Part shown: positions 1-42,785 of the stretch, in pieces
Position numbering within the stretch: position 1 is the first letter of the stretch
Layout: the number at the start of each line of letters is the position of its first letter
From: Rhodospirillaceae bacterium
Lineage (GTDB): Bacteria; Pseudomonadota; Alphaproteobacteria; Azospirillales; Azospirillaceae
NCBI GenBank assembly: GCA_029267445.1
Contig: JAJUIU010000030.1
Location: 1-42,785 of the forward strand
Direction of reading: 5' to 3'
Length of the DNA stretch: 42,785 nucleotides
Notes under the pieces: generated by a model
Told to the model about the DNA's origin: nothing
Database searches by the model: none
Seen by the model: only the letters and a program-made list of their open reading frames with translations
Program-made: the position numbers and the translations under genes

Positions 1-27
1 GAGCCCCCGTCCCGGCGGCGGAGCGGT

Positions 28-56
28 CATATAGGCCTCCCCCGAACCCCTGTCAA
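28..56 (-). promoter_or_regulatory. Strong sigma-70-type promoter pointing out of the left edge
   Basis: Read on the minus strand, TTGACA (51-56) is followed by a 17-base spacer and TATATG (28-33). This is the best -35/-10 match in the window. Transcription would start near base 21 and run leftward off the window, so its gene is not visible. In alphaproteobacteria such near-consensus promoters often drive tRNA, rRNA or other highly expressed genes; that is inference. The rest of 1-325 holds no gene I can support. Confidence 0.7.
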
Positions 57-325
57 CAGGCCATTTCAAGAAACCGTCACACCCCGCATCCGCGGCCGCG
101 ACAGCCATCCCGAAACATCCCGCCACAGGCGCCCAGGACCAAACCCGGACCGCCCAACTGTTTGATTTCCTTGTCCGGAACCCGCACCGCCAACCGGCGC
201 CGCAGACCCCCGAAGACCCGCCCCGACAACCACCGCCGCCAGGGAGGCCGCTATGTAGGGGATCGGATTCCGGGGGGCAAGGGAAAAACGCTTCGCATCG
301 TCAGGAAATTTTCTGTCACGGCCCC

Positions 326-754
326 TCAGGCCAGTCCGAGCGCCCGTAGCTCCGCCAGCAGATGCGCCGGCAGCTCGTCCCCAGCCGTCATGCCGGGCGA
401 AAGATCGGCCGGCGCGTCCTCCGGCTTCAGGTAGCGCCAGCCCTGGAACGGCCGCTTCGGCACGGCCACCGTCTCCACCAGCTCCGGGTCCATCATCATG
501 GCGCAGTAGGCCTCCCCGTCGGCACCCGTCACCATCTCGAACCCGGCGAAGCGCTGGCGGCACCGGATCGCCCCCTTCACCACCCAGTAGATGCAGCCGC
601 CGTCCAGCAGTTCCGCCTGCCGGTTCGGCGCGCGCTTCGTCCAGGTCGGCACGACTTTGCGCCCGTTCCAGTCGATGCGCGCCTCCTCCCGCCACTGGCG
701 CATGGATTCGAGGCTGTCCGCCCCGACGGCGAGGCGCAGCAGATGGATGGTCAT
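326..754 (-). CDS. DUF1489 family protein
   Basis: This 142-residue protein matches my memory of the alphaproteobacterial DUF1489 family (COG5458): it opens with MTIHLLRLAVGADSLE and carries the family-like stretches WVVKGAIRCRQRF and PFQGWRYLKPEDAP. The length is typical, and no signal peptide or membrane segment is visible. The function is unknown. It lies about 50 bases after the HMG-CoA lyase gene on the same strand and is probably the last gene of that operon, although family members occur in many contexts, so the link to acyl-CoA catabolism is weak. The ATG at 752-754 is the natural start because the family motif begins there. Confidence 0.8.
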   Translation of the reverse strand: MTIHLLRLAVGADSLESMRQWREEARIDWNGRKVVPTWTKRAPNRQAELLDGGCIYWVVKGAIRCRQRFAGFEMVTGADGEAYCAMMMDPELVETVAVPKRPFQGWRYLKPEDAPADLSPGMTAGDELPAHLLAELRALGLA

Positions 755-804
755 GTCTTCGTTCTGTCCCAGACTCCGGAATGCCGAATGCGCAAGATGG
801 CGCG

Positions 805-1701
805 TCAGGCGGATTTCGCCAGCATGGCACGCCCCGCCTTGGACCCGTTCGGCCGGCCGAGCCGGTCGGAGATCCAGCCGCCCGCACGCGCCACCGCCTC
901 CAGGTCGACACCCGTCTCGAGCCCCAGCCCCTGCAGCAGGTACAGCACGTCCTCCGTCGCCACGTTGCCGCTGGCCCCCTTGGCGTAGGGGCAGCCGCCC
1001 AGCCCCGCGACGGCGCTGTCGACCGTCGTCACCCCCTCCTCCAGGCAGGCCAGGATGTTCGCCACCGCCTGGCCCCAGGTGTCGTGGAAATGCAGGGCCA
1101 GCCGGGCGGCGGGCACGTCCGCGGCGACCCGCCGCACCATGGCGCGCGCCTTGGCCGGCGTGCCGACACCGATCGTGTCGCCCAGGCTGATCTCGTAGCA
1201 GCCCATCTCCAGCAGCGCCGCCGACACCTCCGCCACCCGGCCGGGGTCCACCTCCCCCTCATAGGGGCAGCCCAGCACGCAGGAGACATAGCCCCGTACC
1301 CTGACCCCGGCCGCGAGCGCCCCCGCCGCCACCGGGCGGAAGCGCTCCATGCTCTCCGCGATGGTGCAGTTGATGTTGCGCTGGCTGAAGCTCTCGGACG
1401 CCGCGCCGAACACGGCGATCTCCCCCACCCCGGCCGCCAGGGCCGCCTCCAGCCCCTTTCCGGTCGGCACCAGCACGGGATAGGCGGTTCCCGGCCGCCG
1501 CCGCACGCGGGCCAGGACCTCTGCCGAGTCGGCCATCTGCGGCACCCATTTGGGCGACACGAAGGCTCCCGCCTCCACCGCCGGCAGGCCCGCGTCGGCG
1601 AGCCGCTCCACCAGCTCCACCTTCGTCTCCAGCGGGACGATGGCCTTCTCGTTCTGCAGCCCGTCGCGCGGGCCGACCTCGACGATCCTGATCTGCGTCA
1701 T
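805..1701 (-). CDS. mvaB: Hydroxymethylglutaryl-CoA lyase
   Basis: Cleaves 3-hydroxy-3-methylglutaryl-CoA to acetyl-CoA and acetoacetate, the last step of leucine degradation. The 298 residues form an HMGL-like TIM barrel. The N-terminal VEVGPRDGLQNE (7-18) supplies metal and catalytic residues, HFHDTWGQ (204-211) the metal-binding histidines, and VAGLGGCPYAKGASGN (231-246) the family signature with catalytic Cys237. Length and motifs are complete. It begins 18 bases after the acyl-CoA dehydrogenase stop, so the two are surely co-transcribed. The other leucine-pathway genes (methylcrotonyl-CoA carboxylase, methylglutaconyl-CoA hydratase) are not in the window. The signature distinguishes it from homocitrate or isopropylmalate synthases. 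Confidence 0.93.
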   Translation of the reverse strand: MTQIRIVEVGPRDGLQNEKAIVPLETKVELVERLADAGLPAVEAGAFVSPKWVPQMADSAEVLARVRRRPGTAYPVLVPTGKGLEAALAAGVGEIAVFGAASESFSQRNINCTIAESMERFRPVAAGALAAGVRVRGYVSCVLGCPYEGEVDPGRVAEVSAALLEMGCYEISLGDTIGVGTPAKARAMVRRVAADVPAARLALHFHDTWGQAVANILACLEEGVTTVDSAVAGLGGCPYAKGASGNVATEDVLYLLQGLGLETGVDLEAVARAGGWISDRLGRPNGSKAGRAMLAKSA

Positions 1702-1719
1702 GGCATTCGATCCCCCGCC

Positions 1720-2880
1720 CTAGAGGCTCCGGGCGATCAGCTCCTTCATGATCTCGTTGGTGCCGCCATAGATCTTGCCCACGCGGGCGTCGGCCCACAG
1801 CCGGGCGATCGGATACTCGTTCATGTAGCCATAGCCGCCATGCAGCTGCAGGCATTCGTCCAGGATGTCGCACTGGGCCTGGGTCAGCCAGTACTTGGCC
1901 ATGGCGGCGGTGGCGGCGTCGAGCGCGCCCGCCAGGTGCTTCTCCGTGCACTCCTCGCAGAAGGCGCGGGCGACGTTCATGGCCGTCACCGCCTCCGCCA
2001 GCTTGAACTTCGTGTTCTGGAAGTCCCACACCGCCTTGCCGAAGGCCTTGCGCTCCTTGACGTAGCGCAGGGTCTCCGCCACCCCCGCCTCGATCCCGGC
2101 CAGCGCCTCCAGGGCGATGATCAGCCGCTCCTGCGGCAGTTGCTCCATCAGCTGGATGAAGCCCAGCCCCACCTGCGGCCCGATCAGGTTGCTGGTGGGC
2201 ACCCGCACCTCGTCGAAGAACAGCTCGCTCGTGTCCTGGCCCTTCAGCCCGATCTTGTCCAGGTTGCGGCCCCGGCGGAACCCGTCCACCTCGTCCGTCT
2301 CCACCACGATCAGGCTGGTGCCCTTGGCACCCGCCGCCGGATCGGTCTTTGTGACGACGATGATCAGGTTGGCCGTCTGGCCGTTGGTGATGAAGGTCTT
2401 GGACCCATTGATGACATAATGGTTGCCGTCCAGCCGCGCCGTGGTGCGCACGCCCTGCAGGTCGCTGCCCGCCCCCGGCTCCGACATGGCGATGGCGCCC
2501 ACCAGTTCGCCGCTCGCAAGCCTCGGCAGCCACCGGCGCTTCTGCTCCTCCGACCCGTAATGCAGGATGTAGGGGGCGACGATGGCGTTATGCAGCGACA
2601 GGCCGAAATGCCCGGCGTCGGCCTTGATGCGGGTGTCGATCAGGATCGCCTCGTGGGCGAAGCTGCCGCCGGCCCCGCCATATTCTTCCGGCATGGAGGC
2701 GCAGAGCAGCCCAGCCTCACCCGCCTTGCGCCAGATATCGCGGTCGACCACGCCCTGCTCGTCCCAGCGGCGGGCGTGGGGCGTGCACTCCTTCTCGAAG
2801 AACCGGCGCGCCGCGTCGTGGAAGATGCGCAGGTCCTCGGTCATCCAGCGGGGCCAGCGGGGCTTGAAGGTGGCGTCCAT
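1720..2880 (-). CDS. Acyl-CoA dehydrogenase, LCAD-like
   Basis: FAD enzyme that forms the alpha-beta double bond of an acyl-CoA and passes electrons to ETF; 386 residues, full family length. Visible parts are the flavin-contacting AMSEPGAGSDL (131-141) and FITNG (163-167), the C-terminal LQLHGGYGYMNEYPIAR (344-360) and YGGTNEI (371-377). The usual catalytic glutamate of the medium-chain YEGT motif is replaced by glycine (Gly372). Glu264, in AGIEAGVAETLRYV, lies where long-chain and isovaleryl-CoA dehydrogenases carry the base, and the C-terminus closely resembles mammalian long-chain enzyme. HMG-CoA lyase next door suggests leucine or branched acyl substrates, but substrate choice cannot be read from sequence. 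It is the first gene of the operon. Confidence 0.9.
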   Translation of the reverse strand: MDATFKPRWPRWMTEDLRIFHDAARRFFEKECTPHARRWDEQGVVDRDIWRKAGEAGLLCASMPEEYGGAGGSFAHEAILIDTRIKADAGHFGLSLHNAIVAPYILHYGSEEQKRRWLPRLASGELVGAIAMSEPGAGSDLQGVRTTARLDGNHYVINGSKTFITNGQTANLIIVVTKTDPAAGAKGTSLIVVETDEVDGFRRGRNLDKIGLKGQDTSELFFDEVRVPTSNLIGPQVGLGFIQLMEQLPQERLIIALEALAGIEAGVAETLRYVKERKAFGKAVWDFQNTKFKLAEAVTAMNVARAFCEECTEKHLAGALDAATAAMAKYWLTQAQCDILDECLQLHGGYGYMNEYPIARLWADARVGKIYGGTNEIMKELIARSL

Positions 2881-3016
2881 CGGGATTAGGTCCTCGCCTG
2901 TCGTGGGCGCCTTCAGCGGCGCTTTCGTCGTTGCGGGCGGCAGAATGCGTGCCCCGGCCCGCTTTGCCTAGCCCCCCGTCGCCCCGACCCACGCCACTTC
3001 GGCCCGGACCCGCCTC

Positions 3017-3454
3017 TTGCCGCTCGATCCCGCCCTCTGGTCCCTGTTCGGCATCGCCTTCGCCGCCGCCACCATCTTCCCCGCCCAGTCGGAGATCATG
3101 CTGGTCGGGCTGCTGGTGGCGGCCACGCACGATCCCTGGCTGCTGGTGGCGGTCGCCAGCGTCGGCAACACGCTCGGGTCCTGCGTGAACTGGGCGCTGG
3201 GGCGCTGGCTGCGGCACTATTCGGACCGGCGCTGGTTCCCGGTGCCGGAGAAGGCGATGCTGAAGGCGGAGGATTTCTACAAGCGCTGGGGCTGGCCCTC
3301 GCTGCTGCTGGCCTGGACGCCCTTCATCGGCGACCCGCTGACCGTGGTCGCGGGCTCGCTCCGGGTCGGCTTCCCGCTGTTCCTGCTGCTGATCGCCATC
3401 AGCAAGACCGGCCGCTACGTGGTGCTCACCCTGGGCACGCTGGGCCTGGTGTGA
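3017..3454 (+). CDS. YqaA-like (DedA-related) inner-membrane protein
   Basis: A 145-residue hydrophobic protein resembling the YqaA branch of the SNARE-associated/DedA superfamily. The family-like features are FPAQSEIMLVGLL (21-33), a glycine-rich ASVGNTLGSCVNWALGRW helix (47-64), a short soluble loop with FYKRWGWPSLLLAWTPFIGDPLT, and a C-terminal helix. Three to four membrane passes are likely. The role of the family is poorly known (membrane homeostasis, possibly lipid transport). The only early start in frame is TTG at 3017; no ATG or GTG lies before the homologous region, so the exact N-terminus is uncertain. It is divergent from the acyl-CoA dehydrogenase and stands alone. Confidence 0.78.
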   Translation: MPLDPALWSLFGIAFAAATIFPAQSEIMLVGLLVAATHDPWLLVAVASVGNTLGSCVNWALGRWLRHYSDRRWFPVPEKAMLKAEDFYKRWGWPSLLLAWTPFIGDPLTVVAGSLRVGFPLFLLLIAISKTGRYVVLTLGTLGLV

Positions 3455-3496
3455 GGTCGTCCGTCCGCCAGCCCCCCGTCCCCGCCTAATCATCCC

Positions 3497-3895
3497 GTCA
3501 TTCCCGCGAAAGCGGGAACCCATCGTGCCCTCCGGCCGTACCGCGCCAGGGGATCACGGATGGACACGGATGCCGGCTCTCGCCGGCGCACGGATGGACA
3601 CGAATGGGGTTCACGCCCTCCCCAGCCCCCTACCCGCGTCATGCCCGCGCACGCGGGCATCTCGAGCGGCCCGCGCCGACGTCCCGGTTCACCGCCCGTG
3701 GCCTTGGGTTCCCGCTTGCGCGGGAATGACGCCAGGAGGGACGTGCCGCGCAGCGGAATGATGAGCAAGCCTCCCCGTCGCCGTCATTCCCGCGCAAGCG
3801 GGAACCCATCGCTCCGCGATGACGGATCGGGCAGGAACGCAATCCGTGTCCATTCGTGCGCCGGCGAAGCCGGCATCCGTGTCCATTCGTGATCC
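3497..3895. repeat. Cluster of palindromic and inverted intergenic repeats
   Basis: Two repeat families alternate here. Family A is the palindrome CATTCCCGCG-AA-GCGGGAAC: copies at 3497-3524 and 3783-3810 on the plus strand, an inverted copy at 3705-3730 and a diverged copy at 3639-3661 (CATGCCCGCGCACGCGGGCA). Family B is about 55 bases built from GGATGGACACGGATG flanking a GCCGGC-GCCGGC hairpin: a plus copy at 3551-3606 and an inverted copy at 3840-3895, so the B copies bracket a roughly 340-base inverted structure. The bases between 3455 and 3964 hold no credible gene. Family A resembles interspersed repeats found in many proteobacteria. Confidence 0.85.
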
Positions 3896-3964
3896 ACTTT
3901 CCACTGCCACCGGATGCCCCGCCTTCACCGGTCGGGACGCAACACCCCCTCCGGCCCCGGACGG

Positions 3965-4801
3965 TCACGCCTTCGCCAGCACCGGCACGCTCTGCGGCAA
4001 CCGGCCGCCGATGCGCACGGACTCCGCCCGCTTGGCGAGCCCCGTGCGGTCATCCGTCTCCACGAACACGCCGCACACCGTCACCGTGGCGTCGTTCTCG
4101 GCGGGCGTGAAGCGCTCGCCCGGCAGGCGGCGCAGCATCTTGTGCATCGCCGCCTCCTTCTTCATGCCGATCACGCTGTCATAGTCGCCGCACATGCCGG
4201 CGTCGGTCTGGTAGGCGGTGCCGCCCGCCAGCACCTGCAGGTCGGCCGTGGGCACGTGGCTGTGCGTGCCGACGACCAGGCTCACCCGTCCGTCCAGCAC
4301 ATGGCCCATGATCATCTTCTCCGACGTCGCCTCGCCGTGGAAATCCATGATGGCGGCGTCCACGCCGCCGGGCCCCATCCGATGCGTGCGCAGCACCCGG
4401 TCGGCGGCGGCGAAGGGATCGTCCAGCGGGTCCATGAACACCCGCGCCATGGCGTTGATCACCAGCACCTTGCGCCGCCCGTCGCGGGTGGGCTGCACGA
4501 CGAAGCCGCGCCCCGGCGTGCCCTCGGGATAGTTGATCGGGCGCAGCAGGTTCGGCATGCGATCGATCTGTCCGACCAGTTCCTTCTGGTCCCAGACATG
4601 GTTCCCGGTGGTGATGACGTCGGCCCCGGCGGCGAAGAACTCGGCCGCGATCTTCTCGGTGATGCCGAAGCCGCCGGCCGCGTTCTCCCCGTTGATGACG
4701 ACGAAATCCAGCGACAGGTCGCGGCGCAGCGCGGGAAGATGGCGCAGCACGCCCTCCCGCCCGCTGCGGCCCACCACGTCGCCGAGGAATAGGATGCGCA
4801 T
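3965..4801 (-). CDS. YmdB-like metallophosphoesterase (TIGR00282 family)
   Basis: Belongs to the YmdB-type calcineurin-fold phosphodiesterases, whose studied members hydrolyse 2',3'-cyclic nucleotides and other phosphodiesters with a two-metal site. From the chosen ATG (4799-4801) the protein has 278 residues and opens MRILFLGDVVGRSGR, the family's usual start. Other motifs are VINGENAAGGFGI, TTGNHVWDQKE, MDFHGEATSEK and VVGTHSHVPTAD, which together supply the metal ligands. A GTG eight codons upstream (4823-4825) overlaps the stop of the cyclo-ligase gene but adds residues outside the family. Translation is probably coupled to that gene. In alphaproteobacteria this gene regularly follows folate cyclo-ligase. 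Confidence 0.88.
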   Translation of the reverse strand: MRILFLGDVVGRSGREGVLRHLPALRRDLSLDFVVINGENAAGGFGITEKIAAEFFAAGADVITTGNHVWDQKELVGQIDRMPNLLRPINYPEGTPGRGFVVQPTRDGRRKVLVINAMARVFMDPLDDPFAAADRVLRTHRMGPGGVDAAIMDFHGEATSEKMIMGHVLDGRVSLVVGTHSHVPTADLQVLAGGTAYQTDAGMCGDYDSVIGMKKEAAMHKMLRRLPGERFTPAENDATVTVCGVFVETDDRTGLAKRAESVRIGGRLPQSVPVLAKA

Positions 4802-4821
4802 GCCCTGCCTTTCCGAAACCC

Positions 4822-5412
4822 TCACCGGAACCGGATCAGTCCGCGTTCCGTCGCGACCGCGTCCAGGGCCTGGTCGTACCCGTCCACGGGCACGGCGTCC
4901 ATCTCCTGCGCGGCGAATCCGATGCCCAGCACCGTGACCGGCCGGCCGTCGGCGCGCAAGGCCGCCAGCGTCCGGTCGTAGAAGCCGGCGCCGTAGCCCA
5001 GCCGCCGCCCCGCCCGGTCGAAGGCGAGCAGCGGCGCCAGCACCAGCGCGGGCCGAACCTCCGGCGCCTCCGGCACGGGCTCCATCACGCCGAAGGCGCC
5101 CGCCGCCAGCGCGTCCCCCTCCCGCCAGCGGCGGAACACCAGCGGGCGGCCCCGCTCCACCATCGCCGGCAGGCAGGTCCCGATCCCCTCCTCCGCCAGT
5201 CTGCGCAGCAGCGGCCGGACATCCAGCTCGTCCCGCAGCGGCCAGTAGCCCGCCACCGGCCCCCGCGCCGCGATCCCGTCAGCCAAGATGTGGTCCGCCA
5301 GCGCCGCCGCAGCCTGTTGCGCCGCCTCGGGCGGGATGGCGGCGCGGTGCGCCTTCGCGGTGGCGCGGGCGTCCCGCTTCAGGCGGGCGATGGCGTCGGG
5401 TCGATGGTCCAC
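4822..5412 (-). CDS. 5-formyltetrahydrofolate cyclo-ligase
   Basis: ATP-dependent conversion of 5-formyl-THF to 5,10-methenyl-THF, which recycles the folate storage form. With GTG at 5410-5412 as start it has 196 residues, the normal family size. The motifs PLLAFDRAGRRLGYGAGFYDR and GIGFAAQEMDAVPVDGYDQALD carry the ATP-binding and folate-binding regions. The same frame stays open to 5694, but that extension runs through the 6S RNA and is not protein-like, so I reject it. The gene sits directly downstream of zapA and ssrS, the classical place of this gene (ygfA in E. coli). Confidence 0.88.
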   Translation of the reverse strand: MDHRPDAIARLKRDARATAKAHRAAIPPEAAQQAAAALADHILADGIAARGPVAGYWPLRDELDVRPLLRRLAEEGIGTCLPAMVERGRPLVFRRWREGDALAAGAFGVMEPVPEAPEVRPALVLAPLLAFDRAGRRLGYGAGFYDRTLAALRADGRPVTVLGIGFAAQEMDAVPVDGYDQALDAVATERGLIRFR

Positions 5413-5494
5413 GGACCCGTTATAGCGCGCTCCGCCCCGCGCGGCGCGCTGTTTCCGGCCGAAGCGGTGCCGGGGATGAAGGGTGGAGCGAGGT

Positions 5495-5658
5495 GGACGG
5501 CGGCCGCTTGGCCGTTGGTTTATGAATATCCCTCGTGGCCTGCCATTAGCAGGTGGGCGCCATGTACCCGGACCAGGATCCGGGCAGGGACAGCTCCCAG
5601 AGAGATGGGTATCGGCCCCGGGGATAATGCGACCTGACGCACCGCGCAGCCGCCGTCC
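5495..5658 (-). ncRNA. ssrS: 6S RNA
   Basis: Lies between zapA and the folate cyclo-ligase gene, the conserved location of 6S RNA. The two ends pair perfectly: GGACGGCGGC at 5649-5658 with GCCGCCGTCC at 5495-5504 (as read on the minus strand), extending to 13 pairs with one G-U. Inside are a second short pairing (TATCCC/GGGATA, 5621-5626 with 5527-5532), a small CCTGC/GCAGG hairpin on the 3' side of the bubble (5539-5553) and a terminal CCCGGA/TCCGGG hairpin (5567-5584). The length of about 164 bases and the shape of closing stem, open bubble and terminal hairpin suit an RNA that mimics an open promoter and binds sigma-70 RNA polymerase. Ends are set by the stem, not measured. Confidence 0.8.
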
Positions 5659-5668
5659 TATCCCCAAT

Positions 5669-6052
5669 CTAGGCACGCTCGAGGCGCGCGGCAATGTCCT
5701 CTATGCGTTTGGCCAGACTGTCCACGGCGTTCACCACCGCCTCCTCCTCGAAAGCGTGGCCGTTCGCGGCCGGCGCCGCCGTCCGGGCCGTGGCTGTGGC
5801 GGGTGCCGGCTCCACCCCGGGGGCCGCCCGTCGCAGGGCGTCCAGTTCGCCCTGCATGTCGAAGATCTCGTCGGCCAGCATCAGCGCCGTCAGCATCAGC
5901 ACCTGGGCCTCGCTGCCCGTGGAGCGGTCGGAGGCGACCTCCGCCACCCGGCTGTCGACGAAGGCGGCGAGCTGACGCACGCGGGCCTCCTGCCCGTCCT
6001 CGCAGGCCAGCGTGTACGGCCGGCCGTTCAGCGAGATTTCAAGACGCGCCAT
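5669..6052 (-). CDS. zapA: Cell division protein ZapA
   Basis: Small cytoplasmic protein that bundles FtsZ filaments at midcell. The 127-residue sequence begins MARLEISLNGRPYTLACEDGQEARVRQLAAFVDSR in family style, then has the hydrophobic LMLTALMLADEIFD helix (about 52-65). The C-terminal half is a coiled coil (EEAVVNAVDSLAKRIEDIAARLE) separated by an Ala/Pro/Thr-rich linker near 75-95. It follows a small coiled-coil gene 54 bases upstream and precedes ssrS by about 10 bases, so 6S RNA may be processed from or overlap this transcript. Family length is about 100-130 residues. Confidence 0.9.
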   Translation of the reverse strand: MARLEISLNGRPYTLACEDGQEARVRQLAAFVDSRVAEVASDRSTGSEAQVLMLTALMLADEIFDMQGELDALRRAAPGVEPAPATATARTAAPAANGHAFEEEAVVNAVDSLAKRIEDIAARLERA

Positions 6053-6106
6053 TGCACCGATTCCTTTCGAACCCGGTCGCCGGAACCCCGGTCACCGGAC
6101 CATCCG

Positions 6107-6361
6107 TCACTCGTCCAGCACGGCCTTCAGCCGGCCGATGGCCCCGTCCAGCCGGGCCGACACCGCCGCCGTCGCCTCCCGCGCCCGGCGCTCGCCCTCG
6201 CGGGCGTCGGCCAGCGCGCGCTCCAGCTCCTGCCGCTCGGCGAGGCTCAGCGCGTCCCCGGCCTCCGCCGCCGCGATGCGGTCCAGCCGCCGCTCGATGG
6301 CGGCGTCCAGCCGCCCGATGGCGGTGTCCAGCCGTTCCAGCGCTGACGTCAGTCGGTCCAT
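6107..6361 (-). CDS. Small coiled-coil protein upstream of zapA
   Basis: With ATG at 6359-6361 this is an 84-residue, nearly all-helical protein with heptad-like repeats (LTSALERLDTAIGRLDAAIERRL) and no membrane segment. Short coiled-coil proteins of the DUF4164 type often precede zapA in alphaproteobacteria; I place it there on context and composition, not on a clear motif. A GTG nine codons upstream (6386-6388) is possible, but the candidate promoter predicts a transcript start downstream of it. A role in the divisome with ZapA is plausible by neighbourhood only. Confidence 0.65.
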   Translation of the reverse strand: MDRLTSALERLDTAIGRLDAAIERRLDRIAAAEAGDALSLAERQELERALADAREGERRAREATAAVSARLDGAIGRLKAVLDE

Positions 6362-6386
6362 GCCCCGATCCCCATGCCGCACGAGC

Positions 6387-6416
6387 ACACTAGGTGCGGC
6401 GGCGCACGCCCGTCAA
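6387..6416 (-). promoter_or_regulatory. Candidate promoter of the zapA operon
   Basis: On the minus strand TTGACG (6411-6416) is followed, after 18 bases, by TAGTGT (6387-6392). A start near 6380 would give a leader of about 20 bases to the ATG at 6361 and would exclude the upstream GTG at 6388. Confidence 0.5.
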
Positions 6417-6539
6417 CGGTGGGGCGGGCCGGAAGCCCGGTCCCAAAGGGGTGCAGGCGCCCCTTGCGCGTGCTCCCCATCAGCCAGAAACTTTGCTCCC
6501 CCTCAGGGGAAGGGAGGGAATGGGTGGGTTCGGTTCCCC

Positions 6540-7718
6540 TCAGCCCCGCTTGGTCCAGTCGGGCTCCAGGGCGTAGCGCACCCGGAACCAGGCCACGCCA
6601 AGGCCGACCAGGGTCCAGGCGGCGACCATGGCGATGCTCCATTCCACCGGCTGCACGCTGGGCCGCCCCGTCAGCGCCACGTCCAGCAGCTCGGTCAGGG
6701 ACCCGAACGGATTCACCAGGGTCAGCGGGTCCGGGCCGTCCGTCGGCTCCTCGCTCTTGCCCGAGGCGTAGCCGAAATGCATGGCCGACAGGAACACGAC
6801 GATCAGCACCAGCGGGGCCGCCCCCTTCTCGTCATCCACCGGCTTGAAGGTCAGCAGCGCGTAGCTGACCGCCGTCAGCATCAGCGCCGCCACCACCGCC
6901 GCCGCGAGGAAGGCCGGCACGCTCGCCCGCGCCGCCTCGCCGGTGATGGCAAGCGCCACCAGCATCAGGCAGGCCTGCCCCACGGCCAGCAGGGCGATGG
7001 CGACGGCATGGCCGACCAGCACCGTCCCGCGCCCGGCCGGGGTCAGGGCGAACCCCCGGAGCTGGCCCTTGCGGGTCTCCGCGACGAACCCCACGGCACC
7101 CGTGGTGAAGCAGAAGGTCGCGATGCCCAGCACGATGTAGAAGGCGGCGAACTGGACGAGGCCGGACTTCGTCTCCTGCGGCACCTGCACGATCCGCAGG
7201 TCGAAGCGCGGACGCGCGGGCGCCGCCTCCGCCGCACCGGCTTCCGAACCTGCTGCCGCCTTTGGCCCGGTGCCGACGGCGCCGCCATGGATCAGCGTGT
7301 CACGCACCATGTCCGCGGTCTTCAGCTTGGACAGACCGCTGCGCACCAGTACCGTACCGGCGGCGTGGTCGGCGACGACCAGCGCGGCCGCCTCGCCCGC
7401 CGCCAGCAGCCCATCGGCCCCGTCGGCATGGACCACCCGTGCCGCCAGGCCGGGATGCCGGTTCAGCCTCTCCACCGCCTGGGTGGCCGTGAGGTCCAGG
7501 CCCGGCAGCGCGCGGCCGTCCTCCACCACCGCCACGGCGGCCGCCTGCCCCAGCAGGTCCTGGGTGAAGGACACGTCGCGGAACAGCGTCACCTTGTAGA
7601 CGATCAGGAACCCCAGCGCGATCAGCGGCGTCAGCCACAGCCCGGTGCGCACCTTCGGGTCCCGCAGCAGGGCGCGCAGGAAGCTCCAGACCAGGATGGG
7701 CAGCAGGCGCGGCGTCAT
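6540..7718 (-). CDS. ABC-2 type transporter permease (second subunit)
   Basis: A 392-residue membrane protein of the ABC-2/NatB kind. One N-terminal transmembrane segment (about 23-40) is followed by a large extracytoplasmic part (about 45-200) containing an Ala/Pro-rich spacer. A cluster of helices follows, from FAAFYIVLGIATFCFTTGAVGF through AMVAAWTLVGLGVAWF, about five to six passes. Family members export small molecules, lipids, drugs or sodium; the substrate here is unknown. Its ATG (7716-7718) overlaps the stop of the preceding permease by 4 bases (ATGA), which indicates coupled translation. The NatB-like FVAETRKGQLRGFALTPAGR stretch supports the ABC-2 assignment. Confidence 0.8.
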   Translation of the reverse strand: MTPRLLPILVWSFLRALLRDPKVRTGLWLTPLIALGFLIVYKVTLFRDVSFTQDLLGQAAAVAVVEDGRALPGLDLTATQAVERLNRHPGLAARVVHADGADGLLAAGEAAALVVADHAAGTVLVRSGLSKLKTADMVRDTLIHGGAVGTGPKAAAGSEAGAAEAAPARPRFDLRIVQVPQETKSGLVQFAAFYIVLGIATFCFTTGAVGFVAETRKGQLRGFALTPAGRGTVLVGHAVAIALLAVGQACLMLVALAITGEAARASVPAFLAAAVVAALMLTAVSYALLTFKPVDDEKGAAPLVLIVVFLSAMHFGYASGKSEEPTDGPDPLTLVNPFGSLTELLDVALTGRPSVQPVEWSIAMVAAWTLVGLGVAWFRVRYALEPDWTKRG

Positions 7719-8794
7719 GCCCGCGCCTCCGCCCGGCTGGTCAGCAGGCCGCGCGCGGCGATGGTCGCGATGGCGAGACCGGTCCACAGCAGGGTCAGGG
7801 TCCAGGCGACGGCCGGCGCGTAGGTCGCCGTCTCCGCCCCCAGGGTCAGCCGCAGCAGGTCGTAGCTGGGCGTGACGGGGTTCGCCAGCACCAGCGGGCG
7901 CAGCACGTCGAAGGAGGCCGCGTCCCAGAAGATCGGCGACGGCAGCATCAGCACCGGCCAGACCAGCTGCATCGCCGTCTCCGCACTGCCCCGATAGGCC
8001 GGCACCCAGACGCCCAGGGCCACGCCCATCAGGGCGAAAAGACTTCCCACCAGGACGATGGCCGCGATGAACCGGGGCCAGTCCATGGCGTCGGGCAGGC
8101 CGACGATCATGTGGATCAGCCAGAGCAGATAGGCGGTCGCCAGCAGGTTCACGACATAGCGCCCGATGCCCAGCCCGCTCATGGCGAGGCCGCTGCCGAT
8201 GGGGGCGATGCGCAGGAAGCTGGACCAGCCGGCCAGCCGGTCGGCGTGCACCTGCTGCAGCACGCCCGCCGCCCCGAAGATGGACAGCACCGCCAGGAAC
8301 CCGGCGACGATGCCGGGCGGGGTGCCCTCCTCCGCCTCCCGCTCCGGCGCCAGCAGCACGCGGGCACCCGTCCCGGCCCCGCCGCCTTCCACCACCGCCT
8401 CCAGCAGGGACCACAGATAGAAGTCCGTGTCGCGGACCCGCAGTTCCACCGGCACCGGCCCGTCGGGCTCCGCCGCGTCCGGCTTCGGCACCAGCACGGC
8501 GTCGAACTGGCTTTGGCCCAGCCGGCGCATCGCCTCGTCCTCGTCCATGCGGGAGCCCATCACCCACTCCATGGACCGGATCGACGGGCGGATCTCCTCG
8601 GTGACCTTGCCCATGTCCGCCACGGCCAGCCGGGCGGCGGGCTGCTCCAGCCCGTTCCACAGGATCAGCGCCGGCAGCACCAGCACATAGACGGGCGGCA
8701 GCATGATCTGCGCCACCACCCGCCAGGGGCTGCCTAGCCAGTCGTAGAGCCCGATGCGGGCCAGCAGCAGCAGAAGCGAGATGCGGCGGATCAT
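7715..8794 (-). CDS. ABC-2 type transporter permease (first subunit)
   Basis: A 359-residue membrane protein with one N-terminal helix (VVAQIMLPPVYVLVLPALILW, about 26-46), an extracytoplasmic domain (about 50-155) and a C-terminal helix bundle of five to six segments. ABC-2 family traits include ETAMQLVWPVLMLPSPIFWDA and the terminal helix LTLLWTGLAIATIAARG. It starts inside the last codons of the ATPase gene (4-base overlap) and ends overlapping the second permease, so the three genes form one ABC exporter operon, probably with a heterodimeric membrane part. No substrate clue is visible. Confidence 0.8.
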   Translation of the reverse strand: MIRRISLLLLLARIGLYDWLGSPWRVVAQIMLPPVYVLVLPALILWNGLEQPAARLAVADMGKVTEEIRPSIRSMEWVMGSRMDEDEAMRRLGQSQFDAVLVPKPDAAEPDGPVPVELRVRDTDFYLWSLLEAVVEGGGAGTGARVLLAPEREAEEGTPPGIVAGFLAVLSIFGAAGVLQQVHADRLAGWSSFLRIAPIGSGLAMSGLGIGRYVVNLLATAYLLWLIHMIVGLPDAMDWPRFIAAIVLVGSLFALMGVALGVWVPAYRGSAETAMQLVWPVLMLPSPIFWDAASFDVLRPLVLANPVTPSYDLLRLTLGAETATYAPAVAWTLTLLWTGLAIATIAARGLLTSRAEARA

Positions 8795-9750
8795 GCGTCG
8801 CGCAGTTCCCGGCCGGTGAGCTTAAGGAACACGTCCGCCAGGGAGTTGCGCTCCACCGACAGGTTGCCGATGGCGAAGCCGCGCGCCGCCTGCGCGGCCA
8901 TCAGGCTGGCCAGCATCGGCTCCAGGCGCGACCCCGACAGACGCACCCGCCGTCCGCCGGCCCAGGGCTCCACCGCCTCGAACCCCTCGATGCGCGCGAA
9001 GTCGGCGGCCCCGGCCTCCCCATCGCCGGCCTCGGTCTCGCCCATATCCGTTTCGAAGGTGATGTGGGCGCCGGGGCAGATGGCGTTGATCAGGGCCGAC
9101 GGCGTGTCCATCGCCAGCAGCTTGCCGCCGTCCACGATGGCGACCCGCGTGCACAGGCTCTGCGCCTCCTCCATGCTGTGGGTGGTCAGCAGTGCGGCCT
9201 TCTGCCGGCCCTGGGCGCGCCCCTCCACCACCAGCTCGCGCACCATGTCCCACAGGAGCGCGCGGCCCTGCGGGTCCAGGTTGGCCGTCGGCTCGTCCAG
9301 GAACAGTAGGTCCGGGTCGCCGGTCAGGGCCAGCGCCATGGCCAGGCGCTGCTTCTGCCCGCCGGACAGTCCGCCCACCAGCGCGTCCTTCTTGTCGGTC
9401 AGGCCCACCCGGTCCAGCAGCGCCTTGCCGTCGCGCGGCTTCGGGTACATCAGGGCGTACAGCTTCATCAGCTCGCCCACCTTGGCCCGCTCCAGCAGGG
9501 CGCCCGTCTGCAGCACGACACCCATGCGGGTGCGCACCGGGTCCAGCCCCTTCAGCACGTCGCGGCCCAGCACGATCGCCGTGCCGCCGTCCGGCCGCCG
9601 CAGCCCCTCCAGGATCTCCATGGTGGTGGTCTTGCCGGCCCCGTTCGGCCCCAGCAGCCCCACGATCTCCCCCGCCCCGACCCGGAAACTCAGCCCGTCC
9701 ACGGCCATGGTCTTGCCGTAGCTCTTGCGCAGCTCCTGCACCTCGATCAT
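8791..9750 (-). CDS. ABC transporter ATP-binding protein, CcmA/NatA type
   Basis: ATPase subunit (319 residues) of the exporter formed with the next two genes. Walker A GPNGAGKT is at 34-41, the signature LSGGQKQRL at 128-136 and Walker B LLFLDEPT at 148-155, followed by ANLDP and the H-loop TTHSMEEAQ. About 85 C-terminal residues extend past the nucleotide domain, as in drug and lipid exporters of the NatA/DrrA group. It is the first gene of a three-gene operon running leftward. The ATG at 9748-9750 directly precedes the conserved MIEVQELRKSYGK beginning. Confidence 0.9.
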   Translation of the reverse strand: MIEVQELRKSYGKTMAVDGLSFRVGAGEIVGLLGPNGAGKTTTMEILEGLRRPDGGTAIVLGRDVLKGLDPVRTRMGVVLQTGALLERAKVGELMKLYALMYPKPRDGKALLDRVGLTDKKDALVGGLSGGQKQRLAMALALTGDPDLLFLDEPTANLDPQGRALLWDMVRELVVEGRAQGRQKAALLTTHSMEEAQSLCTRVAIVDGGKLLAMDTPSALINAICPGAHITFETDMGETEAGDGEAGAADFARIEGFEAVEPWAGGRRVRLSGSRLEPMLASLMAAQAARGFAIGNLSVERNSLADVFLKLTGRELRDA

Positions 9751-9779
9751 GCGGGCTCCATCGGGGGCGATACTCCGTT

Positions 9780-9808
9780 GGCGTAAGCGACCGGGCGGGG
9801 ACTGTCAA
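9780..9808 (-). promoter_or_regulatory. Candidate promoter of the ABC-2 exporter operon
   Basis: On the minus strand a perfect TTGACA (9803-9808) is followed, after 17 bases, by TACGCC (9780-9785). It lies about 30 bases before the ATPase start codon. Confidence 0.58.
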
Positions 9809-9883
9809 CCGCGGCGGGCCGCCTTTCCGCCCGTGGGCCGCCGGGCGCATTCCCGCCCCGCCTCCGCCGTGGGCGCGCTTGGC

Positions 9884-9912
9884 TTGACGGGGGCGGGTGC
9901 GGGCGGCAAGTT
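9884..9912 (+). promoter_or_regulatory. Candidate transketolase promoter
   Basis: TTGACG (9884-9889), a 17-base spacer, then CAAGTT (9907-9912). The -10 match is weak. The predicted leader to the transketolase ATG at 9996 would be about 75 bases. Confidence 0.4.
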
Positions 9913-9995
9913 GCGCCCGTCCGCGCGCCGGGCCCCGGTCCCGTGTCGGCCGGCCGCCCCTTTCCGACCGCGTCGCCCCGAAAGGTTCACGCACC

Positions 9996-12023
<2,028 letters not shown>

Positions 12024-12094
12024 CCTCCCCGGCGTGGCGCGCGGGGGGCCGCCCCGGCCCCCGCCCGGCACGAATCTCTGGATGCGCCGCGCTC

Positions 12095-12799
12095 ATGTCG
12101 TCCTACCACGTGGTCAGCCCGCAGCTCCCCCTGTACCACCTGCTCCGCGGCGTCACCGGCCGGACGGTGGACACGCTGGTGCATGTCGGCGCCCATATCG
12201 GGCAGGAGCTGGTGCTCTACGAGGCGGTGGGCTGCCGGCGGGTGGTCTGGGTGGAGGGCGACCCCGCCATCATCCCCCGCCTGATGGAGACGATCCGCAA
12301 CGGGTCCAACGGCAAGACCGAGCATGTCGTGGTCCACGCCATGATCACAGACCGCGACGGCGACACCGTGGCCCTGCGCCGGTTCAGCAACAACGGCGCC
12401 TCCTCCAGCATCTTCGGGGCCACGCCCATGATGGCGGAAGTCTTCGGGGCCGGCACCGTGGCGGAAACGGGCGAAGTGGTGGAGGCGCCGAGCCGCACCC
12501 TGGAATCCGTCCTGCGCGAACTCGACATCCCGCCGGACGAGGTCGACGCCCTCGTCATCGACATCCAGGGGGCGGAGCTCCTCTGCCTCAGGGGCATGGG
12601 CCCCTATCTGGAGGCCGCCAGTTTCATGGAGGTGGAGGTCTCCCGCGTCCAGATCTACGACGGGGCGCCCCTGTTCGAGGAGGTTGACGCCTACCTCCGC
12701 GGCCACGGCTGGCATCTCCTGACGCCGTTCGAGCTGGAACACGGCGACGTCGTCTACATCAACCCCAAGAACATCCAGTTCGCCGCCCCACCCGGCTGA
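12095..12799 (+). CDS. FkbM family methyltransferase
   Basis: A 234-residue SAM-dependent methyltransferase of the FkbM family, whose members O-methylate sugars or other small hydroxylated groups. VDTLVHVGAHIGQELVLYEAVGC (about 25-47) is the SAM-binding glycine loop and VVWVEGDPAIIPRL the acidic loop. SRTLESVLRELDIPPDEVDALVIDIQGAELLCLRGM carries the typical VxDIQGAE motif, and the C-terminus ends with a GDVVYIN strand. No signal or membrane segment is seen. It lies between tkt and gap but is functionally unrelated to them; the acceptor is unknown. The start at 12095 lacks a good ribosome site, so a nearby alternative cannot be excluded. Confidence 0.82.
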   Translation: MSSYHVVSPQLPLYHLLRGVTGRTVDTLVHVGAHIGQELVLYEAVGCRRVVWVEGDPAIIPRLMETIRNGSNGKTEHVVVHAMITDRDGDTVALRRFSNNGASSSIFGATPMMAEVFGAGTVAETGEVVEAPSRTLESVLRELDIPPDEVDALVIDIQGAELLCLRGMGPYLEAASFMEVEVSRVQIYDGAPLFEEVDAYLRGHGWHLLTPFELEHGDVVYINPKNIQFAAPPG

Positions 12800-13179
12800 C
12801 CCGCCCCCGGCTGCCCCTCCCCCCCGGGGAGAGGCCAGGAGAGGGGGTGCTTCCACCCGCTTCGGCCTCTCGAAGCGATCTCCCTACCGCAGCGCCGCCG
12901 CGCCGCCGTGGTGAATCCTTCCTTGGGCGGCCCCCCTTGCTCGCCTCCCCGCGAAACATCCGCCGGAAAACGCGAAGAATGTTTCGTGGTGTTTCACCGT
13001 GCTTCATGCCGCGCGTCCGGCGCTGGACGGTCGCGTCGGTCCCTGCGCCATACGCATGGCGGCCCGGGCCGCCTGCGCCCTTGCCCATCGCGCCCCGTTT
13101 CGCTACTTCGCCGGGGAACGTTTCGCCGCGACGGCCCCCTGTCCGGCCGTCGCCACCCCAGAACGAGCGGAGGAAGACC
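12800..13179. other. gap upstream region with inverted repeat
   Basis: This 380-base gap has no credible gene; the frame open upstream of gap is low-complexity. CGAAACAT (12952-12959) and its exact reverse complement ATGTTTCG (12979-12986) are separated by 19 bases, and GGTG-TTT-CACC follows at 12988-12998. The spacing suits either a regulator site or a stem-loop. Near 12805-12850 a C-rich/G-rich palindrome (CCCCTCCCCC...GGGGAGAGG) resembles a dispersed intergenic repeat and recurs loosely at 6498-6525. No clear -35/-10 pair for gap was found. Confidence 0.55.
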
Positions 13180-14187
13180 ATGGCAGTCAAGGTTGCGATC
13201 AACGGATTCGGCCGGATCGGCCGTCTCGTGCTCAGGGCCATCTACGAGAGCGGGCGCGACGACATCAGCGTCGTAGCCATCAACGACCTCGCCGACGTCA
13301 AGACCAACGCCCACCTGCTGAAGTACGACAGCGTGCACGGCCGCTTCCCCGGCACCGTGGCGGTGGAGGGCACCGACCTCGTCGTCAACGGCCACCGCAT
13401 CGCCTGCGTGCAGCAGCGCGACCCGGCCCAGCTCCCCTGGGGGGCCATGGGCGTCGACATCACCATGGAGTGCTCGGGCATCTTCACCAGCCGCGAGGGC
13501 GCCTCCAAGCATCTGGCCGCAGGTGCCAGGAAGGTGCTGATCTCCGCCCCCGCCACGGACGAGGACATCACCGTCGTCTACGGCGTGAACCATCAGAAGC
13601 TGACGCCGGAGCACCGGATCGTCTCCAACGCGTCCTGCACCACCAACTGCCTCGCCCCGGTCGCCTACGTGCTGCACAACGCGATCGGCATCGACCACGG
13701 CTTCATGACCACGATCCACAGCTACACGGGCGACCAGAACACGGTCGACACCATGCACAAGGATCTACACCGCGCCCGCGCCGCCGCGCTCAACATGATC
13801 CCCACCTCTACCGGGGCCGCCAAGGCCGTGGGCAAGGTGCTGCCGGACCTGAAGGGCAAGCTGGACGGCACCGCCATCCGCGTGCCCACGCCGAACGTCT
13901 CGGTGGTGGACTTCAAGTTCGTCGCCAAGCGCGCCACCTCGGCCGAGGAGATCCAGAAGCTGGTGACGGAGGCCGCGAACGGCCCGCTGAAGGGCATACT
14001 TGGCGTCTATGACGAGCCGCTGGTCAGCACCGACTTCAACCACGACCCGCACAGCTCGATTTTCGCGCTGAACGAGGTCAAGGTGATCGACGGCACCTTC
14101 GTGCGCATCCTGTCGTGGTACGACAACGAGTGGGGCTTCTCCAACCGCATGAGCGACACCGCCATCGCCATGCACAAGGTCGGCTGA
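13180..14187 (+). CDS. gap: Glyceraldehyde-3-phosphate dehydrogenase, type I
   Basis: Interconverts glyceraldehyde-3-phosphate and 1,3-bisphosphoglycerate using NAD(P); 335 residues, normal length. The Rossmann start is MAVKVAINGFGRIGRLVLRA. The catalytic block SNASCTTNCLAP carries Cys153, the phosphate-binding region includes SYTGDQNTVDTMHKDLHRARAA, and the C-terminal helix has WYDNEWGFSNRM. ATG at 13180 is preceded by GGAGGAAGACC, a good ribosome site, so the longer open frame from 12847 is not used. The adjacent tkt suggests a shared carbon-metabolism group; pgk, which commonly follows gap in relatives, is replaced here by a DUF3126 gene. Confidence 0.96.
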   Translation: MAVKVAINGFGRIGRLVLRAIYESGRDDISVVAINDLADVKTNAHLLKYDSVHGRFPGTVAVEGTDLVVNGHRIACVQQRDPAQLPWGAMGVDITMECSGIFTSREGASKHLAAGARKVLISAPATDEDITVVYGVNHQKLTPEHRIVSNASCTTNCLAPVAYVLHNAIGIDHGFMTTIHSYTGDQNTVDTMHKDLHRARAAALNMIPTSTGAAKAVGKVLPDLKGKLDGTAIRVPTPNVSVVDFKFVAKRATSAEEIQKLVTEAANGPLKGILGVYDEPLVSTDFNHDPHSSIFALNEVKVIDGTFVRILSWYDNEWGFSNRMSDTAIAMHKVG

Positions 14188-14202
14188 CGACGCGGCCGCC
14201 CG

Positions 14203-14245
14203 CCCCGGTGCCGCCGCCCCCGCTTGGGGACCGGCGGCGCCGGGG
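14203..14245 (+). terminator. Long GC stem-loop between gap and the DUF3126 gene
   Basis: CCCCGGTGCCGCCG (14203-14216) pairs over 14 positions (one G-T) with CGGCGGCGCCGGGG (14232-14245), and a CCCC/GGGG pair continues it inside. No T-run follows, so it may be an intrinsic terminator weakened to an attenuator, or an mRNA stabiliser for gap. It ends about 30 bases before the next start codon. Confidence 0.5.
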
Positions 14246-14276
14246 CGGCGGGCCTGGAAGAAGGAAGAGGACGACG

Positions 14277-14489
14277 ATGACCCCGAACGAGATCGCCAAG
14301 CTGCAGACCTATCTCCGCCGCACCTTCGGCAATCAGCAGATCGCCGTGGTGCCGCCGGCCAAGAAGGGCCAGCCGGTGGAGGTGACCGTGGGCGGGGAGT
14401 TCGTCGGCACCCTCTACCGGGACGAGGAGGACGGCGACGTCTCCTACGCCTTCAACATGACCATCCTGGCCGAGGACCTGCCGCGCTGA
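14277..14489 (+). CDS. DUF3126 family protein
   Basis: A 70-residue acidic protein. It opens MTPNEIAKLQTYLRRTFGN and ends with GEFVGTLYRDEEDGDVSYAFNMTILAEDL, matching what I recall of the small alphaproteobacterial DUF3126 family. No function is established. AAGGAAGAGG just before the ATG is a strong ribosome site. The same frame is open further upstream into gap, but family length and the ribosome site fix the start here. It is probably transcribed with gap through the intervening stem-loop. Confidence 0.8.
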   Translation: MTPNEIAKLQTYLRRTFGNQQIAVVPPAKKGQPVEVTVGGEFVGTLYRDEEDGDVSYAFNMTILAEDLPR

Positions 14490-14519
14490 GCCGCCGCCCG
14501 GCGGCCCGCCCGGCCGCGC

Positions 14520-16571
14520 TCAGCCCTCCTCCGGCCGGTTCGGCGGCGCGTACCGCTCGATCCACTCCCGCACCTGGGCGTACCAGAAGACCGAGTTCTG
14601 CGGCTTCAGGATCCAGTGGTTCTCGTCCGGATAGTAGACGAACCGGGAGGGCACACCCCGGTTCTGCAGGATGTTGAACAGCTCGATCCCGTGGGTCACC
14701 GGCACCCGGTAGTCGCGCTGGCCGTGGATCACCAGGGTCGGCGTCTTGAAGTTGCCGGCGTGCATGTGCGGGCTGATGTACTGCCACTGCTCCGGCCGCT
14801 CCCAGAACTCGCCGAAGCGGTCCTTCGACGCCCCGTAATCCGCCGCCTCCTGGGTGTAGAGGTTGTAGACGGCGGCGTGCGCGATCAGCGCCTTGAACGG
14901 ATGCTCCCGCCCCAGGATCAGGCTGGCGAGGTAGCCGCCGTAGCTGCCCCCACCCGCCACCATGCGCTCCGCGTCGATCCAGGGCTGGGCGGCGAACCAT
15001 TCCGCCGCCTTGATCGTGTCCTCGTAGGGCATGTCCGCCCAGTTCGGGTTGATGCTGTCGGCGAAGGCCTCGCCGAACCCGCTGGAGCCGTGGAAGTTGT
15101 GCCACGCCGTGACATATCCCCAGCCGGCGAAGACCTGCGCGTTCCAGCGCCAGTGCCAGGTGTCGGTGATGCCGACATGCGGGCCGCCGTGCAGCAGCAG
15201 GAACAGCGGGTACTTCTTCTTCGGATCGAAGCCCGGCGGGTACGTCACCCACATCTGGATGTCCGCCCCGTTCGCACCCTTGTAGGTGACGCTCTCGGTC
15301 CGCCCCAGGGCGACACCGGAGAGCTTGTCGTCATTGAACCGGGACAGCTGCGTCACGGCCCCGGTCTTCGGATCGATGCGGACCAGGGTCGGCGGCTCCC
15401 CGAACGACTGGCGCGTGCCCACCAGCACGCCGCCCGCCATCTCCAGCTCGCCGAAGCTGGCCGTCTTGGTGACCGGGACCGGCGCTCCGCCCTTCACGTC
15501 GAAGCGGTAGACGCGGTGAGTGGCCGCGTCATCGATGGAGCTGTAGAGCGCGCTGCCGTCCGGCGCCCAGATCAGACCGCCGGCGGACCGGTCCCACTGC
15601 TCCGTCAGGCCGCGCGTCTGGCCGCTGGCCCGGTCGTACAGCATCAGCTTGCCGTTCTCCACCCACTTGCCATAGGTCCGGCGCTGCACGAAGGCGAGGT
15701 GCCTGCCGTCCGGGCTGAACAGCGGGTCCGCGTCCGGCCCGTCCTTGTTCGCATCCGTTATCTTGACCGACCGGCCGCCCTCGATGGCGGTGACGACGAT
15801 GTCGATGTTGGCGCGGACACCCGTCTCGTCGCTGTTGACGGTGTAGGCGATGTCCTTCCCGTCCGGCGACACGTCATAGGGGTGGCCGCCCGGCTCCCGC
15901 CAGTGGACGTCATGGCCGCTGTTGAGCGTCACGGGCTGCGGCTCGCCACCGTCCAGCGCCTGGACGTAGATGTGCGTCCGCCGGTCGTCGATCCAATGAT
16001 CCCAATGGCTGATCGGCGCCTTGTCCCAGACGCGCGCCGTCATCTTCGAATCCTCGCGCTCCTTCAGCCGCTTGCCCTGCGCCTCCCAGCTGTCGAGGTC
16101 GGGCCAGACCCTCGTGACGAAGGCGATGCGGCGGCTGTCGGGCAGCCATTTCGGCAGCCGCGCGCCGGTGGGAACGTTCGTCACCCGGCGCGCCTCGCCG
16201 CCCTCGATCGGCAGGACATAGACCTGCCCGGCCTTGTCCTCCCCCCGTTTGGCGATGAAGGCGATGTGCTTGCCGTCGGGGCTCCACACCGCCTCGGACT
16301 CGCCGGCGGGATCGAAGGTGAGTTGCCGGGGCGGGCTTCCGTCCGTCGGGAACAGCCAGAGATTCCCGTCGCGTTTCTCGGTGGCGAGCTCGAAGCCGGT
16401 CACCGTCACGACCGCGAACCGGCCGTCGGGGGACAGGGCCGGCTGGCCGATCCGTTTCAGCTCCCACATGGCCTCGGCCGTCAGGGACGGCTTCGCCTCC
16501 CGCGCGCCAGCCTGTCCATCGTCCACCAGCACCGCCGCCGCGACCGCAGCCGCCATCGCCACCCTCCGCAT
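14520..16571 (-). CDS. Secreted S9 family serine peptidase (acylaminoacyl-peptidase-like)
   Basis: A 683-residue prolyl-oligopeptidase family enzyme that hydrolyses short peptides. Residues 1-23 form an export signal (MRRVAMAAAVAAAVLV..AGA). Residues 35-430 are a beta-propeller with repeated SPDG-type motifs (47-50, 97-100, 235-238, 286-289, 337-339). The C-terminal alpha/beta hydrolase has the oxyanion HGGPH (461-465), nucleophile Ser543 in GGSYGGY, Asp620 in GQRDYRVP and His652 in DENHW. All catalytic residues are present, so it should be active in the periplasm. It lies 98 bases downstream of a MacAB-like exporter on the same strand and might be co-transcribed. GAAGGAT precedes the start codon. 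Confidence 0.88.
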   Translation of the reverse strand: MRRVAMAAAVAAAVLVDDGQAGAREAKPSLTAEAMWELKRIGQPALSPDGRFAVVTVTGFELATEKRDGNLWLFPTDGSPPRQLTFDPAGESEAVWSPDGKHIAFIAKRGEDKAGQVYVLPIEGGEARRVTNVPTGARLPKWLPDSRRIAFVTRVWPDLDSWEAQGKRLKEREDSKMTARVWDKAPISHWDHWIDDRRTHIYVQALDGGEPQPVTLNSGHDVHWREPGGHPYDVSPDGKDIAYTVNSDETGVRANIDIVVTAIEGGRSVKITDANKDGPDADPLFSPDGRHLAFVQRRTYGKWVENGKLMLYDRASGQTRGLTEQWDRSAGGLIWAPDGSALYSSIDDAATHRVYRFDVKGGAPVPVTKTASFGELEMAGGVLVGTRQSFGEPPTLVRIDPKTGAVTQLSRFNDDKLSGVALGRTESVTYKGANGADIQMWVTYPPGFDPKKKYPLFLLLHGGPHVGITDTWHWRWNAQVFAGWGYVTAWHNFHGSSGFGEAFADSINPNWADMPYEDTIKAAEWFAAQPWIDAERMVAGGGSYGGYLASLILGREHPFKALIAHAAVYNLYTQEAADYGASKDRFGEFWERPEQWQYISPHMHAGNFKTPTLVIHGQRDYRVPVTHGIELFNILQNRGVPSRFVYYPDENHWILKPQNSVFWYAQVREWIERYAPPNRPEEG

Positions 16572-16669
16572 CCGTGCCCCATCCTTCTTTCGTTGGGGGA
16601 ACCGGGGCGGGATGCTGCCACGACGGCGCGCCGTTTGGCGAGTGGGAGCCGGATGCGGACGGCGCGGCT

Positions 16670-17356
16670 TCAGCCGGCGGCACCATCGACAAGCCGGCCA
16701 TCCACCAGATGCACACGGCGCGTGGCCTGGGCGGCGAGGTGCTCGTCATGGGTGACGGTGACGACCGTGGTTCCGCTGTCGCGGGCCAAGCCGGAAAAGA
16801 TGTCGAACACGATCTGCGCGTTCTTCGTGTCCAGGTTTCCCGTCGGCTCGTCCGCCAGCACGACCTTGGGGTCGTTCGCCAGCGCCCGGGCGATGGCGAC
16901 ACGCTGGCGCTGCCCGCCGGAAAGCTGGTCAGGACGCTTGTGCGCCTGGTCCTCGAGGCCGAGCCTGCCCAGCAGCGCCAAGGCCCGGTCGCGCATCTCA
17001 GCATCCCCGAACCGGCCCAACTTGCGCATCGGGATCAGCACGTTGGCGAGCGCCGAGAACTCTGGCAGCAGGAAATGGAACTGGAAGACGAATCCCAGCT
17101 TCTCCAACCGAAGCCGCGCCATCTCCGCCGCCGAGAGATCACCCGTGTCCCGGCCCTCCACCAGCACCGCCCCCTCCGTCGGCCGGTCGAGCAGGCCGAG
17201 GAGGTAAAGCAGCGACGACTTGCCGGAGCCGGACGGGCCGGTGATGGCGACGAACTCCCCGGCGCCGATCGACAGGGTGATGCCCGCGACCAGCGTCACC
17301 GGAACCTCGCCCGGCAGCACCCGGACCACGTCACGGGCTTCCAGGACCGGCGCCAT
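16670..17356 (-). CDS. ABC transporter ATP-binding protein, LolD/MacB type
   Basis: ATPase of 228 residues that would power the FtsX-type permease encoded just upstream. Walker A GPSGSGKSS is at 40-48, the signature [15 protein letters not shown] at 145-159 and Walker B VVLADEPTGNLD at 165-176; the switch histidine is in TVTHDEH. The FVFQFHFLLPEFSALANV stretch is characteristic of the LolD/MacB/FtsE mechanotransmission group. The ATG (17354-17356) overlaps the permease stop (ATGA). The open frame continues upstream to 17572 but only as a shadow of the permease gene. Confidence 0.88.
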   Translation of the reverse strand: MAPVLEARDVVRVLPGEVPVTLVAGITLSIGAGEFVAITGPSGSGKSSLLYLLGLLDRPTEGAVLVEGRDTGDLSAAEMARLRLEKLGFVFQFHFLLPEFSALANVLIPMRKLGRFGDAEMRDRALALLGRLGLEDQAHKRPDQLSGGQRQRVAIARALANDPKVVLADEPTGNLDTKNAQIVFDIFSGLARDSGTTVVTVTHDEHLAAQATRRVHLVDGRLVDGAAG

Positions 17357-18606
17357 CAGGCCGCCCCCCGGACGATCTCCACCGGGTTCAGCTTGGCGGC
17401 CCGTCGTGCCGGCAGCCAGGCGGCTAGCCCCGCAGCCGCGCAGGCGAAGCCGCCCCCGATCGCGTAGTGCAGCAGCGAATAATCGAGGTGGAACCGGTTC
17501 TCCTCCGGATCGGCGGAAAAGTCGAACCGGATGCTCGCCAGGACCTCCGTCAGCCCATAGCCGACGGCCCAACCCAGCAGCGCCCCGATCATTCCCGCGA
17601 TCAGCCCCTCGATCAGGAAGATGCGCCGGATGTCACCCTCCGTGAGCCCGATGGATTTCAGGATGGCGATGTCGCGCGTCTTCTCGAAGATGACCGTGGA
17701 AATGACGTTGAAGATGCCGAAGGCGGCCACCACCAGGATGGCGCCCACGATCGAGTACATGATCGCGTTCTGGATGGTGAAGATCTGGAAGATGTTCTGG
17801 TTGGTTTCCTGCCAGCTTTCAGCCTTGTAGCCGAAACGCGCCTCGGTCCGCTGGGCGACCTCCGGCGCGCGGTTCGGGTCGTCCAGCCTGAGGCGGATCT
17901 GGTTCACCACGTTGATCCGGTCCTGCATCACCTGCGCCCGCTTCAGCAGCGTGTAGGCGACGTTCGAATCGAGTGTTTCGATCCCGGTGTGGAAGATGCC
18001 CTCCACCGTCACACGGCGCGTCACCCCGGCGGGCGTGACCGCGATCAGGCTGTCCCCCAGTGTCGCGCCAAGGGTGTCGGCCAGCTGGCGGCCGAGCAGG
18101 ATGCCGTTCGCCGTCGTCTCCAGCCGTTCCAGGCTGCCCGCCTCGATGTCCTGGGCCAGGGTGGTGACCCGGGCCTCGCGGTCCGGCTCGATGCCGATCA
18201 GGGTCGCCGCCTCGTCCGTGCCGCCGAAACGGAGCACCACCTGGCCCGACAGGGTGGCCGCAACCTCGGCCCCGGGGATGCGGTCGATGGCGTCGATGAT
18301 GGCGCGGCTGTCGCGGATGCCGCGCCGCTCATCCTCGGGGCGCAGGCCGCGCAGGTCGACCGCCCCGCCGCGATAGGCGCTTTCGACCGGCTGCACGGGC
18401 GGTTCCCGGAACTCGTCGGACACGATCACATGTGGCGACACGTCGATGATGGTCTGCCGGAAATAGGTCTGGAAGCCCTGCATCAGGGCGGCGACGGCGA
18501 TGAAGAACCCGACGCCCAGGGCCACCCCCAGCACCGACACCACCGTCTGCCGCTTGCGGCCCAGCAGGTGCGTCACGGCGACGTCGAGGGCGAGCGGCAG
18601 GGCCAT
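17356..18606 (-). CDS. FtsX/LolC-type ABC transporter permease
   Basis: A 416-residue inner-membrane protein with MacB/LolC topology. There is one N-terminal helix (about 20-45, VVSVLGVALGVGFFIAVAALMQGF), a large periplasmic domain (about 50-285), then three C-terminal helices. The first of these is near IMYSIVGAILVVAAFGIFNVIS, the second follows GDIRRIFLIEGLIAGMIGALLGWAVGY, and the last is GGGFACAAAGLAAWLPARRAA. KTRDIAILKSIGLT is the FtsX-domain coupling helix. Such proteins transmit ATP hydrolysis to periplasmic movement that pushes lipoproteins, peptides or antibiotics out. Its start lies 3 bases after the stop of the adaptor gene. Confidence 0.87.
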   Translation of the reverse strand: MALPLALDVAVTHLLGRKRQTVVSVLGVALGVGFFIAVAALMQGFQTYFRQTIIDVSPHVIVSDEFREPPVQPVESAYRGGAVDLRGLRPEDERRGIRDSRAIIDAIDRIPGAEVAATLSGQVVLRFGGTDEAATLIGIEPDREARVTTLAQDIEAGSLERLETTANGILLGRQLADTLGATLGDSLIAVTPAGVTRRVTVEGIFHTGIETLDSNVAYTLLKRAQVMQDRINVVNQIRLRLDDPNRAPEVAQRTEARFGYKAESWQETNQNIFQIFTIQNAIMYSIVGAILVVAAFGIFNVISTVIFEKTRDIAILKSIGLTEGDIRRIFLIEGLIAGMIGALLGWAVGYGLTEVLASIRFDFSADPEENRFHLDYSLLHYAIGGGFACAAAGLAAWLPARRAAKLNPVEIVRGAA

Positions 18607-18609
18607 GGC

Positions 18610-19620
18610 TCAGCTCCCCGCCCGAACGCGCGCCCCGTCGGCCAGGGCTGCCGGGGGATTCACGATGACCGCCTCGCCCTCCTCCAGACCGTTTCGAATC
18701 TCCGCCAGCTCCCCGACGACGCCGACATCGACCGGCCGCGCGGTCGCGACCCCGTCACGCACCACGAACACATAAGCCCCCTCCCCGCCGGACACGATGG
18801 CCGTGTCGGGGACCAGCAGGGCCTTGGCCTCCTCGCGGACGATGATGTTGGCCTCCACCGTCATGCCGATCCGCACCGGCGTGTCCTGCGGCAGGGACAG
18901 GCGCACACGATAACTCTTGTTGACCGGGTCTCCTTTCGGCGTGATCTCCGCGACGGTTCCCGTCAGCGCTTGACCGGGGAAGGCGTCCGCCTTGATCAGG
19001 GCGCGCTGGCCCTGGTCCACCAGCGGGATATCCTCCTCGTCGACATCGACGACGGCCCACAGCGGCGCCGGCTGCCCGACCCAGAACATCGGCTCGCCCG
19101 GCCGCGCGATCTCCCCAAGTTCGCCGTCCCGCCGCAGAACCACGCCGGGAATGGGCGCGCGCAGGACGAAGGTCTCCAGGCGCAGCCGTTCGGCTTCGGC
19201 CTGGGCACGGACCTGGGCCAGTTCGCTCTCCGCACGCTCCAGCGCCTGTGTGGCCGCGATGCCCTGCTTCGCGAGGCGACGCTGCCGGTCCACCTCCGCC
19301 TCCAGGAACCGCTGGTTCGCCTCGATCCGGCGCAGATCGGCCATATGCTCGACCGGGTCCAGCCGGGCGAGCAGCGCGCCCCGCTCCACCACCTGCCCCT
19401 CTCGCACGGCGATCTCAACGATACGGGCGGCCTGAAGCGGCTCCACGCGCGCCCAGGTCACCGGCTCGACGATCCCGTTGGCGTAGACGGCCTGCACCAC
19501 CGGACCCGTCGTGACCGGCGCGACCGCCACCGCCGGGGTCTTTGCGTCAAGCAGATACCAGCCGCCGACGGCACCCGCGACGGTGAGAAGCAGCATGGTG
19601 AGGATCACGGGGCGGCGCAT
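18610..19620 (-). CDS. HlyD/MacA-type periplasmic adaptor protein
   Basis: With ATG at 19618-19620 the 336-residue protein has an N-terminal anchor or signal (VILTMLLLTVAGAVGGWYLL). A biotinyl-lipoyl-like half follows (VAVAPVTTGPVVQAVYANG), then an alpha-hairpin coiled coil (about 85-150, DPVEHMADLRRIEANQRFLEAEVDRQRR). The second lipoyl half has LRAPIPGVVLRRDGELGE, and a beta-barrel and membrane-proximal domain complete it. It links an inner-membrane transporter to an outer-membrane channel; no TolC gene is in the window. First gene of the exporter operon. The frame remains open upstream to 19956, overlapping the divergent rhodanese gene, and that extension is not protein-like. Confidence 0.85.
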   Translation of the reverse strand: MRRPVILTMLLLTVAGAVGGWYLLDAKTPAVAVAPVTTGPVVQAVYANGIVEPVTWARVEPLQAARIVEIAVREGQVVERGALLARLDPVEHMADLRRIEANQRFLEAEVDRQRRLAKQGIAATQALERAESELAQVRAQAEAERLRLETFVLRAPIPGVVLRRDGELGEIARPGEPMFWVGQPAPLWAVVDVDEEDIPLVDQGQRALIKADAFPGQALTGTVAEITPKGDPVNKSYRVRLSLPQDTPVRIGMTVEANIIVREEAKALLVPDTAIVSGGEGAYVFVVRDGVATARPVDVGVVGELAEIRNGLEEGEAVIVNPPAALADGARVRAGS

Positions 19621-19746
19621 GGCGGCTCGATCTGGTCGTTTCCGTACGGGCGGCGAACGGTTTGGCGGACACTGCGACGGGTGCCGCGTCCGATCCATGA
19701 CCCAGGTCAACAGGGGGCCCCTTCGGTGGGGTTCCCCGATCCCCGG

Positions 19747-19775
19747 TTGACGCCGGTCGGGCAAGGAGGACAATC
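19747..19775 (+). promoter_or_regulatory. Candidate promoter of the rhodanese operon
   Basis: TTGACG (19747-19752), a 17-base spacer and ACAATC (19770-19775). The predicted start would leave a leader of about 20 bases with GGGAGGAAACG before the ATG at 19802. Confidence 0.48.
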
Positions 19776-19801
19776 GGCATCCGCAACGGGAGGAAACGAC
19801 G

Positions 19802-20203
19802 ATGCCGATCAAGACAGGCGTGAAGGCCCTGGTGGATCGCGCGATGGCGGAGGTGGAGACGATCCCGACGGCCGACGCGATCCGCCTGCATGGGGACCCC
19901 GGCGTCCAGTTCGTCGATGTCCGCGACATCCGGGAACTGCAACGCGATGGCCGCATCCCTGGCGCCTACCACGCGCCGCGCGGGATGCTGGAATTCTGGG
20001 TCGATCCGGAAAGCCCGTACCACAAGGACGTCTTCGACCAGCCGAAGAAGTTCGTCTTCTTCTGCGCCGCCGGCTGGCGCTCCGCCCTGTCGACCAAGAC
20101 CGTCAGGGACATGGGACTGGACAACGTCGCCCATGTCGAGGGCGGGTTCACCGCATGGAAGAATGCGGGCGGTCCGGTCGAGACGCCGGAGGCCAAGAGC
20201 TGA
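19802..20203 (+). CDS. Rhodanese-like domain protein
   Basis: A 133-residue single rhodanese domain: FVDVRDIRELQRDGRIPGAYHAPRGMLEFW (37-66) and the active-site loop CAAGWRS with Cys88, ending in a LDNVAHVEGGFTAWKNAGGPV helix. It probably carries sulfur as a cysteine persulfide. The insert around 67-82 (PESPYHKDVFDQPKK) is typical of a cytoplasmic rhodanese subgroup common in proteobacteria. GGGAGGAAACG before the ATG is a good ribosome site. Its 3' end overlaps the next reading frame. The physiological acceptor cannot be inferred. Confidence 0.88.
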   Translation: MPIKTGVKALVDRAMAEVETIPTADAIRLHGDPGVQFVDVRDIRELQRDGRIPGAYHAPRGMLEFWVDPESPYHKDVFDQPKKFVFFCAAGWRSALSTKTVRDMGLDNVAHVEGGFTAWKNAGGPVETPEAKS

Positions 20204-20628
20204 CGGCCGACCTGCCCCCTGCGGTCCGGATCCACGGCATCGAAGAGGCGCGCATCCCGCTCGCCGTCGCGCGCCACCTCGGTGTGCCGATGACCCTCGT
20301 CAGCGCGCCGGGCGCGGCGGGCCATGCCGGAGCCGGATGGTGGACGGCATTGGTCGCCATCCTGCGGGAGGAGTACCCCGACGTGGCCTTCGTTGCCGTG
20401 CTCGACTGCGGGCAGGCGCCGGGCCAGGTGCTGGCCGCCATCCGCGCCGGGTGCGCCGACATCGCCTTCAACGGCCCCGACGACGTGACCGCGCGACTGG
20501 ACGACATCGCCGCCCAGGCCGGGTCCAGGCTTCATCGCCCCATCGGACGCGTCCTGGACCTGCGCGGAATCCGCCGCAGCCGGGATGCGGTGACCGCTTG
20601 GCTGACCGGCGTACCCGCCTCCGGTTAG
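20155..20628 (+). CDS. Conserved-looking protein of unknown function beside aldolase
   Basis: I do not recognise a named family. The protein-like sequence begins at about LTADLPPAVRIHGIEEA and continues with LGVPMTLVSAPGAAGHAGAGWWTALV, FVAVLDCGQAPGQVLAAIRAGC and RVLDLRGIRRSRDAV. This alternating strand/helix pattern suggests a small alpha/beta domain. I recall similar short proteins next to aldolase and thiE in alphaproteobacteria. The start is unclear: ATG at 20155 overlaps the rhodanese gene by 49 bases, whereas homology-like sequence starts near CTG at 20200, which overlaps the rhodanese TGA (CTGA). No other early ATG/GTG/TTG exists. It is coding by composition and operon position. Confidence 0.65.
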   Translation: MEECGRSGRDAGGQELTADLPPAVRIHGIEEARIPLAVARHLGVPMTLVSAPGAAGHAGAGWWTALVAILREEYPDVAFVAVLDCGQAPGQVLAAIRAGCADIAFNGPDDVTARLDDIAAQAGSRLHRPIGRVLDLRGIRRSRDAVTAWLTGVPASG

Positions 20629-20642
20629 GTCCCCCGGTCCCG

Positions 20643-20671
20643 TTGCATTGCACCAACCGCTGGGCTATCAA
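20643..20671 (+). promoter_or_regulatory. Candidate fructose-bisphosphate aldolase promoter
   Basis: TTGCAT (20643-20648), a 17-base spacer and TATCAA (20666-20671), within the 99-base gap before the aldolase ATG at 20728. A start near 20678 would leave a leader of about 50 bases containing AGGAA near the start codon. Confidence 0.58.
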
Positions 20672-20727
20672 GCCCGCGACCAAAAAGGCCGTCCAAGGCC
20701 GTCCCCACCACAAGGCAGGAACCCGCC

Positions 20728-21657
20728 ATGAAGCTGACCCGCAAGGTGAAGGAAATCCTCTCCTGGTATGAGAGCGACAACCCGGGCACCAAGGCCAACC
20801 TCGCCCGCATGCTGATGGAAGGCCGTCTCGGCGGTACCGGCAAGATGGTGATCCTGCCGGTGGATCAGGGCTTCGAGCATGGCCCGGCCCGCAGCTTCGC
20901 GATGAACCCGGCGGCCTACGATCCGCACTACCATTACCAGCTCGCCATCGACGCCGGGCTGAACGCCTATGCCGCTCCCCTGGGCCCGATGGAGGCCGGG
21001 GCGTCCACCTTCGCCGGCTCCATCCCGCTGATCCTGAAGATGAACAGCGCCAACAGCCTCGCCCGCGCCAAGGAGGCGGCGGACCAGGCGGTGACCGCGA
21101 GCATCGACGACGCCCTGCGCCTCGGCTGCTCGGCCATCGGCTTCACCATCTATCCCGGTTCCGATGCCGCGTACGACCAGTACGAGGAAATCCGGGAACT
21201 GAGCGCCGAGGCGAAGTCCGTCGGCCTCGCCACCGTGATCTGGTCCTATCCGCGCGGCGGCACGATCTCCAAGGACGGCGAGCTGGCGGTCGACGTCATC
21301 GCCTACGGCGCCCACATGGCGGCCCTGCTCGGCGCCCATATCATCAAGGTGAAGCTGCCGACGGCGCACCTCGAGAACGCCGAGGCCAAGAAGGTCTACG
21401 AGAAGACCCAGGTTCCCATCGGCACGCTGCCGGAGCGTGTGGCCCACGTGATGCAGTCCTGCTTCAACGGCCGCCGCATCGTCGTGTTCTCCGGCGGCGC
21501 CACCAAGGGCGAGGACGCGGTGTTCGAGGACGCCCGCGCCATCCGCGACGGCGGCGGCAACGGCTCGATCATCGGCCGCAACGCCTTCCAGCGCCCCCGC
21601 GAGGACGCGCTGGCCCTGCTGGACAAGCTGGTCCGCATCTACCAGGGCAAGGAGTGA
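20728..21657 (+). CDS. Class I fructose-bisphosphate aldolase (FbaB/DhnA type)
   Basis: Schiff-base aldolase interconverting fructose-1,6-bisphosphate and two triose phosphates; 309 residues. It has the archaeal/DhnA-type beginning [17 protein letters not shown] (41-57), the internal [10 protein letters not shown] (137-146) and the barrel strand AHIIKVKLP (203-211) holding the candidate lysines 207 and 209. [23 protein letters not shown] and [12 protein letters not shown] form the C-terminal phosphate-binding loops. No zinc-binding class II motifs are present. It has its own candidate promoter, and its stop overlaps the start of the ThiE-like gene (GTGA). Confidence 0.92.
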
Positions 21658-22283
21658 GCTTGCCCGACTGCCGCCTCTACCTGCTGACGCCGCCGGCCTT
21701 CGAGCCGGCGGCGTTCGCGCAACTGCTGGCCCGCACGCTGGACGCGGGCGACGTGGCGGCCGTCCAGCTCCGCCTGAAGGGTGTGGATGACGACACGATC
21801 CGCCGGGCCGCCGACGCGATCCGCCCGGTGGTCCAGTCCCGCGACGTCGCCCTGATCATGAACGACCGGCCGGACCTCGCGAAGGCCACAGGCTGCGACG
21901 GTGTCCATGTCGGCCAGGAGGACGCGCCCTACCGTGAGGCGCGCCGCATCATGGGCCCCGACGCCATGATCGGCGTCACCTGCCACGACAGCCGCCACCT
22001 CGCCATGGTGGCCGGGGAGGAAGGGGCCGACTACGTCGCCTTCGGCGCCTTCTTCCCGACCGCGACCAAGGACCCGAAGGCCAAGGCCGACCCGGAGATC
22101 CTGACCTGGTGGCAGGAGATGATGGAAATCCCCTGCGTCGCCATCGGCGGCATCACGGTGGAGACGGCACCCGTGCTGGTCCGCGCCGGTGCGGACTTCC
22201 TGGCCGTCTGCGGCGGCGTGTGGAGCCATCCGGACGGACCGCACGCGGCGGTGAAGGCGTTCAACGCTGCGATGGCGGGCTGA
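21654..22283 (+). CDS. thiE: Thiamine phosphate synthase family protein
   Basis: A 209-residue TIM barrel of the ThiE/TenI family, which joins hydroxymethylpyrimidine diphosphate and thiazole phosphate to make thiamine phosphate. Motifs are AAVQLRLKG (35-43, where classical enzymes read QxRxK), [54 protein letters not shown] and [10 protein letters not shown]. The substrate-contact residues look present. The GTG start (21654) overlaps the aldolase stop codon. With the aldolase it forms a tight pair seen in related genomes. A TenI-like paralogue rather than the main ThiE remains possible. Confidence 0.83.
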
Positions 22284-22320
22284 CGGACATCGCAGCACCG
22301 AATGCTCTCTAAACGCGAAT

Positions 22321-22351
22321 TTACTTCCCTTACACTCACGATTTAGATAAT
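22321..22351 (+). promoter_or_regulatory. Candidate promoter of the AT-rich membrane gene
   Basis: TTACTT (22321-22326) is followed, after 17 bases, by TAGATA (22344-22349; GATAAT at 22346-22351 is an alternative). A start 6-8 bases further on would fall almost at the ATG at 22360, where no Shine-Dalgarno sequence is seen, so the transcript may be leaderless or nearly so. Confidence 0.42.
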
Positions 22352-22359
22352 CTTTTGAT

Positions 22360-22830
22360 ATGGAATTTACCTACGGCACGTTCCTTAACCATTGCCGCAG
22401 TCGCGGGCGCCTTGCTCGCGAGGACAATGATTTTCTTGAAGAATCTGGTGCATGCCTAAGGCTTGTAGACATAAAGGCGGGCATGCTTCTGCAGTTTAAC
22501 TCTATTCTTGTTGCGGTACTGGCATTCTTTATATCGGAGAAAGATATAAGAAATACATTTAGCAATTTCGAATGGGCAGTTTTTCTTTTGTCCGCAGCCT
22601 CTATTTTTCTGGCGGTTACGTTTTGCATTGTCATCATGAGAATAAAATGGTTCGATTTTTCCCCATCCACGCTCCAAAATGGCGAAGAGTTCAAATTCAC
22701 GGAAAGTGCAAGAGAAGAAATTTATGGTCTGGTCAAGGAGCGAATGAACCATTTTGACGTTGCTTGGCTTGCTACCGTATTCTCAGTGTTTTTCATGATT
22801 GTGTTTGGCATAGCGATTGCTATCGATTGA
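22360..22830 (+). CDS. AT-rich orphan three-helix membrane protein, PycTM-like
   Basis: A 156-residue protein with an N-terminal amphipathic stretch and DIKAGMLLQFNSILVAVLAFFIS as helix 1 (about 37-59). Helix 2 is about 72-93 (AVFLLSAASIFLAVTFCIVIM). A cytoplasmic loop (95-130) contains FSPSTLQNGEEF, and helix 3 is about 134-155. A D-x-K-A motif entering helix 1, two helices, a soluble loop and a final helix recall the PycTM/DUF5706 membrane effectors of Pycsar and related defence systems. This is a resemblance by eye, not proven. No nucleotide cyclase is adjacent. GC is about 40% by hand count over several lines against about 70% around it, and codon choice (AAA, ATA, TTT) is foreign. It overlaps the 3' end of epmA by 11 bases. 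Confidence 0.75.
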   Translation: MEFTYGTFLNHCRSRGRLAREDNDFLEESGACLRLVDIKAGMLLQFNSILVAVLAFFISEKDIRNTFSNFEWAVFLLSAASIFLAVTFCIVIMRIKWFDFSPSTLQNGEEFKFTESAREEIYGLVKERMNHFDVAWLATVFSVFFMIVFGIAIAID

Positions 22831-23890
22831 CATCGACCACCGGCGCCCACAGCACGTCCTCGATCCGCTCCGCCCCGGTGACCAGCATCACCAGCCGGTC
22901 GAATCCGAGCGCGATGCCGGCACTCTCCGGCATCAGGGCGAGTGCCGCCAGGAACTCCTCGTCCAGCGGATAGCGCTCCCCATAGAGCCGCTGCTTCTCC
23001 GCCATGTCGGCCTCGAACCGGGCACGCTGCACGGCGGGGTCGGTCAGCTCCCCGAAGGCGTTCGCCAGTTCCAACCCGCAGGCGTACAGCTCGAACCGCT
23101 CAGCCACGCGCGGATCCTCCGGCTTCGCTCTGGCGAGTGCTGCCATGGACACCGGGTAGTCCGTCAGGAAGGTCGGCCGGCCGAAGCCCAGATGCGGCTC
23201 GATCCGCTCCAGCGCGACGCGGAAGAACAGGTCCTCCCAGCTGTCCGTGGAGGCGGTGCGGATGCCGATCCGGGCGCAGTCCGCCGCCAGCCTGTCCCGG
23301 TCGGGTCGCAGCGGGTCGGGTGCCGTCTCCAGCAAGTCGATCCCGGCATGGCGGGCGAACGCGTCCTGGACGGTCAGCACCTCCCAATCCGCGAAGGGAT
23401 CGCACACCGCCTCCCCGCGCCGCAGCCTGTCGGCACCGGCGGCGCCACAGGCGGCGCGGGTCAGCGCCACGCAGTCCGCCATCAGGTCCCGGTACCCGGC
23501 CCCGGCCCGGTACCATTCCAGCATGCTGAACTCCGGGTGATGCGTGGCCGACCGCTCCCCGTTGCGGAACACATGGGCCAGCTGGAACAGCTTCGGCACC
23601 CCCGCCGCCAGCAGCTTCTTCATGGTGAATTCGGGGCTGGTGTGGAGATGCAGCGTCAGCCGGTCGTCCGGATGCGGGCCCACAAGCTCCGTGGCGAAGG
23701 CCCTGAGATGCACCTCCAGGCCGGGAGAGAGCTGAAGGGCCGGCGTTTCCACCTCCGCGAAGCCCTCCGCCTCGAACCAGGCGCGCACCGCCCGCGTCAC
23801 CCGCTGCCGCCCGTCGAGATTGGCCCGCCGCCGGGCGAAGGCATCCGGGTGCCACCAGGTGAGACGCGTGCTGTTTGCGTGCTGGGTCAT
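22820..23890 (-). CDS. epmA: Elongation factor P lysine lysyltransferase EpmA
   Basis: A class II lysyl-tRNA-synthetase-like enzyme without the anticodon-binding domain that attaches (R)-beta-lysine to EF-P. From the ATG at 23888-23890 it has 356 residues. Motif 2 is LAHVFRNGE...THHPEFSMLEWY and motif 3 SAGIALGFDRLVML, and the conserved LHTSPEFTMKKLLAAG lies before motif 2. Family length is about 300-360. Its substrate gene efp is 5 kb away in this window. The partner aminomutase EpmB is not adjacent. Convergent with the AT-rich gene, whose last 11 bases overlap its stop. A 44-base-spaced pair of palindromes lies just upstream. Confidence 0.9.
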   Translation of the reverse strand: MTQHANSTRLTWWHPDAFARRRANLDGRQRVTRAVRAWFEAEGFAEVETPALQLSPGLEVHLRAFATELVGPHPDDRLTLHLHTSPEFTMKKLLAAGVPKLFQLAHVFRNGERSATHHPEFSMLEWYRAGAGYRDLMADCVALTRAACGAAGADRLRRGEAVCDPFADWEVLTVQDAFARHAGIDLLETAPDPLRPDRDRLAADCARIGIRTASTDSWEDLFFRVALERIEPHLGFGRPTFLTDYPVSMAALARAKPEDPRVAERFELYACGLELANAFGELTDPAVQRARFEADMAEKQRLYGERYPLDEEFLAALALMPESAGIALGFDRLVMLVTGAERIEDVLWAPVVDVNR

Positions 23891-23914
23891 GCCGTGCATC
23901 ATGCGCATCAAGGG

Positions 23915-23972
23915 GCGGTCAACCGTCCCGGCGCCCCACCCTGAGCATCCCGCCGGGCGCGGTCAACCGTCC
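23915..23972. promoter_or_regulatory. Twin palindromes between epmA and the FemAB-like gene
   Basis: GCGGTCAACCGTCC occurs exactly twice, at 23915-23928 and 23959-23972, 44 bases apart. Its core CGGTCAACCG is a palindrome around CA. Read on the minus strand each copy contains TTGACC, which could serve as an epmA -35 element. The pair sits between two divergent genes and could be an operator for either or both. Confidence 0.45.
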
Positions 23973-23984
23973 GAACCCTGCCGA

Positions 23985-24950
23985 ATGCCACAAGAGAGCC
24001 TTCCCTCCATCCGCATCGTCTGGGACCGGGGCACCGTGCCGGAATGGTATGCGCTGCTGAAGCAGGTGCCGCACAGCACGGTGACGCAGAGCTTTGGCTA
24101 TGCTGCCGCCATGCTGACGGTGGAGAAATGGAAGCCCCGACTGGGCGTGATCGAACTGGCGGACCGGCCGATCGGCATCGTGGTCATGATGGAGAAGAAG
24201 GCGTTCGGCGTGGTCAAGGTCGCCCGCCTGCACCGGGGCCCGCTGATCCGGCCGGAGGCGGCGAAGCCCGCCGTGATCGCCTCCGTCCTGAAACAGCTCC
24301 GCGCCGACTACCCGTCCGGCCCGACCAAGTGGACGGCATTGGTCCCCGAACTGGAGGCGACGGAGGAGAACGCGGCCATCCTGCGCTGGGCGGGTTTCAA
24401 GCGGATCGACGGTCCGGGATACCGCACCATCTGGCTGGACCTGACGCCCGATGAGGCCGCCCTGCGCAAGGGCCTCGCCCAGAAGTGGCGCAACGCGCTC
24501 AACCAGGCGGAGCGCGCCGGGCTGACGGTCGAGGTGGACCGGAGCGGCGCCCTGCTGCTGCCCTGGCTGACCGACCGGTACCTGGAGGACCGCGCCGCGA
24601 AGGGCTATCGGGGCCCGTCGGGCGCCCTGCTGACCCGCCTGCGCACGGCCATGCACAAGGACGGCGACATCCTGGTGCTGCGGGCGCTGAAGGACGGGGA
24701 ACCGGTGGCCAGGCTGCTGATGCTGGGCCACGGGGCCGCAGCGACATATCAGGTCGGCTGGACCGGTGGGGAGGGCCGCAGGACGCGGGCCCACAATCTG
24801 CTGCTCTGGCGGGCGGCGCTTGAACTGAAGGCCCAGGGCCGCCAGGCACTCGACCTGGGCGGCCTGCTGCCCGATCAGGCCCCCGGGGTCACCGCCTTCA
24901 AGCGGGGGCTGGGCGGCCGGGAGGTTGAACTGGTGGGGGCGTGGCGCTGA
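23985..24950 (+). CDS. FemAB/GNAT-type aminoacyl- or acyltransferase
   Basis: A 321-residue protein with two tandem GNAT-like halves, resembling FemX/FemAB enzymes and related peptidoglycan- or protein-modifying transferases. Features include VTQSFGYAAAMLTVEKWKPRLGVIE (the FemAB Q-S-x-x-W region, here QSFGYA), RTIWLDLTPDEAALRKGLAQKWRNALNQAERAGL (the conserved RN basic segment) and a C-terminal AHNLLLWRAALELKAQGRQALDLGGL. No membrane segment is seen. The actual donor (an aminoacyl-tRNA) and target are unknown. It is divergent from epmA and its stop abuts that of the MotB-like gene (TGATCA at 24948-24953 holds both stops). Confidence 0.75.
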   Translation: MPQESLPSIRIVWDRGTVPEWYALLKQVPHSTVTQSFGYAAAMLTVEKWKPRLGVIELADRPIGIVVMMEKKAFGVVKVARLHRGPLIRPEAAKPAVIASVLKQLRADYPSGPTKWTALVPELEATEENAAILRWAGFKRIDGPGYRTIWLDLTPDEAALRKGLAQKWRNALNQAERAGLTVEVDRSGALLLPWLTDRYLEDRAAKGYRGPSGALLTRLRTAMHKDGDILVLRALKDGEPVARLLMLGHGAAATYQVGWTGGEGRRTRAHNLLLWRAALELKAQGRQALDLGGLLPDQAPGVTAFKRGLGGREVELVGAWR

Positions 24951-26009
24951 TCAGCGCGCGTCCACCTTGATCTCGATCCGGCGGTTGCGGGCGCGGGCCT
25001 CGGCCGTGTTCGCCGTCTCCAGCGGCTGATATTCGCCGAAACCGGTGGCGGCCAGCCGTTCCGGCGGAATGCCCTGCCCGATCAGGAACTGCACCACGTT
25101 GATGGCGCGGGCGGTGGACAGCTCCCAGTTCGACGGGAACCGCTCGGACCGGATCGGCACATTGTCCGTGTGACCGTCGATCCGCAGGATCCAGTTCAGG
25201 TCCTTCGGCAGCTCGGCGGCGATCAGCTTCAGCGTCTCTGCCAGCTGCGCCAGCCGCTGCCGGCCCGCCGCCTCCAGCTCCGCACTGCCGCTGGCGAACA
25301 GGACCTCCGACTGGAAGACGAAGCGGTCACCGACGATGCGCACATCCTCCCGCTCGCCCAGGACCTGCCGCAGGCGGCCGAAGAACTCGCTGCGGAAGCG
25401 GTTCAGTTCCGCCACCTTCCCGGCCAGCGCCGCGTTCAGCCGCTTGCCCAGGTCGGCGATCTGGACCTCCTGCTCCCGCGCCTTGGCCTCCGTCGCCTCC
25501 AGCACCTCCTGGATCTGCGCGAGCTGCTGGCGGAGGGCGGCGATCTGCTGGTTCAGCAGTTCCACCTGCGCCCGCGCCTCGGCGGACATCTCCTGCTCGG
25601 CCGTCAGCGCCCGGGATAGCTCCGCCTCGCGCCGGGCGGCCTCGTCGCCCAGCCCGGCGATGCGGGCCGCCAGGGCGTCACGCTCCCCGGCCAGCGCGTT
25701 CATCATCGCCTGCAGCTCCTCGTTCTGACCCAGCGTGCTGCGCAGCCGTTCCGTCAACTGGGCGATGTCGGTCTGGAGGCGGGCGGCGTTGTCGCGTTCC
25801 AGGGCCAGAAGGTCGGCCAGCTCCGCGATCCGGCTGTTCAGCTGGGCGAGCTGACGGTCGCGGCCCTGGAGCGCGTTGGACAGGTAGAACTGCGCGACGA
25901 CGAAGACCATCAGCAGGAAGACGATAACCATCAGCAGGCTGGACAGGGCGTCCACCCAGCCGGGCCAGATGTCCATCTGCTGGCGGTTGCCGCGCCTGAG
26001 GAAGGCCAT
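24951..26009 (-). CDS. MotB-like/OmpA-domain stator protein (non-flagellar)
   Basis: A 352-residue envelope protein. A short cytoplasmic start and one helix (about 18-42, WVDALSSLLMVIVFLLMVFVVAQFYL) carry Asp20 where MotB and ExbD have the proton-binding aspartate. A coiled coil follows (about 48-205), then a C-terminal OmpA/MotB peptidoglycan-binding domain (about 228-350) with IDGHTDNVP and NRRIEIKV. It is encoded 3 bases after the MotA-like gene. The long coiled coil differs from classical MotB. No flagellar genes are near, so a proton-driven stator doing envelope work is likely. Zorya ZorB is built similarly, but ZorC/D are absent. Confidence 0.85.
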   Translation of the reverse strand: MAFLRRGNRQQMDIWPGWVDALSSLLMVIVFLLMVFVVAQFYLSNALQGRDRQLAQLNSRIAELADLLALERDNAARLQTDIAQLTERLRSTLGQNEELQAMMNALAGERDALAARIAGLGDEAARREAELSRALTAEQEMSAEARAQVELLNQQIAALRQQLAQIQEVLEATEAKAREQEVQIADLGKRLNAALAGKVAELNRFRSEFFGRLRQVLGEREDVRIVGDRFVFQSEVLFASGSAELEAAGRQRLAQLAETLKLIAAELPKDLNWILRIDGHTDNVPIRSERFPSNWELSTARAINVVQFLIGQGIPPERLAATGFGEYQPLETANTAEARARNRRIEIKVDAR

Positions 26010-26012
26010 CGA

Positions 26013-27224
26013 TCAGCGCCCCTGGTCCTCGCCGAGGGCGGCGATGGTGCGGGCCAGTATCTTGATCTCGTTCCGGATCTCGGCGGTCGATTGGACGCGG
26101 CCCTGTACCGACTCCTCCAGCAGGCGGGCGGTGTAGAGCTCCAGGTTCCGGATATGGGTCCGGGTGGCCTCGTCGATGCCCATGTTGCCGCCGCCCGACA
26201 GGGCGTCCGCCAGTTTCTGGAGGACGGGCCGCATCTCCATCTGCCCCTCTGCCAGCCTGACCAGAAGCGTCTGCTCCGCCCGCATCTGGTCGGACAGGGT
26301 GGACAGCTTCTCCGTCAGCAGCATCAGGTTCTGGTTCTGCGCCCGGCGGCCCTGTTCGGTGTCGGCCATGGTGTACTGGAGCCGCTCGATGCTCTCCGCC
26401 GTCGTCTCCAGCAGCGCCTGGAGGTAGGCGGGGACGGAGCCGCCCTCGCCCGTGTCGGTCATCGGGCCGCCACTGGACAGGCGGGTGGCGCCGGCGAGCC
26501 AGTCCTCCAGCTCGGTGTAGAAGCGGTTCTGCGCCTGGCTGGCCTGGAGTTCCAGGAAGCCCAGCACCAGCGATCCGGCGAGGCCGAACAGGGACGAGCT
26601 GAAGGCGGTGCCCATGCCGGCCAGCGGCGCCTGGAGGCCCTGCTGGAGGTCGCCGAACATGGAGCCGACATCCCCACCCTCCACCCGCAGGCTGCCGATC
26701 ACGCCGCCGATGGCGGACACGGTCTGCAACAGGCCCCAGAAGGTGCCGAGCAGGCCCAGGAAGATCAGCAGGCCGATCAGGTAGCGGCTGAGCTCCCGCC
26801 CCTCGTCCAGCCGGGCGCCCACGCCGTCCAGCAGCGACCGCGTGGCCACGGCCGACAGGGTCAGCCGCCCCTTGCGTTCCCGCAGCATGCGCGCCATGGG
26901 GGCGAGCAGGCGGGGGGGGTCCTCCTCCGGCGTGCGCCCGGCCCGGTAGGTCTCCAGCCACGCCACCTCGGGCCTGAGCGTCAGCACCTGCCGGACGATG
27001 TAGACGATGCCGAGCAGGAAGCAGCCCAGGATCAGCCCGTTCAGGGCCGGGTTCGCCATGAAGGCGGTCTCGATGGCCGGCAGCAGCACGATGACCACGG
27101 CGATCACGGCCGCCAGGAAGACGCCCATGCGGATCAGGTACTTCTCCGGCCGGGCGGGCGGCGTTCCGCTTTCCCCGGCATCGGGCGGGGGCTGTCTGCG
27201 CGGCTCCGCTGAAAGGGTCGACAA
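26013..27224 (-). CDS. MotA/ExbB-like proton-channel protein
   Basis: A 403-residue inner-membrane protein with two N-terminal helices (about 30-52, 60-80), a cytoplasmic loop, and two helices matching the MotA/TolQ/ExbB core. These are YLIGLLIFLGLLGTFWGLLQTVSAI (about 147-171) and PLAGMGTAFSSSLFGLAGSLVLGFLEL (about 198-224). The core is followed by a long cytoplasmic coiled-coil tail (about 265-400). The tail is absent in ExbB and resembles ZorA in layout. It would form the pentameric channel around the MotB-like dimer. The start is TTG (27222-27224) after GGGGGACC; no ATG precedes the first helix. Middle gene of a tight three-gene set. Confidence 0.83.
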   Translation of the reverse strand: MSTLSAEPRRQPPPDAGESGTPPARPEKYLIRMGVFLAAVIAVVIVLLPAIETAFMANPALNGLILGCFLLGIVYIVRQVLTLRPEVAWLETYRAGRTPEEDPPRLLAPMARMLRERKGRLTLSAVATRSLLDGVGARLDEGRELSRYLIGLLIFLGLLGTFWGLLQTVSAIGGVIGSLRVEGGDVGSMFGDLQQGLQAPLAGMGTAFSSSLFGLAGSLVLGFLELQASQAQNRFYTELEDWLAGATRLSSGGPMTDTGEGGSVPAYLQALLETTAESIERLQYTMADTEQGRRAQNQNLMLLTEKLSTLSDQMRAEQTLLVRLAEGQMEMRPVLQKLADALSGGGNMGIDEATRTHIRNLELYTARLLEESVQGRVQSTAEIRNEIKILARTIAALGEDQGR

Positions 27225-27234
27225 GCTGGTCCCC

Positions 27235-27843
27235 CTACTTGAAGGCGAGATCGACGCGGTCGAGGTCGGCCTCGCCGCGACTGCCCAGGGCGAAGACGAT
27301 CAGCCGCTGCTTGGCGACACCCTTGGCCAGAAGGTGTTCGCGCACGGCCTTGGCCCTGGCGAGCGACAGCCGTCGGGCCGGCGATTCGTCGTCGCCCGCG
27401 CGGGGCGCGTGGGCGCGCAGTTCCAGCCGCTCCTCCGGACGGGCGGCCAGCCGCAGGGCGATGGCGTCGAGCGCCTTGCGCGCCGTGTCGTCCAACGCGT
27501 CGGACCCTTCGGCGAAGGCGACCGTCACGCGGCTTTTCGACAGCAACTCGGCGGGCACGCTGGACAGCGGGGCGGCGGTCTGGGCCGGGCGGACGGGAAG
27601 CTCGCTGCGAGGCGCGTCGGGAATGCCCGGCGGGATGGCGGCCTGCGGCACCGCCATCTCCGGCAGCACCGGCGCCTGCGGCACGGCGATGGCCGGAGGC
27701 CGCACGGCCGGGCGTTGGGGGGCGGCGGGCGTGCGGATTTCCGGAGCCGGCGCCGCCGGGGCGTCGGCCGCGCGCGCCTGCGGCGCCAGCAGCAGGGCGG
27801 CGGTCAGCAGCAGCACGGGGTGGAGCGGGCGGTTCGCGGTCAC
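27235..27843 (-). CDS. Small periplasmic OmpA-like protein
   Basis: A 202-residue protein with a signal peptide (LLLTAALLLAPQARA, cleavage likely after residue 25-26) and a Pro/Ala-rich linker (27-100). A C-terminal OmpA-like domain (about 105-200) has VTVAFAEGSDALDDTARKALDAIA, RLELRAHAP and RRLSLARAKAVREHLLAKGV. The usual TD/N-R peptidoglycan-binding pattern is only partly kept: HAPRAGDDES replaces HTDxxG, so binding may be altered. It precedes the MotA-like gene by 10 bases and is probably a partner of that motor. No lipobox cysteine is visible. Confidence 0.78.
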   Translation of the reverse strand: MTANRPLHPVLLLTAALLLAPQARAADAPAAPAPEIRTPAAPQRPAVRPPAIAVPQAPVLPEMAVPQAAIPPGIPDAPRSELPVRPAQTAAPLSSVPAELLSKSRVTVAFAEGSDALDDTARKALDAIALRLAARPEERLELRAHAPRAGDDESPARRLSLARAKAVREHLLAKGVAKQRLIVFALGSRGEADLDRVDLAFK

Positions 27844-28014
27844 GGGATTCCAACAGTCCTTCGGGCGTCCAATGGTCCTGCGGATTGTGGCCGCGTGACG
27901 GCGGCCGTGCGACGGATGGACCGAACGCCCGCGACCTTACCCGATGGCCCGCGGCCGCCTCAACCCCGCCCCACCCCTTGGGCCATGGCGGGGGCGACGG
28001 GGCGCGGCCGGGGA

Positions 28015-28836
28015 TCAGCCCGCCACGCTCCGCTTCGCCGTCGGCGTGGCGTTGCGGATCAGCGTGTCGAGCTGCGGGTGCAGCGCCGGATTGGCCGCCA
28101 GCACGCTGGCCCCGCCGGCCGGGTTGCGGCCGCCGCCGATCTCCGTCACGTAACCGCCGGCCTCCGTCACGATGATGACGCCCGCCGCCACGTCCCAGGG
28201 CTTCAGGTCCATCTCCCAGAAGGCGTCGAACCGCCCGGCCGCCACATAGGCGAGGTCGAGGGCGGCGGAGCCGAGCCGGCGGATGCCCGATACCTCCGGC
28301 ATCACGGCGTTGAGCTGGGCCGTGAATACCGGGCCGTCGCCATGGCCCTTGAAGGGGATGCCGGTGGCGACCAGCGCGTCGGCCATGACGCGGCGGCCGG
28401 AGACGCGCAGGCGCTTGTGGTTCAGGAAGGCCCCGGCCCCCTTTTCCGCCCAGAACATCTCGTCCTTCACGGCATCGTAGATGACGCCGGCGACGATCTC
28501 CCCGTCGCGCTCCAGCCCGATCGAGACGGCCCAGTGGGGCAGGCCGTGCAGGAAGTTCGTGGTCCCGTCCAGCGGATCGACGATCCAGCGGTGCGACGGG
28601 TCCTTGCCGACGATGGCGCCGGCCTCCTCCATCAGCAGGCCGAAGTCGGGCCGCATCTTCTGGAGTTCCTGGCGGACGAAATTCTCCGCCTTCCGGTCGG
28701 CCGCCGAGACGAAGTCCGCCGGGCCCTTGCGGGAGACCTGGAGCTGCTCGACCTCGCCGAAATCGCGGAGGATGGCGCGTCCCGCCTTCTCCGCGGCACG
28801 GGTCATGACATTGATGACGGCCGAACGGGCTGCCAT
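28015..28836 (-). CDS. suhB: Inositol-1-monophosphatase family protein
   Basis: A 273-residue magnesium-dependent phosphatase of the IMPase/SuhB family. Motif A is the extended WIVDPLDGTTNFLHGLPH and motif B is KPWDVAAGVIIVTEAGGYV; both metal sites are complete. Substrates in bacteria include inositol phosphates, and SuhB also acts in rRNA antitermination complexes in some species. The gap to the OmpA-like gene (28014 to 27844) is about 170 bases, so operon membership is uncertain, though the order suhB-ompA-motA-motB appears to recur in relatives (memory, unchecked). Confidence 0.9.
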   Translation of the reverse strand: MAARSAVINVMTRAAEKAGRAILRDFGEVEQLQVSRKGPADFVSAADRKAENFVRQELQKMRPDFGLLMEEAGAIVGKDPSHRWIVDPLDGTTNFLHGLPHWAVSIGLERDGEIVAGVIYDAVKDEMFWAEKGAGAFLNHKRLRVSGRRVMADALVATGIPFKGHGDGPVFTAQLNAVMPEVSGIRRLGSAALDLAYVAAGRFDAFWEMDLKPWDVAAGVIIVTEAGGYVTEIGGGRNPAGGASVLAANPALHPQLDTLIRNATPTAKRSVAG

Positions 28837-28924
28837 GGCTCCCCTCTTCTCTCTCTACCGGATGTCCAAGACACGGAAAGCAAGAACGCCCGCGATTGCC
28901 CGCGGGCGCCGCAACGATTGGGGT

Positions 28925-28944
28925 CGGCGCGGGAACCCGCGCCG
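28925..28944 (-). terminator. Possible efp terminator
   Basis: CGGCGCGG (28925-28932) pairs with CCGCGCCG (28937-28944) over a GAAC loop, just after the efp stop codon on the minus strand. There is no long T-run, common for GC-rich alphaproteobacterial hairpins. Confidence 0.45.
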
Positions 28945-28953
28945 GCCGGAAAC

Positions 28954-29520
28954 TCAGTCCTTGGCGCGCTCCAGGTAGGTGCCGTCCTCGATGCGCACGA
29001 CGATGCGGGTGCCGGATTCGATGTGCGGCGGCACCAGCACGCGCACGCCGTTCTCCAGCAGGGCCGGCTTGTAGGAGGAGGAGGCGGTCTGCCCCTTCAC
29101 CACCGGGTCGGCCTCGGTGATGGTCAGCGTCACCGTCTGCGGCAGGTCCACGGTCAGCGGCGTGCCCTCGTAGGTCTGGACCACGACCGGCATGTTCTCC
29201 TGCAGGAAGACCTTGCCGTCGCCGATCAGGTCGCCGGGGATGGTCATCTGCTCGAACGTGGTCTGGTCCATGAAGGTGTACTGGTCGCCTTCCGAGAAGA
29301 GGAAGGTCATCTCGTGCTCGTCCAGGCGGGCGCGTTCGACCGTCTCCTGCGTGCGGAAGCGCATCACGTTCTTGGTGCCGGTCTTCACCTCCTTCATCTC
29401 GAGCTGGATGAAGGCGCCGCCCTTTCCGGGCTGCACGATCTGGGTCCCGGTGATGATGTACAGCTTGCCACCCTCTTCCAGGATGTGGCCCTTGCGCATT
29501 TCGTTGGCGTTGACCTTCAT
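28954..29520 (-). CDS. efp: Translation elongation factor P
   Basis: EF-P relieves ribosomes stalled on proline runs. The protein has 188 residues with the three OB-type domains. Domain I has the loop VQPGKGGAF, where Lys33 is the site modified with beta-lysine by EpmA, whose gene lies at 22820-23890. Later conserved stretches are GDGKVFLQENMPV and LTITEADPVVKGQTASSSYKPALLENG, and the C-terminus IESGTRIVVRIEDGTYLERAKD is typical. The ATG at 29518-29520 is fixed by homology; the open frame continues upstream to 29724 in non-conserved sequence. Confidence 0.95.
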   Translation of the reverse strand: MKVNANEMRKGHILEEGGKLYIITGTQIVQPGKGGAFIQLEMKEVKTGTKNVMRFRTQETVERARLDEHEMTFLFSEGDQYTFMDQTTFEQMTIPGDLIGDGKVFLQENMPVVVQTYEGTPLTVDLPQTVTLTITEADPVVKGQTASSSYKPALLENGVRVLVPPHIESGTRIVVRIEDGTYLERAKD

Positions 29521-30192
29521 GGCACCCGACTTCCGATGAAAACTGAGCGGCGCGGAACCTAACAGCAACCCGGTTGGCAGGCAACGCCCGCCGCCCGCCC
29601 CGCCCGCATTGCCGGGGTGCCGGGGGCGCGACTCTGGAGGCGTCCGCGAGCCATGCGCGGGGCGCGTGGGTTCACCGGGGCGCCCCGCGCCGGGCGCGGG
29701 GCGTGCGACACGGTGCGACTCCATGCAACCGAATCCCCATTATCCGTCGCCTGTCGCACGGGCGGGATGGCGGGCCGCATGGCGGCTGCGGGCGCGGTAC
29801 GCCGAGCTTCACAGGAAGGGTGCGGCAGGATAGGAATTTTGTCAAGGCGGGCGGGTGGGGGGAGGTGGAGGGTGCGGTGGCCTTGCCCGCGATCTCGGTC
29901 CGCCTGCGCTAGCGCCCTCGCCCTAGTCGCCTACGGCGTCCGCTAAAGCGACGACAGGCTCAGGGTGAGGGCTACTGTGGTGGCTCGGCGTTCCTGAATG
30001 CTCCAGCCGTCCCGGTCGGCCTCCCCCTGAGCCTGTCGAAGGGTGGGGCCGCCTTGCACCGGCCCCCCCGCCCGATCCCATCCTTGAACCCTCCGGATGC
30101 GCGCGATAGCTTGCCCGGCCGGCGGGTGAACGCGTTTGAAGCATGCGCGGGCCAAGAACAGGCGCTGAGCCACGGGGAACGGGACGGGGTCG
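29521..30192. other. Long intergenic region with REP-like inverted repeat
   Basis: About 670 bases without a credible gene. GACAGGCTCAGGG (29953-29965) and its exact complement CCCTGAGCCTGTC (30025-30037) form a 13-base inverted repeat 59 bases apart; CCCTGAGCCTGTCGAAGGG is a motif I know as a dispersed repeat in proteobacteria. A weakly coding frame at 29574-29912 is Arg/Pro/Ala-rich noise. The liv promoter could lie near TTGCCC at 30113 but no good -10 follows. Confidence 0.6.
29556..29584 (-). promoter_or_regulatory. Candidate efp promoter
   Basis: On the minus strand TTGCCT (29579-29584), a 17-base spacer, then TAGGTT (29556-29561), about 35 bases before the efp ATG. Confidence 0.52.
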
Positions 30193-31125
30193 ATGGACGC
30201 GGGGGCGCAGCTGGGGCTTTTCCTCCAGCACCTGATCAACGGCGTGACCTTGGGCGCCATCTACGGGCTGATCGCCATCGGCTACACGATGGTGTACGGC
30301 ATCATCCGCATGATCAATTTCGCCCATGGCGAAATCTACATGGTCGGCGCCTTCGTCGGCGTGACCGGGTTCAGCCTGATGGCGCTGATGGGGATCACGG
30401 CGGTGCCGCTGGCGCTGCTGCTGGTGCTGGTCATGGCGATCGGGTTCACCGCCGCCTATGGCTGGGCGGTGGAGCGGGTCGCCTACCGGCCGCTGCGGGC
30501 GTCGGGCCGGTTGGCCCCGCTGATCAGCGCCATCGGCATGTCGATCTTCCTGCAGAACTACGTGATGTTGACGCAGGGTGCGCGGCCCAAGCCGCTGCAG
30601 CCCGTGATCACCGGTGGATTCACCATCTGGGAGGGGCCGAACATGGCCCTGTCCATCACCTGGATCCAGGCCTTCATCATCCTGCTGACGGTGGCGCTGA
30701 TGGCGGGGTTCACCCTGCTGATCGCCAAGACGCCGCTGGGACGGGCCCAGCGCGCCTGCGAGCAGGACCGGACCATGGCGGCCTTGCTGGGCATCAACGT
30801 CGACCGCACCATCAGCCTGACCTTCGTGATGGGCGCCTCCCTGGCGGCCGTGGCGGGCGTGCTGGTGACCATGTATTACGGGGTGATCGACTTCTACATC
30901 GGCTTCCTGGCCGGGCTGAAGGCGTTCACGGCGGCCGTGCTGGGCGGCATCGGCAGCCTGCCGGGCGCCATGCTGGGCGGGCTGCTGATCGGGCTCATCG
31001 AGGCGTTCTTCACCGGCTATGTCTCCGGCGCCTACAAGGACGTGGCCGCCTTCTCCATACTGATCCTGGTGCTGGTGCTGCGGCCCACGGGCCTGCTGGG
31101 CCGCCCGGACATCGAGAAGGTCTGA
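30193..31125 (+). CDS. livH: Branched-chain amino acid ABC permease LivH
   Basis: Inner-membrane permease of a HAAT-type importer for leucine, isoleucine, valine or related amino acids and amides; 310 residues, typical. It has about eight hydrophobic segments and the LivH start NGVTLGAIYGLIAIGYTMVYGIIRMINFAHGEIYMVG. The coupling stretch RAQRACEQDRTMAALLGINVDR (about 182-203) contacts the ATPases. GGGACGGGG precedes the ATG. First gene of livHMGF; the four genes are spaced by 7 bases or overlap. No livK or livJ binding-protein gene is present, so specificity is undefined. Confidence 0.92.
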   Translation: MDAGAQLGLFLQHLINGVTLGAIYGLIAIGYTMVYGIIRMINFAHGEIYMVGAFVGVTGFSLMALMGITAVPLALLLVLVMAIGFTAAYGWAVERVAYRPLRASGRLAPLISAIGMSIFLQNYVMLTQGARPKPLQPVITGGFTIWEGPNMALSITWIQAFIILLTVALMAGFTLLIAKTPLGRAQRACEQDRTMAALLGINVDRTISLTFVMGASLAAVAGVLVTMYYGVIDFYIGFLAGLKAFTAAVLGGIGSLPGAMLGGLLIGLIEAFFTGYVSGAYKDVAAFSILILVLVLRPTGLLGRPDIEKV

Positions 31126-31132
31126 GGCGGCG

Positions 31133-32437
31133 ATGGCGCGCACCCTTCCCGACCGGCTGAAGGACGCGGCCCTGGCCGCCTTCGTCGCCCTGCTACTGGC
31201 CGTCCCCTTCATCGGCCTGACCACGATCAACACCGATGTCGGCCTGCGGGTCGCCACCCGCTGGGACTGGGTGCTGTGGGCCGTGGCGATCGTGTTCGCC
31301 GGGCGCATCCTTTTCGGCTTCGCCGCCGATGCCGTAAGCACCCGCAGGCGGCGCACCGAGGCCAGGGGCCCGCTGGTGTCGGAGGCGGCAGGCCGCACCC
31401 TGGGCAAGGCCTTCGCGGCGGCGGCCATCGCCTTCGCCGTCACGCTGCCCTTCCTGCCGTTCAGCGACCGCTACGTGCTGGATCTCGGCATGACGGTGCT
31501 GATCTACATCCTGCTGGCGACGGGGCTGAACGTGACGGTGGGTCTGGCGGGCCTGCTGGACCTGGGCTTCGTCGCCTTCTACGCCATCGGCGCCTACACC
31601 TTCGCCCTGCTGGCGAAGTTCTTCGGCTTCGGCTTCTGGATCGCCCTGCCGATGGCGGGGCTGGTGGCGGCGCTGTTCGGGGTGCTGCTGTCGCTCCCCA
31701 TCCTGCGGCTGCGCGGCGACTATCTCGCCATCGTGACGCTGGGGTTCGGGGAGATCACCCGCATCGTCATCCTGAACTGGCAGAGCCTGACCGGCGGGCC
31801 GAACGGTGTGGGCGGCATCCCCCGCCCCACCCTGTTCGGCCTGTCCTTCGACCGCCGGCCGCAGGAGGGACAGCAGAGCTTCCATGAGGTGACCGGCATC
31901 GCGTTCTCCAGCGAGCACCGGATGATGTTCCTCTACTTCATCGTCCTGCTGCTGGTGCTGGTCTGCGCCTGGGCGGTGTGGAAGCTGCGGCGGTTGCCCA
32001 TCGGGCGCGCCTGGGAGGCGCTGCGGGAGGATGAGATCGCCTGCCGGTCGCTGGGCATCAACCCGGTGCTGGTGAAGGTGTCGGCCTACGCCACGGGCGG
32101 GCTGATGGGCGGGCTGGCCGGCTGCTTCTTCGCGGCGCGCCAGGGCTTCGTCAGCCCGGAGAGCTTCACCTTCATCGAATCGGCCATCATCCTGGCCATC
32201 GTCGTGCTGGGCGGGATGGGCAGCCAGATCGGCGTGGTGGTGGCCGCGGCCTTCATCGTGCTGCTGCCGGAATTCGCGCGGGAGTTCGCCGATTACCGCA
32301 TGCTGCTGTTCGGGGCGGCCATGATCCTGGTGATGGTGTGGCGGCCGGGGGGCCTGATCTCCAGCCGCGAACCCACCCTGACCCTGGCGGGCGGGAAGCA
32401 GCCGGCGGAATCCGTGGTGCGCGGGGTGGGATCATGA
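31133..32437 (+). CDS. livM: Branched-chain amino acid ABC permease LivM
   Basis: A 434-residue partner permease with the LivM core YVLDLGMTVLIYILLATGLNVTVGLAGLLDLGFVAFYAIGAY. The coupling motif is GRAWEALREDEIACRSLGIN. An N-terminal extension of about 100 residues holds two or three extra hydrophobic segments, as in other proteobacterial LivM. The C-terminus has GGMGSQIGVVVAAAFIVLLPEFAREFADYRMLLFG, typical of the family. Its stop codon overlaps the LivG start (ATGA), so they are co-translated. Confidence 0.92.
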   Translation: MARTLPDRLKDAALAAFVALLLAVPFIGLTTINTDVGLRVATRWDWVLWAVAIVFAGRILFGFAADAVSTRRRRTEARGPLVSEAAGRTLGKAFAAAAIAFAVTLPFLPFSDRYVLDLGMTVLIYILLATGLNVTVGLAGLLDLGFVAFYAIGAYTFALLAKFFGFGFWIALPMAGLVAALFGVLLSLPILRLRGDYLAIVTLGFGEITRIVILNWQSLTGGPNGVGGIPRPTLFGLSFDRRPQEGQQSFHEVTGIAFSSEHRMMFLYFIVLLLVLVCAWAVWKLRRLPIGRAWEALREDEIACRSLGINPVLVKVSAYATGGLMGGLAGCFFAARQGFVSPESFTFIESAIILAIVVLGGMGSQIGVVVAAAFIVLLPEFAREFADYRMLLFGAAMILVMVWRPGGLISSREPTLTLAGGKQPAESVVRGVGS

Positions 32438-33288
32438 GCGCGCCGCTGCTGGAGGTGTCCGGCCTGACCATGCGGTTCGGCGGGCTGGTGGCGGTGGACA
32501 CGCTCGACCTCACCGCCGACCGGGGCCGCATCACCGCCGTGATCGGCCCGAACGGGGCCGGCAAGACCACGGTGTTCAACTGCCTGACCGGGTTCTACCG
32601 GCCCACGGCGGGGCGCCTGCTGCTGCGCCACCCGGGCAAGGGCGAGGTCGAGCTGCAGGCACTGCCCGGCTATGCCGTGGCGCGCTACGGCGTGGTGCGC
32701 ACCTTCCAGAACATCCGCCTGTTCCCGCGCATGACGGTGCTGGAAAACCTGCTGGTGGCCCAGCACACGGAGCTGATGCGGAAATCCGCCTTCTCCATCG
32801 CCGGGCTGCTGGGGCTGAAGGGCTGGCGGGACGCGCAGGCGACGGCCCTGGACCGGGCCCGCTTCTGGATCGAGCGGCTGGACCTGACCCGTGTGGCCGA
32901 CGAGGAGGCGGGCAACCTGTCCTACGGCGTGCAGCGGCGGGTGGAGATCGCCAGGGCGATGAACACCAATCCGCTGCTGCTGTGCCTCGACGAGCCGGCG
33001 GCCGGCCTGAACCCGCGCGAGACGGCGGCGCTGGGCGAGCTCTTGCAGGGCATCCGGGCGGAGTTCGGCATCGGCATCCTGCTGATCGAGCACGACATGA
33101 GCCTGGTGATGGGGATCAGCGACCGCATCCACGTGGTCGACCACGGCAAGAAGATCGCCGAGGGCACGCCGGCCGAGATCCGCGCCGACGAGCGGGTGAT
33201 CAAGGCCTATCTGGGCGAGCCGGACGAGGCGGAGGTGCCGCCGGAGGTGGCCCAGGACATGCCCGAGCTGGAAGGGCCGCGCGCATGA
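32434..33288 (+). CDS. livG: Branched-chain amino acid ABC ATPase LivG
   Basis: A 284-residue ATPase. Walker A GPNGAGKTT is at 38-46, the family-typical signature variant LSYGVQRRVEIARAM at 162-176 and Walker B LLLCLDEPAAGLNP at 181-194; the switch histidine is in IEHDMSLVMGI. LivG members have the LSYG rather than LSGG signature. About 35 C-terminal residues (after AYLGEP) are acidic and unusual. The ATG at 32434 overlaps the livM stop. It pairs with LivF as a heterodimer. Confidence 0.93.
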   Translation: MSAPLLEVSGLTMRFGGLVAVDTLDLTADRGRITAVIGPNGAGKTTVFNCLTGFYRPTAGRLLLRHPGKGEVELQALPGYAVARYGVVRTFQNIRLFPRMTVLENLLVAQHTELMRKSAFSIAGLLGLKGWRDAQATALDRARFWIERLDLTRVADEEAGNLSYGVQRRVEIARAMNTNPLLLCLDEPAAGLNPRETAALGELLQGIRAEFGIGILLIEHDMSLVMGISDRIHVVDHGKKIAEGTPAEIRADERVIKAYLGEPDEAEVPPEVAQDMPELEGPRA

Positions 33289-34010
33289 CGGCGCCGATGC
33301 TGGAACTGAAGGGCGTGCGCACGAATTACGGCCCGATCGAGGCGCTGCGCGGGGTGGACGTGACCGTGGCGCCGGGGGAGATCGTCACCCTGATCGGCGC
33401 CAACGGGGCCGGCAAGTCCACCTTGCTGATGACCATCTGCGGCAATCCCCGCCCGGCCTCCGGCAGCATCACCTTCGAAGGGCGGGACATCGTGAGCCTT
33501 CCGCCGCACGAGACGGCGAAGCTGGGCATCGCGCAGGTGCCGGAGGGGCGGCGCATCTTCCCGCGGATGACGGTGTTCGAGAACCTGCAACTGGGCGCCA
33601 CCCTGTCGGACCCGGCGCATTTCGAGACGGATGTGGCCTACTGCTTCGACCTGTTCCCGATCCTGAAGCAGCGGCGGGACCAGCGGGCGGGCACGCTGTC
33701 GGGCGGGGAGCAGCAGATGCTGGCCATCAGCCGCGCGCTGATGAGCCGGCCGCGCCTGCTGCTGCTGGACGAGCCGTCCTTGGGCCTCGCCCCGCTGATC
33801 ATCCGGCGCATCTTCGACGTGATCGCGGAGCTGAACCGCAGCCGGGGGATGACCATCCTGCTGGTGGAGCAGAACGCCTACCACGCCCTCAAACTCGCCC
33901 ACCGGGCCTATGTGCTGGCCCAGGGGCAGGTGGTGATGCAGGGCGGCGGCCGCGAGCTTCTGGCCAACCCCGAGGTGCGCGCGGCGTACCTGGAGGGCGG
34001 GTCGCATTGA
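33285..34010 (+). CDS. livF: Branched-chain amino acid ABC ATPase LivF
   Basis: A 241-residue ATPase with Walker A GANGAGKST (38-46), a Q-loop in IAQVPEGRRIFPRMTVFENL, signature LSGGEQQMLAISRAL (138-152) and Walker B LLLLDEPSLGLAP (158-170). LLVEQNAYHALKLAHRAYVL is a LivF hallmark. The ATG at 33285 overlaps the livG stop. It is the last gene of the importer operon; no binding-protein gene follows, and the next gene runs in the opposite direction. Confidence 0.93.
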   Translation: MTAPMLELKGVRTNYGPIEALRGVDVTVAPGEIVTLIGANGAGKSTLLMTICGNPRPASGSITFEGRDIVSLPPHETAKLGIAQVPEGRRIFPRMTVFENLQLGATLSDPAHFETDVAYCFDLFPILKQRRDQRAGTLSGGEQQMLAISRALMSRPRLLLLDEPSLGLAPLIIRRIFDVIAELNRSRGMTILLVEQNAYHALKLAHRAYVLAQGQVVMQGGGRELLANPEVRAAYLEGGSH

Positions 34011-34063
34011 GGGGTGCTGGCGGTTGGAAGGCGTTGGGCTTCAGGCTTGCCCGTCAACCCGAC

Positions 34064-34441
34064 CTACTGGTCCTGACGCACGGCCTCGGTTCCAAGCCCG
34101 TCGGCCGAGGGACCGAAGGGGAGGAACGGAGACAGGACGAGCTGGACGAAGAGGCTGCCGCTGCCGACCATGTAGCCCACCAGCGCCTGGATTGGCAGCC
34201 CGGCTTCGGACGGGGTGACGAGAGACGGCACCGCATAGACGAGCGGGGCGCCGAGCACCGCAAGGAAGGTCCACGCGGTCCCGCGCCGGCGCTTCACGAT
34301 CAGGAAGCCCGCCCCGAAGATGGCCGCGAATGACAGGACGGCGACGACAAGCGGCTGGCCGAGGACGGCAAGAACAGTCGCCCAGAACAGCCAGACGACG
34401 GTCAGGCCATAGAGGATGGTCACCCCGAGATCGCGCAGCAT
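34064..34441 (-). CDS. Small four-helix membrane protein of unknown function
   Basis: With ATG at 34439-34441 it has 125 residues and about four hydrophobic segments: VTILYGLTVVWLFWATVLAVLG, VVAVLSFAAIFGAGFLIV, TAWTFLAVLGAPLVYAV and IQALVGYMVGSGSLFVQLVLSPFL. Between the second and third is a basic KRRRG. I recognise no family. It lies downstream of the MsbA-like exporter on the same strand, so co-transcription is possible. The frame is open upstream to 34591, but that part overlaps the exporter gene. Confidence 0.6.
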   Translation of the reverse strand: MLRDLGVTILYGLTVVWLFWATVLAVLGQPLVVAVLSFAAIFGAGFLIVKRRRGTAWTFLAVLGAPLVYAVPSLVTPSEAGLPIQALVGYMVGSGSLFVQLVLSPFLPFGPSADGLGTEAVRQDQ

Positions 34442-34514
34442 ACGGCCGCCCCTTGCGCCCTTGTTCACCAAAAGGTAGCCGGATGACCAGGCCACCGCAA
34501 GCCTCGGTAAGCCC

Positions 34515-36338
34515 TCAATCCGCCGCCGCCTGGTCGAACTGCAGGGCGGCGAGGCGGGCGTAGAGGCCGCCTTGGCGGATGAGTTCGGCATGGGTGCCGA
34601 CGGCGGCGAGGCGCCCTTCGTCCAGCTCGCAGATCTTGTCCGCGTTCAGCACCGTGGCGAGGCGGTGGGCGATGATGATGGTGGTGCGGTCGCGCATCAG
34701 CCGCTCCAGCGCGTCCTGGACATAGCGCTCGGACTCGGCGTCCAGGGCGGAGGTCGCCTCGTCCAGCAGCAGCAGCGGCGGGTTGCGCAGGATGGCGCGG
34801 GCGATGGCGATGCGCTGGCGCTGCCCGCCGGAGAGGCGCACCCCCTTCTCGCCCAGGAAGGTATTGAGCCCCTGGGGCAGGGCCTCCAGGAAGTCCAGCG
34901 CATGGGCGGCGCGGGCAGCCTCCCGCACCTCCTCCACGCTCGCGTCGGGGCGGCCGTAGCGGATGTTCTCCAGCGCGTCGGTGGAGAAGATCACCGGGTC
35001 CTGCGGGACGAGGCCTATGCGGGCGCGCACGTCGGCCGGGTCGGCCGCGCGCACGTCCACCCCGTCGATCAGGATGCGGCCGCCCCTGGGGTCGTAAAAG
35101 CGGAGCAGAAGCTGGAACACGGTGCTCTTGCCCGCCCCGCTGGGGCCGACGAGGGCCACCGTCTCCCCCGGCTCCACCGTGAAGGAGAGGCCGTTCAGCG
35201 CCGCGAGGTCCGGGCGGGAGGGGTAGTGGAACACCACATCCTCGAACCGGACGGCCCCGCGCGGCGGCACGGGCATGGGCACAGGGTTCGCCGGCGCCTC
35301 GATCGGCGAGCGGGTGGCCAGCAGCTCGAACAGCCGCTCGGTGGCGCCGGCGGCGCGGGCGAGGTCGCCCATCACCTCCGATAGGGCGCCGACGGCCCCC
35401 GCCACGACGACGGCGTAGAAGACGAAGGCGCTGAGCTCGCCCGCCGTGATGCGGCCGCTGAGCACGTCGTGCCCGCCGACCCAGAGGATGACGCCGATCG
35501 CCCCGAAGGCGAGGAAGATGACGATCATGCTGAGCAGGGAGCGGGCCTGGATGCGGCGCAGGCTGACGGCCACCGTCTCCTCCACCCGGCGGTCGAAGCG
35601 GGCCCGCTCCAGCGGCTCGTGCCCGAAGGCCTGCACGGTGCGGATGCCGGTCAGCACCTCGTCCACCGTGCTGCCCACATCGGCCACCCGGTCCTGGCTG
35701 GCGCGGCTGAGGGTGCGGACCCTGCGGGCGAAGACGATGATGGGCACAACCACCAGCGGCACCACCAGCAGCACCAGCCCGGTCAGCCGCGCGTTGGTCA
35801 GCGCCAGCATGGCGATGCCGCCGACGAGCATCAGCGAATTGCGCAAGGCGATGGAGACGGTGGTGCCGACCACGGTCTGCAGCAGGGTGGTGTCGGCCAC
35901 CAGCCTGGACATCACCTCCCCCGTCCGGGTCGTCTCGAAGAAGGCGGGGGAGAGGCCCACCACATGGTCGAACACGCGCTTGCGGATGTCGGCGACCACC
36001 CGCTCCCCGATCCAGGAGACCATGTAGAAGCGCAGGAAGGTGGCGCCCGCCAGCAGGGCCACCACGCCGAACAGCACCAGCAGGCCCTGGTCCAGCAGGT
36101 CCGGGTTTCCGGCGGCGAAGCCCCGGTCCACCAGGGTCTGCAAGCCCCTGCCCATGCCCAGTACGGTGGCCGCCGCGACCACGAGGGCGACGGAGGCGAT
36201 GACGATCTGCGGCCAGTAGGGCGTCAGGAAGGGCACGACGCGCAGCAACGGCCGCAGGTCGCGCCGCCGCGCCTCCGGTCCGTCGGCGCCTATCTGGTCC
36301 CGGGCGGTCTGGTCCCGTGATGTGTCGCGAAAGGTCAA
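34515..36338 (-). CDS. MsbA-like ABC exporter (fused membrane and ATPase domains)
   Basis: A half-transporter of about 607 residues: six membrane helices (about 30-310) and a nucleotide-binding domain (about 340-600). The ATPase has Walker [10 protein letters not shown], signature [15 protein letters not shown] and Walker [16 protein letters not shown], with switch [11 protein letters not shown]. It resembles lipid A and multidrug flippases of the MsbA group. No ATG lies near the start: TTG at 36336-36338, preceded by GGAG with 7-base spacing, is preferred over TTG at 36411-36413. It would act as a homodimer; the substrate is unknown. It is divergent from rpmE. Confidence 0.87.
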
Positions 36339-36433
36339 GGGAACGCTCCGGCGGCGCCAGTCATCGGCACCGTCCTTACCGCCGCCCCGCGATCGGGGCA
36401 ACCGGACATGCAAATGACGCCACGCGGCGGCGG

Positions 36434-36462
36434 TTGCAAGCGGGTACGGTTTCGGTTATAGA
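36434..36462 (+). promoter_or_regulatory. rpmE promoter
   Basis: TTGCAA (36434-36439), a 17-base spacer and TATAGA (36457-36462), a strong match ending about 28 bases before the rpmE ATG. TTGCAA is its own reverse complement, so the same six bases could also act as -35 for the divergent exporter, with CATTTG 17 bases further on as a poor -10. Confidence 0.65.
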
Positions 36463-36490
36463 CGCGCCTTCGTTTCAGGGACCGCCGATC

Positions 36491-36712
36491 ATGAAAGCCG
36501 ATATCCATCCCGCGTACCACGAGATCACCGTCGTCATGACCGACGGCAGCTCGTTCAAGACCCGCACGACCTGGGGCAAGCCGGGCGACACCATGCGCCT
36601 GGACATCGACCCGAAGTCCCACCCGGCGTGGACGGGCGTGCAGAAGCTGCTGGACACCGGCGGCCAGGTCGCGAAGTTCAACAAGCGCTTCGCCAATTTC
36701 GGCCTGAAGTAA
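36491..36712 (+). CDS. rpmE: 50S ribosomal protein L31, zinc-free type
   Basis: A 73-residue ribosomal protein with [19 protein letters not shown] at the start, THPAW-like SHPAWTG in the middle and [16 protein letters not shown] at the end. The Cys ligands of zinc-containing L31 are absent (VVMTDG stands where CxxC occurs), as usual for alphaproteobacterial L31. Size and start are certain. It is monocistronic, with its own promoter and a strong terminator. Confidence 0.95.
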
Positions 36713-36735
36713 GCGGCCTTTCCCGCATTGATGCG

Positions 36736-36766
36736 AAGGGCGCCGGCCCGCAGCCGGCGCCCTTTT
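36736..36766. terminator. Bidirectional Rho-independent terminator
   Basis: AAGGGCGCCGGC (36736-36747) pairs perfectly with GCCGGCGCCCTT (36753-36764) over a CCGCA loop, followed by TT on the plus strand. It lies between the converging rpmE and RcdA-like genes and can serve both. Confidence 0.85.
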
Positions 36767-36782
36767 CGCGTTGGCATTCTTC

Positions 36783-37196
36783 TCAGGCGGCGACGACGTT
36801 GCGGCGGATCATGTCGTCCAGCCGCTCCACCCGCTGGTAAAGGCTGTGGCTGCGTTCCAGCAGGGACCGCAGGCCCGCCGGCAGGGACAGGTTGTCCGGG
36901 CCGGACGGGTCGGCGCAGACGGGACCGCCGGACAGGGCGTAATCCTCCGACGCGGCCTCCCGCGCCGTCATCTCGCCCGCATGCACGGCCTTCTGCGCCA
37001 GCAGCCACGCCATCACCTGGGTCAGGCGGCTAGTCACGCGCATCGCCTCGTAGCTGGCCTGGAGCCGCAGGTTCGGCGGCAGGGAGCGCTGGTCGACGGC
37101 CTCGTGATAGGCGACGTAGTTCCGGGTCTCGATGAGCAGCGCCATGCACTCATCGTAGGTGCGGTTGAAGAAGGCGGTCGGCCCGCTCACGCCCAT
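36783..37196 (-). CDS. DUF1465 family protein, RcdA-like
   Basis: A 137-residue, mostly helical soluble protein: FFNRTYDECMALLIETRNYVAYHEA (9-33), YEAMRVTSRLTQVMAWLLAQKAVHAGEMTAREA (49-81) and a C-terminal coiled coil ERSHSLYQRVERLDDMI. DUF1465 includes Caulobacter RcdA, the adaptor that delivers CtrA and other proteins to ClpXP; assignment to the family is by remembered features. GGGAAAGG before the ATG is a good ribosome site. Whether this organism uses it for CtrA cannot be read here. Confidence 0.75.
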   Translation of the reverse strand: MGVSGPTAFFNRTYDECMALLIETRNYVAYHEAVDQRSLPPNLRLQASYEAMRVTSRLTQVMAWLLAQKAVHAGEMTAREAASEDYALSGGPVCADPSGPDNLSLPAGLRSLLERSHSLYQRVERLDDMIRRNVVAA

Positions 37197-37232
37197 CCTT
37201 TCCCGGGGTCGGCCCCCGCGTGCCGTCGATGA

Positions 37233-37261
37233 CTGTAAGGTTTAACGGTTCGCCAAGGCAA
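37233..37261 (-). promoter_or_regulatory. Candidate promoter of the RcdA-like gene
   Basis: On the minus strand TTGCCT (37256-37261), a 17-base spacer and TTACAG (37233-37238), about 37 bases upstream of the start codon. Confidence 0.55.
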
Positions 37262-37309
37262 CCGGTCCCGCGCATCGGGCCGATAGGGCGCGCGCGGAAG
37301 TGGGGCCCC

Positions 37310-37335
37310 TTGAAGGGGAAAGGGACGCATCTTAA
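37310..37335 (+). promoter_or_regulatory. Possible heat-shock promoter of hsp20
   Basis: CTTGAA (37310-37315) followed 10 bases later by CGCATCTT resembles a sigma-32 (RpoH) promoter, but the spacing is short. CCCCTTGAAGGGG is also a hairpin, so the match may be partly accidental. Confidence 0.35.
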
Positions 37336-37344
37336 CTACAACGC

Positions 37345-37460
37345 ATCGGCCGGACGCCCCGACGGGGTCCGCCGACCGCGGAACCGGGGACCGGCCCATG
37401 GTGGGGGGTCCAGGACGGCAACCGCGCTCGACGACCGTATCGCTCTGAAGGAGGATACCG
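37345..37460 (+). promoter_or_regulatory. ROSE-like RNA thermometer upstream of hsp20
   Basis: The last hairpin before the ATG is GTATC-G-CTCT-GAA-GGAG-GATAC (37437-37458). GTATC pairs with GATAC, CTCT pairs with GGAG of the Shine-Dalgarno sequence AGGAGG (37449-37454), and G37442 is left unpaired within the anti-Shine-Dalgarno strand (TCGCT). This is the conserved U(U/C)GCU arrangement of ROSE elements. Upstream, CCCC/GGGG and GGACC/GGTCC hairpins make a multi-stem leader. Heating should open the last hairpin and allow translation of the Hsp20 gene. Confidence 0.78.
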
Positions 37461-37922
37461 ATGCGTACCTACGATCTTTCCCCGCTTTTCCGCTCCACGG
37501 TCGGCTTCGACCGCATGACCCGCCTGCTCGAGGCCGCGCTGAAGGCCGACGAGACCGGCGGCGGTTATCCCCCGTACAACATCGAGAAGCTTGGCGAGGA
37601 CCAGTACCGCGTGACCCTGGCGGTCGCGGGCTTCCGGGCCGAGGACATCGAGATCACCGCCCTGCCCAACCAGCTGGTGGTGAAGGGCAAGCAGGAGCCG
37701 GAGGCCGAGGCCGCCACCTACCTGCATCGCGGGATCGCCGGCCGCGCCTTCGAGCGGCGCTTCCAGCTGGCCGACCACATCAAGGTCACTGGTGCCGACC
37801 TGCGCGACGGCCTGCTGCATATCGAGCTGGTCCGCGAGGTGCCCGAGGCGATGAAGCCGCGCACCATCGCGATCAGCGGCGCCAAGCAGGCCACGGCCGC
37901 CATCCCGGCCGGCAACGCCTAA
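37461..37922 (+). CDS. Small heat shock protein (Hsp20 family)
   Basis: A 153-residue alpha-crystallin-type chaperone that holds unfolding proteins. It starts MRTYDLSPLFRSTVGFDRM as IbpA-type proteins do. The core domain runs from YPPYNIEKLGEDQYRVTLAVAGF (36-58) to the DGLLHIELVREVPE strand. The I-x-I-like C-terminal anchor is RTIAISGA. Translation is probably controlled by the ROSE-like hairpin over its ribosome site, and transcription perhaps by RpoH. A strong stem-loop follows. The class A (IbpA-like) assignment is inference from the N-terminus. Confidence 0.93.
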   Translation: MRTYDLSPLFRSTVGFDRMTRLLEAALKADETGGGYPPYNIEKLGEDQYRVTLAVAGFRAEDIEITALPNQLVVKGKQEPEAEAATYLHRGIAGRAFERRFQLADHIKVTGADLRDGLLHIELVREVPEAMKPRTIAISGAKQATAAIPAGNA

Positions 37923-37947
37923 TCCCAGGCGTCCGCTGGAAAGCGAA

Positions 37948-37973
37948 ACGGGGAGCTCGCGAGAGCTCCCCGT
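37948..37973 (+). terminator. Terminator of the hsp20 gene
   Basis: ACGGGGAGCTC (37948-37958) pairs perfectly with GAGCTCCCCGT (37963-37973) over the GCGA tetraloop. The T-rich stretch follows slightly later (37986-37992). Confidence 0.8.
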
Positions 37974-38159
37974 CTGCTTCTGCCCGTTTTTTGAGGAGGC
38001 GGATCGCGTTGCCCCGCGCCCTGCCTCCCAGCCCCGCCCGTTCAACCCTTACGAAGGTGGGGTGACGGTATGCGCCGCCAGCGGGGCAGTCAAGCCCGTT
38101 GCACAGACCTGGGCGAAAAAGTGTCGGAAATGTGACGACCCAGGCCTCCCGCCGGCCGC

Positions 38160-40061
38160 TCACCCCCCCGCCTTGGCGTAGCCGATGGATTTCAGGGCCT
38201 GCCCGATCTCGTCCAGGATGGCCGGATCGTCGATGGTGGCAGGCATCTTCCAGCTTTCCGAATCGGCGATCTTCTGCATGGTGCCGCGCAGGATTTTGCC
38301 GGACCGGGTCTTGGGCAGCCGGTCCACCACGATGGCCTGCTTGAAGGCGGCGACCGGGCCGATCTCGTCCCGGACCTTCTGCACCACCTCCTTGCAGATC
38401 TCCGCGTGCGGCCGGTTCACGCCCGCCTTCAGCACCAGGAACCCCAGCGGCACCTGTCCCTTCAGGTCGTCGGCCACGCCGATCACGGCGCATTCCGCCA
38501 CGTCCCGGTGACCGGCCAGCACCTCCTCCATGGCACCGGTGGACAGGCGGTGGCCGGCCACGTTGATGATGTCGTCGGTGCGGGCCATGACATGGATGTA
38601 GCCGTCATCGTCGATGAAGCCGGCGTCGGCCGTCTGGTAGTAGCCGGGGAACTCCGACAGGTAGCTTTTGCGGAAGCGGTCCTCCGCCTGCCAGAGGGTG
38701 GGCAGCGTGCCCGGCGGCAGCGGCAGCTTGCAGACGATGGCGCCGATGTCGCCGCGCTTCATCTCGTGCCCGTCCACGCCCAGGATGCGCACGTCCCAGC
38801 CCGGCAGCGGTTTGCAGGTTGAGCCGTACTTCACGGGGAACAGCTCCAGCCCCAGCGGATTGCCGGCGATCGGCCAGCCCGTCTCGGTCTGCCACCAGTG
38901 GTCGATGACGGGGACCTTCAGGTGCCGTTCGGCCCACTGCACCGTGTCAGGGTCCGACCGTTCGCCCGCCAGGAACAGGGCGCGGAACTTCGACAGGTCG
39001 TATGTGGCCAGCAGCTTGCCGTCCGGGTCCTCCCGCTTGATGGCGCGGAAGGCGGTGGGGGCGGTGAACAGCGTGACCACGCCATGGTCCGCGATGACGC
39101 GCCAGTAGGCGGCGGCGTCCGGCGTGCCCACCGGCTTGCCCTCGTAAAGGATTGTCGTGCAGCCGTGCAGCAGCGGGCCGTAGACGATGTAGCTGTGGCC
39201 GACCACCCAGCCCACGTCGCTGGCGGCCCAGAACACCTCCCCCGGCTTCACGCCATAGAAGTGCTGCATGGTCCATTTCAGCGCCACGGCATGGCCCCCG
39301 TTGTCGCGCACGACCCCTTTGGGCTGCCCCGTGGTGCCGGAGGTGTAGAGGACGTAGAGCGGGTCGGTCGCCTTCACCGGCACGCAGTCGGCCGGGGCCG
39401 CGTCGGCCATCGCCGCCGTCCAGTCCACGTCGCGACCGGGGACCAGATCGGCCTTCAGCTGCGGACGCTGGAAGACGACGCAGCGCGCCGGCTTGTGGGT
39501 CGCCTGCTCGATCGCCGAATCCAGCATGGGCTTGTAGGCGACGGTGCGCCCCGGCTCGATCCCGCAGGAGGCGCAGACCATCACCTTGGGCTTGGCGTCG
39601 TTGATGCGGGTGGCCAGCTCGTGCGGGGCGAAGCCGCCGAACACCACACTGTGCACGGCGCCGAGGCGGGCGCAGGCCAGCATGGCGATGGCCGCCTCCG
39701 GCACCATGGGCATGTAGAGGATGACGCGGTCGCCCTTCTCCACGCCCAAGGATCGCAGCACGCCGGCGAACCGCGCCGTCTCGTCCCGCAGCTCCCGGTA
39801 GGTGAAGCTGCGCTTGGTACCGGTCACCGGGCTGTCGTAGATCATGGCCGCCTGATCCGCCCGGCCGCCTTCGACATGGCGGTCCAGGGCGTTCCAGCAG
39901 GTGTTCAGCTCGCCGCCCGTGAACCAGCGGTAGAGGGGGGCGGCGCTGTCGTCCAGCACCGTGTCCCAGCGCCGCGTCCAGTCGATCGCCTCGGCGGCTT
40001 CGGCCCAGAAACCCGCCGGATCGGCGAGCGAGCGGCGGTGAAGCTCCGCGTGAAGGCCCAT
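38160..40061 (-). CDS. prpE: Propionyl-CoA synthetase (acetyl-CoA synthetase family)
   Basis: Activates propionate (or another short acid) to its CoA thioester through an acyl-adenylate; 633 residues, family length. The AMP-binding loop YTSGTTGQPKGVV is at 239-251. VIDHWWQTETGWPI carries the acyl-pocket tryptophan, YYQTADAG the adenine contact, GHRLSTGAMEEVL the hinge region and RSGKILRG the acylation-regulated Lys589. CWNALDRHVEGGRADQAAMIYDSPVTG and GLELFPVKYGSTCKPLPGWDVRILG are PrpE-like and separate it from acetyl-CoA synthetase Acs. No prpBCD genes are nearby. Translation start ATG at 40059-40061 has GGAGGAAG upstream. Confidence 0.88.
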   Translation of the reverse strand: MGLHAELHRRSLADPAGFWAEAAEAIDWTRRWDTVLDDSAAPLYRWFTGGELNTCWNALDRHVEGGRADQAAMIYDSPVTGTKRSFTYRELRDETARFAGVLRSLGVEKGDRVILYMPMVPEAAIAMLACARLGAVHSVVFGGFAPHELATRINDAKPKVMVCASCGIEPGRTVAYKPMLDSAIEQATHKPARCVVFQRPQLKADLVPGRDVDWTAAMADAAPADCVPVKATDPLYVLYTSGTTGQPKGVVRDNGGHAVALKWTMQHFYGVKPGEVFWAASDVGWVVGHSYIVYGPLLHGCTTILYEGKPVGTPDAAAYWRVIADHGVVTLFTAPTAFRAIKREDPDGKLLATYDLSKFRALFLAGERSDPDTVQWAERHLKVPVIDHWWQTETGWPIAGNPLGLELFPVKYGSTCKPLPGWDVRILGVDGHEMKRGDIGAIVCKLPLPPGTLPTLWQAEDRFRKSYLSEFPGYYQTADAGFIDDDGYIHVMARTDDIINVAGHRLSTGAMEEVLAGHRDVAECAVIGVADDLKGQVPLGFLVLKAGVNRPHAEICKEVVQKVRDEIGPVAAFKQAIVVDRLPKTRSGKILRGTMQKIADSESWKMPATIDDPAILDEIGQALKSIGYAKAGG

Positions 40062-40341
40062 GACGTCTTCCTCCGGTATGTTCCCGTTTTCGTTGGCCCG
40101 TCAGCACCGGGGCGGGCGTTCCTAGTTTGGCCGGTTCGCGCACCGGCGCAACGCCGAAGTCGGGACCTATACGGACGCCCCGCACCCCGGCCGGACGCAC
40201 TGTCGGGCCGGGCGGGCGGCCCGGCATTGATGCGGGTCAAGCGCCCCCAAGGCGCCCCCCTGCAGCGCCCCCCTTCAGCGCCCTCTGGTCCGGATCGGCA
40301 GCCTACGCTAGAAGGAGGCGCGTCCGTCTCAAGGGTCCCGC

Positions 40342-40683
40342 ATGATCGTCGACACCCGCCGCATCGTCTTCTCGCCCGAGGCCGTGCGCGAGGCCGTGAA
40401 GCTGTACCGCGCCAGCTTCCCCGAGAAGCAGCCGCCCGGCAGCATCGGCCCGATCTTCATCCGCAACACCGCCCCGGTGACGCTGGGCGTGTCGGTGCAG
40501 GCCGTGGGGGCCACCAAGCACCGCGAAATCGAGATGGCGGCCAGCGAGGTGGCGGTGATGCTGATCCTCTATTGCCGCAAGGCGAAGATTCCCCTGCCCC
40601 GTACCGGCGCCAAGGCCATCGAGACCCAGGGCGACAGCCTGGTGCTGAGCGTCAGCAAGGCGATGCAGACGGTGGCGGTCTAG
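40342..40683 (+). CDS. Small conserved-looking protein of unknown function
   Basis: A 113-residue soluble protein with sequence such as MIVDTRRIVFSPEAVREAVKLYRASF, PPGSIGPIFIRNTAPVTLGVSVQAVG and EIEMAASEVAVMLILYCRKAKIPLPRTGAKAIE. The pattern of two helices and several strands reads as a genuine small domain, but I recognise no family. No clear ribosome site other than AAGGG 6-11 bases before the ATG. It is convergent with the patatin gene: both stop codons fall within CTAG at 40680-40683. No functional clue beyond its neighbours. Confidence 0.65.
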   Translation: MIVDTRRIVFSPEAVREAVKLYRASFPEKQPPGSIGPIFIRNTAPVTLGVSVQAVGATKHREIEMAASEVAVMLILYCRKAKIPLPRTGAKAIETQGDSLVLSVSKAMQTVAV

Positions 40684-41768
40684 ACGAAGAACCGCCCCGC
40701 CTCGAAGCTGCTCTCCCGGCCGACCTTGTCCCAGGTCTCCGCCAGCCAGCGGTCGGCGGCGTCGCGGCCGAGGTCGCGCAGGTGGCAGATGAAGCCCCAG
40801 TCGGCGTTCAGCTTGCTGGACACGCCGAGGTCGCGCATGCCCGCCTCATCCTCGATCCGGTGCAGACGGATGGGGCGCACCCCGGCCTCCTCCGCCGTGA
40901 TCCGGCCCTCGTCGATCAGGCGGTTGATCAGCTCCAGCGCCCGCAGTTCGCGCAGGTATGTCGAGTTGAAGCTGATCTCGTTCATGCGGTCGACGATGGC
41001 CGTGGGCGAGGTCGGGACCGTCGGCCGGGTCAGCGGTGTCACCTGCACCACCAGGATGTCCGGCGTCGCGCACTCATGAATCAGGGGGTAGACGGTCGGA
41101 TTGCCCATGTAGCCGCCGTCCCAGTAATGCTCCCCGTCGATCTCCACCGCCTGGACCAGGAAGGGCAGGCAGGCGGACGCGACCAGACAATCGACCGACA
41201 GCTCGGCCCCCTTGAAGACCTTGAGCTGCCCGCGCTTCACGTTGGTGGCGCTGACATAGAGGCGGACGTCGGTGGCCCGCCGCAGCACGTCGAAATCGAT
41301 CAGCCCGCGCAGGATCTCCCGCATCGGGTTCAGGTTCAGCGGATTGAACTGGTAGGGGCTCATCATCCGGATCATGAGGTCGAACCCGGCATAGACGGGG
41401 TTCCCGTCCATGTGCGCGGCCCCGCTGCCGGGCCAGCCCCAGTTCAGCGGGCCGGCCGCATGGCTTTTGCCGAGGCGCCGCCACAGCCGGTAGAGCTGTC
41501 CCCGCGCCTCCTCCCGGCCGCCGGTCAGCAGCCCATAGGCCAGCATGGCGCCGTTGACGGCGCCCGCACTGGTGCCGCTGATCCCCTCCACATCGATCCG
41601 GCCGTCCTCGAGCAGGCGGTCCAGCACGCCCCAGGTGAAGGCGCCGTGCGCCCCACCGCCCTGGAGGGCGAGGTTGACCCGCTTGGTCCCGGCGGCGCCG
41701 TCAGCACCGCCCGCATCGCGCCGCCCCGGCGCCTTGGCGGGGCCGCGTCCAACCGTCCTGCTGCTCAC
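40680..41768 (-). CDS. Patatin-like phospholipase
   Basis: A 362-residue acyl hydrolase with the patatin fold. The glycine-rich oxyanion loop LALQGGGAHGAFTWGVLDRL is at 33-52, the nucleophile elbow GTSAG with Ser67 at 65-69 and the catalytic Asp217 in DGGYMGNP (217-224). The catalytic dyad is complete, so it should be active as a lipase or phospholipase. No signal peptide is visible; the first 30 residues are a charged, disordered tail. It overlaps the converging small gene at its stop and follows bdhA by about 10 bases, which suggests an operon with 3-hydroxybutyrate dehydrogenase and a link to storage polymer metabolism. Confidence 0.9.
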   Translation of the reverse strand: MSSRTVGRGPAKAPGRRDAGGADGAAGTKRVNLALQGGGAHGAFTWGVLDRLLEDGRIDVEGISGTSAGAVNGAMLAYGLLTGGREEARGQLYRLWRRLGKSHAAGPLNWGWPGSGAAHMDGNPVYAGFDLMIRMMSPYQFNPLNLNPMREILRGLIDFDVLRRATDVRLYVSATNVKRGQLKVFKGAELSVDCLVASACLPFLVQAVEIDGEHYWDGGYMGNPTVYPLIHECATPDILVVQVTPLTRPTVPTSPTAIVDRMNEISFNSTYLRELRALELINRLIDEGRITAEEAGVRPIRLHRIEDEAGMRDLGVSSKLNADWGFICHLRDLGRDAADRWLAETWDKVGRESSFEAGRFFV

Positions 41769-41778
41769 GGGCCTATCC

Positions 41779-42561
41779 CTACTGTGCCGTCCAGCCGCCG
41801 TCGACGGGCAGCGACACGCCCCGGATGTTGTCCGCCGCCGGGGAGCAGAGGAACAGCGCCACCCCGCCCAGCTGCTCCGGCGTGGTGAACTGGCCGCTCG
41901 GCTGCTTCTCCGACAGCAGGCGCAGGCGGGCCTCGGGCTCGGCGATGCCCTCGCGCGCGGCCAGGGCGTCGATCTGCTTCTGCACCAGCGGGGTCAGCAC
42001 CCAGCCGGGGCAGATGGCGTTGCAGGTGATGTCCGTGCCGGACAGCTCAAGCGCCGTCACCTTGGTCAGCCCGACCACCCCGTGCTTGGCGGCGACATAG
42101 GCCGACTTGTTGACGCTGGCGACGAGGCCGTGGGCGCTGGCGATGTTGATGATCCGGCCCCAGCCCGCCCGCCGCATGTGCGGGATCGCCGCCGCCGTGC
42201 CGTGGAAGACGGCCGACAGGTTGATGGCGATCACCGCGTCCCAGCGGTCGGTCGGGAACTCCTCCACGGATGCGGTGTGCTGGATGCCGGCGTTGTTGAC
42301 GATCACGTCGACCGACCCGAAGCGCGCGGCACAGCCGTCCACCATGGCGCGCACCTGCCCCGGATCGGACATGTCGGCGCCGTCATAGGCGACGCGCACG
42401 CCGAACTCCGCCGCGAGATCCGCCCGCAGCGCCTCGATGGCGTCAGGCTCGCCGAATCCGTTCAGCAGGATGTCGGCACCGGCACCGGCGAGGCTGCGGG
42501 CGATGCCGAGGCCGATCCCGCTGGTCGAGCCGGTGACGATGGCGGCCTTGCCTTTCAGCAT
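41779..42561 (-). CDS. bdhA: 3-hydroxybutyrate dehydrogenase
   Basis: Short-chain dehydrogenase oxidising 3-hydroxybutyrate to acetoacetate with NAD, a step in use of polyhydroxybutyrate; 260 residues. The cofactor loop TGSTSGIG is at 10-17, NNAGIQH at 89-95, catalytic Ser142, and the YVAAK motif has Tyr155 and Lys159. The C-terminal stretch ICPGWVLTPLVQKQIDALA with EKQPSGQFTTPEQLGG is characteristic of bacterial D-3-hydroxybutyrate dehydrogenase. CAGGAG precedes the ATG. It leads into the patatin gene. Confidence 0.93.
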   Translation of the reverse strand: MLKGKAAIVTGSTSGIGLGIARSLAGAGADILLNGFGEPDAIEALRADLAAEFGVRVAYDGADMSDPGQVRAMVDGCAARFGSVDVIVNNAGIQHTASVEEFPTDRWDAVIAINLSAVFHGTAAAIPHMRRAGWGRIINIASAHGLVASVNKSAYVAAKHGVVGLTKVTALELSGTDITCNAICPGWVLTPLVQKQIDALAAREGIAEPEARLRLLSEKQPSGQFTTPEQLGGVALFLCSPAADNIRGVSLPVDGGWTAQ

Positions 42562-42715
42562 GGGCGGTCTCCTGAAGCCGAGTCGTTCAAACGTCGCGTC
42601 GTTAATTCATCAGGCGATGAAACGCCCTCCCCCCGTGTCTTAGCGGAGGGATCGCCGGCATGCCACAGCCCCGTGCGTCGGGCAGCCATGCGGGGCGGCC
42701 TTTCGCCCGCGATGG

Positions 42716-42785
42716 TCACTGCTTCAGGCGGTCCAGGATGCCCTTCACGGCGTCAGGACCGGAGGGCGGCGGTTGGGCGGCGGGC
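42716..42785 (-). CDS. 3' end of a leftward gene cut by the window edge
   Basis: The last 23 codons visible read ...PAAQPPPSGPDAVKGILDRLKQ-stop on the minus strand (stop TCA at 42716-42718). A proline-rich linker ending in an amphipathic helix resembles the C-terminus of AsmA-like proteins, but this is too short for a firm assignment. Confidence 0.45.
   Translation of the reverse strand, partial: PAAQPPPSGPDAVKGILDRLKQ

Follow-up and report, generated by a model that had tools for sequence, protein, structure and literature searches.

The feature at 5495–5658 is, on the evidence of its sequence, a genuine 6S RNA, a member of a known RNA family in its usual genomic place. It very probably represents a chromosomal ssrS gene with a housekeeping promoter of its own that overlaps the end of zapA, and its product would hold RNA polymerase and release it again through synthesis of a short product RNA (pRNA).

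The minus strand from 5655 to 5497 matched the 6S family of Rfam (RF00013), scoring 74.8 bits where the cut-off is 46.4 (E 4.3e-13), and the alignment spans model positions 1–187 of 187, without truncation. This covariance-model check bears out the identity proposed in the preliminary description, in which a 164-base RNA was recognized at 5495–5658 with its strand left unstated; the RNA is real, and it lies on the minus strand. When the whole window (the entire 42,785-nt stretch of DNA analyzed) was compared with all 4227 Rfam families, RF00013 was the sole match; a permissive Rfam scan of 5300–5900 returned the identical single match, and the genome to which the window belongs contains one RF00013 match only. 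The RNA is predicted to run from 5658 to 5495, the exact closing stem adding three bases at the 5′ end and two at the 3′ end of the Rfam match. Such a gene had been thought unlikely to be annotated, an expectation that does not hold: annotation does name genes of this kind, and a passage of a Skermanella genome paper lists ssrS among the genes (PMC11767975).

Among 59 genomes, including the window's own, 6S matches were found in 51, and 48 of the 59 had matches above the cut-off. Within the family Azospirillaceae, every genome had a 6S match (35 of 35, own included), with scores of 57.1–83.8 bits. One of the family genomes (G003) has two copies; the second, at positions 1501–1661 of locus L026 (68.8 bits), sits at a locus without a zapA or cyclo-ligase match, where the nearby frames resemble, by eye and from their translations only, small transporters of the SWEET type and a protein similar to RNase J.

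Table. Features of the zapA–6S–cyclo-ligase locus, in coordinates of the window
Feature	Position	Strand	Basis
6S RNA (ssrS), predicted 164 nt; Rfam match 5655–5497	5495–5658	−	RF00013 74.8 bits, fold, covariation
Closing stem, 5′ arm, 10 exact pairs	5649–5658	−	Sequence, fold
Closing stem, 3′ arm	5495–5504	−	Sequence, fold
Central bubble, 5′ strand, contains U5611	5599–5613	−	Alignment/consensus columns 51–68
Central bubble, 3′ strand, with small hairpin	5541–5554	−	Alignment/consensus columns 115–128
Terminal arm and hairpin	5555–5598	−	Fold, covariation (helices 5 and 6)
−35-like TTGCCG within zapA codons (ATT GCC G)	5689–5694	−	Wobble T in 35/35 family genes
−10-like TAGATT; TAG (5671–5669) is the zapA stop codon	5666–5671	−	Family comparison
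zapA, 127 aa	5669–6052	−	PF05164, E 1.4e-19
5-Formyltetrahydrofolate cyclo-ligase (FCL, ygfA/fau), GTG start	4822–5412	−	PF01812, E 1.4e-29

The three genes zapA, 6S and FCL lie on one strand in the same order as in E. coli, with gaps of 10 nt between zapA and 6S and 82 nt between 6S and FCL. A gene for a small DUF4164 protein (6107–6388, minus strand) is found directly upstream of zapA, and for a YmdB-like neighbor the best matches among named genomes were in Niveispirillum, Nitrospirillum, Skermanella and Azospirillum, matches that point to the Azospirillaceae. At the end of zapA, the sequence can be read as a sigma-70-like promoter with 17-nt spacing: TTGCCG (5694–5689), a 17-nt spacer, TAGATT (5671–5666) and a further 7 nt before G5658, the putative start. 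These distances fall within the ranges usual for such promoters, 16–18 nt from hexamer to hexamer and 5–9 nt ahead of the start. By our own count the two hexamers agree with the consensus at 8 of 12 positions; a generic promoter scan of 5300–6120, which had a threshold of 9 consensus bases, returned no sites, and the promoter was recognized through comparison of relatives.

In that comparison, the zapA frame of each locus was assigned by blastp match; of the 52 places with 6S, two (G046 and G055) were left out, and five of the remaining 50 had no zapA match. All 35 family zapA genes that adjoin 6S have TTGC at −23 to −20 before the stop codon together with a TAA or TAG stop. The codon that supplies the first T's of the −35-like element is ATT in 24 genes, CTT in 6 and GTT in 5, so that Ile, Leu or Val codons end in T in 35 of 35 cases at this position, versus 77 of 838 elsewhere within at most 110 codons before the stop, a background stretch that may in some loci extend past the zapA start. 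Among 35 zapA wobble columns, the one at the −35 position is the only column that is T throughout; the other 34 average 11.5% T. The zapA stops comprise 22 TAG, 13 TAA and no TGA, and FCL in the same loci stops with TGA in 21 of 35. Read from the stop codon onwards, 14 of the 35 loci have the hexamer TAGATT. The hexamer fits TANNTT in 27 loci and departs from this pattern in 8, three of which lack the final T (two TAAATA, one TAAGTC). The distance from the −10-like element to the RNA stem is 7 or 8 nt in 32 of the 35. Outside the family, zapA was matched in 10 loci, 6 of which show the arrangement and 4 of which do not.

A set of named loci served as a natural control: 80 were examined, and 58 had a zapA match. 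Of the 80, 16 were given to Rfam, and 6S was found in all 16. Where zapA and 6S are 8–22 nt apart, both TTG at −23 and a stop beginning with TA are present (23 of 23 loci), and where the spacing is at least 49 nt or there is no 6S match, none of 35 loci has both; these 35, mostly rhizobial, use TGA as the zapA stop in 27 cases. At least seven loci are shared between the named control and the family and outside set, and because relatives share descent, 35 of 35 does not amount to 35 independent events, a qualification that affects all of these counts. The comparisons show that the promoter-like elements are strongly constrained. Two loci from metagenome-assembled genomes (L043 and L046) have a 59-nt gap between zapA and 6S and lack the embedded promoter, unlike most of their neighboring rows in the table of loci. 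The candidate promoter within zapA is a new element of this locus; no description of a 6S promoter embedded in zapA was found in a small sample of the open-licence literature.

The RNA could instead arise solely through processing of a longer zapA–6S–FCL transcript, with the wobble T and the stop codon being features of the zapA message, for example a processing site. The short gaps between three genes on one strand (10 and 82 nt) would suit such a transcript, as would an intrinsic-terminator scan of 5300–6120 that found no sites. However, an invariant T in a TTG that lies 17 nt before a TA-hexamer, itself 7–8 nt from the RNA in 32 of 35 loci, is the geometry of a promoter, and the motif is missing from the 35 of 58 named loci that lack the short spacing. 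We consider processing as the only source of the RNA unlikely and favor an ssrS promoter that overlaps the end of zapA.

The fold of the RNA was assessed by comparison with relatives and with shuffled sequences. An alignment of 36 family 6S copies, including that of the window and the second copy of G003, gave a consensus structure of 48 pairs. In 18 of these, one or more sequences differ at both partners of the pair, compared with 9.3 in shuffles. The cells with double changes number 92 against a mean of 25.2 in shuffles, and 97.1% of cells are paired, compared with 34.4–46.5% once the partner is slid. Covariation across the 36 family copies is strong, and it reaches the outer stem of the window's own RNA, where, as a compensatory change, a C-G pair stands in place of the A-U found in 23 of 36 copies (columns 8 and 174). 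The 164-base RNA from 5658 to 5495 folds at −85.5 kcal/mol (z −4.42), with none of 200 shuffles as low; the opposite strand gave z −2.35, with 4 of 200 shuffles as low.

The perfect 10-base closing stem noted in the preliminary description is exact, though weak evidence when taken alone. Ten Watson-Crick pairs without a mismatch join 5658–5649 to 5504–5495, followed inwards by U-G, G-C and C-G, and the whole closing stem, interrupted inwards, pairs 5658–5632 with 5519–5495. The window contains 20 perfect inverted repeats of 10 bases that span 120–220, and 20 shuffles averaged 19.2. When the gap between zapA and FCL was shuffled, at least one perfect 10-base inverted repeat arose in 44 of 2000 cases. 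The stem was dropped as stand-alone evidence, being equally common in the window and in shuffles; it is raised above chance because of the covariance-model match, the presence of 6S in 35 of 35 family genomes and the covariation. In length it ranks near the top of the family without being the longest, since G032 has a run of 17 pairs with no interruption, including two G-U pairs; stem counts made with a fixed register or without bulges are too low for closing stems. Two extra outer pairs that appeared when flanks were added to the window's fold were taken as spurious. Elsewhere in the window, at 3490–3968, the translations of several overlapping frames contain SRLRGNDG, PACAGMT and ASGNP, and the region holds an inverted repeat with outer ends at 3510 and 3717; in appearance these frames resemble dispersed REP-like repeats.

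The central open region and the terminal hairpin that had been described were likewise found, at 5613–5599/5554–5541 and 5598–5555, respectively; the coordinates of the bubble and terminal arm were mapped by hand from the columns of the alignment and consensus structure. The feature has the hallmarks of 6S RNA, namely a long closing stem, a large central bubble and an arm with a terminal hairpin, with covariation behind them. In E. coli, the pRNA start is placed at U44 of 6S RNA in a passage of one report (PMC8876501). This residue sits in a CCGAU motif, and its equivalent in the window by alignment is U5611, on the 5′ side of the bubble; the pRNA is predicted to begin AUCGGCCCCGGGG, opposite U5611. 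The CCGAU motif region is altered in three family copies (L021, L025 and L115). The score of 74.8 bits, compared with 139.8 for E. coli, might be thought to indicate a decayed or non-functional 6S copy; this is very improbable, because the match is the only one in the genome, its score falls inside the family range of 57.1–83.8 bits, and the helices, bubble and CCGAU motif are intact.

Downstream, in the part of the FCL frame that separates the RNA from the conserved region, the GTG at 5412 is the sole ATG, GTG or TTG. The Pfam match starts at residue 12 counted from this codon and at residue 106 in the 290-aa open frame. The earlier correction of the FCL start to 5412 holds, because this GTG is the only usable start after the RNA, and the start of the gene is now fixed. 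The RNA had also been offered as the reason that the frame is open as far as 5694, an explanation that fails, since the FCL frame extends upstream without a stop to within the 6S gene in 28 of 35 family loci and crosses that gene completely in 8 of them; the open frame over 6S is putatively due to high G+C. That the region is merely the beginning of an extended cyclo-ligase gene from TTG 5694, which is open in frame, with a stem of a kind that arises by chance, has a negligible probability given the covariance-model match and covariation, a Pfam domain that does not begin until residue 106 of the long frame and the small number of family loci (8 of 35) in which the frame spans the entire 6S gene; to the extent that sequence can decide, this candidate is refuted.

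Compared with E. coli ssrS, the window's RNA is alike in its match to the full RF00013 model, its closing stem, its central bubble, which carries CCGAU where the pRNA would start, and its terminal arm. E. coli K-12 has the order zapA-ssrS-fau and an RF00013 match too. The two differ in that the window's RNA has a shorter terminal arm, where approximately 30 model positions are deleted, a predicted length of 164 nt versus 183 annotated, and a zapA–6S gap of 10 nt versus 41. The order and strand are those of the proteobacterial zapA-6S-ygfA synteny, a setting that is common but not obligatory. Passages of published reports describe this synteny for Alcanivorax (PMC9788540) and a broadly conserved SsrS-FAU1 operon, Alphaproteobacteria included (PMC7641849). 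ZapA and EVE genes flanking 6S are described in the latter as frequent in beta- and gammaproteobacteria and not in alphaproteobacteria (PMC7641849), whereas here a comparison limited to zapA places that gene beside 6S in all 35 of the family genomes. The passages concerned with synteny in these two reports (PMC9788540, PMC7641849) make no mention of the zapA stop codon as a −10 element. The Ms1 RNA of actinobacteria is similar in being 6S-like and polymerase-binding, but, in the portion of the literature consulted, it is described as binding core polymerase and not the holoenzyme; the window's only Rfam match is 6S.

The working proposed for this gene is carried over by analogy from partial accounts of 6S RNA in E. 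coli and B. subtilis, because of its membership of the family. Members of this family characteristically bind the sigma-70 RNA polymerase holoenzyme, act as template for pRNA and are abundant, stable RNAs in stationary phase, and the same would be expected here. ssrS would be transcribed from its own promoter by the housekeeping sigma factor, with the −35 element in zapA codons and a −10 element that opens with the zapA stop codon, and transcription would start 7–8 nt past the −10, at or beside the base of the closing stem on its 5′ side. Once folded, the RNA would imitate an open promoter and would hold the housekeeping RNA polymerase while cells are in stationary phase; during outgrowth, the polymerase would copy a short pRNA (5′-AUCGGCCCCGGGG...) from opposite U5611 and then be released. 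Transcription of zapA across the 6S promoter could, speculatively, lower use of the promoter.

The gene adds one more verified 6S RNA. Beyond this, we tentatively suggest, as a possibility that is still doubtful, that the zapA stop codon doubles as the 6S −10 box in the Azospirillaceae and in at least six further families of alphaproteobacteria, an arrangement that would exclude TGA and fix the wobble base of the −35 codon. With the 6S promoter fused into zapA in this way, polymerases transcribing zapA would run across it and might occlude it; were occlusion true, 6S output would rise as zapA transcription falls, tying growth arrest directly to polymerase shutdown. The candidate promoter offers a practical cue for locating 6S promoters in alphaproteobacteria, and it would be a testable case of overlapping information, in which regulatory sequence belonging to a global regulator of transcription limits the choice of codons and stop codon in a cell-division gene.
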